Shown here piece after piece: positions 1 to 58,664 of a stretch of DNA of 58,664 nucleotides; the stretch's first letter is position 1, and each line of letters starts with the position of its first letter. The translations under genes were made by a program, and so were the position numbers. The notes below the pieces were generated by a model. It was not told where the DNA came from, made no database searches, and saw only the letters and a program-made list of their open reading frames with translations. Source of the DNA: Clostridia bacterium (GTDB lineage Bacteria > Bacillota > Clostridia > Christensenellales > Borkfalkiaceae); contig JAFURH010000045.1 of assembly GCA_017471945.1 (NCBI GenBank), positions 1 through 58,664 of the forward strand, written 5' to 3'.

Positions 1-2
1 CC

Positions 3-518
3 GCAGACTACGTGACGGTAAACGGGTATTTGGGTACGGACGGGATCGCGCCGTTCGTCGAACAATGCGAGAAGAACGATAAAGGTATTTTCGTGCTCGT
101 GAAAACCTCCAATCCGTCGAGCGGGGAATTGCAAAACCTCGTACTCGAAAACGGTAAGCCCGTCTACGAATATATGGGCGGACTCGTGGAAAAATGGGGC
201 GAAAGCACGATCGGGCAATACGGTTATTCCGCCGTCGGCGCGGTGGTCGGCGCAACGCACCCGCAAGAAGCGGCGCGGCTTCGCGAAGTACTTCCGCATA
301 CCTTCTTTTTGATCCCCGGCTACGGCGCGCAGGGCGGGAACGCGGAAATGCTCAAAAGCTGTTTCGGTGCGAACGGGCTCGGCGGCGTGGTGAACAACTC
401 GCGCGGGATCTTGTGCGCGTATAAAAAGCTCGGCGGCACGTACTACGAGGCGGCGAAGGCGGCGACGATCGCGATGCAAAAAGACCTTTCGGGCGTGATC
501 GGCAGGATGGGAAGATAA
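3..518 (+). CDS. pyrF: Orotidine 5'-phosphate decarboxylase, type 2 (3' part only)
   Basis: Decarboxylates OMP to UMP, the last step of pyrimidine synthesis. The reading frame is open from the window edge (codons A-D-Y-V from base 3), so the GTG at base 12 is an internal valine and the true start lies upstream. About 172 C-terminal residues are visible; full-length type 2 enzymes are near 300. The NGYLGTDG, GATHP and PGYGAQGG motifs are typical of the long bacterial PyrF type rather than the short E. coli type. It lies 13 bp before pyrK and heads the visible pyrF-K-D-E block. The assignment is firm; only the truncation is a limit. Confidence 0.93.
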   Translation, partial: ADYVTVNGYLGTDGIAPFVEQCEKNDKGIFVLVKTSNPSSGELQNLVLENGKPVYEYMGGLVEKWGESTIGQYGYSAVGAVVGATHPQEAARLREVLPHTFFLIPGYGAQGGNAEMLKSCFGANGLGGVVNNSRGILCAYKKLGGTYYEAAKAATIAMQKDLSGVIGRMGR

Positions 519-531
519 AGGAGTATTCGTT

Positions 532-1287
532 ATGCGGGATTACGAAGCGGTAATCGTAGAAAATAAACAAATTGCGGACAATATTTTTTCGGTGACTTTT
601 CGGCTTTCCGAAACGGCGAGCGTTCGCTGCGGACAGTTCGGGAATATCGCCGTCGGCGGCACGCATCTTTTGCGCCGTCCGATCGCGATCTGTAAGGTGG
701 ACGGAAACCAAGTGACTTTCTGCTATCAGGTAAAAGGAGAAGGCACGCAAAAACTCAAAACGATGGAGGCAGGTACGAGAGTAAACGTGTTAATGCCGCT
801 TGGAAACGGGTTTTTCGTGGACGAAAAAGAAACCAAGGTCGCCCTCGTGGGCGGCGGGGTCGGCATCTTTCCTCTGATCTCGGTTTTGAGAGAGTATTTG
901 GGTAGAAAGGAGATTTCGGCGTATATCGGGTTCAGGAACAAAGGCGCGGTGTGCGGGCTTGAAGAATTCGAAAAAGCCGATAAGTTCGTCGCGGTGACCG
1001 ACGATGGCAGCTACGGAGAAAAAATGAATTCCGTACAGGCGTTTGCGGAGGATTTAAAAAAGGGTAACCGCCCCGACGTGGTGTTATCCTGCGGACCTAC
1101 GCTGATGCTCCGCGCGCTCAAAAAAGTAGTGGAAGAAGAAAACATTCCTTGCTACGTGTCGTTGGAAGAACGTATGGGTTGCGGGATCGGCGCGTGCCTT
1201 GTGTGCGTATGTAACCTGACGAACGGCGAGCACGCGCGCGTTTGCAAGGACGGACCTGTGTTTAACGCAAACGAAGTCGTTTTATAA
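532..1287 (+). CDS. pyrK: Dihydroorotate dehydrogenase B, electron-transfer subunit
   Basis: Partner of the class 1B dihydroorotate dehydrogenase; passes electrons from PyrD FMN through a 2Fe-2S cluster and FAD to NAD+. Visible are the FAD-binding stretch LLRRPIAI (about residues 46-53), the nucleotide-binding GGGVGIFPL (107-115), and C-terminal cysteines 217, 222, 225 and 238 in the C-x4-C-x2-C-xn-C ferredoxin-reductase pattern, with extra cysteines at 227. 251 aa is normal. An AAGGAG Shine-Dalgarno precedes the ATG. pyrD follows after 13 bp, which fits an obligate complex of the two subunits. Confidence 0.95.
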   Translation: MRDYEAVIVENKQIADNIFSVTFRLSETASVRCGQFGNIAVGGTHLLRRPIAICKVDGNQVTFCYQVKGEGTQKLKTMEAGTRVNVLMPLGNGFFVDEKETKVALVGGGVGIFPLISVLREYLGRKEISAYIGFRNKGAVCGLEEFEKADKFVAVTDDGSYGEKMNSVQAFAEDLKKGNRPDVVLSCGPTLMLRALKKVVEEENIPCYVSLEERMGCGIGACLVCVCNLTNGEHARVCKDGPVFNANEVVL

Positions 1288-1300
1288 AGAGGAAAAAATT

Positions 1301-2218
1301 ATGGCAAACTTATCGGTAAATCTTTGCGGTATACAACTGAAAAACCCCGTGATCGCGGCTTCGGGAACGTTCGGCTTCGGTCGGGAATATAACGAATTGT
1401 ACGATATCGGCACGATCGGCGGCGTGTCTACGAAGGGCTTGACCTTAGAGCCCCGCCTCGGTAACCCTACTCCCCGTATCGCGGAGAGCAGAGGGGTGAT
1501 CTTAAACGCGGTCGGGCTTCAAAATCCCGGTGTGGAGCATTTCATTTCTTACGATCTCGACTGGCTGAAATCGACGGGCACGGCGGTGATCGCGAACGTG
1601 GCGGGCAAAACGCTTGACGATTATAAAAATATCTGCGCAAAGCTCGACGGACTGGTGGATATGGTCGAGCTGAACATTTCCTGCCCCAACGTAAGAAGCG
1701 GCGGTATGGCGTTCGGCATCAAGCCCGAAACGGTGGAAGAAGTCACACGCTACGCTAAGAGCGGCTTAAAAAATACCCCGTTGATGGTCAAGCTTTCCCC
1801 GAACGTGGAAAGTATCGCGACCAACGCTTTGGCGGCGCAAAAGGGCGGCGCGGATTGCGTTTCGCTCATCAACACGCTGACGGGTATGGCGATCGATATC
1901 GAACGGCGCAAGCCTATTATCGCCAACAACACGGGCGGCGTTTCGGGCGCGGGCGTAAAGCCGATCGCGGTGAGAATGGTCTACGAGGTTGCGCAGGCGG
2001 TGGAAATTCCCGTCGTCGGTATGGGCGGGATCACTTGCGCAGAGGACGCGATTGAATTTTTGATGGCGGGCGCGACTGCCGTACAGGTCGGCACGGCGAA
2101 CTTCACCGACCCGTATGCAATGCCCAAGATCGTAAAAGGTTTGAACGACTGGTGCGATAAGCACGGCGTGGAAAGCGTAAGCGAGCTCACGGGCGCGCTT
2201 CAACTCAATCAAAGATAA
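1301..2218 (+). CDS. pyrD: Dihydroorotate dehydrogenase B, catalytic subunit
   Basis: FMN enzyme oxidising dihydroorotate to orotate in the cytoplasm. TIM-barrel protein of 305 aa, normal for class 1B. The NISCPN motif at 125-130 carries the class 1 catalytic cysteine (C128); the class 2 enzyme would have serine. VSTKGLTLEPR near residue 42 and GMGGI near 246 are FMN-site segments. Its position directly after pyrK confirms the NAD-linked 1B type. RBS AGAGGAAAAAA lies just upstream. Confidence 0.96.
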   Translation: MANLSVNLCGIQLKNPVIAASGTFGFGREYNELYDIGTIGGVSTKGLTLEPRLGNPTPRIAESRGVILNAVGLQNPGVEHFISYDLDWLKSTGTAVIANVAGKTLDDYKNICAKLDGLVDMVELNISCPNVRSGGMAFGIKPETVEEVTRYAKSGLKNTPLMVKLSPNVESIATNALAAQKGGADCVSLINTLTGMAIDIERRKPIIANNTGGVSGAGVKPIAVRMVYEVAQAVEIPVVGMGGITCAEDAIEFLMAGATAVQVGTANFTDPYAMPKIVKGLNDWCDKHGVESVSELTGALQLNQR

Positions 2219-2238
2219 GTAAAAAAGGAGAAACTATT

Positions 2239-2898
2239 ATGGCACTTACCTACAAGGAAGAATTTATCCGCTTTATGGTCGATAACGGCGTGTTGCGGTT
2301 CGGGGAATTTACCCTCAAAAGCGGCAGAAAAGCCCCGTATTTTATCAACACGGGGAACTACAAAACGGGCAAACAGCTCGCAAAGCTCGGCGAATATTAC
2401 GCCGCCTGCATTGAAAATAACGGGCTTGAAGCGGAAACGCTCGTCGGCCCTGCGTATAAGGGTATCCCCCTGTCGGTAACGACGGCGATCGCGCTGTTTA
2501 ACGGCTACGGCAAAGAGCTTAATTATTGCTTCGACAGAAAAGAGGTAAAAGATCACGGCGAAGGCGGGCTTTTCGTCGGAAAACAGCTTGAAGACGGTGA
2601 AAAAGTGATCATCATCGAGGACGTTATGACTTCGGGAAAAGCGCTCAGAGAAATTTTGCCCAAGCTCGAAGCGGCGGCGAACGTCAAGGTCGTGGGAATG
2701 ATCATTTCCGTGGACAGAATGGAAAAGGCGTTAAACAGCGACCTTTCCGCCGTTGCCGAAGCGAAAAAAGAGTTCGGTATCGACGTGTATTCCGTCGTGA
2801 CGATGAACGACATTATCGACGCGATCGAAAAGGGCGTGATCGATTTTAAGGAACATTTGCCCGCGATGTACGAATATCGCAAGCAGTACGGCGCGTAA
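2239..2898 (+). CDS. pyrE: Orotate phosphoribosyltransferase
   Basis: Joins orotate and PRPP to give OMP. The type I PRTase signature IIIEDVMTSGKA is at residues 124-135, and the orotate-side segment FTLKSGRKAPYF is near 24-35. 219 aa is the usual size. A strong AAGGAG precedes the ATG. It closes the visible pyrF-K-D-E block, so the four genes convert dihydroorotate to UMP. No PyrR attenuator is visible because the operon start is outside the window. Confidence 0.96.
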   Translation: MALTYKEEFIRFMVDNGVLRFGEFTLKSGRKAPYFINTGNYKTGKQLAKLGEYYAACIENNGLEAETLVGPAYKGIPLSVTTAIALFNGYGKELNYCFDRKEVKDHGEGGLFVGKQLEDGEKVIIIEDVMTSGKALREILPKLEAAANVKVVGMIISVDRMEKALNSDLSAVAEAKKEFGIDVYSVVTMNDIIDAIEKGVIDFKEHLPAMYEYRKQYGA

Positions 2899-2904
2899 GA
2901 TATA

Positions 2905-3015
2905 TCAGAACTTAAAAAATAAAAGGTTTCCGCCGTTTAAATATCCGAAAGCAAATAAGAGGAACACGGCGCAAAGGAACATAAAGCCCGTAAAGGGTAA
3001 AAGATTTCGATTCAT
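2905..3015 (-). CDS. Possible 36-residue membrane peptide
   Basis: Short open frame on the minus strand in the 168-bp gap between pyrE and galM. The conceptual peptide starts MNRNLLPFTGFMFLCAV and continues as one very hydrophobic helix ending LLFFKF. It has one likely membrane span and a basic N terminus. The Shine-Dalgarno is poor (AATAAGAAT just upstream), and AT-rich spacer can give F/L-rich frames by chance. No family is recognised. Offered as a candidate small membrane protein or a fortuitous ORF. Confidence 0.25.
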   Translation of the reverse strand: MNRNLLPFTGFMFLCAVFLLFAFGYLNGGNLLFFKF

Positions 3016-3066
3016 ATTCTTATTTTGTGAAAAAGAAAGGAATATGATACGGACAAAAGGATTTTT

Positions 3067-4143
3067 ATGACGAAAATTACCAAAAGCGAATTCGGAAAAC
3101 TCGAAAACGGGGCTACCGTGTACGCGTTCACGCTTTCCGACGGGTTTTCTTTCGCGAGGATATTGACCTTGGGCGGGATTTTGCAGTCGCTCGTCGTTCC
3201 CGATAAAGACGGAACGCCGACGGACGTCGTTTTAGGGTACGACACGGTAGAGGAATATCTTGAAAACGAAGGGTATCTCGGCGCGCTTATCGGCAGGTTT
3301 GGTAACCGTATCGACGAAGGCAAGCTTGAAATCGACGGAAAGACTTACGCGCTTTATTTAAACGATCGCGGGAATCACTTGCACGGCGGAAAAGAGGGGT
3401 TTGATAAAAAGCTCTGGGACGCGGAGATCCTTGCGGGCGAAAAGGGCGACGAACAACTCGTGTTGCGCTACGTGTCTGAGGACGGTGAAGAGCATTTTCC
3501 GGGCACGCTCGTCACGCAAGTAGTCTACGGTTTTTCGGGCGGTGTGCTCACCATCGACTATCTGGCGGTGGCAGATAAGAAAACGGCGATCAACCTCACT
3601 AATCACGCGTATTTTAACCTCGACGGGGACGGTGGGGCGGAGTCTGTTTCAAAGCATTATTTGAAGATAGACGCGGAAACGATCACGCCGACGGATAAGA
3701 CGATGATCCCGCGCAGGGGCTTTAAGAAAGTGGAGGGCACGCCTTTCGATTTTCGGGAATTCAAAACGATCGGCGCAGGCAACGCGCGGATAGAAGAGGA
3801 TTCGGATATGATCAACGGCGACGGGTTCGATCATTGTTTCGTGTTCCCGAAAGATCGCGACGAGGAAAAACCCGTATGCGTTGCGTATAGCGAAAAATCG
3901 GGCGTTGAAATGAAGGTATACACCGATCAGCCCGCCGTACAGCTCTACACGGCGAACGGGCTTTCGGCAATCGGCAAAGACGGTAAAAAATACGGCAGAT
4001 TCGGCGCGTTTTGCTTGGAAACGCAAGCGATCCCGAACAACGTGAACGTACCCGAATACGCGGAGGTCGCCTCTTCGATCTATGAAGCGGGCACGCCGTA
4101 TTTTCACTCGGTGCGTTATCAATTCGGTATAAAAAAGGAGTAA
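3067..4143 (+). CDS. galM: Aldose 1-epimerase (galactose mutarotase)
   Basis: Interconverts alpha and beta anomers of galactose or glucose. 358 aa, normal. Family landmarks are GALIGRFGNRI (about 72-82), NHLHGG (103-108), the catalytic-His segment TNHAYFNLDG (178-187) and the C-terminal ETQAIPNN segment carrying the expected catalytic glutamate. Only 3 bp separate it from trpS, so the two are co-transcribed although functionally unrelated. No other galactose gene is in the window, so a general sugar-mutarotase role is as likely as a Leloir role. Confidence 0.93.
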   Translation: MTKITKSEFGKLENGATVYAFTLSDGFSFARILTLGGILQSLVVPDKDGTPTDVVLGYDTVEEYLENEGYLGALIGRFGNRIDEGKLEIDGKTYALYLNDRGNHLHGGKEGFDKKLWDAEILAGEKGDEQLVLRYVSEDGEEHFPGTLVTQVVYGFSGGVLTIDYLAVADKKTAINLTNHAYFNLDGDGGAESVSKHYLKIDAETITPTDKTMIPRRGFKKVEGTPFDFREFKTIGAGNARIEEDSDMINGDGFDHCFVFPKDRDEEKPVCVAYSEKSGVEMKVYTDQPAVQLYTANGLSAIGKDGKKYGRFGAFCLETQAIPNNVNVPEYAEVASSIYEAGTPYFHSVRYQFGIKKE

Positions 4144-4146
4144 GTT

Positions 4147-5199
4147 ATGAAAAAAATTATTTTGACGGGCGACAGACCCTCGGGAAAATTGCACATCGGG
4201 CATTACGTTGGGTCTTTAAAACGCCGCGTGGAATTGCAAAACAGCGGGGAGTTCGATAAGATCTATATTATGATCGCGGACGCGCAGGCGCTTACGGATA
4301 ATTTCGATAATCCCGAAAAGGTTCGCGCGAATATTACCGAAGTGGCGCTCGATTACCTCGCTTGCGGGATCGATCCGAATAAGTCCACCGTGTTCGTGCA
4401 ATCGCACGTCGCGGAGCTGACCGAACTCACCTTCTATTATATGAACTTAGTCACGCTCGCGCGGCTCGAACGTAACCCTACCGTAAAAGCGGAGATCAAG
4501 CAAAAAAACTACGAGCTTTCCTTGCCGATGGGCTTTTTGACCTATCCCGTATCCCAAACGGCGGACATCACGGCGTTCAAGGCGACGACCGTACCAGTCG
4601 GGGAAGATCAGCTTCCTATGCTTGAACAGGCGCGGGAGATCGTGAGAAGCTTTAATAATTTATACGGCGAAACGCTCGTAGAACCCAAAGCCGTTTTGCC
4701 CGAAAACAAATCCTGTTTGCGCCTTCCCGGCACGGACGGTATGGCAAAGATGAGTAAATCGCTCGGCAACTGTATTTATCTTTCCGATTCTGCGGACGAG
4801 ATCAAACGCAAGGTAATGAGTATGTACACCGACCCCAACCATTTGAAGGTGACCGACCCCGGCGATACCGAGCATAACCCGACGTTTATCTATCTTGACG
4901 CGTTCGCGACCGACGATCACTTCGCGCGGTATCTGCCCGAATATCAGAGCCTTGCCGAAATGAAGGCTCATTACGAGCGGGGCGGCTTGGGAGATATGAA
5001 GGTGAAAAAATTCCTCAACGCGGTAATGCAAGAAACCTTAGAACCCATCAGAACCAAACGCGAAGAGCTTGCAAAAGATATTCCCGCGATCTGGGATATG
5101 TTGTATCAAGGAAGCGAAGCAGCGCGCGCGGTGGCGGCGCAGACCCTTTCCGAGGTCAAAAAATCGATGCGTATCGATTATTTTGCAGAAAGGAAATAA
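4147..5199 (+). CDS. trpS: Tryptophan--tRNA ligase
   Basis: Class I aminoacyl-tRNA synthetase charging tRNA-Trp. HIGH motif HIGH at 16-19 (within [10 protein letters not shown]) and KMSKS at 201-205. The N-terminal [13 protein letters not shown] matches the bacterial TrpS subclass with that signature. 350 aa is normal. Its RBS (AAAGGAG) overlaps the end of galM. No T-box leader is seen before it or before galM. A strong bidirectional terminator follows. Confidence 0.95.
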
Positions 5200-5208
5200 A
5201 AACGGACG

Positions 5209-5250
5209 AATCAAAAAAACGGGCAAACTTGCCCGTTTTTTTGATTTTAG
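5209..5250. terminator. Bidirectional intrinsic terminator between trpS and lgt
   Basis: An 18-bp perfect inverted repeat (arms 5209-5226 and 5229-5246) contains GGGCAA/TTGCCC flanked by A and T tracts on both sides. It can therefore stop the convergent galM-trpS and lgt transcripts. The lgt stop codon lies at its right edge. Confidence 0.9.
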
Positions 5251-6017
5251 CCGTTTTTTCGGTTTTTCATAAAAAGAACGCTCCGAAGAGTTAAGATACC
5301 GACGAATAGAAATAAACTTATCCACTGTGAGGTAGAAATGCCCAAAAACAGTCCGCGCGCTTTATCTCCGCGAAAAAATTCCAGCAGTATGCGTAAAACG
5401 GAATACGAGCAAGCGTAGGCGGTTAGACAAAAGCCCTTCGAATTATGTTTTTTGACGTAGAAGATAAGAAGCACGATAAATAAGACAAACAAACAAGCCG
5501 CTTCGATGAGTTGAATGGGTAGTAAAGGAACGCCGATCGGTGTTGCAACGTCGGCGGCGTATCGGTAAGTATAATTGCCGAATCCGTCGTAGTGTACGCC
5601 GTAGCAACAACCTGCCGTGAAACAGCCGACGCGTCCGAATGCGTGTCCGAGCGGTAGAACGACGGCGTAAAGATCGAAATAATCAAAAAAATGCAATTTA
5701 AATTGCTTGACATAAACGAATAGTCCTATTGCGCCTCCAATCAGTCCGCCATAAAAAACGAATCCGCCTTTAAGGATTGCTTCAAAGGAAAGCTTCAATT
5801 CGATGATCTGCTCCATAGACACGAGAAGAAACAAAAGCTTCGCGCCGAACACTGCGCCTATCATCGTATAGACGGCGGAGCAAACGAGATCAAAAACAGG
5901 TATTTTGCTTTTTTTGCGGAGAAGTAAAGCGGCGGTTGTGGCAACGCCTATGCCGATAAAATAGAAAAGCCCGTAGAACGGTATCGTTTTTCCGAAGACA
6001 GAAAAATAAGGTTTCAT
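5247..6017 (-). CDS. lgt: Prolipoprotein diacylglyceryl transferase
   Basis: Membrane enzyme that transfers diacylglycerol from phosphatidylglycerol to the lipobox cysteine of prelipoproteins. 256 aa with about seven hydrophobic spans. The GGFVFYGGLIGG segment (84-95) and HAFGRVGCFTAGCCYG (125-140) match the Lgt signature. It is needed to mature the two lipoproteins encoded at 38.7 and 56.8 kb. The ATG has no clear Shine-Dalgarno (only an A-run). It may be transcribed behind the small membrane protein gene at 6118-6402, although a hairpin separates them. Confidence 0.92.
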   Translation of the reverse strand: MKPYFSVFGKTIPFYGLFYFIGIGVATTAALLLRKKSKIPVFDLVCSAVYTMIGAVFGAKLLFLLVSMEQIIELKLSFEAILKGGFVFYGGLIGGAIGLFVYVKQFKLHFFDYFDLYAVVLPLGHAFGRVGCFTAGCCYGVHYDGFGNYTYRYAADVATPIGVPLLPIQLIEAACLFVLFIVLLIFYVKKHNSKGFCLTAYACSYSVLRILLEFFRGDKARGLFLGISTSQWISLFLFVGILTLRSVLFMKNRKNG

Positions 6018-6041
6018 TTTTTTTAACGTTGAGAAGGGAAT

Positions 6042-6090
6042 AGAAAACGGTCTGCTTCAAACGGGTTTTCGTCTGAATAGACCGTTTTCT
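6042..6090 (-). terminator. Hairpin between the DUF4190-like gene and lgt
   Basis: A 12-bp perfect inverted repeat (AGAAAACGGTCT at 6042-6053, AGACCGTTTTCT at 6079-6090) follows the small membrane protein gene on the minus strand. Its 25-nt loop is long and the trailing T tract short, so it could be a weak terminator or an attenuator ahead of lgt. Confidence 0.5.
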
Positions 6091-6117
6091 CGCAAATAAA
6101 AGTGGGAGTAGTTACTT

Positions 6118-6402
6118 TCAGATCAGCTCGTATGCAGCGTTTGCAACACAAAGCGTACAAATACCGCAGGTGAAGAAGAAAATAGTCGAGAATACGACGG
6201 CGATGATGCCGATAACGAGTCCTGCCGTTGCGATTCCTGACTTTTGATTATCGGCTTTGAGTTTTTTGCCGCCGATAACTGCCAACACCAAGCCGACGAT
6301 CGCCGCAGGTAACGCAACGATGGAGAACCAACCGCCTAAAAAACCGAGTACCAAACCCACGATCGAGAGTACGAATCCCGCCATAGCTTGTCCTTTTCCC
6401 AT
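6118..6402 (-). CDS. Small DUF4190-like membrane protein
   Basis: 94 aa with a short polar N terminus (MGKGQA), then about three hydrophobic spans rich in G, V, I and L (roughly 7-28, 31-45, 58-92), with a KKLKADNQKSG loop between the second and third. This layout and the repeated GLVLG pattern fit the DUF4190 family, whose biochemical role is unknown. A strong AAAGGAGG precedes the ATG. It is divergent from an XRE regulator across a palindromic operator (see 6465-6520), so it is probably repressed by that regulator. Family call moderate; function unknown. Confidence 0.7.
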   Translation of the reverse strand: MGKGQAMAGFVLSIVGLVLGFLGGWFSIVALPAAIVGLVLAVIGGKKLKADNQKSGIATAGLVIGIIAVVFSTIFFFTCGICTLCVANAAYELI

Positions 6403-6464
6403 AACAAAACGACCTCCTTTGTAAAAATTTAATAGCTTTTTTGATTTTTAAAACTATTACACGT

Positions 6465-6493
6465 ATTATATCAGGTCTTTTGACCTAAGTCAA
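6465..6493 (-). promoter_or_regulatory. Minus-strand promoter with a palindrome in its spacer
   Basis: Read on the minus strand: -35 TTGACT (6493-6488), 17-bp spacer, -10 TATAAT (6470-6465). The spacer contains the palindrome AGGTC-TTTT-GACCT (6473-6486). A near copy, AAGTC-TTTT-GACCT, lies 19 bp away at 6492-6505. A repressor bound to the spacer palindrome would block RNA polymerase. The divergent XRE gene at 6527 is the obvious candidate repressor. Confidence 0.75.
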
Positions 6494-6514
6494 GTCTTTT
6501 GACCTGATTTTGCG

Positions 6515-6520
6515 TATAAT
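6515..6520 (+). promoter_or_regulatory. -10 box of the XRE gene, 6 nt before its ATG
   Basis: TATAAT at 6515-6520 ends 6 nt before the ATG at 6527, and no Shine-Dalgarno is present. The expected transcription start would fall at or near the A of the ATG, implying a leaderless mRNA. The -35 region (near 6492-6497) is poor and coincides with the second operator copy at 6492-6505. Confidence 0.6.
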
Positions 6521-6526
6521 TTTTAT

Positions 6527-6724
6527 ATGGTGTATGCAGAAATTATTAAACAGGTTATGATAGAAAACGATTTAAGCCAACAGAAGTTTGCGGATATTTT
6601 AGGCGTGAATCAAACGACGGTAAGCCAGTGGTTGCTCGGTCGCAAAAAACCGGGATACGACAGCATTATGGCTTTGTATCAAAACTTTGACGTAGAGCCG
6701 AATTGGTTGTTTGGGATCGAGTAG
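6527..6724 (+). CDS. XRE-family HTH regulator
   Basis: 65 aa, essentially only a Cro/CI-type helix-turn-helix: residues 6-60 include LSQQKFADILGVNQTTVSQW (helices 2 and 3) and a C-terminal NWLFGIE. No ligand or membrane domain. Divergent from the small membrane protein gene and followed by a second XRE gene. Two palindromic operators overlap its own promoter, so autorepression is likely. The start has no Shine-Dalgarno and seems leaderless. Confidence 0.85.
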   Translation: MVYAEIIKQVMIENDLSQQKFADILGVNQTTVSQWLLGRKKPGYDSIMALYQNFDVEPNWLFGIE

Positions 6725-6762
6725 GGAACGGACGAGTCGGGTAATTTTTAAGGAGAAAAATT

Positions 6763-6975
6763 ATGCAATCGATTGCAAAACAAGTGGGCGAGAATCTGAA
6801 AACGGCGCGAAAGGCAAAAGGACTTACGCAAGCGGAGCTCGCAAAAGCGATCCATAAATATCAATCGGATTACAGCGAATACGAAACGGGTAAGATCCAG
6901 CTCGATTATGAAAAGATAGTGTTGCTTTGTCGGATCTTGGAGATCACGCCCAACGAATTATTCGGATTCGATTAA
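6763..6975 (+). CDS. XRE-family HTH regulator
   Basis: 70 aa single-domain Cro/CI-type HTH; the segment LTQAELAKAIHKYQSDYSEY (residues 22-41) is the recognition region, and NELFGFD ends the protein. Has a good RBS (AAGGAG), unlike the XRE gene 38 bp upstream, so it may be the second gene of that transcript. DNA target unknown. An AraC gene follows from its own promoter. Confidence 0.85.
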   Translation: MQSIAKQVGENLKTARKAKGLTQAELAKAIHKYQSDYSEYETGKIQLDYEKIVLLCRILEITPNELFGFD

Positions 6976-6989
6976 AATACTTCAAACGC

Positions 6990-7018
6990 TTGAAAAGAGT
7001 GCAAAAATATGCTACAAT
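6990..7018 (+). promoter_or_regulatory. Promoter of the AraC-type gene
   Basis: TTGAAA (6990-6995), 17-bp spacer, TACAAT (7013-7018). The start codon at 7057 is preceded by AAAGGAG. Confidence 0.75.
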
Positions 7019-7056
7019 AAAAACACTACCGAACGAAAGGAGTAAATAAAGCGGCT

Positions 7057-7866
7057 ATGGAAGGATATTACTACGAGAAAATAGCAGACGATCTGAGCCA
7101 AAGCCTACGTTTTTTCAGGCATCACATCCAAATCGGCAAGGAAGGCGACGGAATACACGTCGTTCCACATTATCATTCCGCGTTTGAAATTTCCTACGTG
7201 GCGGAAGGCGAATACAAAGCGCATATCGGCGACGGCGAGTATTTGATGAGAAAAGGCGACTTGGCGTTCGTAGATCCTTTGACGGTACATTCCTATACGA
7301 CGCACGGAAACGCACTCGTTTACGCGGTGATCTTCGACGGCGCGTTTTTCTCCGCGCTCGGATTAAAACAGCGTACCTTTCCCGTCATTATGAAGGATAT
7401 GTATTTATTGAAAGAGATCTTCGACGACGTGGGGCGGGGTTGTAAAACGCACGAGGAGTTGCTTGAATTCTTAAAAGAGAAAGGGGAAGATTATAAGCTC
7501 GGCGTTTTATTGAGCGTTTTGGGGATCGTGATGCAAAAGGTCAAGCCAATCGAAAAGAGCTTGGATCGCGGCGCGGAATTGATGGTTTCCGTGTTGCACT
7601 ACATAGAGCAAAACTATACTCGGGAGCTAACGCTCGATTCTCTTTCCGCGCATTTCGGGTATGCAAAAAATTATTTTTCCAAACGGTTCAACGAATACGT
7701 GGGTATGAGTATACGCGAATATTTAAACCGAAAACGAATATCCTACGCGATCGATATTGTCAAGGAACACGCAGACGTGCCTTTGTGTAAGGTCGCCGAA
7801 ATGGTCGGATACCGATCGTGGAATACTTTTTATCGGGCGTATGAACGCTATTATAAAAATTGCTGA
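7057..7866 (+). CDS. AraC-family transcriptional regulator with N-terminal cupin
   Basis: 269 aa. The N-terminal cupin (about 20-100) has PHYHSAFEI (37-45), the usual sugar-sensing half, and the C-terminal double HTH (about 185-268) contains the AraC features SKRFNEYVGMS and VAEMVGYRSWNTFYRAY. Likely a sugar- or catabolite-responsive activator. The gene downstream encodes a Gfo/Idh/MocA oxidoreductase with its own promoter, the kind of gene such regulators often control; this link is inference from adjacency. A G+C-rich hairpin (7868-7891) follows the stop codon. Confidence 0.9.
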   Translation: MEGYYYEKIADDLSQSLRFFRHHIQIGKEGDGIHVVPHYHSAFEISYVAEGEYKAHIGDGEYLMRKGDLAFVDPLTVHSYTTHGNALVYAVIFDGAFFSALGLKQRTFPVIMKDMYLLKEIFDDVGRGCKTHEELLEFLKEKGEDYKLGVLLSVLGIVMQKVKPIEKSLDRGAELMVSVLHYIEQNYTRELTLDSLSAHFGYAKNYFSKRFNEYVGMSIREYLNRKRISYAIDIVKEHADVPLCKVAEMVGYRSWNTFYRAYERYYKNC

Positions 7867-7943
7867 GAGGGAGCGAGCGAATCGCTCCCTTAAAAATCTT
7901 AACTTTTGGATATGAATAGATAAATTTTGCCATAAAGATATCG

Positions 7944-7972
7944 TTGATTTTTTCACCTGTCGCGTTTATAAT
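7944..7972 (+). promoter_or_regulatory. Promoter of the Gfo/Idh/MocA gene
   Basis: TTGATT (7944-7949), 17-bp spacer, TATAAT (7967-7972), followed by an AAAGGAG ribosome site before the ATG at 8018. Confidence 0.75.
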
Positions 7973-8017
7973 AGAACCAAACGAGCGGGGAAGGCTCGCG
8001 CAAAAGGAGAAGAAAAA

Positions 8018-9310
8018 ATGAAAGTATTGAAAGCGGCGCTTGTAGGCGCGGGAAACAGAGGGCAAATTTATTGCGATTATTCGATGGATTCGGAGGAAAA
8101 AGAGCTGGAAATCGTAGCAGTGGTCGATCCTTTCAAGGTTGCGCTTGAACAAGCTTCGGAAAAATACGGCGTAAAAAAAGAGAACGGATTTTCCGATCTC
8201 GACGAGTTTATCGCCAAAAAGATCGAATGCGATTTCGTGGTGGACGCGACGATGGACGAGCAACACTACGAGACGGCAATGAAGCTTATCAACGCCGGGT
8301 ATAACCTCATTTTGGAAAAACCTATCACGGGCAATAAAGATGAACTTTTGGCTATTGAGCGCGCGGCAAAGGAAAAAGGCGTGAAGATCCTCGTTTGCCA
8401 CGTGTTGCGGTATGCACCGTTTTACCGTACTATTAAAAATGTGATCAACGAAGGTAAAATCGGCAAAATTATCAGTATGGAAATGAACGAACACGTTGGG
8501 AAATATCATTTCCTCGATTCCTACGTTCGCGGAAAATGGAACAGCGAAGCGCGTTGCGGGTCGGGTTTTTTGCTCGCGAAATGCTGTCACGACACCGATC
8601 TTATCTGTTGGCTCAACGGTGAGAGCGCACCCGAAAAGGTTTCGAGCTTTGGTTCTCGTTCCTTGTTTGTGAGCAAGAACGCGCCCGAAGGCGCGACGGA
8701 ATATTGCTATAACTGTCCGCATACGAAAACCTGTATGTATTCGGCGCAAAAAACGCATCTAGAACAAGATCTGATGGCGTTCCAGACTTGGCGGGATATG
8801 GGCAAACCCGTTGAAACGGTCACGAAAGAAGAAAAAGAAGAATGGCTCAAACACAATACCTACGGCAAATGCGCGTATAATTCGGGCGGGGATATCGTCG
8901 ATCGGCAGAGCGTAAGCGTGGAATTTGAAAACGGTTCTATCGCAACGCTCACGATGGTCGGCGGTTGCTCGAAGGCGGGAAGATGGATCCATCTCGTAGG
9001 TACGGAAGGGGAGATCGAAGGGTTCGTGGAAGAGAAAAAATTCCGTTTGATCCGTTTCCATTGGGACGACGGGAAATATGAAGAATCGGAGGAAACGATC
9101 GATATTTCCAAACTCATCGTCGATAAGGGAAAATACGGCGGACACGGCGGCGGCGACTACGCGCTGATGTACGACGCGGTACGCTTCTTTGCGGGCGAAG
9201 GAGAGTCGGCGTCGATCACGAAGCTCGACGATTCCATCAACGGGCATCTGATCGTATACGCGGCGGAGGAAAGCCGCAAGACGGGCAAGATCGTCGAAAT
9301 AGAGAAATAA
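8018..9310 (+). CDS. Gfo/Idh/MocA-family oxidoreductase
   Basis: 430 aa NAD(P)-dependent dehydrogenase of sugars or sugar derivatives. Rossmann start VGAGNRGQIY (9-18), EKPITG (100-105) with the family's catalytic lysine, and CCHDTD (189-194) in the usual catalytic segment. A cysteine cluster C230-x2-C233-x5-C239 suggests a metal site or structural cluster in this subfamily. The substrate cannot be read from sequence. The upstream AraC gene suggests an inducible sugar pathway. A terminator at 9325-9355 ends the unit. Confidence 0.88.
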   Translation: MKVLKAALVGAGNRGQIYCDYSMDSEEKELEIVAVVDPFKVALEQASEKYGVKKENGFSDLDEFIAKKIECDFVVDATMDEQHYETAMKLINAGYNLILEKPITGNKDELLAIERAAKEKGVKILVCHVLRYAPFYRTIKNVINEGKIGKIISMEMNEHVGKYHFLDSYVRGKWNSEARCGSGFLLAKCCHDTDLICWLNGESAPEKVSSFGSRSLFVSKNAPEGATEYCYNCPHTKTCMYSAQKTHLEQDLMAFQTWRDMGKPVETVTKEEKEEWLKHNTYGKCAYNSGGDIVDRQSVSVEFENGSIATLTMVGGCSKAGRWIHLVGTEGEIEGFVEEKKFRLIRFHWDDGKYEESEETIDISKLIVDKGKYGGHGGGDYALMYDAVRFFAGEGESASITKLDDSINGHLIVYAAEESRKTGKIVEIEK

Positions 9311-9324
9311 AGGCGGCGAAAATC

Positions 9325-9355
9325 AACGGCTTTGCTCACGCAGAGCCGTTTTTTT
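9325..9355 (+). terminator. Intrinsic terminator after the oxidoreductase gene
   Basis: 10-bp stem (AACGGCTTTG and CAGAGCCGTT, one G-U pair), 6-nt loop, then a run of seven T. Confidence 0.85.
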
Positions 9356-9397
9356 GCGCTCTGCCGCTAAAAATCTTCGAAAAGGGCTGTAAAACGG

Positions 9398-9426
9398 TTG
9401 AAAAACGCGGCGTTTTTTTGTATAAT
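9398..9426 (+). promoter_or_regulatory. proS promoter
   Basis: TTGAAA (9398-9403), 17-bp spacer, TATAAT (9421-9426). About 55 nt of leader before the start codon; no T-box motif is present. Confidence 0.8.
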
Positions 9427-9481
9427 AAAAAGGAAAAAAACGGACGGGAATCCCGTTCGAGCGTAAGAGGTAATGACAATT

Positions 9482-10912
9482 ATGGCGAAAGAAAATCAAT
9501 TCGTAGAACAGATCGCGGATATCAACGCGGATTTTCCCCAATGGTATACCGACGTGGTGTTAAAGACAAAGCTCGTGGACTACGGCCCCGTCAAGGGCAC
9601 GATGGTCATTCGGCCTTACGGCTACGCGATCTGGGAAAATATTCAAAAGGAACTCGATTCCCGATTTAAAAAACGCGGCGTGGAAAACGCGTATTTCCCT
9701 CTTTTGATCCCGATGAGCTATTTCACGAAGGAAGCGGAGCACGTGGAAGGCTTTGCGCCCGAAGTTGCGATCGTCACGGTCGCGGGAGGTGAGGAACTCG
9801 CCGAACCCCTTGCTATTCGTCCTACCTCCGAAACGATCATCGGCACGATGATGTCTAAGTGGACGCAGTCCTATCGCGATCTTCCTATGAAGGTCAATCA
9901 ATGGTGTAACGTTATGCGTTGGGAAAAGACCACCCGTCCTTTCCTTCGTACGAGCGAATTTTTATGGCAGGAAGGGCATACGGCGTTTGCGAGCGCGGAA
10001 GAAGCGGAACGAGATACCCTCGCTATGCTCGGCGTGTATAAGGAATTTGCCGAAAACTGCCTCGCGATCCCCGTTTTAACGGGCAGAAAGACGGATAAGG
10101 AAAAGTTCGCGGGCGCGGAAGCGACCTACACGATGGAAGCGATGATGAAGGACGGCAAGAGCTTGCAGGCGGGAACTTCGCACTATATGGGTCAGAACTT
10201 TGCGAACGCGTTCGATATTCAGTACTTAGGCAAGGAAGGCGTTTTGGAAAAAGCGTACACCTCGTCGTGGGGGGTATCCACCCGCTTGATCGGCGCTGTG
10301 ATTATGACGCACGGCGACGAGCGCGGGCTCGTTTTGCCTCCCGTGGTCGCACCCGTACAATGCGTGATCGTGCCTATCGCCGCGAGAAAAGGCGGGGTCG
10401 TGGAGGCTTGCGAAGCGTTGAAAGCGGAACTTGAAAACGCGGGGCTTCGCGTGGCGTTCGACAACAGCGACAATTCCCCCGGTTGGAAGTTCAACGAATG
10501 GGAAATGAAGGGCGTGCCCGTACGCATCGAACTCGGACCTCGGGATATCGAAGCGGGTAAAATGCTTTTGGCTCGGCGAGATACCCTCGAAAAGCTCGAA
10601 AAGCCGCTTGAAAACGCGGCGGAAACCGTCAAAGAATTGCTTGCTACGGTGCAAAAGGATATGCTCGAAGCGGCGCGCGCGAGACGGGAAAGCCGCATCG
10701 TGTACGCAGACGATATGGCAAGCATTTTAAAAGGCGTAGACGAAGGTAATTTCGTGAAAGCGGGTTGGTGCGGTTGCCGAGAATGTGAAGACAAGATCAA
10801 AGAAGAAACGGGCGCGACGGCGCGCGTGTTTGCAGAGGGCGAGAGTAGGGAAAACTGCGCCGTCTGCGGTAAAAAATCCGAGCACGTGATCGTGTTCGCA
10901 AGAGCGTATTGA
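9482..10912 (+). CDS. proS: Proline--tRNA ligase, archaeal/eukaryal-type (ProS type 3)
   Basis: Class II synthetase charging tRNA-Pro. 476 aa from the ATG at 9482, which sits 11 nt after AAGAGG; the in-frame ATG at 9473 is only 2 nt from it and less likely. RPTSE (113-117) and LRTSEFLWQEGHTAF (155-169) are motif 2 elements. There is no editing INS domain, and the C terminus has a zinc-type cysteine set (CGCREC and CAVC) followed by a terminal tyrosine, as in the archaeal-type enzyme. Its stand-alone promoter and terminator are clear. Confidence 0.94.
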   Translation: MAKENQFVEQIADINADFPQWYTDVVLKTKLVDYGPVKGTMVIRPYGYAIWENIQKELDSRFKKRGVENAYFPLLIPMSYFTKEAEHVEGFAPEVAIVTVAGGEELAEPLAIRPTSETIIGTMMSKWTQSYRDLPMKVNQWCNVMRWEKTTRPFLRTSEFLWQEGHTAFASAEEAERDTLAMLGVYKEFAENCLAIPVLTGRKTDKEKFAGAEATYTMEAMMKDGKSLQAGTSHYMGQNFANAFDIQYLGKEGVLEKAYTSSWGVSTRLIGAVIMTHGDERGLVLPPVVAPVQCVIVPIAARKGGVVEACEALKAELENAGLRVAFDNSDNSPGWKFNEWEMKGVPVRIELGPRDIEAGKMLLARRDTLEKLEKPLENAAETVKELLATVQKDMLEAARARRESRIVYADDMASILKGVDEGNFVKAGWCGCRECEDKIKEETGATARVFAEGESRENCAVCGKKSEHVIVFARAY

Positions 10913-10920
10913 TTCTAAGA

Positions 10921-10953
10921 AAAGCCCTCGACGGATGCTCGGGGGCTTTTTTT
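10921..10953 (+). terminator. Intrinsic terminator after proS
   Basis: 11-bp stem (10921-10931 with 10939-10949, one G-U pair) followed by a seven-T tract. Confidence 0.9.
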
Positions 10954-11027
10954 GCGGCGACGTAAACGAAAAAAACGAAAAATCCTTTCACCTACGGTGA
11001 AAACTCTTTAAAAACGGGGCGATCGGC

Positions 11028-11056
11028 TTGACGGGAATAAAAAAAAATGGTATGAT
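11028..11056 (+). promoter_or_regulatory. Promoter of the XRE-membrane / mcs-clpC operon
   Basis: TTGACG (11028-11033), 17-bp spacer, TATGAT (11051-11056). The spacer carries a nine-A run. The -10 box ends 6 nt before the ATG at 11063 and there is no Shine-Dalgarno, so the first gene looks leaderless. No CtsR heptad pair is visible near it. Confidence 0.75.
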
Positions 11057-11062
11057 AATAGT

Positions 11063-11728
11063 ATGGATAATACTACTTTGATCAACGCGCGGATCGCGCA
11101 GAATCTGACTTTATACCGTAAGGCGGCGAACCTTACGCAGGCGGAGCTTGCCGAAAAGATCAATTATTCGGATAAATCGGTGTCGAAATGGGAATCCGGG
11201 AACGGCGTGCCCGATATTTATATTTTAGTCAGGCTCGCTGAAATTTTCGGCGTAACGCTCGACGAATTGGTGGGGGAAAAAGCAGAAAGCATCGTAGCCG
11301 ATCGCGAAAAGGAAAAGAAAAAATCGACGGGCCTTCGCATCTTGATCATTCTTCTTTCCAGCGGGATCGTTTGGCTGGTGGCAACCGCTTTATTCGCCGC
11401 AACCACCCTTTGGTTCGACGATGCTTTGGAGGAATGGATGGCGTTTATTTACGCGATCCCCGTAAACGCGGTGTTACTTATCGTATTTGCTTCCATTTGG
11501 AAATATAAAATGTTGAATTTCCTTTCGGTGACCGTACTTATCTGGTCGGCGCTTCTCTCGGCGTTTTTAACGACGACCTTCGTCGGGCAACGGCTGGGCG
11601 CGGACGTCGGCGGCGCGTGGGTGTTCTTTATCCTCGGCGTACCTTTGCAGATTCTGGAAGTGCTTTGGACGTTCTTCCGCTATACGCTCGTGAAGAACCG
11701 CAAAAAACAGGGCGAGGTGAAGAAATAA
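11063..11728 (+). CDS. XRE-family HTH protein with four membrane spans
   Basis: 221 aa. The N-terminal Cro/CI HTH (about 10-65, with LTQAELAEKINYSDKSVSKW) is joined by a charged linker to four hydrophobic segments (about 89-120, 127-150, 152-176, 182-204). Such membrane-anchored XRE proteins are common in Clostridia and probably sense envelope or other stress, but the signal is unknown. It occupies the position where ctsR normally heads mcsA-mcsB-clpC, and lies 4 bp before mcsA, so it may regulate that operon. The start appears leaderless. Confidence 0.85.
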   Translation: MDNTTLINARIAQNLTLYRKAANLTQAELAEKINYSDKSVSKWESGNGVPDIYILVRLAEIFGVTLDELVGEKAESIVADREKEKKKSTGLRILIILLSSGIVWLVATALFAATTLWFDDALEEWMAFIYAIPVNAVLLIVFASIWKYKMLNFLSVTVLIWSALLSAFLTTTFVGQRLGADVGGAWVFFILGVPLQILEVLWTFFRYTLVKNRKKQGEVKK

Positions 11729-11732
11729 GGGT

Positions 11733-12200
11733 ATGCTGTGCTGTGAGTGCAAAAAAAATCAAGCCTCCAAGACCTACGAGCGGATGAAAAGCGTCGATAA
11801 GAAGACGGTGAAAACAACGGAGTATTATTGCCTCGACTGTTATCACCGTTTGTTTATTACCGTGGATTCGGGCGGCGCGGGACGAACGGTATGCCCGTCC
11901 TGCGGGATGACGGTGGCGGCGTTCAAGCAGAAAAAGCTCGTGGGTTGCGCGAAGTGCTATTTTTATCTTTCCGAGGCGGTGTTGCCCGTCGTTTTGAAAA
12001 TGCAAGGCGCGGCGGAAGCGCATTGCGGAAAAGAGGAGATAGCCGACGAGCGGGAAAAACTCGTCAAGCGCGCGCACGAAGTACAGATCCTCTACGATAA
12101 AAAGAAAGGCAAGGAAGACGCGGCGGCAAAACTTTATCAAAAGGAAATTGCCGCGCTTCGGGCGGATATTGCCGCAATGAAGAAGGGGGAACTGTCGTGA
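11733..12200 (+). CDS. mcsA: McsA-like zinc protein, activator of McsB
   Basis: 155 aa. Four cysteine pairs (C3/C6, C33/C36, C54/C57, C72/C75) form the zinc-binding N terminus, and a C-terminal UVR-like helical pair (about 100-150) resembles UvrB/UvrC motifs. In Bacillota McsA binds and stimulates the arginine kinase McsB. Its stop overlaps the McsB start (GTGA), which supports coupled translation and the role. Confidence 0.88.
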   Translation: MLCCECKKNQASKTYERMKSVDKKTVKTTEYYCLDCYHRLFITVDSGGAGRTVCPSCGMTVAAFKQKKLVGCAKCYFYLSEAVLPVVLKMQGAAEAHCGKEEIADEREKLVKRAHEVQILYDKKKGKEDAAAKLYQKEIAALRADIAAMKKGELS

Positions 12201-13219
12201 GAACTCCCGAATTTATTCAGACGATCGTAACCTCCACCCGCGTGCGCCTCGCGCGTAACCTCGAATCCTACGAATTCCCCGAACGCTTGAAGAAAAAGGA
12301 AGCCAAGGAGATCGTGGAGATCGTCGGACACGAGATCAATCGGGCGGGCAACTTCACCCGCTACGATATGGACGGCGTGAGCGCGGAAGAGGGCACGTTG
12401 CTTCAAGAACAGCATTTGATCAGTCCCGCGCTTTTAAAAAAGAAGGAATTCGGCGCGGCGTTCATTTCCAAGGATAAAGACGTTTCGATAATGGTCAACG
12501 AGGAAGACCATTTACGGGAACAGTATATTTTTCAAGGCTTCGACCTTGTAAGAACCTACGAAAGACTCAGCGGGATCGACGAAAATATTTCCTCGAATAT
12601 CAATTTTGCCTACGACAAAAAACTGGGGTATTTAACCGCTTGTCCGAGTAACCTCGGAACGGGGATGCGGGCGTCGGTGATGATGTTTTTGCCGGGGCTT
12701 GCGTGGAGCAAGAGCTTTGAAGAGTTGCTTCCCGAACTGAAAGCGGGCGGAATGACCGTCCGCGGCGTGTTCGGGGAAGGTTCTCTCGCCGAAGGATATA
12801 GCTACCAGATCAGCAACGAGCGCACGCTCGGCGTTTCCGAAGGGGATATTTTGCAAATGGTCAGCAAAGTGACGATGAGTCTTTGCGATCTGGAACTTCG
12901 CGAGCGGGAGAGAATGCTCCGAAAAGAAAAGATCAAGCTCAAAGACGCTTGCCTTCGCGCGTACGGCACTTTGACCAACTGTGCGGTATTGCCTTTGAAA
13001 GAGCTTACGGAAGGAATGGTCAAGGTCAAGCTGGGTATGGCGCTCGGATTTTTGGCGGCGCGGGATATCAAGGATTTCAATAATTTCCTCGCGGATATGC
13101 GCCCTGCTTCCTTTCGGATCGGGAACGAACTCAAAACGGCGAGCGAATACGAATGTGATCTGATGCGGGCGGAGATCGTGAGAAAGGTATTTCCCGAGCT
13201 CGTACAACGGACGGATTGA
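12197..13219 (+). CDS. mcsB: Protein arginine kinase
   Basis: 340 aa ATP:guanido phosphotransferase-family protein that phosphorylates arginines to tag proteins for ClpC-ClpP. TSTRVRLARN (12-21), NEEDH (101-105) and ACPSNLGTGMRASV (148-161) are the phosphagen-kinase-like signatures found in McsB. GTG start, overlapping mcsA by 4 bp, after AGGGGG. Directly upstream of clpC. Confidence 0.93.
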   Translation: MRTPEFIQTIVTSTRVRLARNLESYEFPERLKKKEAKEIVEIVGHEINRAGNFTRYDMDGVSAEEGTLLQEQHLISPALLKKKEFGAAFISKDKDVSIMVNEEDHLREQYIFQGFDLVRTYERLSGIDENISSNINFAYDKKLGYLTACPSNLGTGMRASVMMFLPGLAWSKSFEELLPELKAGGMTVRGVFGEGSLAEGYSYQISNERTLGVSEGDILQMVSKVTMSLCDLELRERERMLRKEKIKLKDACLRAYGTLTNCAVLPLKELTEGMVKVKLGMALGFLAARDIKDFNNFLADMRPASFRIGNELKTASEYECDLMRAEIVRKVFPELVQRTD

Positions 13220-13286
13220 GAAAAACTACGCATATAATAAAAGAAGAAAAGTTACGGTTGCCGCGTAAAGCGGCGCGGAGGGCGTT

Positions 13287-15869
<2,583 letters not shown>

Positions 15870-15900
15870 CGGTAATTTACGAAAAAAGAGAGGAAAACTT

Positions 15901-17037
15901 ATGAAACTTACGACGGCGGGAGAATCGCACGGCAAAGCGCTCGTGGCGATCATCGAGGGATTGCCCGCACACCTTACTATCGATACGGAAAAGATCAACG
16001 CGGAGCTCTCGCTTCGCCAAAGCGGCTACGGCAGAGGCGGACGGCAAAAAATCGAACGCGACTGCGCGGAGATCTTGACGGGCGTGAGAAACAAAGAAAC
16101 TCTCGGCAGCCCCGTGACCCTTTGTATCTTCAATAAAGATTTCGAGAACTGGTCGAAGGCTATGTCGGCGGGGGAATGCGACGAAAGCGCGATGGCGCAA
16201 AAGGCGCTCACCAAGGTTCGCCCCGGTCACGCGGATTTGTCGGGTATGCTTAAATTCGACCAAACGGACGCGCGGAATATTTTAGAGCGCGCCTCTGCCC
16301 GTGAAACGGCGATCCGCGTTGCGGCGGGTAGCGTGTTTAAACAGTATCTGTCCGCGCTCGGCGTGGAAATCGGCGGCTACGTGAAAGAGGTCTGCGGCGT
16401 AAAAGACGGGGGCAGGTACGCGTTCGAGGAGTTAAAAAGAGCCAAAACCACCGAGCTTGGAATGCTCGATCAACGAGCGGAAGCCCTCGCCAAGGAAAAG
16501 ATCGATTCTCTTAAAAAAGCGGGCGATACGGCGGGCGGCGTCGCGGAGATACGCGTGAAAGGGCTCAAAAGCGGATTCGGCAGTATGATGACGTACGCCG
16601 AAAAGCTCGACGCCAGACTTGCGCGCGCGCTGATGAGTATTCAAGCGGTCAAGGGCGTGGAAATCGGTATGGGGTTTGCAGTCGGAAGCGTAAGCGGCAA
16701 GGAAGTACACGACGAAATCTACTACGCGGGCGGGAAGTATTATCGCGAAACCAACCGCGCGGGCGGTTTGGAAGGCGGTATGACGAACGGGGAAGAAATT
16801 ATTCTCCGCGTGGCGATGAAGCCGATCCCTACGCTTATGAAAGGGCTTTCAACGGTGGATTATCTTACCAAGGAAAAGACGGTCGCGGCGTCCGAGCGGA
16901 GCGACGTTTGCGCGATCTTTGCGCTTGAAGTGATCGCGGAAGCGGTCGTGGCGGAGGCTCTTGCGGTTGCCGTTTCCGAACGGCTCGGCGGAGATACGAT
17001 GGCGCAGGTAAAAGCGCGTTATGAGGCGCTTGATTAA
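15901..17037 (+). CDS. aroC: Chorismate synthase
   Basis: FMN-dependent 1,4-elimination of phosphate from EPSP to give chorismate. 378 aa. GESHG (7-11), RPGHADL (107-113) and the ERASARET segment (129-136) match the family. RBS AGAGGAAAA. It starts a six-gene shikimate run in which most gaps are 20 bp or less, lying 31 bp after clpC with no terminator between, so it may also receive clpC-operon transcripts. Confidence 0.96.
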   Translation: MKLTTAGESHGKALVAIIEGLPAHLTIDTEKINAELSLRQSGYGRGGRQKIERDCAEILTGVRNKETLGSPVTLCIFNKDFENWSKAMSAGECDESAMAQKALTKVRPGHADLSGMLKFDQTDARNILERASARETAIRVAAGSVFKQYLSALGVEIGGYVKEVCGVKDGGRYAFEELKRAKTTELGMLDQRAEALAKEKIDSLKKAGDTAGGVAEIRVKGLKSGFGSMMTYAEKLDARLARALMSIQAVKGVEIGMGFAVGSVSGKEVHDEIYYAGGKYYRETNRAGGLEGGMTNGEEIILRVAMKPIPTLMKGLSTVDYLTKEKTVAASERSDVCAIFALEVIAEAVVAEALAVAVSERLGGDTMAQVKARYEALD

Positions 17038-17054
17038 GAGCGGGAGAAAAGGCT

Positions 17055-18134
17055 ATGAAAGAAAAAACGGAAATTTTGGAACTCAACGCCCCGTCGATGC
17101 AAGCGAAAATTTATATCGGCGCAGGGATTTTGAAAGAGCGTTTGCCTTCGCTCACGGCGGGGCGGAAATGCTTCGTCGTGACCGATACGAACGTGTATGC
17201 GTTATACCGTCCGTTTTTCGACGAATATTTCAAGGACGCGGGTTTGTTCGTCCTTCCCGCGGGCGAGGAAAATAAAAATTTTCAATCGCTGTATGCGATC
17301 TTGTCCGCAATGGCAGAAGCGGGCGTTTTAAGAACTTCAAGGCTTTTTGCGATCGGCGGCGGGGTCGTCGGGGATATCGGCGGGCTTGCGGCGGCGCTTT
17401 ATATGCGGGGGATCTCTTGCGTACAAGTCCCCACCACGTTGCTTGCGCAGGTGGATAGCGGCGTAGGCGGGAAAACGGCGGTTGACCTCGGCGGGGTGAA
17501 AAATATCGTCGGGGCGTTTTATCAGCCCGAGGAAGTCGTCGTCGATACGGAATTTTTAAAAACTCTTCCGCTTCGGGAAATTAAATGCGGTATGGGCGAG
17601 ATCGTCAAATACGCGGCGCTCGACGGGAAGTTTTTCAAAACGCTTTCCGAAAATACGGACGAGCTTTCGTCGCTGGAATTTTTGCAGTCGTTGATTGCGG
17701 ATTCTATCCGTTTAAAGGCGGGCGTGGTTGAGCGCGACGAGAAAGAATCGGGCGAGCGCAAATGCCTGAACGTAGGGCACACGACGAGCCACGCGATCGA
17801 GCTTACGCACGGATTCTCGCACGGCGAAGGCGTGCTTTACGGTATGTTGTTGGAAACGCATATCGCGATTCAAGCGGGCGTTTGCGAGAAGGAATACGGG
17901 GGAAAACTGATAAAGATCATTCGCGCGGCGATCGAAGTTGAACCCAAATCCGCGCCCGATTTTAAGAATATAAAAGCCGACGCGGCGAAAGCGAAGGCGG
18001 ATAAGAAAAATACCCGCGGCGATAAGATCACCCTTTCGGTCGCGAAAAAGCAAAACGAATGGACTACCCTTACGTTGGATTTCGATTTTTACGCAAACGC
18101 GCTCGAACGGGCGGTAAAAGAGCTTTCGCTTTGA
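17055..18134 (+). CDS. aroB: 3-dehydroquinate synthase
   Basis: NAD- and metal-dependent cyclisation of DAHP to 3-dehydroquinate. 359 aa. The NAD-binding GGGVVGDIGG is near residues 97-106, and HTTSHAIE and HGFSHGE carry the metal-binding histidines. Nested between aroC and aroA with gaps under 20 bp. DAHP comes from the synthase encoded at 49.8 kb. Confidence 0.96.
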   Translation: MKEKTEILELNAPSMQAKIYIGAGILKERLPSLTAGRKCFVVTDTNVYALYRPFFDEYFKDAGLFVLPAGEENKNFQSLYAILSAMAEAGVLRTSRLFAIGGGVVGDIGGLAAALYMRGISCVQVPTTLLAQVDSGVGGKTAVDLGGVKNIVGAFYQPEEVVVDTEFLKTLPLREIKCGMGEIVKYAALDGKFFKTLSENTDELSSLEFLQSLIADSIRLKAGVVERDEKESGERKCLNVGHTTSHAIELTHGFSHGEGVLYGMLLETHIAIQAGVCEKEYGGKLIKIIRAAIEVEPKSAPDFKNIKADAAKAKADKKNTRGDKITLSVAKKQNEWTTLTLDFDFYANALERAVKELSL

Positions 18135-18153
18135 AAGGAAAGAGGACAAGGCT

Positions 18154-19416
18154 ATGTTGGAAATAAAACCGAGAGAATATTTCGAAGGGGAGTTTTCCCT
18201 TCCCGGGGATAAATCGATCACCCATCGCGCGGTGATGCTGAACGCGTGCGCGGACGGGGAATCGACGATTACGAACGCTTTAACGGGCGAGGACTGCCTG
18301 TCCACGGCGGCGTGTATGCGCGCGCTCGGCGCGGAAATAAAGGTGGACGGCACGACGATTTTCGTGAAAGGTTCGCCTGATTTTAAAAGCGGGCAACGCC
18401 TGAATTGCGGAAACTCGGGCACGACCATTCGTCTTTTGACGGGACTCGTGGCGGGTAAAGGAATCCAAGCGGAGCTCTACGGCGACGATTCCCTTTCAAA
18501 ACGACCTATGGGGCGGGTGTCCGAGCCGCTTGCGCTTCTCGGCGCGAAGGTCCAAACGACGGACGGAACAGCGCCGTTAGTCGTATCCCCCGCAACCCTT
18601 TGCGGGCAGGAAATCACGCTGAAAATAGCCTCCGCGCAGGTCAAAAGCGCGATCCTTCTTGCAGGACTGAACGCAGAAGGGGTCACGCGGGTGGTTGAAC
18701 CCGTAAAATCCCGCGATCACACGGAGAGAATGTTGCAGGCGATGGGCGCGGAGATAAGAGTAGACGGCAACACGGTAGAAATTAAAAAAAGCAAGCTGAA
18801 AGCGATCGACGTCAGCGTTCCTTCGGATATTTCGTCGGCGGCGTATTTTATGGCGCTCGGTGCGCTCAAAGGCAAAACGCTTTGTAAAAACGTCGGCGTC
18901 AACCCCACGCGCACGGGAATTTTAGTCGCGTTCGATAAGCTCGGCGTGAAGTATACGCTTTTAAACCGTCGCGTTTCGGGCGGGGAAGAAATTGCGGATA
19001 TCCTCGTGGAAAAATCGCCGCTCAAAGCCATCGAGCTCGGCGGGGAAGTGATCCCCGCGTTGATCGACGAATTGCCCTTAATCGCGCTTATGTGCGCGTT
19101 TGCCGAAGGCGAAAGCCGTATTTTCGGCGCGAAGGAACTGCGCGTAAAAGAAAGCGACCGCATTAAAACGACGGCGGAGCTTATCAACGCGTTGGGCGGG
19201 GATTGCCTTGAAACGCAAGACGGATTTATTATTCGCGGAAAAGCCTCTCTGCGGGGCGGAAAAGTAAACAGCTATCTCGATCACAGGATCGCAATGACGG
19301 CGGCGGTCGGCTTGATCGCTTCGAAGGAAGGCGGGGAGATCGTAAACCCCGAATGTTGCGCGATATCTTTCCCCGATTTCTTTGAAAAATTAGGCGTTTG
19401 CGCGGGGCAGGTGTGA
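18154..19416 (+). CDS. aroA: 3-phosphoshikimate 1-carboxyvinyltransferase (EPSP synthase)
   Basis: Transfers enolpyruvyl from PEP to shikimate 3-phosphate. 420 aa. PGDKSITHRA (18-27) with the conserved lysine, serine and arginine, NCGNSGTTIRLL near 89-100, and a late ESDRI segment are the family signatures. It ends 1 bp before the aroE ATG. Confidence 0.96.
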   Translation: MLEIKPREYFEGEFSLPGDKSITHRAVMLNACADGESTITNALTGEDCLSTAACMRALGAEIKVDGTTIFVKGSPDFKSGQRLNCGNSGTTIRLLTGLVAGKGIQAELYGDDSLSKRPMGRVSEPLALLGAKVQTTDGTAPLVVSPATLCGQEITLKIASAQVKSAILLAGLNAEGVTRVVEPVKSRDHTERMLQAMGAEIRVDGNTVEIKKSKLKAIDVSVPSDISSAAYFMALGALKGKTLCKNVGVNPTRTGILVAFDKLGVKYTLLNRRVSGGEEIADILVEKSPLKAIELGGEVIPALIDELPLIALMCAFAEGESRIFGAKELRVKESDRIKTTAELINALGGDCLETQDGFIIRGKASLRGGKVNSYLDHRIAMTAAVGLIASKEGGEIVNPECCAISFPDFFEKLGVCAGQV

Positions 19417-19417
19417 A

Positions 19418-20254
19418 ATGAACGCAAAAAAAATACGCCTCGGACTCGTCGGGAAGGACCTTACAAAATCCCCGAGCGATAAGGTGCATAATTTTATTTT
19501 AAGCGAACTCGGCTACGAGTGCGAATACGAAAAGATCTCCGTGAGTCAAGAGCAATTCGATCTTGCCGCAAGAAGACTGCTCGGCGACTTCGACGGCTTT
19601 AACGTCACCATTCCTTATAAGCGGGATATTATGGAATATCTCGACGGGGTAAAAGGCGAAGCCAACGAGTTCGGCGCGGTGAACACGGTGGTTTGCGCTA
19701 CGCGGGAAGGCTATAACACGGACGGGCTCGGGTTTATGCAAATGCTCCTTTCCGCAGGGATATCGGTCGCAGGCAAAAAAACGCTCGTTTTAGGCGGCGG
19801 CGGTTCGGGTAGAAGCTCGGCGGTTGCGCTCAAAAATGCGGGCGCGGAAGTATATTTGTATCAAAGGAACACCGAAAAATTATTGCAAACGGCGCGAGAG
19901 ATCGGCGTGAAAGCGGCGAACGGCGAAGGAGGCGAAAACGGCGTTTACGGCGGGAAGTTTGAGATTCTCGTCAACTGTACGGGTGTGGGAATGCACGACA
20001 CGGAAGGCCAATCCCCCGTCCAAGCTTCGGCGTTTGCGGGCGCGGAAGCGGTGGTCGATCTGATTTACGCTCCCGCCGAATCGGAATTTTTGCGGCTCGC
20101 AAAATCAAAGGGTGTGAAAATCTTGAACGGCGCGTCAATGCTTTTTTATCAGGCGTATTACGCGGATTGTCTGTATTTAAACCGCACGCCTTCCAAAGAG
20201 GAAGCGGAAAATTTATATAAAAAATATTTAAAAACTAAAAACGAGGTGAAATAA
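19418..20254 (+). CDS. aroE: Shikimate dehydrogenase
   Basis: NADPH-dependent reduction of 3-dehydroshikimate. 278 aa. The substrate segment SPSDKVHN (18-25) is a variant of the usual S-x-S-P pattern. Catalytic K68 in NVTIPYK and D102 in NTDGLGF are intact, and GGGGSGRS marks the Rossmann domain. Tightly packed between aroA and aroQ (gaps of 1 bp). Confidence 0.94.
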   Translation: MNAKKIRLGLVGKDLTKSPSDKVHNFILSELGYECEYEKISVSQEQFDLAARRLLGDFDGFNVTIPYKRDIMEYLDGVKGEANEFGAVNTVVCATREGYNTDGLGFMQMLLSAGISVAGKKTLVLGGGGSGRSSAVALKNAGAEVYLYQRNTEKLLQTAREIGVKAANGEGGENGVYGGKFEILVNCTGVGMHDTEGQSPVQASAFAGAEAVVDLIYAPAESEFLRLAKSKGVKILNGASMLFYQAYYADCLYLNRTPSKEEAENLYKKYLKTKNEVK

Positions 20255-20255
20255 A

Positions 20256-20699
20256 ATGAAAGTTTTAATACTCAACGGCGTAAATCTTAATCTGACGGGA
20301 AAACGCGAACGGAGCGTGTACGGCGTAAAAACGCTCGAAGAAATCAACGCAGAAATCGCAGCTTACGCAAAGATCCGCGGCGTGGATACGGAGTTTTATC
20401 AAAGCAATCTCGAAGGCGAGCTCGTGAATAAGCTCCACGAAGCGTTTTTAAATAAGTCCTGCGACGCAATTCTTTTGAACGCGGGCGCGTTCACGCATTA
20501 TAGCTACGCGCTTCGCGACGCGATCGCCGCGATCGATATTCCCGTGGTGGAAGTGCATATCTCCAACGTGCACGCTCGCGAAGAATTCAGAAAGAACAGC
20601 GTGCTTTCGGAAGTTTGCGCGGGAACGGTATTCGGGTTTGGCGTGGGGAGCTATATCGCCGCGATCGAAGGCTTAAAATATCGCGCGGAAAATAAATAA
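20256..20699 (+). CDS. aroQ: 3-dehydroquinate dehydratase, type II
   Basis: Dehydrates 3-dehydroquinate to 3-dehydroshikimate. 147 aa. NGVNLNLTGKRE with the catalytic Tyr in VYGVKTL, NAGAFTHYSYALRDA (usual NPAGYTHTS-like) and EVHISNVHAREEFR are the type II landmarks. The usual proline before AG is an alanine here. Encoded in the shikimate operon, RBS GAGGTG. Confidence 0.94.
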   Translation: MKVLILNGVNLNLTGKRERSVYGVKTLEEINAEIAAYAKIRGVDTEFYQSNLEGELVNKLHEAFLNKSCDAILLNAGAFTHYSYALRDAIAAIDIPVVEVHISNVHAREEFRKNSVLSEVCAGTVFGFGVGSYIAAIEGLKYRAENK

Positions 20700-20720
20700 T
20701 CAAACTCGAAAGGGGTAGTT

Positions 20721-21242
20721 ATGAATCTGATCTTATGCGGAATGATGGGGGCGGGAAAAACGACGATCGGGATCAAGATTGCCGAGCGTACGGGCAGAAG
20801 ATGGTACGATACCGACGGTATGATCGTCGATCGTCACGGGAAAATTTCGGACATTTTCGAATACTACGGCGAAGAATATTTCCGTAAACTCGAAACGGAT
20901 ATCGTGAAAGAGCTGAGTCAAAAAGACAACCTCGTGATCTCTACGGGCGGCGGCTTGGTCTTAAAAAGCGAAAACGATAAAATTTTGCAAGAAAACGGCA
21001 AGATCGTTTTTTTGCGCGCCTCTTTGCAAACGCTTGCCGAAAGGCTGAAAGTGGACGGCACTCGTCCGCTTTTGCAAACCTCTACGGAAAATATCCGCGA
21101 TCGCCTGGCAAGGCTTTTAAAGGAGCGCTCGCCCGTCTATGAAAGCGTGGCGGATTATATCGTTGACGTAGACGGAAAAACGCCCGACGAGATCGCGGAC
21201 GAAGTGGTTTCTCTGGTGAAAATGGGCGGGGCAGGTGTTTGA
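20721..21242 (+). CDS. aroK: Shikimate kinase
   Basis: Phosphorylates shikimate at O3. 173 aa with a P-loop GMMGAGKTTIG (7-17), a D-x-D shikimate site in WYDTDGMI, and STGGGLV. RBS AAAGGGG. Its TGA stop shares one base with the following ATG (TGATG), so the SDR gene is translationally coupled to it. Confidence 0.95.
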   Translation: MNLILCGMMGAGKTTIGIKIAERTGRRWYDTDGMIVDRHGKISDIFEYYGEEYFRKLETDIVKELSQKDNLVISTGGGLVLKSENDKILQENGKIVFLRASLQTLAERLKVDGTRPLLQTSTENIRDRLARLLKERSPVYESVADYIVDVDGKTPDEIADEVVSLVKMGGAGV

Positions 21243-21949
21243 TGAAAACAATTTTGATCACGGGCGGCGTGCGCGGTATCGGCGCGGCGATCGCTTTGGC
21301 TTTTTTAAAAAAATATACCCGTGAACAGGCGCGCGTGTGCGTGACGTACACTCAAGACGAGGAGAACGCAAAAAAGATCCGCGCGGCGGGCGCGGAAGTC
21401 TACCGTTCGGACGTTTCGAACGAGGCTGACGTGGTAGAACTTTTCGAAAAGCTCGGCGGCGTGGATATCCTCGTGAACAACGCGGGCGTAGCCCTCGTAA
21501 AGCAGCTGCAAGATACCACCGTTGACGAGTTTCGTAAACTTTTTTCCGTCAACGTCGAGGGCGCGTTTTTGTGCGCGCGTGAAGCGGCAAAGGGAATGAT
21601 CGATAAAAAAAGCGGACTGATCGTGAATATTTCTTCCGTTTGGGGCGAAGTCGGCGGGAGCTGTGAAAGCGTGTATTCCGCAAGCAAAGCGGCGCTGATC
21701 GGGTTCACGAAAGCGCTCGCAAAAGAGCTCGGCTATTCGGGAATCCGAGTCAACTGCATTTCGCCGGGGGTGATACAAACCTCTATGAACGCTCGTTTTT
21801 CCGAGGAAGAAATGCACGCGCTGAAAGAGGAGATCCCGATGGGGCGTATCGGTACGGGCGGCGACGTTGCGAAAGCCGTTTTGTTTTTAGACGAAAACGA
21901 CTACGTAACGGGCGTCGATCTTCCCGTAGGCGGCGGATTCTGCCTTTGA
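21242..21949 (+). CDS. SDR-family oxidoreductase (FabG-like)
   Basis: 235 aa classical short-chain dehydrogenase. GGVRGIGAAI (7-16) is the cofactor glycine motif, NNAG follows near 78, and the catalytic YSASK is near 150. It resembles 3-oxoacyl-ACP reductases in size and C-terminal GGGF. The ATG at 21242 overlaps the aroK stop; a TTG three bases earlier is less likely. Being last in the shikimate operon may hint at a quinate/shikimate-type or unrelated ketone substrate; substrate unknown. Confidence 0.85.
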   Translation: MKTILITGGVRGIGAAIALAFLKKYTREQARVCVTYTQDEENAKKIRAAGAEVYRSDVSNEADVVELFEKLGGVDILVNNAGVALVKQLQDTTVDEFRKLFSVNVEGAFLCAREAAKGMIDKKSGLIVNISSVWGEVGGSCESVYSASKAALIGFTKALAKELGYSGIRVNCISPGVIQTSMNARFSEEEMHALKEEIPMGRIGTGGDVAKAVLFLDENDYVTGVDLPVGGGFCL

Positions 21950-21950
21950 A

Positions 21951-22286
21951 TCAGGAACGCTTTTTAAAATACGCGTCCAGACTTTTTTGAATAAAATCGT
22001 CCGCGATCCCCGCAGTAGGGGATTGCGGTTTTTCTTTTGGCGGCGGGTCTTGCTTTTTCGGCTCGTTTTGGGCGGAAGCGGCGGCTTCCGCCTTTTTTCC
22101 TTGCGTGTCTTCTGGGTTTCCCGCGTTTTTAAAAGCGCCCAATATTTCGGAAAAACGGTTGAGATCGTTTAAAAATTTCAGCATATCCTCGGAGGATTTG
22201 ATCTTGCCGAGCAGGGGTTTGATACTTTCGGAAAAATCGCTCTTCTGTGAAAGATAATATAAAAGAATCAAACTGAGAATATCCAT
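21951..22286 (-). CDS. Hypothetical small protein with disordered linker
   Basis: 111 aa. N-terminal helical part (MDILSLILLYYLS and LKFLNDLNRFSEIL), then a lysine/proline/glutamine-rich low-complexity region (about 60-90) and a C-terminal helix. No family recognised. TATAGT (minus strand, 22297-22292) lies 5 nt before the ATG with no Shine-Dalgarno, suggesting a leaderless message. Divergent from another small gene at 22360 and convergent with the SDR gene (1-bp gap). Confidence 0.7.
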   Translation of the reverse strand: MDILSLILLYYLSQKSDFSESIKPLLGKIKSSEDMLKFLNDLNRFSEILGAFKNAGNPEDTQGKKAEAAASAQNEPKKQDPPPKEKPQSPTAGIADDFIQKSLDAYFKKRS

Positions 22287-22359
22287 ATTACACTATACGC
22301 GTTGTGTCGAAATTTTGCGCCGATGAATAGGATATATAAAAATCTTTCGGGAGGCAACG

Positions 22360-22656
22360 ATGAAAAGTTTTAAAGAGTATAAACCTGTGCAGGAAAAGGG
22401 CAAACAAACCCCGCCCGTAAACGACGGGCAGGGGGAAACGGCGGAAGAACTCACGAAAAAACTCGCGGCGGCGTGGGGTGGTAAATCCAGCGGCGCGATG
22501 ATGAAAGAAATTTTAACGGAAGCCGAACGCAGTAAACGCGCAGGGAAGCTTTCCAACGAAGAAATCGACGAATTTTACCGTCAATTTTCTCCGATGGTGA
22601 ACGGGGCGCAACGCATATTACTTAAAAAGGTAGTGGAAAAATTAAAAGAAATTTAA
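22360..22656 (+). CDS. Hypothetical small soluble protein
   Basis: 98 aa, charged, no signal or membrane segment. N terminus MKSFKEYKPVQEKGKQ is probably disordered; the rest is helical (SGAMMKEILTEAERS and a C-terminal KKVVEKLKEI). Good GGGAGG ribosome site. Divergent from the 111-aa gene at 22286; its end overlaps the convergent cysteine-desulfurase-like gene by 4 bp. No family recognised, but the strong RBS and coding pattern argue for a real gene. Confidence 0.7.
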   Translation: MKSFKEYKPVQEKGKQTPPVNDGQGETAEELTKKLAAAWGGKSSGAMMKEILTEAERSKRAGKLSNEEIDEFYRQFSPMVNGAQRILLKKVVEKLKEI

Positions 22657-23804
22657 TCGCTGAACCCGCCTTTTTCGGCTACGTTTTTAAGGGCAAGCAA
22701 CAGCTCGTCGATCTCTGCTTTCGTATTGAAATGCGAAAAGGAAACTCTGACGAGCCCGCCCTCTTGCGTGCCGAGCGCTTCGTGCATAAACGGCGCGCAA
22801 TGTAAGCCGCCGCGCACGGCGATATCGTATTTGGAGGAAAGCAAAGAAGCGATAAATTCCGATTGCATATTCTCGTGCGCGAACGCGACGATCCCGCTTT
22901 CGTTGGCGGCAGAATAGCTTTGGTAGGCAGGGAGTTGTTTGAGCCCGCTGAGAAAATATTCCGCAAGCTCTTTGAGCTTTGCGGAAATTTGTTTTCCGTA
23001 CGCGGAAAGATAACGAATCCCTTCCAAAAGCGAATAGATCGCGGGGAAGGAAAGCGTTCCCGCTTCTAAATTGTCGGGATAAAATTCTGGCATATCGAGC
23101 GAAAAACTCATCGTGCCCGTACCGCCGTATAAAAGGGGAGGTAGCTCGACCCGATCGGAAAATAAAAGCGCGCCGCTCCCCTGCATCGCAAACAATCCTT
23201 TATGCCCCGCCAAGGCAAGTAGATCGATACCTGCCCCCTTCATTTTCAACGGAATATGCCCGCCGCCCTGTGCGCCGTCCACGATAAAAAGTACGTTTTT
23301 CGGGATCGCCTTTTTGATCGCGTACAGGTTGGGGATCGCGCCGTTAACGTTGGAACAGGCGGTTACGATCACGGCTTTCGTGTTCGGTTTTAACAGTTTT
23401 TTAACGGCGTTCGGGTCGATCGTTTTTTCGCGGTTTTCGCTTGCGGAAAGAGGACAGATATCGTATTCGACGCGCCGTTTCTTTTGGAGTCGTTCGAGAG
23501 GACGAAGTACCGAGTTGTGCTCCATCGCGGTCGCGATCGCGTGATCGCCTTTTTCAAGCGTGCCGAACAAGGCGAGATTGAGCGCTTCCGTACAGTTTTT
23601 CGTGAACGCGACGCGCTCGAAACCGTAGCCGTCGAAATAATCGGAAAGCGCGTTTCTGCATTCCTGCACGATGCCGAGGCAGGATAAAGAAAGCTTGTGA
23701 CCGCTACGCCCGGGGTTCGCGCACACTCTGAGTGCGGAAGTCACGGCGGTGATCACGGAATCGGGTTTTTTGCCGCCTGTGGCGGCGTTGTCAAAATAGA
23801 TCAT
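22653..23804 (-). CDS. Cysteine desulfurase family protein (class V aminotransferase fold)
   Basis: 383 aa PLP enzyme. DNAATG start, EHNSVL (95-100), PLP aspartate in IVDGAQG (174-180), Schiff-base lysine K202 in AGHKG, and a catalytic-type cysteine in GLHCAPFMH near 338. This matches the stand-alone family (TIGR01977-like) often found beside DUF3343 genes, as here on the opposite strand (23883). It may deliver sulfur or selenium to that partner. No IscU or thiI gene is adjacent. Substrate range is inference. Confidence 0.88.
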   Translation of the reverse strand: MIYFDNAATGGKKPDSVITAVTSALRVCANPGRSGHKLSLSCLGIVQECRNALSDYFDGYGFERVAFTKNCTEALNLALFGTLEKGDHAIATAMEHNSVLRPLERLQKKRRVEYDICPLSASENREKTIDPNAVKKLLKPNTKAVIVTACSNVNGAIPNLYAIKKAIPKNVLFIVDGAQGGGHIPLKMKGAGIDLLALAGHKGLFAMQGSGALLFSDRVELPPLLYGGTGTMSFSLDMPEFYPDNLEAGTLSFPAIYSLLEGIRYLSAYGKQISAKLKELAEYFLSGLKQLPAYQSYSAANESGIVAFAHENMQSEFIASLLSSKYDIAVRGGLHCAPFMHEALGTQEGGLVRVSFSHFNTKAEIDELLLALKNVAEKGGFSD

Positions 23805-23875
23805 AAATGCACCTCTTTTTCGGGTTAAACATAAAATATAGTATCGTTATATAGTATTCAAAAGAGGGGGTGGCT

Positions 23876-23926
23876 ATGACTTATGATGATTTTGGCGGCG
23901 TTCCGTTCGCGGGCGCAAAGCCTTGA
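23876..23926 (+). CDS. Possible 16-residue upstream ORF overlapping the DUF3343 start
   Basis: ATG at 23876 is the start best placed after the AGGGGG ribosome site (5 nt). It encodes 16 residues, MTYDDFGGVPFAGAKP, then TGA. The DUF3343 ATG at 23883 is in another frame 12 nt after the same site. It could couple or dampen DUF3343 translation, or be a chance frame. Confidence 0.25.
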   Translation: MTYDDFGGVPFAGAKP

Positions 23927-24143
23927 CTACGCCGAACGCTTGAGAAGCTACGGCGTGCCTTCGGAAACCGTACCTACGCCAAAGGAAGCCAAGATCGGCT
24001 GCGGACTTTGCGTACGTTTCGACGCCCGTTCGTTTATCCGCGCGGAAGCCGTGTTGAAACGGGGCGGTTACGCGTCCTTTAAAGGTTTTTACAAAACGGA
24101 GTTTGCGGGCGGCAGAATGACGGTTTCGCCGTACCGACGTTGA
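23883..24143 (+). CDS. DUF3343 protein, putative Se/S carrier
   Basis: 86 aa. Matches the DUF3343 pattern: an N-terminal strand, FRSRAQSLDYAERLR helix, GVPSETVPTPKEAKIGCGLC with one conserved GCGL cysteine-containing loop, then VRF. The family is proposed as a sulfur or selenium carrier that works with the neighbouring cysteine-desulfurase-like enzyme. Both are divergently transcribed from a 78-bp gap. Starts with two adjacent ATGs (23883, 23886). Confidence 0.82.
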   Translation: MMILAAFRSRAQSLDYAERLRSYGVPSETVPTPKEAKIGCGLCVRFDARSFIRAEAVLKRGGYASFKGFYKTEFAGGRMTVSPYRR

Positions 24144-24167
24144 TTTTTTTTCGTTACGACCGCAGGC

Positions 24168-24177
24168 GGGGGGGGGG
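24168..24177. repeat. 10-G homopolymer tract
   Basis: Ten consecutive G in the 144-bp gap between the DUF3343 gene and nth, 72 nt upstream of the nth -35 box. It is a length-unstable simple repeat but outside any recognised promoter or frame. Confidence 0.8.
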
Positions 24178-24208
24178 TTCCCGCCGCGCGTTAATACCCT
24201 TTTTTTCT

Positions 24209-24239
24209 CCGCGCGGGTGATTTTTCCCGCGCGGTTTAT
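24209..24239 (+). terminator. Probable terminator after the DUF3343 gene
   Basis: 9-bp G+C-rich stem (CCGCGCGGG and CCCGCGCGG) with an 8-nt loop; the trailing T tract is short. Confidence 0.6.
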
Positions 24240-24249
24240 AGTGAAAAGC

Positions 24250-24278
24250 TTGCAAAAATTTTCGTTTTCTGCTATACT
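24250..24278 (+). promoter_or_regulatory. nth promoter
   Basis: TTGCAA (24250-24255), 17-bp spacer, TATACT (24273-24278). The box ends 9 nt before the ATG at 24288 and no ribosome site is visible, so the mRNA should have almost no leader. Confidence 0.75.
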
Positions 24279-24287
24279 GAATACGCT

Positions 24288-24920
24288 ATGAAAAAATCCG
24301 ATAAAACGATCGCGCTCGAAGAGCTTCGGCGCTTATATCCCAACGCAAAACCCGCGCTTCATTATCGCACGCCGTACGAGCTTTTGGTAGCGGTGATGCT
24401 GTCGGCACAATGCACCGACGAGCGGGTGAATAAGGTCACCGCGGTACTTTTTAAAAACTATTCCACGCCCGAAAAAATGATCGCGCTTTCGGCGGAAGAG
24501 CTTTCGGGGTATATTTTTTCTTGCGGGCTGTACCGCTCCAAAGCCGAACATATCCTTTCGGCAACCAAGGATATTTTAGAACGCTTCGGCGGGGAAGTGC
24601 CCTCCACGATCGAGGATTTGAAAAGTCTGGCGGGCGTGGGGCAAAAGACGGCGAACGTCGTGTATTCGGTGGCGTTCGGCGGCGACGCGATCGCGGTAGA
24701 TACGCACGTCTTCCGCGTGAGCAACCGTTTGGGGCTTGCCAAGGGCAAAACGCCCAAGGAAGTGGAAGCGGGCTTAAATAAGTCCGTGCCGAAAGAGGAC
24801 TGGTCGAAGGCGCACCATTGGCTAATTTATCACGGAAGAAAGGTATGTAACGCCCGTAAGCCCGATTGCGAAAGCTGTACGCTGTCCGCCGTATGCGATC
24901 ACGCGAAGAAAAATAAATAA
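24288..24920 (+). CDS. nth: Endonuclease III
   Basis: Base-excision repair glycosylase/AP lyase for oxidised pyrimidines. 210 aa. Helix-hairpin-helix with GVGQKTANV carrying catalytic K120, catalytic D138 in VDTHVFR, and a 4Fe-4S cluster site at C187, C194, C197 and C203. Start codon lacks a Shine-Dalgarno and appears leaderless. A terminator-like hairpin that also carries the next gene's ribosome site follows. Confidence 0.95.
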   Translation: MKKSDKTIALEELRRLYPNAKPALHYRTPYELLVAVMLSAQCTDERVNKVTAVLFKNYSTPEKMIALSAEELSGYIFSCGLYRSKAEHILSATKDILERFGGEVPSTIEDLKSLAGVGQKTANVVYSVAFGGDAIAVDTHVFRVSNRLGLAKGKTPKEVEAGLNKSVPKEDWSKAHHWLIYHGRKVCNARKPDCESCTLSAVCDHAKKNK

Positions 24921-24937
24921 AAACGGTATAAAAATGT

Positions 24938-24976
24938 CTCCCGATACGCAAGCTTTTTGTATTCGGGAGGTTTTTT
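24938..24976 (+). promoter_or_regulatory. Terminator-like hairpin that contains the next gene's ribosome site
   Basis: Stem CTCCCGATAC (24938-24947) with GTATTCGGGAG (24959-24969, one bulge), followed directly by six T and then the ATG at 24977. The 3' arm holds GGGAGG, the Shine-Dalgarno of that gene. The element looks like an intrinsic terminator for nth and at the same time would hide the ribosome site of any read-through RNA. Confidence 0.65.
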
Positions 24977-25225
24977 ATGGAAAAAGATACCGTCGTGGAA
25001 CGCGAAAGCGAATTTTTGAACTTACTTTTGGAAACGGAGGATCTCGCGGAAAAGAAAGCAAAGATCTATTCCAAACTTTTAACGGAGCAATCGCTTGCCG
25101 AGGATATGAAAAATCTTTCGGAAAGGCATACCGAGCGGAAAGAGCGTTTAGAGCGTATCCTTTACGGTAAAAAATGCTCGAATAAAAAAAGGGAAAACGA
25201 TTCGGAGGACGGAAATGAAGATTGA
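24977..25225 (+). CDS. Hypothetical small helical protein
   Basis: 82 aa, very charged, predicted helical throughout (ESEFLNLLLETEDLAEKKAK, RHTERKERLERIL). No cysteine motif beyond a single C. It overlaps the following gene by 11 bp, so the two are co-expressed. Translation is probably limited by the hairpin covering its ribosome site. No family recognised; the pairing with a CotF-like gene hints at a sporulation role, which is inference. Confidence 0.65.
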   Translation: MEKDTVVERESEFLNLLLETEDLAEKKAKIYSKLLTEQSLAEDMKNLSERHTERKERLERILYGKKCSNKKRENDSEDGNED

Positions 25226-25427
25226 AAAACGGGAAATTACCTTAAACGAACGGGATACTTTAAAAGATATGCTCTTTTTCGAGCGGGGACTGATGAAGGA
25301 ATACGTATCCGCGATCGCTTCCGCCGAGCGTAAGGAGACCCGCGCGTTGCTTTTGGATTGCTTAAAGGAAACGGCGGAGGAAACTTTTATGCTCCGCGAT
25401 CTTTTGGCGGGAATTATGAAAAATTAA
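25215..25427 (+). CDS. Small helical protein, possibly spore coat (CotF-like)
   Basis: 70 aa, two long helices with the segment LNERDTLKDMLFFERGLMKEY at the start, which resembles the short CotF/spore-coat-like helical proteins of Clostridia. RBS GGAGG at 25206-25210 lies within the end of the preceding gene. Family call is by general resemblance only. No other sporulation gene is in the window. Confidence 0.55.
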   Translation: MKIEKREITLNERDTLKDMLFFERGLMKEYVSAIASAERKETRALLLDCLKETAEETFMLRDLLAGIMKN

Positions 25428-25453
25428 CAAAAAAACGACGAAAAATTACGAAA

Positions 25454-25477
25454 AAGTCCGATTGTTCGGGCTTTTTT
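25454..25477 (+). terminator. Intrinsic terminator before mscL
   Basis: AGTCCGA and TCGGGCT stem (one G-U) with a 4-nt loop, then six T. Ends the two small-gene unit. Confidence 0.8.
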
Positions 25478-25488
25478 GTTTTGATTGC

Positions 25489-25517
25489 TTGACGAACGCG
25501 TTTTTTCGTGATAGAAT
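25489..25517 (+). promoter_or_regulatory. mscL promoter
   Basis: TTGACG (25489-25494), 17-bp spacer, TAGAAT (25512-25517); leader of about 45 nt ending in AGGAGG. Confidence 0.8.
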
Positions 25518-25570
25518 AGAAAAGACGATATATGCAAGTATGCAAATATGAACGATCGTCAGGAGGAACT

Positions 25571-26230
25571 ATGGAAAAGAAAGTCGGAGCAATCAAAAGA
25601 TTTTTCGGTGAATTCAAAAAGTTTATCACGCGCGGCAACGTGCTGGATATGGCGGTCGGCGTTATCGTCGGCGGCGCGTTCACGGCGATCGTGAACGGAA
25701 TGAGTAACTTTATTTTAAAGCCCTTAATTAACTGGTTGTTGGCTCTCCTTCTCGGCGGAGATTCTTTAAGCGATATCTACACGGTTTTAAAGCCCGCGTA
25801 TTTAACGGAAACGCTTGCCGACGGCACGACGCGGGTAACCAATCAGCTTGATCTTGCAAACTCCATTTATATCGACTGGGGCGCGTTCATCAACGCGATC
25901 ATTAATTTCTTGATCATTGCGTTCGTACTGTTCGTGCTCGTGAAAATGCTCAACCGCATCGCGGAAGCGAAGAGCAAAATGGTCGAAGGAATGGAGCTGA
26001 CCGAGAAAAAAGAAGTCAAAAGGCTTCGCCGCGAAGAAAAACTGACCAAAGCGCAAGCAAAAGCGAGATACGCGGAAAAGCTCGAAGAGGCGAAGGCAAA
26101 GAAAGCGGAAGAGGAACGCGTAGCGGCGGAGAAAGCGGCGGAAGAAGCCCGAATCGCCGAAGAAAAAGCGACGGCGAACACCCGTTTGCTCGAAGAGATC
26201 CGCGATCTTTTAAAGAAAGCAAATTCTTGA
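25571..26230 (+). CDS. mscL: Large-conductance mechanosensitive channel with extended tail
   Basis: Emergency osmotic release valve of the inner membrane. 219 aa from the ATG after AGGAGGAACT; the in-frame upstream ATG at 25532 has no ribosome site. FFGEFKKFITRGNVLDMAVGVIVGGAF is the N-terminal amphipathic helix and first span, and INFLIIAFVLFVLVKML the second. The family is usually 120-150 aa. Here a K/E/A/R-rich coiled coil of roughly 80 residues (about 135-219) is added after the channel domain. Confidence 0.93.
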   Translation: MEKKVGAIKRFFGEFKKFITRGNVLDMAVGVIVGGAFTAIVNGMSNFILKPLINWLLALLLGGDSLSDIYTVLKPAYLTETLADGTTRVTNQLDLANSIYIDWGAFINAIINFLIIAFVLFVLVKMLNRIAEAKSKMVEGMELTEKKEVKRLRREEKLTKAQAKARYAEKLEEAKAKKAEEERVAAEKAAEEARIAEEKATANTRLLEEIRDLLKKANS

Positions 26231-26250
26231 CGGTTTGCGGGGAAAATCGA

Positions 26251-26279
26251 TTGACTTTTGGGCGCAAATGCGCTATAAT
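26251..26279 (+). promoter_or_regulatory. pheST promoter
   Basis: TTGACT (26251-26256), 17-bp spacer, TATAAT (26274-26279), feeding the T-box leader. Confidence 0.85.
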
Positions 26280-26285
26280 AAACGA

Positions 26286-26545
26286 TAAGTAAATAAAGGC
26301 TATGAAAAAGCAGGGGCTTTTCAAACGCCGTTTCAACAGAGAACGCGCCCGTAGGCTGAAAGGCGCGGAAACGGAGAAAGCGCCCATTTCACTTTGGAGC
26401 TGCGTCGGGGAGCGTTGAAAAACGGGTAGTCGGCGTCGCGATTCGCGCGTGATAGCGATAAAGAAGGCGGGCGTTCGCCCGTGAAAACAGGTGGTACAGC
26501 GATATCGTCGCCCTGTGCGTAAGGCACGGGGCGATTATTTTTTGA
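26286..26545 (+). ncRNA. T-box riboswitch, probably phenylalanine-specific
   Basis: A long structured leader between the promoter and pheS. The T-box core ACAGGTGGTACAGC is at 26487-26500, and the terminator (stem CGCCCTGTGC with GCACGGGGCG at 26509-26534, then TTATTTTTT) follows. A TTC triplet at 26388-26390, followed by A, sits where the specifier would be, matching a phenylalanine codon and the downstream genes. The specifier placement is inference from order, not a fold. In T-box genes, uncharged tRNA favours the antiterminator. Confidence 0.88.
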
Positions 26546-26572
26546 TCGAAAACAAAACGGAGGATTCTTGTT

Positions 26573-27586
26573 ATGAAAGAAAAAATCGAAGCGTTACGGC
26601 GGGAGATCGAAACGGCTCTTTCCGTCACCGAAACGGGCAGAGCGGTGTACGAAGTCAAGCTGAAATTCCAAGCCGAGCTTAAAGGCATTATGAGCGGTAT
26701 GAAGGACTTGCCGAAAGAGGATCGCCCGACCTTCGGAAAGGTCGTCAACGAATTCAAGCAAGCGATGGAAGCGTTGTTTGAAGAACGCGCCGTCGTCGTT
26801 CGGCAAATGGAAATGGAGAAAAAATACGCAGCCGAACGCGTTGATATTTCTATGCCCGGGAAAAACTATAAAGCGGGTGCGTTGCATCCCATCACGCTCG
26901 TCAAAAACGAACTGATCGATATTTTTGCGGGTATGGGCTTTAAGGTGTTCGAAGGACCTGAGATCGAAACGGACTATTATAATTTCACGGCGCTCAACAC
27001 GCCCAAGGACCACCCCGCGCGCGATATGCAAGACACTTTTTACCTTGCGGACAACCTTCTGCTTAGAACGCAGACGTCGGCGGGGCAGATCCGCGTGATG
27101 GAAAAGCAAACGCCCCCGATCAAAATTCTTTCGCCGGGCAGAGTGTTCCGCTCGGACGACGACGCGACTCATTCCCCGATGTTCCATCAAATGGAAGGGC
27201 TCGTCGTGGATAAAGGGATCACTCTTTGCGATCTGCAAGGTATGCTCGCCGAGTTTGCCAAGAAAATGTTTTCCACCTCCACGAAGGTCCGTTTGCGCCC
27301 TTCTTATTTCCCGTTTACCGAACCTAGCGTGGAAGTGGATTTAAGCTGTTCGGAATGCGGCGGAAAAGGCTGTCGGCTTTGTAAAGGCACGGGCTGGATC
27401 GAAGTGCTGGGCGCGGGAATGGTAAATCGCCACGTGCTTGAAAACTGCGGCGTAGACCCCGACGAATACACGGGCTTTGCGTTCGGTATGGGAATCGAGA
27501 GAATCGCGATGCTCAAATACGGGATCAATAATATCAAGACCCTTTTTGAAAACGACACGCGGTTTTTGGAACAGTTTGAGGACTAA
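26573..27586 (+). CDS. pheS: Phenylalanine--tRNA ligase, alpha subunit
   Basis: 337 aa class II subunit with the active site for Phe. N-terminal coiled coil (1-90), then [10 protein letters not shown] near 201-210 (motif 2) and [14 protein letters not shown] near 303-316 (motif 3). A zinc-like [12 protein letters not shown] cluster lies near 258-269, as in many Clostridia. It works with pheT downstream, 17 bp away, under the T-box. Confidence 0.96.
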
Positions 27587-27603
27587 AAGGAGGACGAAGA
27601 AAA

Positions 27604-30042
27604 ATGAAAGCACCTTTAAGTTGGTTAAAAGATTACGTAGATATCGATATTTCCGCCGAGCAGCTTGCCGAAAAGCTTTTCTCGTGCGGGTTTGAAGTGG
27701 AGGAGCTCGTCTATTTAGGCGAAAAAATTTCCCGCGTGGTGGTCGGCGAGGTCAAAGCGTTGACTCCTCATCCCGACAGCGATCATATGCAGATCTGCGT
27801 GGTCGATTGCGGCGAGGAATACGGCAGAGAAATTCAGATCGTCACGGGCGCGGACAACGTGTACGTGGGAATGAAAACGCCTTGCGCGCTCGATAATTCC
27901 ACCGTGGTGGAAAGCGATCCCAAAGCGCTTGAAAAGAACCCCGACGGGATCAAAAAGATCAAAAAAGGCAAGCTCCGCGGCGTGGAATCCTTCGGTATGC
28001 TCTGCTCGGGCGAGGAACTCGGCATTAACGACGATTACTATGACGGCGCGGAATATTACGGGCTTTTGGATCTGGATAAATCCGCACCCGTCGGCGAAGA
28101 TATTCGAAAAATCGTGGGACTTGACGATTGGATTTTCGATATTTCGATCACGGCAAACCGCCCCGACTGTCAATGTATTTTGGGGATCGCCCGCGAAGTC
28201 GCGGCGGTGCTTGGAAAGCCTTTGAAAGAACCTTCTTATGCGTTCACGGCGCATAAAACGAACGCCGCGCCCGTAAAAGTGGAAGTGCAAGCGCCCGATC
28301 TTTGTCCTCGCTACGTAGGACACTACGTGGAAAATATCCAAGGGGGAAAATCCCCCGCTTGGATGAGGAAACGCCTTGCGCTTTCGGGAATCCGTTCTAT
28401 TTCGCCCATCGTCGATATCACGAATTTCGTGCTCCTTGAAATGGGACAACCGATGCACGCGTTCGACGCGGACGATCTCGCGGGCAGAAAGATCGTGGTA
28501 AGGAGAGCGGAACAAGGCGAAAAAATCGTTACGCTCGACGAAAAGGAATTTACGCTGAATCCCGAAAACCTCGTGATTTGCGACGGCGAAAAGCCCGTGG
28601 CGCTCGCGGGGATTATGGGCGGATTAAACAGCGAAATCAAGGCTACGACGAAAAACGTATTTTTCGAGTCCGCGAAGTTTGCCCGCGATAACGTGCGTAA
28701 GACCTCCCGCGCCCTCGGTCAGTCTTCCGATTCCTCGTCGAGATTCGAAAAAGGGGTGGACGCGTATACGAACGCTTACGGTATGGCGCGCGCGTTGCAC
28801 CTTATCGAGGAACTCGGTTGCGGAACGGTCACCGAGCTTTGCGAGGACGTTTGCGCGGCGGATCTTACGCCCCGTAAAATGACGGCGAGCGTGAAAAAGA
28901 TCAACGCGCTTTTGGGAATCGTAGTACCTAACGAGGAGATTTTGGCGATTTTGAACCGCCTGAATTTTAAACCGAGTTTAAGCGGCGATACCCTCACGGT
29001 GGAAATTCCGGGTTATCGCGACGACGTCGATTATTATCCCGATCTTGCCGAAGAAATTATCAGAATGTACGGTTACGATCATATCACGCCGACCTTCCTC
29101 GAAAAAGCGAGCGTTACGGGCGGCGGCTTGAACGACGAGCAGAAAAAGGAACTGCATTTAAAGAACGTCTTGCGCGCGCAAGGATTTTTGGAAGCGTATA
29201 ACTATTCGTTCTATTCCCCCAAAGAATTTGATTTAATGAAGCTTCCCGAAAACGCTGAGGAGCGCAACGCGGTGAGGATCCTCAACCCGATCAGCGAGGA
29301 GCTTTCGGTGATGCGTACCTTCCTTGCGCCTTCGATGCTCGGTAACGCGGTGAGAAATATCCGCCGCGGCAACGACGAGGGAAGAGAATTCGAAGTCGCG
29401 AATATTTATCTTCCGAAAAACACGGAAGCAGGCGAGCAACCCGAAGAGCGCAAAACGCTCGTGCTCGGGATTTGGGGCGCGAAATGCGATTTCTTCGATA
29501 TGAAAGGCGCGGTCGAGAAAATTTCCGAACTTTTCCATTTGAATTTCACTTACGAAAGAGCGGAAAAACCGTACCTGCACCCCGGCGTGTCGGCGAACGT
29601 TTTGGTCGGCAAAAAAATCGTCGGCGCGATCGGTGAACTCGACCCTGCTATCGCCCTTTCGCTCGGACTCGATAAAAAAGTATATCTTGGCGAGCTCGAT
29701 CTCGAAGAATTGAAAGATTCGTTAGACGACAAGATCGCGTATAAAAATCTTCCGAAATTCCCCGCAGTCAAGCGCGACCTTGCTTTGATCGCCGACGAGA
29801 AGTTGACTTCGGGCGAGATCGAAGAAGTGTTGCTTCATTCTTGCAAATACGTCACGGCGGCGAAGCTTTTCGACGTCTATCGCGGCGGTCAGCTTCCCGA
29901 AGGGAAAAAGAGTATGGCGTACACGCTTACCTTCACGCCCGACTCCACGGCGGAAAAGGCGTTCACGCCCGAAGTACTCGACGGGTTCGTGAAAAAGATA
30001 CTCGGAAACCTCAAATATAAGCTTGGCGTAGAATTGCGCTAA
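27604..30042 (+). CDS. pheT: Phenylalanine--tRNA ligase, beta subunit
   Basis: 812 aa. N-terminal tRNA-binding EMAP-like domain (about 40-155), B3/B4 editing domain (about 210-390), B5 near 400-475, and C-terminal ferredoxin-like anticodon-binding domain (about 715-812) starting around KNLPKFPAVKRDLALI. Length is normal. Operon with pheS; truB follows 12 bp later. Confidence 0.96.
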   Translation: MKAPLSWLKDYVDIDISAEQLAEKLFSCGFEVEELVYLGEKISRVVVGEVKALTPHPDSDHMQICVVDCGEEYGREIQIVTGADNVYVGMKTPCALDNSTVVESDPKALEKNPDGIKKIKKGKLRGVESFGMLCSGEELGINDDYYDGAEYYGLLDLDKSAPVGEDIRKIVGLDDWIFDISITANRPDCQCILGIAREVAAVLGKPLKEPSYAFTAHKTNAAPVKVEVQAPDLCPRYVGHYVENIQGGKSPAWMRKRLALSGIRSISPIVDITNFVLLEMGQPMHAFDADDLAGRKIVVRRAEQGEKIVTLDEKEFTLNPENLVICDGEKPVALAGIMGGLNSEIKATTKNVFFESAKFARDNVRKTSRALGQSSDSSSRFEKGVDAYTNAYGMARALHLIEELGCGTVTELCEDVCAADLTPRKMTASVKKINALLGIVVPNEEILAILNRLNFKPSLSGDTLTVEIPGYRDDVDYYPDLAEEIIRMYGYDHITPTFLEKASVTGGGLNDEQKKELHLKNVLRAQGFLEAYNYSFYSPKEFDLMKLPENAEERNAVRILNPISEELSVMRTFLAPSMLGNAVRNIRRGNDEGREFEVANIYLPKNTEAGEQPEERKTLVLGIWGAKCDFFDMKGAVEKISELFHLNFTYERAEKPYLHPGVSANVLVGKKIVGAIGELDPAIALSLGLDKKVYLGELDLEELKDSLDDKIAYKNLPKFPAVKRDLALIADEKLTSGEIEEVLLHSCKYVTAAKLFDVYRGGQLPEGKKSMAYTLTFTPDSTAEKAFTPEVLDGFVKKILGNLKYKLGVELR

Positions 30043-30054
30043 AAGGGGCGGATC

Positions 30055-30942
30055 GTGAAAAGAACTCCAAAGATCAATAAGATCGGGTTTTTGAACGTGG
30101 ATAAGCCGTCGGGGATCGTTTCTTCGGCGGTAGTCAATAAAATAAAATGGCTGACGGGGATCGCGTGCGGACATATGGGTACGCTCGACCCTTTGGCGAG
30201 CGGCGTTCTGCCCGTCGGGGTCGGCAACGCCACGCGGTTGTTCGATTATTTCTTGAATAAGAAGAAAGAATATATCGCGGAGTTTACCTTCGGCGTTTCT
30301 TCCGATACCCTCGATTCGACGGGCGCGCTTACCTTAGGCGGAAGAATCCCGACGGAACGGGAGATCGAGGAAGTTTTGCCGGAATTTTTCGGAGAGATTT
30401 TACAGTTGCCACCTAAATACAGCGCGAAAAGCGTCGGGGGCAGACGGGGGTACGAGCTTGCGCGCGCCGGGATAGAATTTGAGCTCGCGCCCAAAAAAGT
30501 GCATATTTACGGTATGGAAATGCTCGGAAGATCGGAAACGTCGGAAAACGCGTTCAGGGTCCGTATCGAGTGCGGCGGAGGTACGTATATCCGCTCGATC
30601 GGGCGGGATATTGCCAAAAGGCTTGGCACGAACGCGGTGATGAGTTATCTTCGTCGCACGCAAAGCGGCGCGTTTACGATCGAAAACGCCGTTCCGTTTT
30701 CCGTCCTGGAAAACGACCCGACGGCAGAGGAGCTCGAAAGGCTGATCGTTCCTACCGAAAGCGTGTTGACCTTTGAAACGCTCACGCTTGACGCGCCCCG
30801 TTGGGAAAAGATTTTCGACGGCGTGAAAATTCCGACCGACCGCGCGGACGGCGAGTATAAATTTTATAACGCCGACGGAAGTTTCTACGGCGTTGCGGAA
30901 GTTCGGGAAGGGTTTGCGAAATTAAAGACGAAATTATGCTGA
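30055..30942 (+). CDS. truB: tRNA pseudouridine-55 synthase
   Basis: 295 aa. GHMGTLDPLASGVLPV near 41-56 holds the catalytic aspartate, and GGGTYIRSIGRDI near 173-185 is the other conserved segment. Start GTG at 30055 after AAGGGG. It overlaps ribF by 7 bp, a common Bacillota gene pair. Confidence 0.94.
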   Translation: MKRTPKINKIGFLNVDKPSGIVSSAVVNKIKWLTGIACGHMGTLDPLASGVLPVGVGNATRLFDYFLNKKKEYIAEFTFGVSSDTLDSTGALTLGGRIPTEREIEEVLPEFFGEILQLPPKYSAKSVGGRRGYELARAGIEFELAPKKVHIYGMEMLGRSETSENAFRVRIECGGGTYIRSIGRDIAKRLGTNAVMSYLRRTQSGAFTIENAVPFSVLENDPTAEELERLIVPTESVLTFETLTLDAPRWEKIFDGVKIPTDRADGEYKFYNADGSFYGVAEVREGFAKLKTKLC

Positions 30943-31802
30943 AAACGGTCTATTTAACGGACAATTTCAAAGAAAACGCGCCTTGCGTGATGTTGCTTGG
31001 CGGGTTCGACGGCGCGCATCTTGGTCATCGCGCGCTGATTTCACATGCGAAAGCATACGGTTTGCCCGTCGGGATAATGTCGATCGTCGGCGGTAAGGGG
31101 CGGGAGATCTTCACGATCGAAGAACGGCGAGAAATTTTTAAAGACGTAGGCGTAGATTTTGCGTTCGAGCTTCCCTTTGACGAGATACGTTCGCTTTCTC
31201 CCGAGGTCTTTTCGGGGATTTTAACCGAGCGGTTTGCCGTAAAAGCCTTTTTGTGCGGGGAAGATTTTCGCTACGGCTATATGGCTTCGGGAACGCCCGA
31301 AACTTTAAAACGGGATACCCGTGTCCGCGTTGAAACGGTCGAGCTTGTAAAAAGGCAAGGCGAAAAGGTAAGCGCGAGCACCATAAAAACGTTGCTTTTG
31401 GAAGGTGAAGTCGAAAAGGCGAACGCACTTTTGGATTCGGAATTTTTCTTGCTCGGTAAAGTTGTTAAAGACAGAGGCGTGGGCAGAACGATCGGCTTTC
31501 CCACGGCGAATATCGCGTATCCGCAGGAGAAATTGCCCTTAAAACAAGGCGTATACGAAACGGTCGCGGAGGTGGACGGCGCTTTTTATCAAGGCGTCAC
31601 GAACTACGGCGCGCGCCCGACTTTTTCCAACGAAAACGTAACGACGGAAACCTATCTCGACGGATTTTCGGGGGATCTCTACGGAAAAACGATGAAAATA
31701 AAATTTAAACGGTTTTTGAGAGGAATCGAAAAATTCGCTTCGGCAGAGGACCTCAAAGCGCAACTTACGGAAGATATAAGGAGAGTGAGAGAAAATGATT
31801 AA
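30936..31802 (+). CDS. ribF: Bifunctional riboflavin kinase / FAD synthetase
   Basis: 288 aa. N-terminal adenylyltransferase with LGGFDGAHLGHRALI (21-35) and C-terminal flavokinase with GRTIGFPTANIAY near 185-197 and GARPTF near 230. Makes FMN and FAD, cofactors needed by PyrD/PyrK and AroC in this window. Overlaps truB by 7 bp and the next gene by 8 bp. Confidence 0.94.
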   Translation: MLKTVYLTDNFKENAPCVMLLGGFDGAHLGHRALISHAKAYGLPVGIMSIVGGKGREIFTIEERREIFKDVGVDFAFELPFDEIRSLSPEVFSGILTERFAVKAFLCGEDFRYGYMASGTPETLKRDTRVRVETVELVKRQGEKVSASTIKTLLLEGEVEKANALLDSEFFLLGKVVKDRGVGRTIGFPTANIAYPQEKLPLKQGVYETVAEVDGAFYQGVTNYGARPTFSNENVTTETYLDGFSGDLYGKTMKIKFKRFLRGIEKFASAEDLKAQLTEDIRRVREND

Positions 31803-32646
31803 ATTCGGACCCAGCGGCAATTCGGACAGCTTTTACGCGGAAGGCTTGGAGCGCACGGAGGAAGCGGCGGCGTTCGTGAAAGAACGCGGACTCGATTGTT
31901 TTGAGTATTCCTTTGGCCGCGGCGTGCGTATGAGCGAGGAAAAGGCGGCGTCGATCAAAAAGGCGTTTGACAAAGAAGGTGTGGAAATTTCCGTTCACGC
32001 GCCCTACTTTATCAATTTCGCAAACCCCGACGACGAAATGGCGGCAAAATCCTACGGCTACGTTTTGGATAGCGCGAAGCTCTGCCGTCTGATGGGAGGA
32101 AAACGGGTGGTGTTTCATCCCGCCGCGCAAGGTAAAGCAACTCGGTTTCAAGCCGTCGATAAAACGATCGAGCGGCTGCATACGCTCAAAGAGTATATCT
32201 ATTTGAACGGCTTGGAAGATATGATCTTTTGCCCCGAAACGATGGGAAAACTCGCGCAGATCGGCACGGTCGAGGAAGTCACGGCGTTTTGTTTGATCGA
32301 TCCCGTGTTCACGCCTTGCGTGGACTTTGGTCATATCAACGCCCGCGAACAGGGTTCGTTGAAAACCAAAGAGGATTATAAAAGCCGTTTGGAATATATG
32401 ATCGAGAAGCTCGGCTTCGAGCGAATGAAGCATTTTCATATCCATTTTTCAAAAATTATGTATTCGGCGAAAGGCGAGATCAAACACCTGACCTTTGAGG
32501 ACGAAATTTACGGTCCCGAATTCGAACCGCTCGGCGAGGCGCTCAAAGAACTTTCGCTCGAACCGTATATCGTGAGCGAGTCCTCGGGCACGCAAATCGA
32601 GGACGCGGCGGCAATGAAACGCATATATTTCGGCGGGAATCTTTGA
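31795..32646 (+). CDS. Endonuclease IV-family TIM barrel
   Basis: 283 aa AP-endonuclease-2 fold. Metal-site segments are visible: SVHAPYFINFA near 65-75, VFHPAA near 105-110, FCPETMGK near 144-151, CVDFGHI near 179-185 and HFHIHFSK near 215-222. These match the nfo family, which cuts abasic sites with three zinc ions; sequence alone does not exclude a diverged sugar-isomerase relative. Overlaps ribF by 8 bp. Confidence 0.85.
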   Translation: MIKFGPSGNSDSFYAEGLERTEEAAAFVKERGLDCFEYSFGRGVRMSEEKAASIKKAFDKEGVEISVHAPYFINFANPDDEMAAKSYGYVLDSAKLCRLMGGKRVVFHPAAQGKATRFQAVDKTIERLHTLKEYIYLNGLEDMIFCPETMGKLAQIGTVEEVTAFCLIDPVFTPCVDFGHINAREQGSLKTKEDYKSRLEYMIEKLGFERMKHFHIHFSKIMYSAKGEIKHLTFEDEIYGPEFEPLGEALKELSLEPYIVSESSGTQIEDAAAMKRIYFGGNL

Positions 32647-32674
32647 TTTTTTTGGGGAATCCCTTTGCGTATGG

Positions 32675-32703
32675 TTGACGAAAAGGAAAATTTTTGCTAC
32701 AAT
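32675..32703 (+). promoter_or_regulatory. pepP promoter
   Basis: TTGACG (32675-32680), 17-bp spacer, TACAAT (32698-32703). It shows that translation starts at 32725, not at the in-frame ATG at 32665, which is inside the promoter region. Confidence 0.82.
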
Positions 32704-32724
32704 AGAAACGAGAGGACGAAAGGA

Positions 32725-33780
32725 ATGATCTATACCAACGGAAAAAAGATTTTGAACGCTTGCGGCTTAGAGGCCGTGTATACTTCGTGCGAATATCTTT
32801 TGCGGTATATCACGGGGTTCGTTGCGGAGAACGGTTTCGCGGTCGTAGACGAAAACGGAACGACTTTGTATACCGACAAACGCTATATCGAAGCGGCGGA
32901 AAAGATCGTGCAAGGTACGGACGTAACGGCTGTTTTGTATAAGCAGGACGACTCGTTGAAACGTTTGGCTCAGTATAAGAGCGTCGGCGTTTCTTTCGAC
33001 CAAACCAGTCATAGCGAGTACGTCACGTTTGAAAAAGCGGGCGTAAAGCTGGAAAATATCGACGGCGTATTTTCGAACGTGATGAGCGTGAAAGAGGCTT
33101 GGGAACGGGAAAAGATCGCCCGCGCTTGCGAGATCGCGGAAGACGCGTTTTTAAAGATTTTGCCCGAGATCAAAGAAGGGATCACCGAATCGGAACTCGC
33201 GGCTCTACTCGAATATAATATGAAAATTCTCGGTGCGTCGGGAACTTCGTTCGATACGATCGTGGCTTTCGGAGCGCACGCTTCCGTGCCGCATTACGAA
33301 ACGGGCAGAACCAAACTCCGTTTCGGCGACGAAATTCTGATCGATTTCGGCTGTAAGGTAGACGGATATTGCTCGGATATAACGCGCACGTTTTTATTCG
33401 GCGACGATCACAAACACGAGGAATTCAAAAAAGCCTACGCGGCGGTGCTGACCGCGCATAACCTCGTTAAAGAAAGATTGCAAACGGGAATGACGGGCGT
33501 ACAAGCCGACGCGATCGCAAGAGATTATCTTAAAGATCAAGGCTACGGCGAACTCTTCACGCATTCCTTGGGGCACGGGATCGGCTTGAATATCCACGAA
33601 TTTCCTTCGGTAAGTCCTAAGGGACAAAACGTTTTAAAGGACGGAATGGTCTTTTCGGACGAGCCGGGCGTGTACGCGGCGGGCGAATTCGGGATTCGTA
33701 TCGAGGACACCGTAACGCTCGAAAACGGACGGGTAAAAAGCTTTATGTCCAAGACGGACAGAAATTTAATAATTTTGTAA
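32725..33780 (+). CDS. pepP: Xaa-Pro aminopeptidase (M24B family)
   Basis: 351 aa from the ATG after GAAAGGA. N-terminal creatinase-like domain (1-125), then the pita-bread domain with metal ligands in LIDFGCKVDGYCSDITRT (near 210-225), HSLGHGIGLNIHE (near 280-292), DEPGVY and GIRIEDT. Cleaves N-terminal residues before proline. efp follows; this pair is frequent in Bacillota. Confidence 0.92.
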   Translation: MIYTNGKKILNACGLEAVYTSCEYLLRYITGFVAENGFAVVDENGTTLYTDKRYIEAAEKIVQGTDVTAVLYKQDDSLKRLAQYKSVGVSFDQTSHSEYVTFEKAGVKLENIDGVFSNVMSVKEAWEREKIARACEIAEDAFLKILPEIKEGITESELAALLEYNMKILGASGTSFDTIVAFGAHASVPHYETGRTKLRFGDEILIDFGCKVDGYCSDITRTFLFGDDHKHEEFKKAYAAVLTAHNLVKERLQTGMTGVQADAIARDYLKDQGYGELFTHSLGHGIGLNIHEFPSVSPKGQNVLKDGMVFSDEPGVYAAGEFGIRIEDTVTLENGRVKSFMSKTDRNLIIL

Positions 33781-33787
33781 AAAGGAA

Positions 33788-33801
33788 GGGGCAGGGTCGA
33801 G
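33788..33801 (+). repeat. Copy 1 of the 14-mer GGGGCAGGGTCGAG
   Basis: Lies between pepP and efp. Here it is part of a small hairpin (GGGT with ACCC, then T-run) that may be a weak terminator. The exact 14-mer recurs at 45028 and 51740 on the same strand. Confidence 0.8.
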
Positions 33802-33861
33802 ACGAACCCGCTTTTTCGAAAAAATAAAACAAGAAAATAAAAGAAAACAAGGAGATACATT

Positions 33862-34425
33862 ATGGCACAGATTTTGGCAGGCGATATTCGTAAAGGCGTT
33901 ACCTTCGAATACAAGAGCGGCGTTTACACCGTTACCGACTTCCAGCACGTAAAACCCGGCAAAGGCGCGGCGTTCGTAAGAACGACCCTCAAAAACGTCG
34001 TTACGGGGCAGGTTTTATCCAACGAAACCTTCAACCCCACCACGAAGCTTGAAACCGCACAGGTGGAAACCAAGAAAATGACGTATTCTTACTACGACGG
34101 CGAATTCTACGTGTTTATGGACGAGGAATACAATCAGGAAATGCTCGCGTACGATCAGGTGGAAGAAGCGCTTAAATATATCAAGGAAAACGATATCGTC
34201 ACCGTGAAATTCCTCTACGGGAAAGCGTTCTCCGTCGAACCCGAAAACTTCGTGGAACTCAAAGTTATCGAAGCGGAACCCGGAGTAAAGGGCAACACGG
34301 CTACCAACGTTATGAAGAACGCGAAGGTGGAAACGGGCGCGACCATTCAGGTTCCTATGTTCGTCGAAGAAGGCGAAACCATTCGTATCGATACGAGAAC
34401 GGGCGAATATATGAGCAGAGTTTAA
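33862..34425 (+). CDS. efp: Elongation factor P
   Basis: 187 aa three-domain tRNA-mimic factor that relieves ribosome stalling at polyproline. The domain I loop KPGKGAAFV (31-39) has the lysine that may be modified, and the domain III end is typical ([14 protein letters not shown]). RBS AAGGAG. A terminator follows, so it ends the unit. Confidence 0.95.
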
Positions 34426-34470
34426 TTCTCCGTTTCAATTTTCGTTTGCGTTATTGATAAAATTCAAAAT

Positions 34471-34495
34471 GCAGGATTTTTCGATCCTGCGTTTT
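34471..34495 (+). terminator. Intrinsic terminator after efp
   Basis: GCAGGAT and ATCCTGC stem with a 6-nt loop and a T-rich tail. Confidence 0.8.
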
Positions 34496-34535
34496 GTTGT
34501 ACTCTTAGGCATCGCGGATAGAAAGGATTGAAAAA

Positions 34536-34973
34536 TTGAAAGCAGTAGTGCAAAGAGTCCGACGCACGACCTTAACGGTAGAAGGAGAGCTTATTTCCGA
34601 GATCCCGTTCGGGCTCGTCGTGTTTTTGGGCGTTAAAGTCGGCGACGAAGAACCGTCGGCGGACTATTTAATGAAAAAAGTTGCAAATCTCCGTATTTTT
34701 GAAGACGAAAACGGTAAAATGAATCTTTCCGTCAAAGACGTCGGCGGGGAGGTTTTGCTCGTTTCGCAGTTCACTCTCTACGGCGACGCTTCGCACGGTA
34801 ACCGCCCGAGCTTCACGCTCGCGGAACGCCCCGAACGCGCCAACGCGCTCTATGAGTACGCGGTGGAATCGTTGAAAAGCCACGGCGTAACCGTAAAAAA
34901 AGGCGTATTCGGCGGGGATATGAAGATCAAACAGTATAACGACGGCCCCGTGACGATTTTATTAGAGGTCTAA
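34536..34973 (+). CDS. dtd: D-aminoacyl-tRNA deacylase
   Basis: 145 aa. Removes D-amino acids mis-attached to tRNA. TTG start 7 nt after AAAGGAT gives MKAVVQRV, the family N terminus. SQFTLYG near 77-83 and the C-terminal NDGPVTILLE are the active-site segments. No adjacent relA, so not the usual relA-dtd pair. Confidence 0.9.
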   Translation: MKAVVQRVRRTTLTVEGELISEIPFGLVVFLGVKVGDEEPSADYLMKKVANLRIFEDENGKMNLSVKDVGGEVLLVSQFTLYGDASHGNRPSFTLAERPERANALYEYAVESLKSHGVTVKKGVFGGDMKIKQYNDGPVTILLEV

Positions 34974-35001
34974 ACCCATTTAAACGATAGGAAGAAAAAT
35001 T

Positions 35002-35862
35002 ATGAAATTGCAATTTTTAGGCACGGGAGCGGCGGAAGGCGTTCCCGCCGTCTTTTGCAACTGCGCGACTTGCCTTGAAATAAGAAAACGCGGCGCACGC
35101 GAATTTCATACCCGTTCACAGCTCGTGATCGACGGCGAGTTGTCCGTGGACTTTCCGCCCGACGCGTACCACCATTCGCTTTCGTTCGGCGCGGATCTTT
35201 CCGCGTTTAAATATATTCTCGTTACGCACAGCCATATGGATCATTTTTACGCGCACGATTTTATTTTGCGCGGCTATAAATATTCCGACGGTCTGCCGAA
35301 GAAAAAATTGCAGATTTTCGGCAACGCCGAAGTCAAAAAGGTCTTTGAAGAATGTACCCGTCGCGAGCTTCGCGCAGACGTGAAGGAAAATATCGAAATC
35401 GTAGAGCTGATCCCGTTCGTACCCGTTACCTTCGGCGATAAAGGAGAGTATACCGTATTTCCGTTAAAAGCGCAACACAGCAAAACGGAAACCGCGCTTT
35501 TATATTTTCTCGAAAAGAACGGGCAGACGTATCTGCATTTAACGGACACGGGCAGATTGCCCAAGGAAAGTTTGGACGAGTTGCAAGCCTATTTAAACGC
35601 AAAAGGCAAGTTCGTCGATTTCGTCACCTTCGATTGTACTTTTTTGTTTAAAGAGGCGGGGGAGGTATCAAGACATATGGGGCTTCCCGATAACGTTGCG
35701 ATGCGAGAAGAGTTTTTGCGCCGCGAGATCGTAAGCGATTCCACGCGCTACGCGATCACACACTATTCGCATAATAACCAGCCGTTTTCGGAAAATTTAC
35801 GAAAAGCGGAAAAAGAATACGGCGTGATAGCCGCTTACGACGGATTGACGATCGAGTTTTGA
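35002..35862 (+). CDS. MBL-fold hydrolase (PhnP-like)
   Basis: 286 aa metallo-beta-lactamase fold. THSHMDH (74-80) is the zinc motif, and further histidine segments are QHSKTE, TDTGR and HYSHNN. An N-terminal CNCATC cysteine set resembles PhnP-type phosphodiesterases. Cyclic phosphate or nucleotide substrate is likely but unproven. Followed by a 230-bp gap rich in regulatory signals. Confidence 0.82.
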   Translation: MKLQFLGTGAAEGVPAVFCNCATCLEIRKRGAREFHTRSQLVIDGELSVDFPPDAYHHSLSFGADLSAFKYILVTHSHMDHFYAHDFILRGYKYSDGLPKKKLQIFGNAEVKKVFEECTRRELRADVKENIEIVELIPFVPVTFGDKGEYTVFPLKAQHSKTETALLYFLEKNGQTYLHLTDTGRLPKESLDELQAYLNAKGKFVDFVTFDCTFLFKEAGEVSRHMGLPDNVAMREEFLRREIVSDSTRYAITHYSHNNQPFSENLRKAEKEYGVIAAYDGLTIEF

Positions 35863-35916
35863 AAAAACGTCTTTTTCAAGCAAAAAAACGCTTGAAAACA
35901 GTCAATTCTACTGTTA

Positions 35917-36012
35917 GTAGAGTTAAAAATAAAAATTGGTAGAGCCGAAAAATCGGTAAGTAGAGCGAAAAAAAGGCGTAGTAGGTTGTATTTTTTATCG
36001 ATTTGCTATAAA
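35917..36012 (+). promoter_or_regulatory. Phased GTAGAG repeats upstream of the GT8 gene
   Basis: GTAGAG occurs at 35917, 35939 and 35960, with a partial copy GTAGG at 35981: spacings 22, 21 and 21 bp, i.e. two helical turns. Each is followed by an A-rich stretch, giving phased A-tracts too. A -10-like TATAAA is at 36007 with only a weak -35 near 35986, right beside the last repeat. This fits activator-dependent transcription of 36094-38504 or intrinsically curved DNA. Confidence 0.6.
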
Positions 36013-36093
36013 ATGGTATTTGTCGGAAGTCGGGCGTCGTGCCCCTCGTTCGGCAAATATTCAAAAAGCAAATAAAGATAAAAGAGGTAAATA

Positions 36094-37023
36094 ATGCAAA
36101 ACCAAACCAACGTCGTACCCGTTTTTTTTGCGGTGGACGATAAATACGTTCCCTTTCTCACGATCTCTTTGGATTCGCTGAAAGCGCACGCTTCGAAGGC
36201 CAATAAATACGACATTTATATTCTGACTACTTGTTTGAGCGACGAGAGCAAAGCGGCGGCGAAAAAGCGCGAGGACGAAAATTTCACCGTCTATTTCGTA
36301 GACGTGAACGAAAAACTCAACGACGTAAGCGATTCCTTGCACCTTCGCGATTATTATTCGATGGCGACGTATTACCGCATTTTTATCGCGGGTATGTTCC
36401 CCGAACTCGATAAAGCGGTGTATATCGACAGCGACACGATCCTTCTCGGCGACATTGCCGAGCTTTACGATACCGAGCTTGGCGACAACCTCGTCGGCGC
36501 AGTTCCCGACGGTGCGGTTGCCATCGTTCCCGAATTCCGCACGTATACGAAAGAAGTACTCGGCGTGGTAGCGGAAGAATATTTCAACGCGGGCGTGCTC
36601 GTAATGAACCTCAAAAAATTCCGCGAAGCGGATTTCTACGGCAAGTTCTGCGATCTTTTGCAAAAATATAAATTTACCGTCGCGCAGGATCAAGATTATC
36701 TGAACGTAGCCTGTCACGGTTCGGTGAAATACCTTAGCGACGAATGGAACAAAATGCCGATTAGCGGCGAAGGCGCGGCGCCTAAGCTCATTCACTATAA
36801 CCTCACGATGAAGCCTTGGAGATACGAAAATATCCTGTTTAAGGAACATTTCTGGGCGGTAGCGGAAAAGAACGAATATTATCCGCAAGTGAAAGGCTTC
36901 CTCGATTCGTTCACCGAAGAAATGGCGAAAGCGGACGCGGAGTGCGAAAAGAAGCTCAGAGTGCTTTGTTTGGAAGAGGCGGCGCGAGAAGACAACTATT
37001 GGAAAAAATACGGAAAGGCTTAA
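36094..37023 (+). CDS. Glycosyltransferase family 8 protein
   Basis: 309 aa GT-A retaining transferase. The family motif YIDSDTILLGDI (about 110-121) holds the DxD metal site, and HYNLTMKPW near 230-238 matches the C-terminal GT8 H-x-n-KPW pattern. A typical use is building short sugar chains on lipids or glycoproteins; the sugar is unknown. First gene of a three-gene set with an acyltransferase and a CrtO-like protein, 51 bp from the next gene. Confidence 0.85.
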   Translation: MQNQTNVVPVFFAVDDKYVPFLTISLDSLKAHASKANKYDIYILTTCLSDESKAAAKKREDENFTVYFVDVNEKLNDVSDSLHLRDYYSMATYYRIFIAGMFPELDKAVYIDSDTILLGDIAELYDTELGDNLVGAVPDGAVAIVPEFRTYTKEVLGVVAEEYFNAGVLVMNLKKFREADFYGKFCDLLQKYKFTVAQDQDYLNVACHGSVKYLSDEWNKMPISGEGAAPKLIHYNLTMKPWRYENILFKEHFWAVAEKNEYYPQVKGFLDSFTEEMAKADAECEKKLRVLCLEEAAREDNYWKKYGKA

Positions 37024-37074
37024 GTTGGCGGTCTTTCCGTAGCAAATAAATTTATTACGGAAGGAATCGGAATA

Positions 37075-37932
37075 ATGGACGAATCCAAAGTATCCCCCGC
37101 ACGTCGGGAAATCCTTGAAAAAATCAAGCAATACGAACGGGAAGGTCGTTTCGACGAGGACGTTGAAAACGATCCGCCCGCGCCCGAGCTTTTGCCTGAT
37201 CAGGTGGACTATTTAAATAAAAAGCTTTCGAGTAAAATTTCTCGTCGCGTCGCGAATTTTATCGGCGACAGATATTTTTTGGGTCTTATCAAAAAAGGTC
37301 GTTTGATCATCGACGGCGTGGAAGGCGAAGAGCATTTGTCCGCGCTCAAAAACGGCGCGGTGATCACCTGTAATCATTTCGGAGTGATCGATCACTATAT
37401 CGTCTTTCATTGTATCCGCAAATATTTGCCGAGAAAATATCTTTATAAGATCATTCGCGAGGGGAATTATACGAATTTCCCCGGTCTTTTCGGGTTTTTA
37501 ATGCGGCATTGTAACACGTTGCCGTTATCCTCGAACCGTCGCACGATGATGAATTTTATGTCCGCGACGAACGCGCTTTTAAAGCGTGGGGATAGCGTTT
37601 TGATCTATCCCGAACAGGCAATGTGGTGGAACTACCGTAAGCCCCGCCCCTATAAGATCGGCGGATTTAAAATCGCTTACCGTGCGGGCGCGCCCGTGCT
37701 CCCCACCTTTATTTCAATGCAGGACGACGAAACGCTTGACGGCGACGGCTATCCTTTGCAACGGCATACTTTGCATATTATGCCGCCCGTTTATCCCGAT
37801 CCCTCTCTCGGCGAGAAAAAAGGCGCGGAGAAGATGATGAACGAGGCTTTCGCCGCCGTAAAAGCCAAATACGAGGAGATCTACGGACTTCCGCTCTCTT
37901 ACGAAACGCAAGAAGAAGGAGAGGAAAAATGA
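37075..37932 (+). CDS. PlsC-family 1-acyl-glycerol-3-phosphate acyltransferase
   Basis: 285 aa. The NHFGVID segment (about 100-106) is the H-x4-D acyltransferase box, and YPEQAMWWNYRKPRP near 182-196 is a variant of the EGTR-type second box. An N-terminal charged region (1-55) precedes it. Probably acylates a glycerolipid or glycolipid at the membrane. Overlaps the CrtO-like gene by 4 bp. Confidence 0.85.
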   Translation: MDESKVSPARREILEKIKQYEREGRFDEDVENDPPAPELLPDQVDYLNKKLSSKISRRVANFIGDRYFLGLIKKGRLIIDGVEGEEHLSALKNGAVITCNHFGVIDHYIVFHCIRKYLPRKYLYKIIREGNYTNFPGLFGFLMRHCNTLPLSSNRRTMMNFMSATNALLKRGDSVLIYPEQAMWWNYRKPRPYKIGGFKIAYRAGAPVLPTFISMQDDETLDGDGYPLQRHTLHIMPPVYPDPSLGEKKGAEKMMNEAFAAVKAKYEEIYGLPLSYETQEEGEEK

Positions 37933-38504
37933 TACTGTATGTTTGTATTATCGTGGGTTGTATTCTTCTTTTTGCGGCGTTGAACGCGTTGGTTTTCGAT
38001 TGGAGTTTTCTTGCGGGAGTGGGTTGGACTTCGGGCGCGGTGATTGCCGTGATCTTAGTGGACGCGATCGTTGCGAGCGCGTGCAGACTATCGCCCGCCA
38101 AATGGTATAACCATAATTCGAAGATATATACGGTCGGCAGAAAGGAAAAAAATTTCTACGAAAAATTAAAGATCCGTAAGTGGAAAGACAAAATCCCCGA
38201 GATCGGGCATTTCACGGGCTTCCGCAAAAATAAACTCGACGACCCGACGAGCGTGGAATACGTGGAGCGGTTCTTGCTCGAAAGTTGTTACGGCGAAGCG
38301 GGGCATCTTTTGAGTTGCTTGTTGGGATTCGTGATAATGATCCCGTTTCCTTTCTTGCCCCGCGGCTGGTGGCTTATCTCTTTGCTCGTGGGTATCGTCA
38401 ACGTACTTATGAATTTACCGTCGTTGTTCGTGTTGCGGTACAATTCTTATAAATTGGAGATCCTTTACAAAAGAAATTTAAAACGCCAAATGCAAACGGC
38501 GTGA
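37929..38504 (+). CDS. CrtO-like glycosyl-lipid acyltransferase
   Basis: 191 aa integral membrane protein with four hydrophobic segments (about 3-18, 27-50, 126-145, 147-168). The middle conserved core includes KWKDKIPEIGHFTGFRK (near 84-100) and FLLESCYGEAGHLLS (near 116-130), the pattern of the family that acylates the glycosyl head of diaponeurosporenoate in staphyloxanthin synthesis. No carotenoid genes are here, so the likely substrate is the glycolipid made by the two upstream genes. Family call moderate. Confidence 0.75.
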   Translation: MILYVCIIVGCILLFAALNALVFDWSFLAGVGWTSGAVIAVILVDAIVASACRLSPAKWYNHNSKIYTVGRKEKNFYEKLKIRKWKDKIPEIGHFTGFRKNKLDDPTSVEYVERFLLESCYGEAGHLLSCLLGFVIMIPFPFLPRGWWLISLLVGIVNVLMNLPSLFVLRYNSYKLEILYKRNLKRQMQTA

Positions 38505-38519
38505 AGCTTTCTCCCTCTT

Positions 38520-38551
38520 CATTGCGAACGAAGTGAAGCAATCCCAAAGAC
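38520..38551. repeat. Short copy of the CATTGCGA / GCAATCCC dispersed repeat
   Basis: CATTGCGA ... GAAGCAATCCC, a partial copy of the repeat family at 56203-56340 and 58465-58664, just before the first lipoprotein gene. Confidence 0.8.
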
Positions 38552-38557
38552 CTAAGC

Positions 38558-38592
38558 AAAAAAAATCCGAGCTTCTGCTCGGATTTTTTTCT
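38558..38592 (+). terminator. Intrinsic terminator after the glycolipid genes
   Basis: AATCCGAGC and GCTCGGATT stem with a 4-nt loop, A-run before and T-run after; works in both directions. Confidence 0.9.
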
Positions 38593-38610
38593 TTATACGC
38601 CTTTAAAAAC

Positions 38611-38641
38611 TTGACAGGGGGGGGGGTGCTTATGTTACACT
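38611..38641 (+). promoter_or_regulatory. Lipoprotein promoter with a 10-G tract in the spacer
   Basis: TTGACA (38611-38616) is followed at once by ten G (38617-38626). An extended -10, TG-T-TACACT, has its hexamer at 38636-38641, giving a 19-bp spacer, and TATGTT at 38631 gives 14. Loss of two G would give the optimal 17 bp to TACACT, so slippage in the tract should tune the promoter. Confidence 0.75.
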
Positions 38642-38680
38642 ATATTTAGTATATATTTTTTACGGGAGGTTTAAGGATTT

Positions 38681-40366
38681 ATGAAAAAGAAATTCGGTTT
38701 AATAAGCTGTCTTGCGGCGACGCTCTTATCCTGTTCGTTCGTGCTCGGCGCGTGCGGCGGCGGTTCGGATAGCGCGGGAAAAAAGGACTCGTATACCATT
38801 CAGTATACGGACGACGCGGGCGTACATACCTTAGAGGTAGAGGAAGGCGCGGTGTATTCGCTCGAATCCATTCCCTATCGCTACGGCTACGAATTCACGG
38901 GGCTTTATAGCCTGGAAAAAGGCGGTACGCAATACGTGAATAGTAGCGGGGCTTCGGTAACGCCTTTCCAAGACGGTATGAACGTGGTGTTGTTCCCGCA
39001 GTTCGCTGCGAAAACGTATCAGCTCATTCTCGATTATCAAGGCGCGACCGTGACGGGTAGTCGCTCCATAGAAGTATCTTACGATTCCACGCTTTCCAAT
39101 TTGCCTACGGATTTAACGGCGGAGTATAAAACGTTTACGGGTTGGTATACTTTGCCTGAAAGCAAGGGAACGCAGATTGCCGACCGGTACGGGGTTTTGC
39201 CCACCAAAAATAAGATCAACGAAAAGAATTTCAATCTTGACGACGCGGACGGAAATATCTATCTCTACGCGGGCTTTAAGGGGATCGAATACGACGTGAC
39301 TTTGAACTTCGGAAACGGTCAAACGGAAGAGATCAAAGTAGAACACGGCACGAACGTTTCGGAAATGATCTACGACACGCGCGTGGACGGCAACGGCGTA
39401 GTCGTTTGGTCGCGTACGGAGAACGATACGGATAAATCGGACGCGGTGACGGGGAAGATCACGGGTGCTACGACTTTATACGCCGCTGAATTTGCACCCG
39501 TTTTGGAGCTCGATGAGAACGGCGGCGACGAAATAGCGTCCGTGGTGGCGAGAGCAGGCTCTACGATCACGTTGCCTACGCCCGTGAGAGAAAACTATCA
39601 ATTCGTGGAATGGCAGGATGTGAGCGGAAATACGTATAATTCAAGCGTAATGCCCGAAACGAGCGTGCAACTCAAAGCGGTTTGGCAGGCAAAACTCGTG
39701 TTCGACGAGAACGGCGGCACGGAAGTGGACGATATTTCCGCACAGGCAGGGTCGAGTTTAATCCTTCCCGTACCCGAAAGGGAGGGGTATATTTTCGCGG
39801 GCTGGTATACTGCGGATAAGACGAAGTACGAATCGACTTCAATGCCGGCGACGAGCGCTAAGCTCAAAGCGGGTTGGTATAGAGCTAAAAAGGAAACGAT
39901 TGTAAAAATTTCTTCTTCGGGAAAAGGATATAGCAAGATGACCCAAGCGGGTACTTCTAACGTATATAATGGTTTAACTGCTGGAACGTGCGAAGATGAT
40001 TATATGTCAGGATTGACGTTTAATTTTGCGGACGAATACGGACTGAAAGATGTAAACGTTACAATAGAATTTCACTTTTTAGCCCATAGAGTTGATAAGA
40101 GTTCTTCCGTTGTGCGAGATAAAATGCATTTTGAATTCTATTCGGATAAAGTCGTCAGCTCGTCTGCATTTTTGGACGATTATATTATTGATATAGATAA
40201 CGGAGATTTTCGTTCGTACACGTTTACTTTAACGTTGCCTGTTAAGAATATGATTTTTATGACGTGGTATTGTAATTTAGGCGCAAACGGATATAGCAAT
40301 AACGCTACGTTGAGAGATCTTTATTACACCATTTCTTATCCCGACACGGCGAACTTATATTTATAA
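38681..40366 (+). CDS. Surface lipoprotein with InlB-type repeats
   Basis: 561 aa. Signal peptide with lipobox LGAC (cysteine about 25), then a GGGSDSAGKKDS linker and several beta-rich repeats of the InlB B/Listeria-Bacteroides type (GYxF.GLY or GWY and Y..F.EWQD segments, between about 40 and 400). The last ~160 residues form a different domain, AT-richer in DNA. Anchored outside the cytoplasmic membrane by Lgt. Promoter has a variable G tract. Closely related to the gene at 56827 in the N-terminal 400 residues but not in the tip. Likely adhesin-like surface antigen; partner unknown. Confidence 0.88.
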   Translation: MKKKFGLISCLAATLLSCSFVLGACGGGSDSAGKKDSYTIQYTDDAGVHTLEVEEGAVYSLESIPYRYGYEFTGLYSLEKGGTQYVNSSGASVTPFQDGMNVVLFPQFAAKTYQLILDYQGATVTGSRSIEVSYDSTLSNLPTDLTAEYKTFTGWYTLPESKGTQIADRYGVLPTKNKINEKNFNLDDADGNIYLYAGFKGIEYDVTLNFGNGQTEEIKVEHGTNVSEMIYDTRVDGNGVVVWSRTENDTDKSDAVTGKITGATTLYAAEFAPVLELDENGGDEIASVVARAGSTITLPTPVRENYQFVEWQDVSGNTYNSSVMPETSVQLKAVWQAKLVFDENGGTEVDDISAQAGSSLILPVPEREGYIFAGWYTADKTKYESTSMPATSAKLKAGWYRAKKETIVKISSSGKGYSKMTQAGTSNVYNGLTAGTCEDDYMSGLTFNFADEYGLKDVNVTIEFHFLAHRVDKSSSVVRDKMHFEFYSDKVVSSSAFLDDYIIDIDNGDFRSYTFTLTLPVKNMIFMTWYCNLGANGYSNNATLRDLYYTISYPDTANLYL

Positions 40367-40382
40367 TCAAATCAACGATTGA

Positions 40383-40418
40383 CCGCCCTTGCGAACTCCG
40401 CAGGGGCGGGATTTTTTA
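40383..40418 (+). terminator. Intrinsic terminator after the first lipoprotein gene
   Basis: 11-bp stem (CCGCCCTTGCG with CGCAGGGGCGG, one G-U) followed by six T. Confidence 0.88.
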
Positions 40419-40530
40419 TAAAAAATCAAAAAACTTTTCAAGAAAAAAAGGATTTTTGAAAGTTTTGTCGAATATATAAATAGTACGGAAACTACGTGCT
40501 GAAAAGGACGCAAACCAAAAGGAGGGCAGT

Positions 40531-41562
40531 ATGGACGAAAATAAAACGTATTCTTGCGTTCGCGAACGCATTTACGCAAACGAAGAACGGCTTTCTCCGT
40601 TCGCGATGAAATCGAAAAACACGCGCGGCAGACTCGTTCCCGAAAAGCCCTGCGACTTCCGCACCGACTTCCAACGTGATCGCGATCGGATCATATACAG
40701 TAATTCCTTCAAGCGTTTAAAAAACAAAACGCAGGTGTTTTTCGCGCCCGAAGGAGATCATTATATCACGCGGCTCACGCACACCTTCGACGTTTCGCAA
40801 ATCGCCCGTTCTATCGCGCGGTGCTTGGAGCTCAACGAGGATCTTGCCGAGGCGATCGCGCTCGGTCACGATCTGGGGCATACGCCGTTTGGGCACGTGG
40901 GCGAACGGGTGCTTGCCAAGCTTTCGAGCCAAGGCTTTGAGCATAACGTACAATCCCTTCGCGTGGTGGACGTGATCGAAAAAGGCGGCAAGGGGCTTAA
41001 TCTTACTTGGGAAGTAAGAAACGGGATCGTCAATCACAAAAGCTCGGGAAAACCCGCGACGAAAGAAGGGGAAGCCGTTTCGCTTGCCGACAGGATCGCC
41101 TATATCAACCACGATATCGAGGACGCGATCCGCGCGGGCGTGTTAAAGGAATCCGATCTCCCCGAACGCGCCGTAAAAATACTCGGCAAACAAACGAAAG
41201 AACGGATCAACACGGCGATTACGGATATTTATCGAAATTCCTACGGCGAAAACGCCGTTCGTATGTCGGACGAGGTGATGAGCGCCACGAACGAATTGAG
41301 AAGTTTTATGTTCGAAAAGGTGTACGAGCTTGCGAATAAGTCTATTCAGGAACGCGCAGAGCGTATGCTCACGCAACTTTACGAATATTTCACGAAGCAT
41401 ACGGAGAAGTTACCAAAGCCTTATTATCGGCTTTTAGAGCGCGATTCCGTAGAACGGGTAGTATGCGATTATCTTTCGGGAATGACGGACAGGTACGCGA
41501 TCAGCGTATTTGAAAACGTGTTTATCCCGACGACCTTCTCTTTGGGAGGTGTGGAAAATTGA
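40531..41562 (+). CDS. dgt: Deoxyguanosinetriphosphate triphosphohydrolase-like protein
   Basis: 343 aa HD-domain dNTP triphosphohydrolase. DRDRIIYSNSFKRLKNKTQ (near 49-67) precedes the HD residues in LTHTFDVSQIARSIAR (near 79-94) and LGHDLGHTPFGH (near 109-120). Degrades dNTPs to the nucleoside and triphosphate. Head of the dgt-dnaG-rpoD arrangement, with dnaG overlapping by 4 bp. RBS AAGGAGG. Confidence 0.92.
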   Translation: MDENKTYSCVRERIYANEERLSPFAMKSKNTRGRLVPEKPCDFRTDFQRDRDRIIYSNSFKRLKNKTQVFFAPEGDHYITRLTHTFDVSQIARSIARCLELNEDLAEAIALGHDLGHTPFGHVGERVLAKLSSQGFEHNVQSLRVVDVIEKGGKGLNLTWEVRNGIVNHKSSGKPATKEGEAVSLADRIAYINHDIEDAIRAGVLKESDLPERAVKILGKQTKERINTAITDIYRNSYGENAVRMSDEVMSATNELRSFMFEKVYELANKSIQERAERMLTQLYEYFTKHTEKLPKPYYRLLERDSVERVVCDYLSGMTDRYAISVFENVFIPTTFSLGGVEN

Positions 41563-43358
41563 ACGAAAGAAAGGGGTTTGTAGAGCCGAAATTTTTAGAA
41601 GAATTACGGCAGAAGAACGAGATCACCGAGGTGATCTCTTCGTACGTTGCGCTCGATAAAAAAGGGAATACCCATTGGGCTTGCTGTCCTTTCCATCACG
41701 AGCGTACGCCTTCCTTTGCCGTCAACGAAGCCGACCAGTTTTATCATTGTTTCGGTTGCGGGGTATCCGGCGACGTGATCAAATTCGTGCGGGAGATCGA
41801 ATCCACCGACTTTATGGGAGCGGTACGCATTTTGGCTGCGCGGGCGAAACTGGAAGTACCCGAGAATAATTTCGACAGCGAAAAAGCGGTGCAAGCGAAA
41901 AAAAAGCGGGACTCGCTCGCGGCGATTATGCTCGATTCGGCGCGGTTTTATCGGGCGAATCTTTATAGCGGGGATTCGTTGGCGGACGCGCACCTCGAAT
42001 ATATTTCCAACAGGCAAATGTCGCCGACGACGGTGAAAAAGTTCGGGATCGGCGCGTCGCTCGATTTCTTCGGGCTCGCCGATTATTTGCAAGACAAAGG
42101 CTATTCGAGAGCAGATCTTTTGGACAGCGGCGTTCTGACCGAATCCAAATCGGGTAAATTGATCGATTCGCAAGGCGGTCGGCTGATCTTCCCGATCATT
42201 AACGCGTTCGACGAAGTGGTGGCGTTCGGCGGTCGGCTTTTGGAAAAACGGGATTTCGCGAAGTACAAAAACACCAAAGAAACGATGCTTTTCAATAAGA
42301 GCAAGACCCTTTATAATATCAATTTATTAAAGAAACTCAAACGCACGCAACCTATTAAAGAGGTGATCATCGTCGAAGGGTATATGGATACCATTTCTTT
42401 ATATCAGGCGGGGTTTGAAAACGTAGTGGCTTCGATGGGGACTTCGCTCACGAAAGATCAGGCGAGGCTCGTAAAACGGTATTCGGAAAATATCCTTATC
42501 AGCTACGACGGGGATTTCGCGGGGCAAAAAGCCGATCTTCGGGGGCTGGAAATTTTAAAGGACGAGCATTTGAACGTAAAAGTCGTGCCGATGCCCGAGG
42601 GACTTGACCCCGACGACGTGGCAAAACAAGGCGCGGACGCGTATCAAAAATGCTTAGACGCGGCGATGCCGCTGATCGATTATAAAATACACGCGCTTGA
42701 AAGAAAGTACGATATCAAAAAATCCGAAGAGAAACGGCAATTTTTGTCGGAAGCGCTTAAAGTCGTCAAGACGGCGGAGAGCGAAACGGTGAAAGAGGAG
42801 CTTTTGAAAAAGCTTCGGGATAAAACGGGCATTACCTATCAGTCTTTAGAGCGCGATCTGTCCAGCGTGAAAAAGGAGCAAAAGCAGGAAATGCCGACCC
42901 CCAAAACGACGATCGTCGAAGCGGGACAAGGTTCGGATAAAAACGTGAAAGCGGCGCGGTTTATTTTGGCGGCAAAGCTGTTTTCGGCTACTTACGCGCA
43001 AAGCTTCGACGTGAAAAGCGTGGAGTTTTCCGTAGACGTGCATCGGGTGATCGCGGAGTATATCATAGAACGCGAGGGCAAGGGCGAGCGGATACGACCG
43101 AGCGAATTGTTCGAAATTCTCGACGAGGACTGCGCGGAATTCAACGAGATCCTCGATTTAAACTACGGGGACAAGCTTTCGGGCGAGGTTGCCGAGCGGT
43201 TCTTTGCCGACAGCGTGAAAGCGCTGCAAAGAGAGTTTTTGGAAAAGCAGATCGGCGCGCTCAAAGCCAAGATAGAAACGGAAACGGATGAGGAAAAGAA
43301 AAAGCAACTCACCGTTCAGCTTTCCGAAAGTATGTTAAAAAAGAAGAAAATACGCTGA
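41559..43358 (+). CDS. dnaG: DNA primase
   Basis: 599 aa. N-terminal CHC2 zinc ribbon (ligands around C43, H46, C64, C67 in CPFHHERTPSF and YHCFGCG), Toprim core with IVEGYMD near 270 and the C-terminal helicase-binding region (about 470-599). TTG start, overlapping dgt by 4 bp and after GGGAGG. Makes replication primers. Confidence 0.96.
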   Translation: MNERKGFVEPKFLEELRQKNEITEVISSYVALDKKGNTHWACCPFHHERTPSFAVNEADQFYHCFGCGVSGDVIKFVREIESTDFMGAVRILAARAKLEVPENNFDSEKAVQAKKKRDSLAAIMLDSARFYRANLYSGDSLADAHLEYISNRQMSPTTVKKFGIGASLDFFGLADYLQDKGYSRADLLDSGVLTESKSGKLIDSQGGRLIFPIINAFDEVVAFGGRLLEKRDFAKYKNTKETMLFNKSKTLYNINLLKKLKRTQPIKEVIIVEGYMDTISLYQAGFENVVASMGTSLTKDQARLVKRYSENILISYDGDFAGQKADLRGLEILKDEHLNVKVVPMPEGLDPDDVAKQGADAYQKCLDAAMPLIDYKIHALERKYDIKKSEEKRQFLSEALKVVKTAESETVKEELLKKLRDKTGITYQSLERDLSSVKKEQKQEMPTPKTTIVEAGQGSDKNVKAARFILAAKLFSATYAQSFDVKSVEFSVDVHRVIAEYIIEREGKGERIRPSELFEILDEDCAEFNEILDLNYGDKLSGEVAERFFADSVKALQREFLEKQIGALKAKIETETDEEKKKQLTVQLSESMLKKKKIR

Positions 43359-43368
43359 AAATAACGCG

Positions 43369-43393
43369 TTTTGACACAAAAATTGTGTAAAAA
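43369..43393. promoter_or_regulatory. Palindrome upstream of rpoD
   Basis: ACACAA-AAA-TTGTGT (43374-43388) is a perfect 6-bp inverted repeat, extended by TTTT/AAAA arms with one mismatch. It overlaps TTGACA at 43371 and lies ahead of weak promoter-like boxes (TTGAAA at 43397, TATAAA at 43418, only 15 bp apart). It may be an operator for rpoD; no trailing T tract fits a terminator. Confidence 0.45.
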
Positions 43394-43486
43394 CGGTTGA
43401 AAACCTTGTATTTTAGGTATAAATAATATAAAAATTATAAAAATCGAAAGAAAAACGGTCTTTTAGAGAAAACGGAGGATAAAAAA

Positions 43487-44542
43487 GTGAATATTACCGA
43501 GCAAAAATTAAACGAGATTCTGGCGGGAATTATCGAAAATTACAGCCGTAAAGGCAGTATTTCCACAAACGCGCTCTGCGATATTATGGAAAAATACGAC
43601 ACGAACGCCGGTCAGATCGATTTCGTGTATAAATCGCTTGGCGAAGCGGGGATTCAGATCGTGGACGAGGACGAGCGCGACCGCGAGCTTTTCGAACAGG
43701 CGCTTTCCGATATCGGGCTCGACGATCCCGTGAAGATGTATCTTAAAGATATCGGGCGCGTGCCCCTGCTTTCCGCGGACGAGGAAGTCGAGCTCGCAAG
43801 GCTGATGCAGGAAGGGGACGAGGAATCCAAAAAGAAGCTTTCCGAAGCCAATTTAAGACTCGTCGTTTCCATCGCAAAACGCTACGTGGGGCGGGGTATG
43901 CTTTTTCTCGACCTCATTCAAGAGGGAAACCTCGGCTTGATGAAGGCAGTCGAAAAATTCGATTATTCCAAGGGATACAAGTTCTCGACGTACGCGACGT
44001 GGTGGATTCGTCAGTCGATCACCCGCGCGATCGCCGATCAGGCGCGTACCATTCGTATCCCCGTGCATATGGTGGAAACGATCAACAAGCTCACTCGCGT
44101 ACAGCGTATCTTGTTGCAGGAGCTCGGCAGAGAACCGACTCCGCCCGAGATCGCGGAAAAAATGGGCGTGACGGAAGATCGCGTACACGAAATTTTGAAG
44201 ATCGCGCAAGACCCCGTTTCTTTGGAAACGCCGATCGGCGAGGAAGAGGACAGCCATTTGGGCGATTTTATCGAGGACGAAAAGACGATGACGCCCAGCG
44301 ATTCCGTCGCGTTCACGATGCTCAAAGATCAGCTTTTGAAGGTACTCGACACGCTTACGCCCCGTGAAGAAAAGGTTTTGCGGCTTCGTTACGGGATCGA
44401 CGACGGCAAGCCCAGAACCCTCGAAGAAGTCGGCAAGGAATTCAACGTAACGAGAGAACGTATCCGTCAGATCGAAGCGAAGGCGCTTCGTAAGCTCCGT
44501 CACCCGTCGAGAAGCAAACGCTTGAAAGATTTTATCGAGTAA
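43487..44542 (+). CDS. rpoD: Primary sigma factor
   Basis: 351 aa housekeeping sigma-70. Region 1.2, region 2 ([20 protein letters not shown] and [20 protein letters not shown]), region 3, and region 4.2 ([19 protein letters not shown]) are present; the short N terminus lacks the long acidic region 1.1 of E. coli. GTG start after GGAGG. Follows dnaG as in many Bacillota. Promoters in this window with TTGACA-17-TATAAT spacing fit its recognition. Confidence 0.96.
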
Positions 44543-44554
44543 AGGGGGCAAACG

Positions 44555-45238
44555 GTGGGTTACGGCAAACGAATCGACACCCTTTGTTCCTGTTTGAAAG
44601 AAACGGAAGTTTTCGCGGATATCGGTTGCGATCACGGCTATTGCTCGGAGTATATGTTGAAAAACGGGCTTTGCAAGCGGGCTATTTTGTCGGATATCAG
44701 CAAAGGAAGCTTACAAAAAGCGGAAACCCTGCTTGCAGAGTTTATCGAGAGCGGAAAAGCTGTCCCCGTGCTCGGCGACGGGTTTTACGGTGTGCCGAAG
44801 GATACGGGCGAAGTGCTGATCGCGGGTATGGGCGGCGCGGAGATCGTGCAGATACTCTCGCATAAAACCTACGGGTTTATCCCCGAATATTTCGTTTTTC
44901 AGCCGATGCACGATTCGGAAAAGCTCCGCAGGTTTCTCGTTCAAAACGGCGCGAATATTTTAAAGGATTATACTTTCGAGGACGGAAAATTCTACGATCT
45001 GATCGTCGGGGAAAACGGTAAACGAGGGGGGCAGGGTCGAGAATATTCGGAAAACGACTACGAATTCGGAAAGGATAATTTAAAGGACCGACCTTCGGCG
45101 TTTTTAAAGCGTACGGAAAAGCTTTTGAAAGATACCGAGCGGTATTTGGCGCGCGAAAACCTGCAAGAGAGCAGTAAGGCTACGCTTTTGGAGCGAAAGC
45201 GAAAACTGGAAGGAGTTTTGAGCGGTGAAATTAAATGA
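44555..45238 (+). CDS. trmK: tRNA (adenine22-N1)-methyltransferase
   Basis: 227 aa class I methyltransferase of the TrmK/COG2384 family. FADIGCDHGYCSEYML (near 18-33) is the SAM site, followed by AGMGG. GTG start, RBS AAAGGGGGC. The stretch encoding GKRGGQGREY near residue 157 contains the shared 14-mer GGGGCAGGGTCGAG and may be a small insertion in the family's variable loop. The next gene overlaps by 14 bp. Confidence 0.88.
   Translation: MGYGKRIDTLCSCLKETEVFADIGCDHGYCSEYMLKNGLCKRAILSDISKGSLQKAETLLAEFIESGKAVPVLGDGFYGVPKDTGEVLIAGMGGAEIVQILSHKTYGFIPEYFVFQPMHDSEKLRRFLVQNGANILKDYTFEDGKFYDLIVGENGKRGGQGREYSENDYEFGKDNLKDRPSAFLKRTEKLLKDTERYLARENLQESSKATLLERKRKLEGVLSGEIK
45028..45041 (+). repeat. 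Copy 2 of the 14-mer GGGGCAGGGTCGAG
   Basis: Inside trmK (frame reads GGQGRE). The flanks do not resemble copies 1 and 3, so only the 14-mer is shared. Confidence 0.8.
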
Positions 45239-46055
45239 AATTTATAAAATAGCGGACGAGATCGCCCCTAAACGGCTGAGCGAGGAATATTGCGCGGCGT
45301 ACGAGGGATATGATAATTCGGGGATCCTCGTCGATACGGGAAAGGAAATAGAGAAAATTCTTTTTTCGCTGGATTTTTCCCTCGAAGCGATCGAACGGGC
45401 GAGCGAAGAAGGCGCGAATCTGATCGTCACGCATCATCCCGCGATCTACGGAAAGATCGGAAATATAAGAGCGGATAATTTCGATCCGCTTTCGAAAAAG
45501 TTACTTAAAGCGATCGAAAAGGGAATTTCCGTGATCTCGATGCATTTAAACCTCGATATGGCGCAAGGCGGCGTGGACGAGAGCTTGAAAAACGGCGTGA
45601 TCGCGGCGGCGAAAAACGCGTCGGGCAAAACGAGCGTAAAAGAAGAAACGACGGAAAAAACGATGTGGCAAGTGACGGGCGGCGGCTACGGCAGGGCGTA
45701 CGACCTTCCCGCGGTGAAGTTGGGAAAACTCGTTGAAGAAATAAAAAAAGAGTTTACAACTACGAGGATATTCACCTACGGCGATAAAGAACAAACGGTT
45801 ACCCGCGCGGCGAGCTTTTGCGGCGGCGGGGGAGATACGCAAGAGGTGGAATACGCGGTGAAAAACGGCGCGCAAGTGATCGTATCTTCCGACTTTAAGC
45901 ACCACGCGCTTTTGCTTGCAAAGGAATCGGGACTTGCCGTCGTACAGATGACGCACTACGCGTCGGAAAACTACGGCTTTAAAAAATATTATGAAAAAAT
46001 CCGTTCGCAGACGGGGATTCCGTGCGTATACCACACGGACGAAGGTCTGCTTTGA
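45225..46055 (+). CDS. Nif3-like dinuclear metal-centre protein
   Basis: 276 aa, NIF3/YqfO family. VTHHPAIYGKIGNI near 66-79 holds the two metal-binding histidines, plus a late HYASEN segment. The exact reaction is unresolved; homologues bind two metal ions and form hexamers. Next to trmK as in Bacillota (yqfN-yqfO order). Overlaps trmK by 14 bp. Confidence 0.9.
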   Translation: MKLNEIYKIADEIAPKRLSEEYCAAYEGYDNSGILVDTGKEIEKILFSLDFSLEAIERASEEGANLIVTHHPAIYGKIGNIRADNFDPLSKKLLKAIEKGISVISMHLNLDMAQGGVDESLKNGVIAAAKNASGKTSVKEETTEKTMWQVTGGGYGRAYDLPAVKLGKLVEEIKKEFTTTRIFTYGDKEQTVTRAASFCGGGGDTQEVEYAVKNGAQVIVSSDFKHHALLLAKESGLAVVQMTHYASENYGFKKYYEKIRSQTGIPCVYHTDEGLL

Positions 46056-46070
46056 CGGGAGGAGAAGTAT

Positions 46071-46772
46071 ATGGAACAGTTACAGGCTATTTTAAACTAT
46101 CAGGAAGTGGACAAAAAACTCTACGCGCTCGAACGGGAGCTCGCGGGCTCGGCGGAGCGTAAGGAGTACGTAAAGGCGAAGAAATTTATGGAAGCCGCGC
46201 CCGAGAAGTTGGATTCTTTGGAAACCAAGGCTTGCGCTATGAAAGCGGAAGCGGCGAAGCTCGAAGAGGAATACGTAAAAACGCAGGAAACCCTTTCCGA
46301 TTTCGATAATCTCGACGAGCTTTTGGAAAGCGGCGCGGATATTTCTTTTTATAAAAAGAAAGCGCAGGCAAAGGCGGATAAGCTGAAAAAGCTCAAAGCC
46401 GACTTGAACGCGTTGATCGCGAATATCAACGCGGCAAGCGCGGAATATCAGGAACTCAAAAAGCAAGTTATCGCGATGCAGAAGCAGTTTGCGGAAACCA
46501 AGAAAAAATACGCCGAGGTCAAAGCTTCCAAAGACGGCGAAAAGACGGCGATCGAAGCGGAGCTTTCTACCATCGCCGCGGGAATCTCTCCCGAACTTAT
46601 GCAAAAATACGCCGTCAAACGCAAGGAAAGAGTGTTCCCCGTGGTTGGCGAGCTGACGGGCGACCGATGTCCGTTCTGCGGTATGGAACCGCCGCTTGCC
46701 GCGCGCAATAAGCTTACGGGCGGCGCGACGATCGAATGTGAACATTGTCACAGAATTATTTTCAGAAAATAA
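46071..46772 (+). CDS. Coiled-coil protein with C-terminal zinc ribbon
   Basis: 233 aa. Long coiled coil (about 10-170) followed by a C4 zinc ribbon with C200-x2-C203 and C223-x2-C226 (CPFC, CEHC). This layout matches the C4-type zinc-ribbon family (DUF164-like), proposed to bind nucleic acid; role not known. RBS GGGAGGAG. It follows the Nif3 gene by 15 bp, as in related genomes. Confidence 0.8.
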   Translation: MEQLQAILNYQEVDKKLYALERELAGSAERKEYVKAKKFMEAAPEKLDSLETKACAMKAEAAKLEEEYVKTQETLSDFDNLDELLESGADISFYKKKAQAKADKLKKLKADLNALIANINAASAEYQELKKQVIAMQKQFAETKKKYAEVKASKDGEKTAIEAELSTIAAGISPELMQKYAVKRKERVFPVVGELTGDRCPFCGMEPPLAARNKLTGGATIECEHCHRIIFRK

Positions 46773-46806
46773 TCGCTTAAAAGGTAACTTTTTCGTTGTA
46801 TCCGCA

Positions 46807-46812
46807 TACGAT
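46807..46812 (+). promoter_or_regulatory. Possible -10 box close to the alr start
   Basis: TACGAT ends 5 nt before the GTG at 46818; a weak -35 (GTAACT, 46784-46789) is 17 bp upstream. No ribosome site is visible. Weak evidence for a leaderless start. Confidence 0.4.
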
Positions 46813-46817
46813 AAACC

Positions 46818-47876
46818 GTGCAGAAAACGGTGGCGGAGATCAATTTAAAGGCAATCAAAGAGAACGCGCAAGCGTTCGTGGAGCGTACGGGCGCAAAGCT
46901 TTGCGCCGTCGTACAGGCGAACGCGTACGGGCACGGGGCGACGGAGGTCGTATCCGCGCTCACGGGCGTTGCGGAGTGTTTCGCGGTGGCGATCGTCGAA
47001 GAGGGGATCGCGATAAAACCCGCCGCGTGCGGGAAGGAAATTCTCGTGTTTACCCCGCCTTCGGACGAAACGGAAGCGGCTGCGATCATTAAAGAGGGAT
47101 TCACGGCTTGCGCCGTCGATTACTTTTCCGCTCAGCTTCTTGCGAGCGTTGCCGAACGGCTCGGAAAACGAGTCAAAGTACATTTAAAAGTCAATACGGG
47201 AATGAACCGCTACGGAATGGGCGAAAACGAGCTGAAAAGAGTTTGTCGGTTTTTATCCAAGCAAAAGTTCGTGCTCGTTGAAGGGGTGTTTTCACACCTG
47301 TATCAAACGCGGAAAAGGACGGCGGAAAAACAGCGCGAGTTATTTTTGCGGCTCACGGAGCTTTGCCGAAGCTACTATCCCAACGCAACGCGGCATTTAA
47401 GCGCGACTTACGGCGCGCTTTTGGGCGAAGCGTTTGCGTTCGATATGGTGCGGATCGGTATCGGGTTATACGGGTATCTGCCTTGCGAGAAAAAGCTTTT
47501 GCCCAAGCCTCCGCGCTTGCAAAAAGCGATGAAGGTCTACGCGCGGGTTCTGTTGAACAGAAGGTACGCCTTTGGCGGCGCGGGGTACGGCGAGGATTTT
47601 TCGGGACTTATTAAAAAGGGCGGTTGGCTGAATCTGTTAAGGGTCGGTTACGCGGACGGCTTTTTGCGAAGAAAACGCAACGGAACGGACGGCGCGGAAA
47701 AGAACGCGAACAACCTTTGTATGGATATCTGTATCCGCAAAGGTCGCGCGACCAAGGGCGAGTGGATACCCGTGATGACGGACGCGGAAAAAACGGCGAA
47801 GAAAACGGGTACGATCTGTTACGAGGTGCTTTGCGCGGCGACGAGCCGAGCGGAACGGCGATACCTTTACGAATAG
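46818..47876 (+). CDS. Alanine racemase homologue lacking the PLP lysine
   Basis: 352 aa, full length and clearly of the alanine racemase fold. The Schiff-base lysine is replaced by glutamine: residue 33 in VVQANAYGHG (codon CAG; the usual motif is VVKANAYGHG). The phosphate-contacting tyrosine near the C terminus is serine (S343 in CAATSRAERR). Other site residues remain: R131 in TGMNRYG, H193, R212, Y257 and D303. It should not racemise alanine by the usual route, so it is probably a pseudoenzyme with a binding or regulatory role, or a decaying gene. GTG start without a Shine-Dalgarno. Confidence 0.85.
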   Translation: MQKTVAEINLKAIKENAQAFVERTGAKLCAVVQANAYGHGATEVVSALTGVAECFAVAIVEEGIAIKPAACGKEILVFTPPSDETEAAAIIKEGFTACAVDYFSAQLLASVAERLGKRVKVHLKVNTGMNRYGMGENELKRVCRFLSKQKFVLVEGVFSHLYQTRKRTAEKQRELFLRLTELCRSYYPNATRHLSATYGALLGEAFAFDMVRIGIGLYGYLPCEKKLLPKPPRLQKAMKVYARVLLNRRYAFGGAGYGEDFSGLIKKGGWLNLLRVGYADGFLRRKRNGTDGAEKNANNLCMDICIRKGRATKGEWIPVMTDAEKTAKKTGTICYEVLCAATSRAERRYLYE

Positions 47877-47983
47877 GCGAACGCTTGATTGCCGCGAAGG
47901 ACAAGCGGGAAATTAAAAACGAATGTGGATGAAACGTAAATAAAGTACGGGGCTTTGCGGAGGCGAAGCCGAAGGAGAAAAGT

Positions 47984-48730
47984 ATGAGAGCAAAAGAAAG
48001 GGCTAAGCTGATCGGGAAAAATATTTTCGAATGTTTTAAACGTTCGTTTTCCTCGTCGTTTATGTATTTTATGGCGGGTACGATCCTGATGATGCTGACG
48101 ATGACGGGCGATGTGACCACGGGTCTTACCGCGAAGCGTTGGACTTGGACGGTGGTTTGTATCGTCGCGGCGGCGGCGTATAACGCGTTCGTCGCGTACG
48201 TTTGCGGCGGCAATCATTACGAAATGCTCGTTTCGGGGAATATGAAACGGGTGTCCGCAATGAATATGGGAAGCGAATTTAAAATTTCTTCGCATAAGAT
48301 CGAAAAGGAATACCGTATTTGGAAAGGCTTTGGGATCGGCGCGTTTATCGCGCTGTTCGCCGTGATCGGCGGGATCGTGTTCGGCGCGAATCAATCAGAG
48401 ATCGCGAAGATCGCCGTAGACGGGCAAAATCCCTCGAAAGCCGTGGCGGTGTTCGCGTTGATTTTCTTCTGTCTGTCGGGCTGGTCGGTGCTTCCCTTCT
48501 TCTACGCAAACGCGGCGGGCGCGGGAATCAGTTATTATTGGTCCTGCTTGATGGGCTTGCTTCCCCTTGCAATCTACGCGGGAATGTATATTGCGGGCGC
48601 GTACGGCAGACGCCGCAAGAGCATTAAAGCGCAGGAGCTTGCCGACAGAGCCGCGGCGGCGCAAGCGGAAAAGCCCAAAAAGATCAACTACGGCGGCTTG
48701 CCCGGCACGAAGCCCAAGAAAAGAAAATGA
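47984..48730 (+). CDS. Hypothetical multi-pass membrane protein
   Basis: 248 aa, about five hydrophobic segments (roughly 27-45, 58-75, 115-135, 152-175, 180-203) with a cytoplasmic basic N terminus and a C-terminal A/K/P-rich tail. No family recognised. RBS AAGGAG, 107 bp after the alr-like gene and overlapping rsmD by 4 bp, so probably coupled to it. Function unknown. Confidence 0.75.
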   Translation: MRAKERAKLIGKNIFECFKRSFSSSFMYFMAGTILMMLTMTGDVTTGLTAKRWTWTVVCIVAAAAYNAFVAYVCGGNHYEMLVSGNMKRVSAMNMGSEFKISSHKIEKEYRIWKGFGIGAFIALFAVIGGIVFGANQSEIAKIAVDGQNPSKAVAVFALIFFCLSGWSVLPFFYANAAGAGISYYWSCLMGLLPLAIYAGMYIAGAYGRRRKSIKAQELADRAAAAQAEKPKKINYGGLPGTKPKKRK

Positions 48731-49278
48731 GAATTATCGGCGGAAAATATAAAAGCCGCGTGCTGATCGAATTCGACGGCACGGCGGTTCGCCCGACGGC
48801 GGACAGAGTCAAGGAATCGTTGTTTAATATCCTGTTTTTGAAGATCCGCGGCGCGCGAGTGCTCGACCTGTTTTCGGGAAGCGGCGCTTTGGGGCTGGAA
48901 TGTCTGTCCCGTGAGGCGGCGGAGGTCGTGTTCAACGATGCGTCCAAAAACAGCGTAGAGATCTTAAAACGCAATATGAAGGCGTTGAAGATTGCGCCGA
49001 ACGTCGAAAATAATAAGGTGTATAATTTCGATTTCAAAACCTGTTTGGGTGCGGTGAACGGAACGTTCGATCTTATTTTTATCGACCCGCCGTATGCGTT
49101 CGACTACGGCGAAGAAGCGTTGGAGATCATCGCAAAAAAAGGGCTGTTGTCCGAAAACGGGATCGCCGTTTTCGAGCGGGATCGGAAAATGGAAAAGTCG
49201 ATCGCGGGGCTTGAAAAGTACGACGAGAGAAAATACGGAAAAACGTGGTTGACGTTTTGGAGAAAAACGCAGCCGTAA
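48727..49278 (+). CDS. rsmD: 16S rRNA (guanine966-N2)-methyltransferase
   Basis: 183 aa. MRIIGGKYK start, SAM segment LDLFSGSGALGLE (near 46-58) and catalytic DPPYAFDY near 119-126. Modifies small-subunit rRNA during assembly. Followed by coaD after 10 bp, the common rsmD-coaD pair. Confidence 0.94.
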   Translation: MRIIGGKYKSRVLIEFDGTAVRPTADRVKESLFNILFLKIRGARVLDLFSGSGALGLECLSREAAEVVFNDASKNSVEILKRNMKALKIAPNVENNKVYNFDFKTCLGAVNGTFDLIFIDPPYAFDYGEEALEIIAKKGLLSENGIAVFERDRKMEKSIAGLEKYDERKYGKTWLTFWRKTQP

Positions 49279-49288
49279 AGGAAAGTGT

Positions 49289-49774
49289 ATGGAAAAGACG
49301 ATAAGAAAATGCGTGTTTGCGGGCACGTTCGACCCGCCTACGTTGGGGCATAAAGCGGCGATCGAGGATTGCCTTGCGCTGTTTGACGAAGTGGTGGTGG
49401 CGGTGATGATCAATCCCCAAAAACAACCTTGTTTTTCCGCGGTGCAAAGGCAGGAAATGCTTAGGCTGATGTTTCAAGACGAAAGCCGTTTGAAAATCCT
49501 TTCTTTTTCAGGCACGGTCGCGGAGCTTTTGGAAAAGGAAAACACGAAAATCTACGTTCGAGGAATCCGCAATACGGTGGATTTCGAATACGAAAACGCG
49601 AACTTTTTCGCGAGCCGTAAATTAGATAAGGACTTGATCGCCGTATATCTTCCCTGTCGGCAGGAGCTGTTGCACGTAAGCTCGGGAATGGTCAGAAACA
49701 GTTTGAAATTCCAAACGCCGATCGACGAATACGTGACGGACGAAGTCAAAACCTATATTCATTCATTGAAATAA
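49289..49774 (+). CDS. coaD: Phosphopantetheine adenylyltransferase
   Basis: 161 aa. FAGTFDPPTLGH (11-22) is the nucleotidyltransferase T/HxGH-type motif, VRGIRNTVDFEYE near 86-98 the substrate segment. Penultimate step of coenzyme A synthesis. RBS AAAGG. The SSGMVRN segment varies slightly from the usual SSSLVKE. Confidence 0.94.
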   Translation: MEKTIRKCVFAGTFDPPTLGHKAAIEDCLALFDEVVVAVMINPQKQPCFSAVQRQEMLRLMFQDESRLKILSFSGTVAELLEKENTKIYVRGIRNTVDFEYENANFFASRKLDKDLIAVYLPCRQELLHVSSGMVRNSLKFQTPIDEYVTDEVKTYIHSLK

Positions 49775-49800
49775 TTTAACATACAAAGGAGTTTTTAGCT

Positions 49801-50823
49801 ATGTTAGAAAAGCAGTATTTTATACCCGAACCCGAGGAGTTTATCGCGGAGTCGCCTTTGACACCCGAACTCAAAAAAATAAAAAAGTCGCGCGACGAGG
49901 AGATCTGTCAGGTCATTTCGGGCAAAAGCGATAAGATGCTCGTGATCGTAGGGCCTTGCTCGGCGCACGAATCCGCGCCCACGCTCGAATATATTGCCCG
50001 TCTTGGGAAACTCAACGAGCAGGTCAAGGACAAGCTCGTGATCGTGCCGAGAATTTATACGAATAAGCCCAGAACCAAGGGCGTTGGGTATAAGGGAATG
50101 TTCCTGCAACCCGACCCTTCGGGCGCGGCGGATATTATCCGCGGCGTGAAGAGTATTCGCGCCCTGCACCTCGCCGCGATCAACGCTTCGGGGCTTACGG
50201 CGGCAGACGAGATGTTGTATCCCGAAAATACTGCGTACGTGGAAGATTTATTATCCTATCACGCAGTCGGCGCGCGGAGTGTGGAGGACCAGCTGCATAG
50301 GCAGGTGGCGAGTGGCGTAGACGCGCCCGTGGGGCTTAAAAATCCGATGAGCGGGAACACGCTTGCGCTCATCAATTCCATTTTTGCGGCGCAGAGCCCG
50401 CAGATCTTTAAGTATCGCAATTATCAGGTTCGCTCGGATGGGAATCCGTACGCGCACGCGATCTTGCGCGGCGGCGTAGACGGCGCGGGACTGGACGTGC
50501 CGAACTTCCATTACGAAACGGTAATGCAGCTCGAAAAAATGTATCGCGACAGTAAGCTGGAAAACCCCGCGATCGTGATCGATTGCAACCATTCGAATTC
50601 GGGCAAACAGCACCGTCAGCAGGTTCGCGTGGCGGCGGAAGTGATGCAGAATCGAAACTTCGATCCCGCGTTCAAGAAGATCGTCAAAGGGTTTATGATC
50701 GAAAGCTTCCTCGTGGAAGGAAATCAAAAAGAGGACGAGGTGTTCGGAAAATCCATCACCGATCCGTGCCTTGGTTGGGAGGACACCGAGCGGTTGCTCC
50801 TTTCTATTGCAGAGCAGGTATAA
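49801..50823 (+). CDS. aroF: 3-deoxy-7-phosphoheptulonate (DAHP) synthase, class I
   Basis: 340 aa. First step of the shikimate pathway: PEP plus erythrose 4-phosphate. VGPCSAHE (near 51-58), PRTKGVGYKG near 91-100, and IDCNHSNSGK near 260-269 are class I landmarks. Followed 27 bp later by pheA. It supplies AroB; the aro cluster itself is 28-34 kb upstream. aroF, aroG or aroH naming is arbitrary here. Confidence 0.92.
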   Translation: MLEKQYFIPEPEEFIAESPLTPELKKIKKSRDEEICQVISGKSDKMLVIVGPCSAHESAPTLEYIARLGKLNEQVKDKLVIVPRIYTNKPRTKGVGYKGMFLQPDPSGAADIIRGVKSIRALHLAAINASGLTAADEMLYPENTAYVEDLLSYHAVGARSVEDQLHRQVASGVDAPVGLKNPMSGNTLALINSIFAAQSPQIFKYRNYQVRSDGNPYAHAILRGGVDGAGLDVPNFHYETVMQLEKMYRDSKLENPAIVIDCNHSNSGKQHRQQVRVAAEVMQNRNFDPAFKKIVKGFMIESFLVEGNQKEDEVFGKSITDPCLGWEDTERLLLSIAEQV

Positions 50824-50850
50824 ACAACGAATGAAAAAAAGGAGTAAGGT

Positions 50851-51705
50851 ATGAAGATAGCGTATTTAGGACCGGAGGGGAGTTTTTCTCATTTGGCGGC
50901 ACAGACGTTTTTAGCAGAGGAAACGGCGAAGGAAAAGGACGTGAAATGGAGCGAATGCGTGCCTTTTCGAAACTTTCCCGAAGTGATCGCCGCGGTGGAA
51001 TCGGGCAGAGTGGACGCGGCTGCCGTGCCCATTGAAAACAGTTTGCAGGGCGGCGTTTCTCAAAACCTCGATCTGTTGCAGAGCGCGGAAGAGCTGTACG
51101 CCGTGAAGGAGTTCGTGCTCCAAGTCGATCAACGGCTCGTGTATAAAGAAGGGGTAGAGTTTTCTCAGATCGGTCGGGTGTATTCCCACCGTCAGGCGCT
51201 CGATCAATGCTCGGGATTTTTAAGCCGCGAGCTGCCCTTTGCTTCCCTTCGGGAAACGGAATCGACGGGGTTCGGGCTTTCGAAGGCCGTGGAGGACGGA
51301 TCGGGCAAGAGCGCTGCGATCGTCGGCGCGCATATCAAAAACCTGCATAAAGGGTTCGTGATCAGCGAGGAGTGTATTTCCGACGAGAAAAATAATTTTA
51401 CGCATTTTCTTCTCGTGAAAAAAGGGAAGGAAAATTTACCGAAAACGGGTACGCGGATATTCTTCTCTGCCGTTTGCCCGCATAAGCCGGGGAGTCTTTT
51501 GGAGCTTTTGGCGATCATTGCGGCGCGCAAAGTGAATATGACGAAGATCGAAAGCCGCCCCGTGAAAAACCGTCCCGGGGATTACCGCTTCTTTATCGAA
51601 GCCGATTGCGATATTGCGGCGCAAGAAACCCGCGAGCTGTTGCAAGAGGTCAGGGAAAAAACGCTCGAATGTAAGCTTATCGGCGCGTATAAAGCGGGCG
51701 AGTAA
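50851..51705 (+). CDS. pheA: Prephenate dehydratase with ACT domain
   Basis: 284 aa. PDT domain (1-190) starts with YLGPEGSFSHLAA, then the ESTGFG-type segment and NNFTHFLLV (about 182-190). The usual catalytic motif is N-x-T-R-F, so the arginine is histidine here (H185). A C-terminal ACT domain (about 200-278, with ESRPVKNRPGDYRFFIEAD) binds phenylalanine for feedback control. No chorismate mutase domain is fused. Likely makes phenylpyruvate unless H185 impairs it. Confidence 0.9.
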   Translation: MKIAYLGPEGSFSHLAAQTFLAEETAKEKDVKWSECVPFRNFPEVIAAVESGRVDAAAVPIENSLQGGVSQNLDLLQSAEELYAVKEFVLQVDQRLVYKEGVEFSQIGRVYSHRQALDQCSGFLSRELPFASLRETESTGFGLSKAVEDGSGKSAAIVGAHIKNLHKGFVISEECISDEKNNFTHFLLVKKGKENLPKTGTRIFFSAVCPHKPGSLLELLAIIAARKVNMTKIESRPVKNRPGDYRFFIEADCDIAAQETRELLQEVREKTLECKLIGAYKAGE

Positions 51706-51739
51706 ACGTGAAAAAAGCCGTCGAAATCTAAAAACGGAC

Positions 51740-51753
51740 GGGGCAGGGTCGAG
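51740..51753 (+). repeat. Copy 3 of the 14-mer GGGGCAGGGTCGAG
   Basis: Between pheA and rarA; same orientation as copies at 33788 and 45028. Confidence 0.8.
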
Positions 51754-51783
51754 TTGAATATTTTTTACGAACGGTAAAAAACT

Positions 51784-53091
51784 ATGGATTTATTTGATTT
51801 TAACAACAACGAAGCTTCGGCAAAACCGCTTGCCGAGCGAATGCGCGCGAACAGACTCGACGAGTTTATCGGGCAGAAACATATCGTGTCCGAACGTTCG
51901 CTTTTGCGGCGCGCGATCGCGACGGACAGGCTGGGAAGCTGTATTTTCTGGGGCCCTCCCGGTTGCGGAAAAACCACGCTCGCAAATATCATCGCGCTCG
52001 GCACGAACGGCGAGTTTATCAAGCTCAACGCCGTCAACGCAGGGGTCGCGGACGTAAAAAAAGCGGTGGAAACGGCGCGGGAAAATTTAAAGCTTTACGG
52101 TAAGCGGACGTATTTAATGCTCGACGAGTGCCACCGCTTCAACAAAACGCAGAGCGATTCGCTTTTGCCCGCGATCGAGCAGGGCACGATCATCTTTATC
52201 GGTTCTACGACGGAAAATCCGTACGCTTCGATGACGCCCGCGATCGTGTCGAGGTGTCGCGTATTCGAGTTCCAACGCCTTACGGAAGAGGACATTAAAG
52301 GTGCTTTGGAAGCGGCGCTTAAAAACCGTCATAAAGGGCTTGGAAAAATGAATATAGAGGCGGACGAGGACGCGCTTTGCCATATTGCCCGCACGGCGGG
52401 CGGGGATCTGAGAACGGCGTATAACGCGCTCGAACTTGCGGCGATCACCACGCCGCCCGACGAATCGGGTAAGGTGCATATCACGCTTGCCGACGCGGAG
52501 GAGTCCATTCAACGCAAATCCCTTTCCTATAACGAAGATAGCTACTACGACTTTTTATCCGCGTTCTGTAAATCCCTGCGCGGGAGCGACGCGAACGCCG
52601 CGCTGTATTATGCGATGCGACTCATTGAAGGCGGTTGCGACCCGATGTTGGTTGCCCGTCGGCTCGTCGTTCATTCGGCAGAGGACGTGGGAATGGCAGA
52701 CCCCCGCGCCTTACAGATTGCGACGTCCGCAATGTACGCGCTCGAAAAGATCGGCTATCCCGAAGCCCGTATTCCGCTTTCGGAGGCGATCATATACGTT
52801 TGCGAAGCGGAAAAGAGCAATTCGGTGGTGACGGCGATGTACGCCGCGATAGACGACGCGAAAAACGCGCGCGACGACCGCGTTCCGCCTTATCTTAAAG
52901 ATAATTCTTTCGGCAGTAAAGAGGATAAAGCGCAGTCGAAGAACTATAAATATCCGCATAACTACGGCGGGTACGTGGAACAACAATATTTGCCCGATTC
53001 GATCAAAGACAAAGTGTATTACACGCCGAGCGAACGGGGCTACGAAGCCGAAGTGAAAAAGATTCGCGAAAGAAAGGGGAAAAAGATATGA
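51784..53091 (+). CDS. rarA: Replication-associated recombination protein A (MgsA/RarA)
   Basis: 435 aa clamp-loader-like AAA+ ATPase. Walker A FWGPPGCGKTT near 56-66, Walker B LDECHRF near 114-120, and a C-terminal tetramerisation part. Acts at stalled forks. No RBS beyond weak GAACGG. nrdR overlaps its end by 4 bp. Confidence 0.93.
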   Translation: MDLFDFNNNEASAKPLAERMRANRLDEFIGQKHIVSERSLLRRAIATDRLGSCIFWGPPGCGKTTLANIIALGTNGEFIKLNAVNAGVADVKKAVETARENLKLYGKRTYLMLDECHRFNKTQSDSLLPAIEQGTIIFIGSTTENPYASMTPAIVSRCRVFEFQRLTEEDIKGALEAALKNRHKGLGKMNIEADEDALCHIARTAGGDLRTAYNALELAAITTPPDESGKVHITLADAEESIQRKSLSYNEDSYYDFLSAFCKSLRGSDANAALYYAMRLIEGGCDPMLVARRLVVHSAEDVGMADPRALQIATSAMYALEKIGYPEARIPLSEAIIYVCEAEKSNSVVTAMYAAIDDAKNARDDRVPPYLKDNSFGSKEDKAQSKNYKYPHNYGGYVEQQYLPDSIKDKVYYTPSERGYEAEVKKIRERKGKKI

Positions 53092-53567
53092 AATGTTTGT
53101 ATTGTGATTGCACGGAAAGCAAGGTGATCGACTCCCGCTCCGCCGACGACGACAGAACGATACGCCGCCGCAGAGAATGTACGGGTTGCGGCAGACGGTT
53201 CACGACCTACGAAACTATCGAAGTGATCCCCGTTCTCGTGGTGAAAAACAACGGAATGAGGCAGGCCTTTAATGCGGAAAAAATTCGTAACGGGATCATA
53301 AAATCCTGCGAAAAACGGCCCGTGCCGATGGCGGTCATCGACGATATCGTGGCGGATATTTCCAAACAAGTCTATAACAGTATGGAAAGCGAGATCACGA
53401 CCAAAACGATCGGCGAAATGGTGATGGAACGCCTGAAAAAAGCCGACGAAGTCGCGTACGTTCGCTACGCGTCGGTCTACCGTTCTTTTAAAGACCTTTC
53501 CTCGTTTATGTCCGAACTCAAACAGATGATGAAGGAAGAAAAACGCGCGGAGAAAAAGGAGAAATAA
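53088..53567 (+). CDS. nrdR: Ribonucleotide reductase repressor NrdR
   Basis: 159 aa. N-terminal zinc ribbon MKCLYC ... CTGCGRRF, then an ATP-cone (about 49-139, starting VVKNNGMRQAF). Represses nrd genes when dATP is high. The start overlaps rarA by 4 bp; the stop shares one base with ispG (TAATG). No nrd gene is in the window. Confidence 0.95.
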   Translation: MKCLYCDCTESKVIDSRSADDDRTIRRRRECTGCGRRFTTYETIEVIPVLVVKNNGMRQAFNAEKIRNGIIKSCEKRPVPMAVIDDIVADISKQVYNSMESEITTKTIGEMVMERLKKADEVAYVRYASVYRSFKDLSSFMSELKQMMKEEKRAEKKEK

Positions 53568-54631
53568 TGATCGGCAAAAAAACGCGCGCGGTAAACGTCG
53601 GCGGGGTGACTCTCGGCGGCGGTACGCCCGTGAAAATTCAATCGATGACGACGACGAAAACTTCGGATATCGAAAGGACCGTCGCGCAGGTTGCCGCGCT
53701 CGAAAACGCGGGCTGCGAGATCGTCCGCGTGGCGATCTTGGACGAAGCGGACGCCCTCGCTGTCAAAACGGTGAAGGAAAAAATCCGTATTCCTCTCGTC
53801 GCGGATATTCATTTCTCGCCCAAACTTGCCGTTGCGGCGATCGAAAACGGCGCGGATAAGGTGCGTATCAATCCCGGCAATATCGGCGGGGAAAAAGAGA
53901 TCAAGCTCGTCGCGGACTGCATAAAACGCCATTCTATCCCCGTACGGGTGGGTTCGAATACGGGCAGTATAGAACCGCGATTTTTAAAAACCTACGGCAG
54001 GAGCGAACGCGCGCTCGTCGAAAGCGCGCTCTATAACGTAGGGATCCTTGAAAAATACGGCGTACACGATATCGTGATCTCCGTTAAGGCTTCGAGCGTG
54101 CCTTTAACGACGAAAGCCTATCGGCTTTTAAGCGAAAAAACCGACTATCCCTTGCACCTCGGCGTGACGGAAGCGGGCACGACGGAAATGGGGATCGTGA
54201 AAAGCGCGGTCGGGATCGGTAGCTTGCTTTTAGACGGGATCGGCGATACCGTTCGCGTTTCTCTCACCGACGACCCCGTGCAGGAGATCTACGCGGCGAA
54301 AAATATCCTCCGCGCGGCGGGCTTGGACGAGAACTACGCGGAAGTGGTTTCTTGCCCGACCTGCGGCAGATGCACTTGGGAGAGTATGTCGCTTGCGCAG
54401 AAGGTCACGGACTTCGTTCGCGGGGTAAAAAAGCGCGTGAAGATCGCGGTGATGGGTTGCGTGGTCAATGGACCGGGAGAAGCGCGGGACGCGGATTTGG
54501 GAATCGCGGGCGGCAACGGGTCTTGCCTGATCTTTAAAAAGGGCGAGCCGTATAAAAAAGTTTCGGAAGAGCAAGCCGAAAGGGAATTTTTCAAAGAAAT
54601 AAAGGCGTTACTGAACGAAAATGGCAATTGA
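53567..54631 (+). CDS. ispG: 4-hydroxy-3-methylbut-2-en-1-yl diphosphate synthase
   Basis: 354 aa 4Fe-4S enzyme of the MEP isoprenoid pathway. Starts IGKKTRAVNVG..LGG, has GSNTGSIEPRFL near 127-138, and C-terminal cluster cysteines in CPTCGRC and GCVVNGPGE. It uses flavodoxin or ferredoxin electrons. Overlaps the PolC-like gene by 11 bp; ispG near polC is a familiar Bacillota arrangement. Confidence 0.95.
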   Translation: MIGKKTRAVNVGGVTLGGGTPVKIQSMTTTKTSDIERTVAQVAALENAGCEIVRVAILDEADALAVKTVKEKIRIPLVADIHFSPKLAVAAIENGADKVRINPGNIGGEKEIKLVADCIKRHSIPVRVGSNTGSIEPRFLKTYGRSERALVESALYNVGILEKYGVHDIVISVKASSVPLTTKAYRLLSEKTDYPLHLGVTEAGTTEMGIVKSAVGIGSLLLDGIGDTVRVSLTDDPVQEIYAAKNILRAAGLDENYAEVVSCPTCGRCTWESMSLAQKVTDFVRGVKKRVKIAVMGCVVNGPGEARDADLGIAGGNGSCLIFKKGEPYKKVSEEQAEREFFKEIKALLNENGN

Positions 54632-56198
54632 CAGAACGGAAGAATACTTAAAAAAAGTCCGCGAAACGGAAGGAATGAAAAACGCGATCCTCTCGTCAAT
54701 CGCGGTCGATAAGAATCGCGCCGTCGCGGAGTTTACGCTCATCACCGACAGGGCGTATGCGCCGACCGAATCCGAACGGCTTCGGTCGCTTTCCGCGCGC
54801 TTTTTGCCCGAAGGCTTTTCGGCGGAAGTGAATATCGTCAAGCGCGTTCCCGATCGTGAGATACTCCAAAAAACCGTCTATAAATACCTCACGGCTTCCT
54901 TTCCCGCCGCCGCGGCGTTTATGCAGGAAAAAGATATCGAGATCGAGCTTTTATCCAGCGGCGCGCATTTTTATTTCAATATCGCTTCGGGCGAACAGAC
55001 TCTGTTTTCGTCGGGAAAAATACTCGACTCGGTCAGCGCGTATTTGAAAACGCTGTTTTGCGGTACGTTCTACGGCGACGTAAAACTCGTCGAAAAGGTG
55101 ATCGACGAGGGACTTTTAGACGAGCTTCCCGAAACGGAAGAGGAATACGTACCCGAAATCCGCGCCTTTCCGATCAATGAATTTTCCAAGCTCGACGGCG
55201 TGGACGAGCTCCCGAAACACGCCGTATATATCGCGGACGCGCCGATGGCGGAAGGGCAGTTTTCCGTGTGCGGCACGCTCGTGTTTTTCGAGGAACGGAA
55301 ATATATCAAGCATAACGAAAAGACCAACGAGGACGTGGAAAAATCCCGTTTCTCGCTGACCGTTTCCGACGGTACGGGCAATTTGCGCACGACCTATTTT
55401 CCAAAAAAAGCGACCGTGGACAAGGTGCGCGAGCTCAAAGCGGGGGATTTCGTCGTGTTGACGGGGGAAAACGAGGAATATAACGGAGCGGTTTCCTTTA
55501 AAGCGTCTAAGCTGAATTTCGGCAGACCGCCCGAAAATTTTGAACCCGTGAAGCGCAAAAGCAAGCCCGTGCCCAAGTTCTATCACGCCGTATTTCCCGA
55601 GGAATACGTAGACTATACGCAAGCGGGCTTTTTCGATAACTTAGGAAAGCCCGACGACTTGAAGCAAAACGTTTTCGTCGTGTTCGATCTCGAAACGACG
55701 GGACTCGTACATCAGCCCTCGATGGGGAAAATGGATAAAATTATCGAGATCGGCGCGGTGAAGATCGTAAACGGCGAAATGAAAGAAAAATTTTCTTCGT
55801 TCGTCGCGTGCAAGGATAAGCTTTCGCCCGAAATTATCAAGCTTACGGGGATCGTGGATTCCGACCTTGTCGGCGCGCCGCCCATCGAAGAGGTGATCGC
55901 GGACTTTTATAAATTTGCCGACGGCGCATACCTCGTTGGGCATAACGTGCAGTTCGACCTCGATTTCGTAAAATACTACGGCAACGAAAACGGTTACACC
56001 TTCGATCATAAGCCGTTCGATACGCTCACCCTTTCGCAAGAGCGTTTCCGCGCGGGGGAAGTGCCGAATTATAAGCTCAACTCGGTTGCGGATTACTACG
56101 GTTTTACCTTCAACCATCACCGCGCGTTCGACGACGCGTGCGTAACGGCGAAAATCTTTATCGAATTGATCAAAGCGCGCGGCAAATTGCCTTTATAA
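54621..56198 (+). CDS. PolC-like N-terminal/OB/exonuclease protein without polymerase
   Basis: 525 aa. Residues about 1-190 resemble the PolC N-terminal domains, about 200-310 the OB fold (YIADAPMAEGQFSVCGTLVF, SRFSLTVSDGTGNLRTTYF), and 350-515 a DEDDh exonuclease with intact VFDLETTG, HNVQFDLDF and HHRAFDDAC. The PHP parts and the whole polymerase module are absent, and the frame ends at a normal stop followed by repeats, not by more polC. A full PolC is about 1400 aa. Likely a nuclease used with another polymerase, or a reduced PolC. Starts at the ATG inside ispG. Confidence 0.82.
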   Translation: MAIDRTEEYLKKVRETEGMKNAILSSIAVDKNRAVAEFTLITDRAYAPTESERLRSLSARFLPEGFSAEVNIVKRVPDREILQKTVYKYLTASFPAAAAFMQEKDIEIELLSSGAHFYFNIASGEQTLFSSGKILDSVSAYLKTLFCGTFYGDVKLVEKVIDEGLLDELPETEEEYVPEIRAFPINEFSKLDGVDELPKHAVYIADAPMAEGQFSVCGTLVFFEERKYIKHNEKTNEDVEKSRFSLTVSDGTGNLRTTYFPKKATVDKVRELKAGDFVVLTGENEEYNGAVSFKASKLNFGRPPENFEPVKRKSKPVPKFYHAVFPEEYVDYTQAGFFDNLGKPDDLKQNVFVVFDLETTGLVHQPSMGKMDKIIEIGAVKIVNGEMKEKFSSFVACKDKLSPEIIKLTGIVDSDLVGAPPIEEVIADFYKFADGAYLVGHNVQFDLDFVKYYGNENGYTFDHKPFDTLTLSQERFRAGEVPNYKLNSVADYYGFTFNHHRAFDDACVTAKIFIELIKARGKLPL

Positions 56199-56202
56199 AC
56201 GA

Positions 56203-56340
56203 GGGATTGCCGCGGTCGCAAAAGCTCCCTCGCAATGACGGTGGGGTATCGTGTCATTGCGAACCCGAAGGGTGAAGCAATCCCAAGGACGACCCGTCAT
56301 TCTGAGCGAAGCGTAAGCGGAGTCGAAGAATCCCAAGGAC
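56203..56340. repeat. Dispersed palindromic repeats (CATTGCGA and CATTCTGA types)
   Basis: An inverted arrangement GGGATTGC ... CGCAATGAC and GTCATTGCG ... GCAATCCC, followed by a related GTCATTCTGAGCG ... GAATCCC unit. Related to 38520 and 58465. Looks like a REP-like element that folds at the RNA level; it flanks the lipoprotein genes. Confidence 0.8.
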
Positions 56341-56370
56341 TTTTCGGATTAAGTAATAACGAGTAAAACA

Positions 56371-56408
56371 AAAAAACAACGAATCGTTTCGGCGGTTCGT
56401 TGTTTTTT
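56371..56408. terminator. Bidirectional terminator overlapping the XRE stop codon
   Basis: AAAAAACAACGAA (56371-56383) pairs with TTCGTTGTTTTTT (56396-56408); T-runs on either strand. Serves the minus-strand XRE gene, whose stop lies at its right end. Confidence 0.85.
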
Positions 56409-56679
56409 AATATTTTTTTAATTCCTCTAATTGTTTTTGTATTCTGTCGATCGCTTGCACTTTCTTTTCGTTCGTGTAATAATCGTATTTAACTCTCCCA
56501 ACGAGATAGTCGATCGATACCCCGAAAAAATCGGCGAGCTTGATCAGCGCGTATGCGTCGGGTGAGGTCTTTCCCGTTTCGTAGTTGGAGATCGTCCGTT
56601 GATCTATCCCCGTCTTTTCCGCGAGATCGCTTTGCCTCAAATCCCGATCTTCCCGCAGATCCCGTATCCTGTTTTGCAT
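56407..56679 (-). CDS. XRE-family HTH regulator
   Basis: 90 aa. Cro/CI HTH (5-60) with LRQSDLAEKTGIDQRTISNY and a SIDYLVGR end, then a short helical tail (KVQAIDRIQKQLEEL). Divergent from the second lipoprotein gene across 147 bp with inverted-repeat operators, so it probably controls that gene and itself. RBS GAGGAATG. Confidence 0.87.
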   Translation of the reverse strand: MQNRIRDLREDRDLRQSDLAEKTGIDQRTISNYETGKTSPDAYALIKLADFFGVSIDYLVGRVKYDYYTNEKKVQAIDRIQKQLEELKKY

Positions 56680-56714
56680 CGTTCATTCCTCTGTTACTAT
56701 AATTTTTCTTATTA

Positions 56715-56752
56715 TACCATATTTTTGGTAAAATAGCTTGACAAACCAAAAA
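56715..56752. promoter_or_regulatory. Inverted-repeat operators between XRE and lipoprotein genes
   Basis: TACCA-N6-TGGTA (56715-56730) overlaps the minus-strand -10 TATAAT (56716-56711) of the XRE gene. TTTTTGGT (56722-56729) and ACCAAAAA (56745-56752) form an 8-bp inverted repeat that brackets the lipoprotein -35 (56738-56743). The shared TTGGT core suggests one protein binds both. Confidence 0.55.
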
Positions 56753-56766
56753 TTATCATATATAAT
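56738..56766 (+). promoter_or_regulatory. Promoter of the second lipoprotein gene
   Basis: TTGACA (56738-56743), 17-bp spacer, TATAAT (56761-56766): a strong consensus promoter without the G tract seen before the paralogue. Confidence 0.85.
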
Positions 56767-56826
56767 AAGTCTATACTAAAATATTAGTAAATAAAAGCAA
56801 AAAAGTGAAAATTTTGGAGGTTTTGA

Positions 56827-58455
56827 ATGAAAAAGAAGTTCGGCTTTGCAGGTTTTGTTTTGGCGGGCGTTTTGTCTTTCTCGTTCGCGCTCGGCGCGTG
56901 CGGTGGTGGGGAAAGCGGCGAAAAAGAACCCGAAACGTATACGATCCAGTATACGGACGATACGGGCGTACATACCTTGACGGTAGAGGAGGGCGCGGTG
57001 TATTCGCTTGAAAAAATTCCCTCGCGCTACGGGTACGAGTTCAAAGGTCTTTATAATTTGGAAAAGGGCGGCGTGCGGTACGTGAACGAAAGCGGGGTTT
57101 CCGTAACGGCGTTCCAAGACGGGATCAATCTCACGCTGTATCCGCAGTTCGAAGCAAAAGAATATACGCTCGTTCTCGATTATCAAGGCGCGGAAATAAC
57201 GGGAAACCGTTCGTATACGGTTTCTTACGGGGAAACGCTTCCGAGCTTACCGACGGATTTGAGCGTAGAAGCCAAAGAGTTTGCGGGGTGGTATACCCAG
57301 CCTGAACGAAAAGGGGAACAAATCGCGGATAAACACGGCGTGTTGCCTTTGAAAAATAAACTTAACGAAAAGAATTTCGATCTTAGCGATGCAGACGGAA
57401 ATATCTGCCTTTACGCGGGTTTTCAAGGCGCGATCTACGACGTAACGTTGCATTTTTCGGACGGGCAAACGGAAGAGCTCGCGGTGGAGCACGGCACGAA
57501 AATTTCCGAGCTTATGTATGAAACGCGGGTGGACGGAAAGGGCGTAGTGGCTTGGTCTACGCAAGAAAACGACGAAGATAAATCGCATTTGGTTTCGGGG
57601 AAAATCAAAACCGATTTGGAGCTGTATGCGGCAGAATACGCGCCCGTACTTAATTTTAACACGAACGGCGGGGAAGAAATTCCGTCCGTAGTGGCAAGAG
57701 CGGGCGAAACGGTTGCGTTGCCTACGCCTGAAAAAGAAAATTATCAGTTCGTGGAATGGCAGGATAAAAGCGGGAACGCGTATACTTCAACCGTAATGCC
57801 GTCCGATAGCGTGGAATTGAAAGCGATTTGGCAAGCTATGCTCGTATTCGAGGAAAACGGCGGCACGGAAGTGAACGATATTTCCAAGCCCAAAGGGCAA
57901 AGCGTGAGCTTGCCCGAGCCTACGCGTAACGGGTATATTTTCGCGGGTTGGTACGTAGGCGAAACGGGATACTCGTCAACGGCAATGCCGAGCGAAAGCG
58001 TGGTGTTACAAGCGGGTTGGTATCAAGTCCGTACGGAAACGGTGATTGTGGTCAAAGCGGATGAAACAGTGGTGTTTGGCTATGAAGGTTCACTTACAAC
58101 AAAAAACGCTTTAACGATTGATTGCACAAGCTTTTTACCTAATAATTTTAATGGAGAAATTCATATAGATATGCATTTTAAATTAAGTTTTAAGTATGCA
58201 AGCTTGACAGAATCTCATATATTACAATTAAAGTTTTATAGTCAGCCTATTATTAGTGCTTCAAATTTGTTAATAGAAAAGGACTGTGATATTAAATCAA
58301 CGGAATTTGTAGAATATACACATAACCAAACTTTAACGATGGAAGGGAACGTAATTTATGGAGCGGTTCGTTGGCCGTATGGCGATCATTCGGGTTTAAG
58401 TGATTTCTACGTGAATATTTCTTTCCCTGATACGACGAACGTGATTTTTGATTGA
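56827..58455 (+). CDS. Surface lipoprotein with InlB-type repeats, paralogue
   Basis: 542 aa. Signal peptide with lipobox LGAC (near 22-25), GGGESGEKEP linker and the same InlB-like repeats as the gene at 38681, about two-thirds identical over the first 400 residues. The last ~140 residues diverge strongly and their DNA is clearly AT-richer than the rest of the gene, though both tips keep an FYS ... SAS ... L.D.Y..ISFPDT.N end pattern. RBS TTGGAGG. Membrane-anchored surface antigen or adhesin; ligand unknown. Confidence 0.88.
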   Translation: MKKKFGFAGFVLAGVLSFSFALGACGGGESGEKEPETYTIQYTDDTGVHTLTVEEGAVYSLEKIPSRYGYEFKGLYNLEKGGVRYVNESGVSVTAFQDGINLTLYPQFEAKEYTLVLDYQGAEITGNRSYTVSYGETLPSLPTDLSVEAKEFAGWYTQPERKGEQIADKHGVLPLKNKLNEKNFDLSDADGNICLYAGFQGAIYDVTLHFSDGQTEELAVEHGTKISELMYETRVDGKGVVAWSTQENDEDKSHLVSGKIKTDLELYAAEYAPVLNFNTNGGEEIPSVVARAGETVALPTPEKENYQFVEWQDKSGNAYTSTVMPSDSVELKAIWQAMLVFEENGGTEVNDISKPKGQSVSLPEPTRNGYIFAGWYVGETGYSSTAMPSESVVLQAGWYQVRTETVIVVKADETVVFGYEGSLTTKNALTIDCTSFLPNNFNGEIHIDMHFKLSFKYASLTESHILQLKFYSQPIISASNLLIEKDCDIKSTEFVEYTHNQTLTMEGNVIYGAVRWPYGDHSGLSDFYVNISFPDTTNVIFD

Positions 58456-58464
58456 AAGGTTGAA

Positions 58465-58664
58465 GGGATTGCCGCGCTACACTTCGTTTCGCTCGCAATG
58501 ACATATACGCCGTCATTGCGAGAACTGAAAGGACGAAGCAATCCCAAAGACTTTACGGATTAAATAATTAGGGATTGCCGCGCTACACTTCGTTTCGCTC
58601 GCAATGACATATACGCTGTCATTGCGAGGACTGAAAGGACGAAGCAATCCCAAAGACTTTACGA
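58465..58664. repeat. Tandem 106-bp repeats, cut by the window end
   Basis: Two units starting at 58465 and 58571, nearly identical (three differences seen). Each has inverted arms GGGATTGC/GCAATCCC and CGCAATGAC/GTCATTGCG. The second unit runs to the window end at 94 of 106 bp. Same repeat family as 38520 and 56203; no CRISPR-like spacers. Confidence 0.85.

Follow-up and report, generated by a model that had tools for sequence, protein, structure and literature searches.

The window, by which we mean the whole 58,664-nt stretch of DNA that was analysed, corresponds to contig C86 in an assembly of 2.04 Mb, which is 79% complete and comprises 94 contigs. It carries a gene whose 561-aa product matches the Pfam families Flg_new (1.8e-29) and Flg_new_2 (1.4e-6), the Listeria-Bacteroides or InlB B-type repeats. 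A signal peptide and an LGAC lipobox were recognised by eye at the N-terminus, and the protein is accordingly treated here as a lipoprotein with a predicted surface location. A paralogue lies further along the same strand. The features of both loci are collected in Table 1.

Table 1. Features of the lipoprotein locus and of its paralogue in the window
Feature	Positions	Strand	Basis or remark
Hairpin ATCCGAGC-TTCT-GCTCGGAT plus a T run, putative terminator for the gene upstream	38565..38590	+	by eye
-35 hexamer TTGACA	38611..38616	+	sequence
G10 tract in spacer, proposed slippage switch	38617..38626	+	sequence; recurrence in assembly and clade
Alternative -10 TATGTT	38631..38636	+	spacer 14; 2 mismatches to TATAAT
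Extended -10 TGTTACACT, preferred candidate	38633..38641	+	spacer 19; 2 mismatches to TATAAT, plus TG
Third -10 candidate TATATT	38641..38646	+	spacer 24; 1 mismatch to TATAAT, far from optimum
Ribosome-binding-like GGGAGG	38664..38669	+	sequence
Predicted surface lipoprotein gene, 561 aa, InlB-type repeats	38681..40366	+	ATG 38681; Pfam; lipobox by eye
Ordinary promoter of paralogue, TTGACA-17-TATAAT, without G tract	56738..56766	+	promoter pattern search
Paralogue, 57% identical	56827..58455	+	sequence comparison

The promoter of the lipoprotein gene

From 38611 to 38641 the sequence runs TTGACA, ten G, TGCTTATGT and TACACT (38636-38641), the last preceded by TG-T and thus an extended -10. 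The initial annotation had described this arrangement, with TACACT at 19 bp and TATGTT at 14 bp from the -35 hexamer, and its coordinates proved exact; TATATT is an additional hexamer beyond the two it had named. Its arithmetic holds as well, in that removal of two G brings TACACT, and addition of three G brings TATGTT, to a spacer of 17 bp. Altogether the -10 of this promoter is weak and ambiguous. A promoter scan of 38480-38720 as assembled found none with a spacer of 16-18 bp, so that the assembled tract length is off-optimum, and the G10 tract appears to lie within the sole evident promoter of the lipoprotein gene. An automated terminator scan of the locus returned nothing, the hairpin seen by eye included.

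The paralogue has a normal 17-bp promoter, as had been noted. Upstream of four close relatives in the genus (L081-L084, from G027, G038, G004 and, as a partial match, G036) we found no such G tract, and the tract-bearing promoter is therefore known only from the copy at 38681. The promoter of the G027 relative (L081) is of the same kind as that of the paralogue, with a 17-bp spacer. Adjoining the paralogue is a small divergent gene (56407-56679, minus strand) that by eye resembles a helix-turn-helix regulator, and the palindrome-like ACTAAAATATTAGTA follows the promoter of the paralogue; L081 is arranged alike, so this copy may be under conventional regulation. Separately, a repeat of about 33 bases (ATTGCGA...GAAGCAATCCCAAAGAC) occurs at 38519-38551, 56254-56290 and 58470-58664 and recurs across the assembly, with 25 copies among the 27 matches listed.

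Long G tracts in the assembly

Runs of exactly four, five and six G occur 167, 25 and 2 times in the window, and the only longer ones are two of ten. Six overlapping G8 matches compare with a mean of 1.78 in dinucleotide shuffles, 3 of 100 of which reach six. Thus, the abundance of G8 in the window alone is mildly unusual; the placement of long tracts inside promoters is far from chance. In the assembly as a whole we counted 17 G/C runs of at least 8 (one of 8, three of 9, seven of 10, four of 11 and two of 12), and eight of these fall between promoter-like hexamers that carry no more than one mismatch each and stand 13-24 bp apart, against a mean of 0.32 when the flanks were shuffled and no instance of eight in 4000 trials. 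The promoter in the window enters this count through TATATT; without it the count is seven. If the -10 may carry two mismatches, 9 of 17 lie in spacers, where the shuffles gave 1.2 on average (0 of 1000 trials).

The eight spacer tracts are found on C2, C27 (with C on the coding strand), C37, C47, C65 (two), C92 and in the window, and the spacers of the other six on the G strand measure 19-22, all above 18. Judged from their N-terminal sequences, the genes behind the tracts of C27, C37, C47, C65 (both) and C92 have the look of lipoproteins or secreted proteins; the C37 and C47 products contain BspA-type leucine-rich repeats by Pfam. The gene after the C2 tract is one that we take to encode a GtrA-like membrane protein. 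The earlier expectation that only one member would vary stands for the pair of paralogues, but tracts are carried by seven other promoters in the assembly.

Distribution of the promoter architecture

Using a strict pattern (TTGACA, 0-8 bases, G8 or longer, 2-14 bases, TATAAT), we obtained 27 matches, spread over 13 of the 57 genus genomes. The same pattern was present in 95 of 398 genomes of the family, in 35 of 296 drawn from the order and in 4 of 391 drawn from the class, three of the last belonging to the family and one to the same order. It was absent from all 372 Clostridia sampled outside the order, and a reversed-pattern control gave no match in the genus, family, order or class searches. 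Within the order sample the matches were confined to six families: f1 (8 of 23), f112 (12 of 21), f101 (9 of 21), and f2, f6 and f99 with 3, 2 and 1 genomes, respectively; the remaining families of that sample had none.

The family, which we take to be Borkfalkiaceae, includes Candidatus Borkfalkia, since a match of G061, flanks included, is identical to DXFD01000089.1 (Candidatus Borkfalkia faecigallinarum); NCBI places Candidatus Borkfalkia in Christensenellales. A scan of named genomes also turned up promoters of this architecture with G9 or longer in unrelated lineages (L190-L308), the carriers among the matches listed including rabbit-gut Bacilli assemblies, Candidatus Ancillula, Helicobacter labacensis, Treponema ruminis, Streptobacillus notomytis and Chloroflexi.

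Spacer length in short- and long-tract promoters

If a long tract slips, spacer length is expected to be released from its optimum. Across the 57 genus genomes, spacer tract lengths were bimodal, with 41 G5, 8 G6, 1 G7, 3 G8, 2 G9, 12 G10, 7 G11 and 7 G12 (83 matches were counted for tracts and spacers, the nested second reports of G017 and G053 having been dropped). The spacer was 17-18 bp in 47 of the 49 promoters with G5-6, whereas in those with G9 or longer it ranged from 15 to 29 and fell at 16-18 in only 9 of 30 (Levene p 7e-7, this and the other p-values overstating independence because the genomes share ancestry). For comparison, 88 of 96 tract-free hexamer pairs of the source assembly, from the 100 of 110 matches listed, lie at 16-18. 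The spacer of 29 is that of the C2 promoter, in which a nearer TATCAT gives 19, and a nearer -10 may likewise account for the spacer of 25 in G005.

A further 133 promoters of the family had the tract 0-8 bases after the -35 and 0-13 before the -10, with spacers of 13-27. Were the spacer fixed, the length of the tract and that of the rest of the spacer would have to be negatively correlated; the two were uncorrelated (rho -0.12, p 0.18). These 133 are a subset of 150 listed matches from outside the genus, from which 17 repeated or near-identical copies were dropped: one each from G198 (spacer 14), G209 (19) and G235 (18), four from G247 (all 15), eight from G250 (all 15) and both G214 rows (19 and 17).

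A dip at the optimum itself is suggestive only. Spacers of 16, 17, 18 and 19 number 30, 11, 20 and 23 in the family set and 20, 8, 14 and 24 in a multi-lineage set, giving one-sided, uncorrected p-values of 0.006 and 0.03 for the dip at 17. It persists in the de-duplicated multi-lineage set (15, 7 and 13 at 16, 17 and 18) and is absent from the smaller de-duplicated set of fetched family loci (7, 7 and 8).

Products and strand bias

Downstream of long tracts in the genus, 20 of 26 genes have a signal-peptide-like start by a home-made hydrophobicity rule, compared with 14 of the 39 controls with short tracts (p 0.002). With look-alike N-termini removed the figures are 16 of 22 and 14 of 33 (p 0.03). 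A signal-peptide-like or transmembrane start was also found in 27 of 39 family long-tract genes, and all long-tract genes together differ from the controls at p 0.0004. The controls derive from 40 fetched loci of the 49 G5-6 promoters, and the comparison drops L073, for which the site of L077 had been taken, as well as L127 and L172, which have no open frame. Long-tract genes thus appear from their predicted products to be enriched for secreted proteins or lipoproteins. Some are not of the secreted type; L056, L177 and L181 presumably encode ABC-transporter-like ATPases.

The tracts also favour G on the coding strand. In the 57 genus genomes there were 2 spacer matches to C8 or longer against 27 for G8 or longer, and long and short tracts numbered 33 and 49 for G and 2 and 21 for C (p 0.005). 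Spacer length by itself does not account for this bias. As to a cause of the long tracts, there is no obvious loss of mismatch repair, mutS1 being present in the source assembly; a match was found in 49 of the 57 genus genomes and lay above the cut-off in 43, the source assembly among them, and in 12 of 12 of high quality.

Tract length among similar copies

Some near-identical copies of these promoters differ by one G. The same gene in two genomes (L156 and L157) has G8 in one and G9 in the other, with one substitution in 170 flanking bases and three over a longer stretch. The tandem paralogues L152 and L153 have G10 and G9, L203 and L267 of one named genome G11 and G10, and L309 and L310 of G521 G11 and G12. 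Three paralogues in G017 carry G17, G12 and G10 with spacers of 24, 19 and 17, respectively; the N-terminus of the one tested (L068) matches Pfam Peptidase_M73 (camelysin).

The initial annotation had proposed that tract length be compared across related genomes. Of 51 similar promoter pairs listed, 6 were one locus reported twice and were excluded; the remaining 45, which are not independent, differ in tract length in 11 cases and agree in 34, and the four close relatives of the lipoprotein gene have no such tract upstream. G247, with G9 and a spacer of 15 throughout, and G250, with G8 and a spacer of 15 throughout, account for many of the equal pairs. G9 and a spacer of 15 are also shared by the orthologues L171, L175 and L178, which come from three species. 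Alleles shorter than G8 lie below the floor of the search and would be hidden. Such constancy could reflect either a narrow equilibrium length, as the tprL tracts cited below would suggest, or a maintained element. G250 has 18 long-tract promoter matches, the ten listed being all G8 with spacer 15, and the five of its loci that were fetched (L165-L169) hold closely similar lipoprotein genes behind a promoter cassette of constant length.

A probable slippage switch and its precedents

The initial annotation had inferred that the gene is switched by slippage, and comparison lends this support: the bimodal tract lengths, the release of the spacer only with a long tract, the placement in promoters of mostly secreted or surface proteins, the one-G differences and the restriction to some clades all point to slippage switching. 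We consider the G10 tract probably a phase-variation switch of the lipoprotein gene. The case for a random on/off switch is strengthened by the presence of runs of the same kind in other promoters of related bacteria, most of them before surface-protein genes. Counting against it are the 34 pairs of equal tract length, the tract-free promoters of the four close relatives, the weak -10, the presence of mutS1 and the preference for G over C, which exceeds what spacer length can account for. Replication slippage would add or remove G in the tract, and each gain or loss would alter the distance from -35 to -10 and with it how strong the gene's sole evident promoter is. With the seven other spacer tracts of the assembly standing mostly before secreted or lipoproteins, the gene would be one of a set, and the cells of one population would then display random combinations of surface proteins.

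If 17 bp is optimal, TACACT would be served best by 8 G, and the assembled 10 G would be weak. The porA promoter is reportedly stronger with an 18-bp than with a 17-bp spacer, and the effective length of a spacer may be altered where the DNA is G-rich; a specific ON length is not assignable from sequence. Slippage and its rate are our inference, as are 8 G as an ON length under the 17-bp rule, an effect on protein level, and a benefit in dealing with host immunity or phage.

This type of mechanism has precedents, and the notable part here is its clade-wide repertoire in gut Clostridia, for which we found no parallel in the literature searched. Promoter-homopolymer phase variation is best described in pathogens, for example Neisseria and Treponema. 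The poly-G of porA reportedly lies between -35 and -10 (van der Ende, in 1995). As in promoters of the porA, tp0126 and fetA type, a homopolymer of at least about 8 separates the hexamers at the present locus (TTGACA-G10-TACACT, spacer 19), and a near-optimal spacer is within a gain or loss of a few units.

The accessible part of one source gives measured dependence on tract length for porA, tp0126 and tprL, with the tp0126 poly-G between -35 and -10 and best transcription at 17 nt, and with tprL tracts mostly of 9 G in vivo (PMC7864442). On that basis the locus resembles porA of Neisseria meningitidis in having a G tract between the hexamers and a spacer whose length would govern transcription of a surface protein, here a predicted one, and differs in that porA is a single pathogen locus with a measured effect, whereas here many loci of an uncultured gut Clostridium are known from sequence. 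As in tp0126 and tprL of Treponema pallidum, a poly-G lies in the promoter, in tp0126 likewise between -35 and -10; those genes, however, encode spirochaete outer-membrane proteins, and the length spread of tprL was measured within isolates.

The fetA promoter of Neisseria gonorrhoeae has a poly-C between -10 and -35 with tract-length dependence, according to the part of the source available (PMC5320596). It shares the homopolymer in the spacer, but has C on the coding strand, where C tracts are rare in the genus studied here. In Bifidobacterium breve, like the present organism a Gram-positive gut commensal, pili are described in the available text as switched by replication slippage at a G tract (PMC9187656); slippage at a G tract affecting a surface structure is what we propose here, but the B. 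breve tract lies inside the gene and ours in the promoter. Helicobacter canadensis likewise has several tract-linked genes in one genome, five of them possibly promoter-associated, with length ranges in reads (PMC2823697, as far as its accessible part goes); its candidates are mostly inside genes, whereas 8 of 17 tracts here are in promoter spacers. The tracts analysed in the accessible part of PMC2831843 are within coding genes. In a search covering mostly papers free of subscription, we found none joining Borkfalkia or Christensenellales with phase variation, none joining Lachnospiraceae, homopolymeric tracts and phase variation, and none on promoter homopolymers of gut Clostridia.

A broader proposition can be put forward, though we think it rather doubtful: several families of gut Clostridia, all of one order, would have built a promoter-spacer repertoire in which long coding-strand G tracts, rarely C, lie to both sides of the 17-bp optimum and off it. 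Surface genes would then be mostly OFF or low, with ON only a slip or two away, and a feature peculiar to the clade would favour G on that strand. If switching is real clade-wide in these uncultured bacteria, commensals would vary their surface at random as pathogens such as Neisseria do, with a bearing on immune recognition, phage resistance and strain-level gut function.

Alternative explanations

The foremost alternative, which we regard as improbable, is a fixed regulatory poly-G of maintained length, acting as a protein-binding site, as a stiff segment that sets promoter strength, or as a long spacer of the MerR type with an untwisting activator. The sets of constant length and spacer from G250, G247 and the L171/L175/L178 orthologues would suit such an element, as would the strong preference for G on the coding strand. 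Position and spacing are constant, however, only within some paralogue or orthologue sets; the offsets and spacers of the 133 family promoters range too widely for a fixed site, a difference of one G separates some near-identical copies, and inspection by eye around the tract revealed no operator-like dyad.

A neutral mutational bias, by which G runs grow through slippage with no regulatory role, would by itself produce varying lengths, and 9 of the 17 long runs of the assembly do lie outside recognised promoter spacers. Yet the placement in spacers far exceeds that with shuffled flanks, secreted products are over-represented among the genes behind the tracts, and even a neutral tract at this place alters the spacer and would hardly be without effect, which makes this reading highly unlikely. 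An artefact of homopolymer assembly or sequencing is scarcely credible: many of the genomes are metagenome assemblies in which homopolymer lengths may err by at least one base, so that single one-G differences between assemblies carry little weight, but the tracts are internal, with promoter elements and a gene on their flanks, and their occurrence in the family and absence from Clostridia outside the order come with a strand bias.

Other G runs

Beside the proposed switch of the lipoprotein gene, the window holds a second G10 run at 24168-24177, flanked by GGC and TTCCCGCC; the gene that it precedes, at 24288, looks to us like endonuclease III, and the run is outside any recognised promoter spacer. 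Elsewhere, a G/C run of 10 (L043:1111-1120) lies within the 3' end of a minus-strand open frame (1095-1886) and is a candidate for C-terminal frame switching. Two further runs stand just upstream of, and outside, promoters with 17-bp spacers, namely a G10 before TTGACG-17-TATAAT (L040:2617-2626) and a G9 before TTGACG-17-TATACT (L049:2882-2890), possibly another route by which a tract could modulate transcription.
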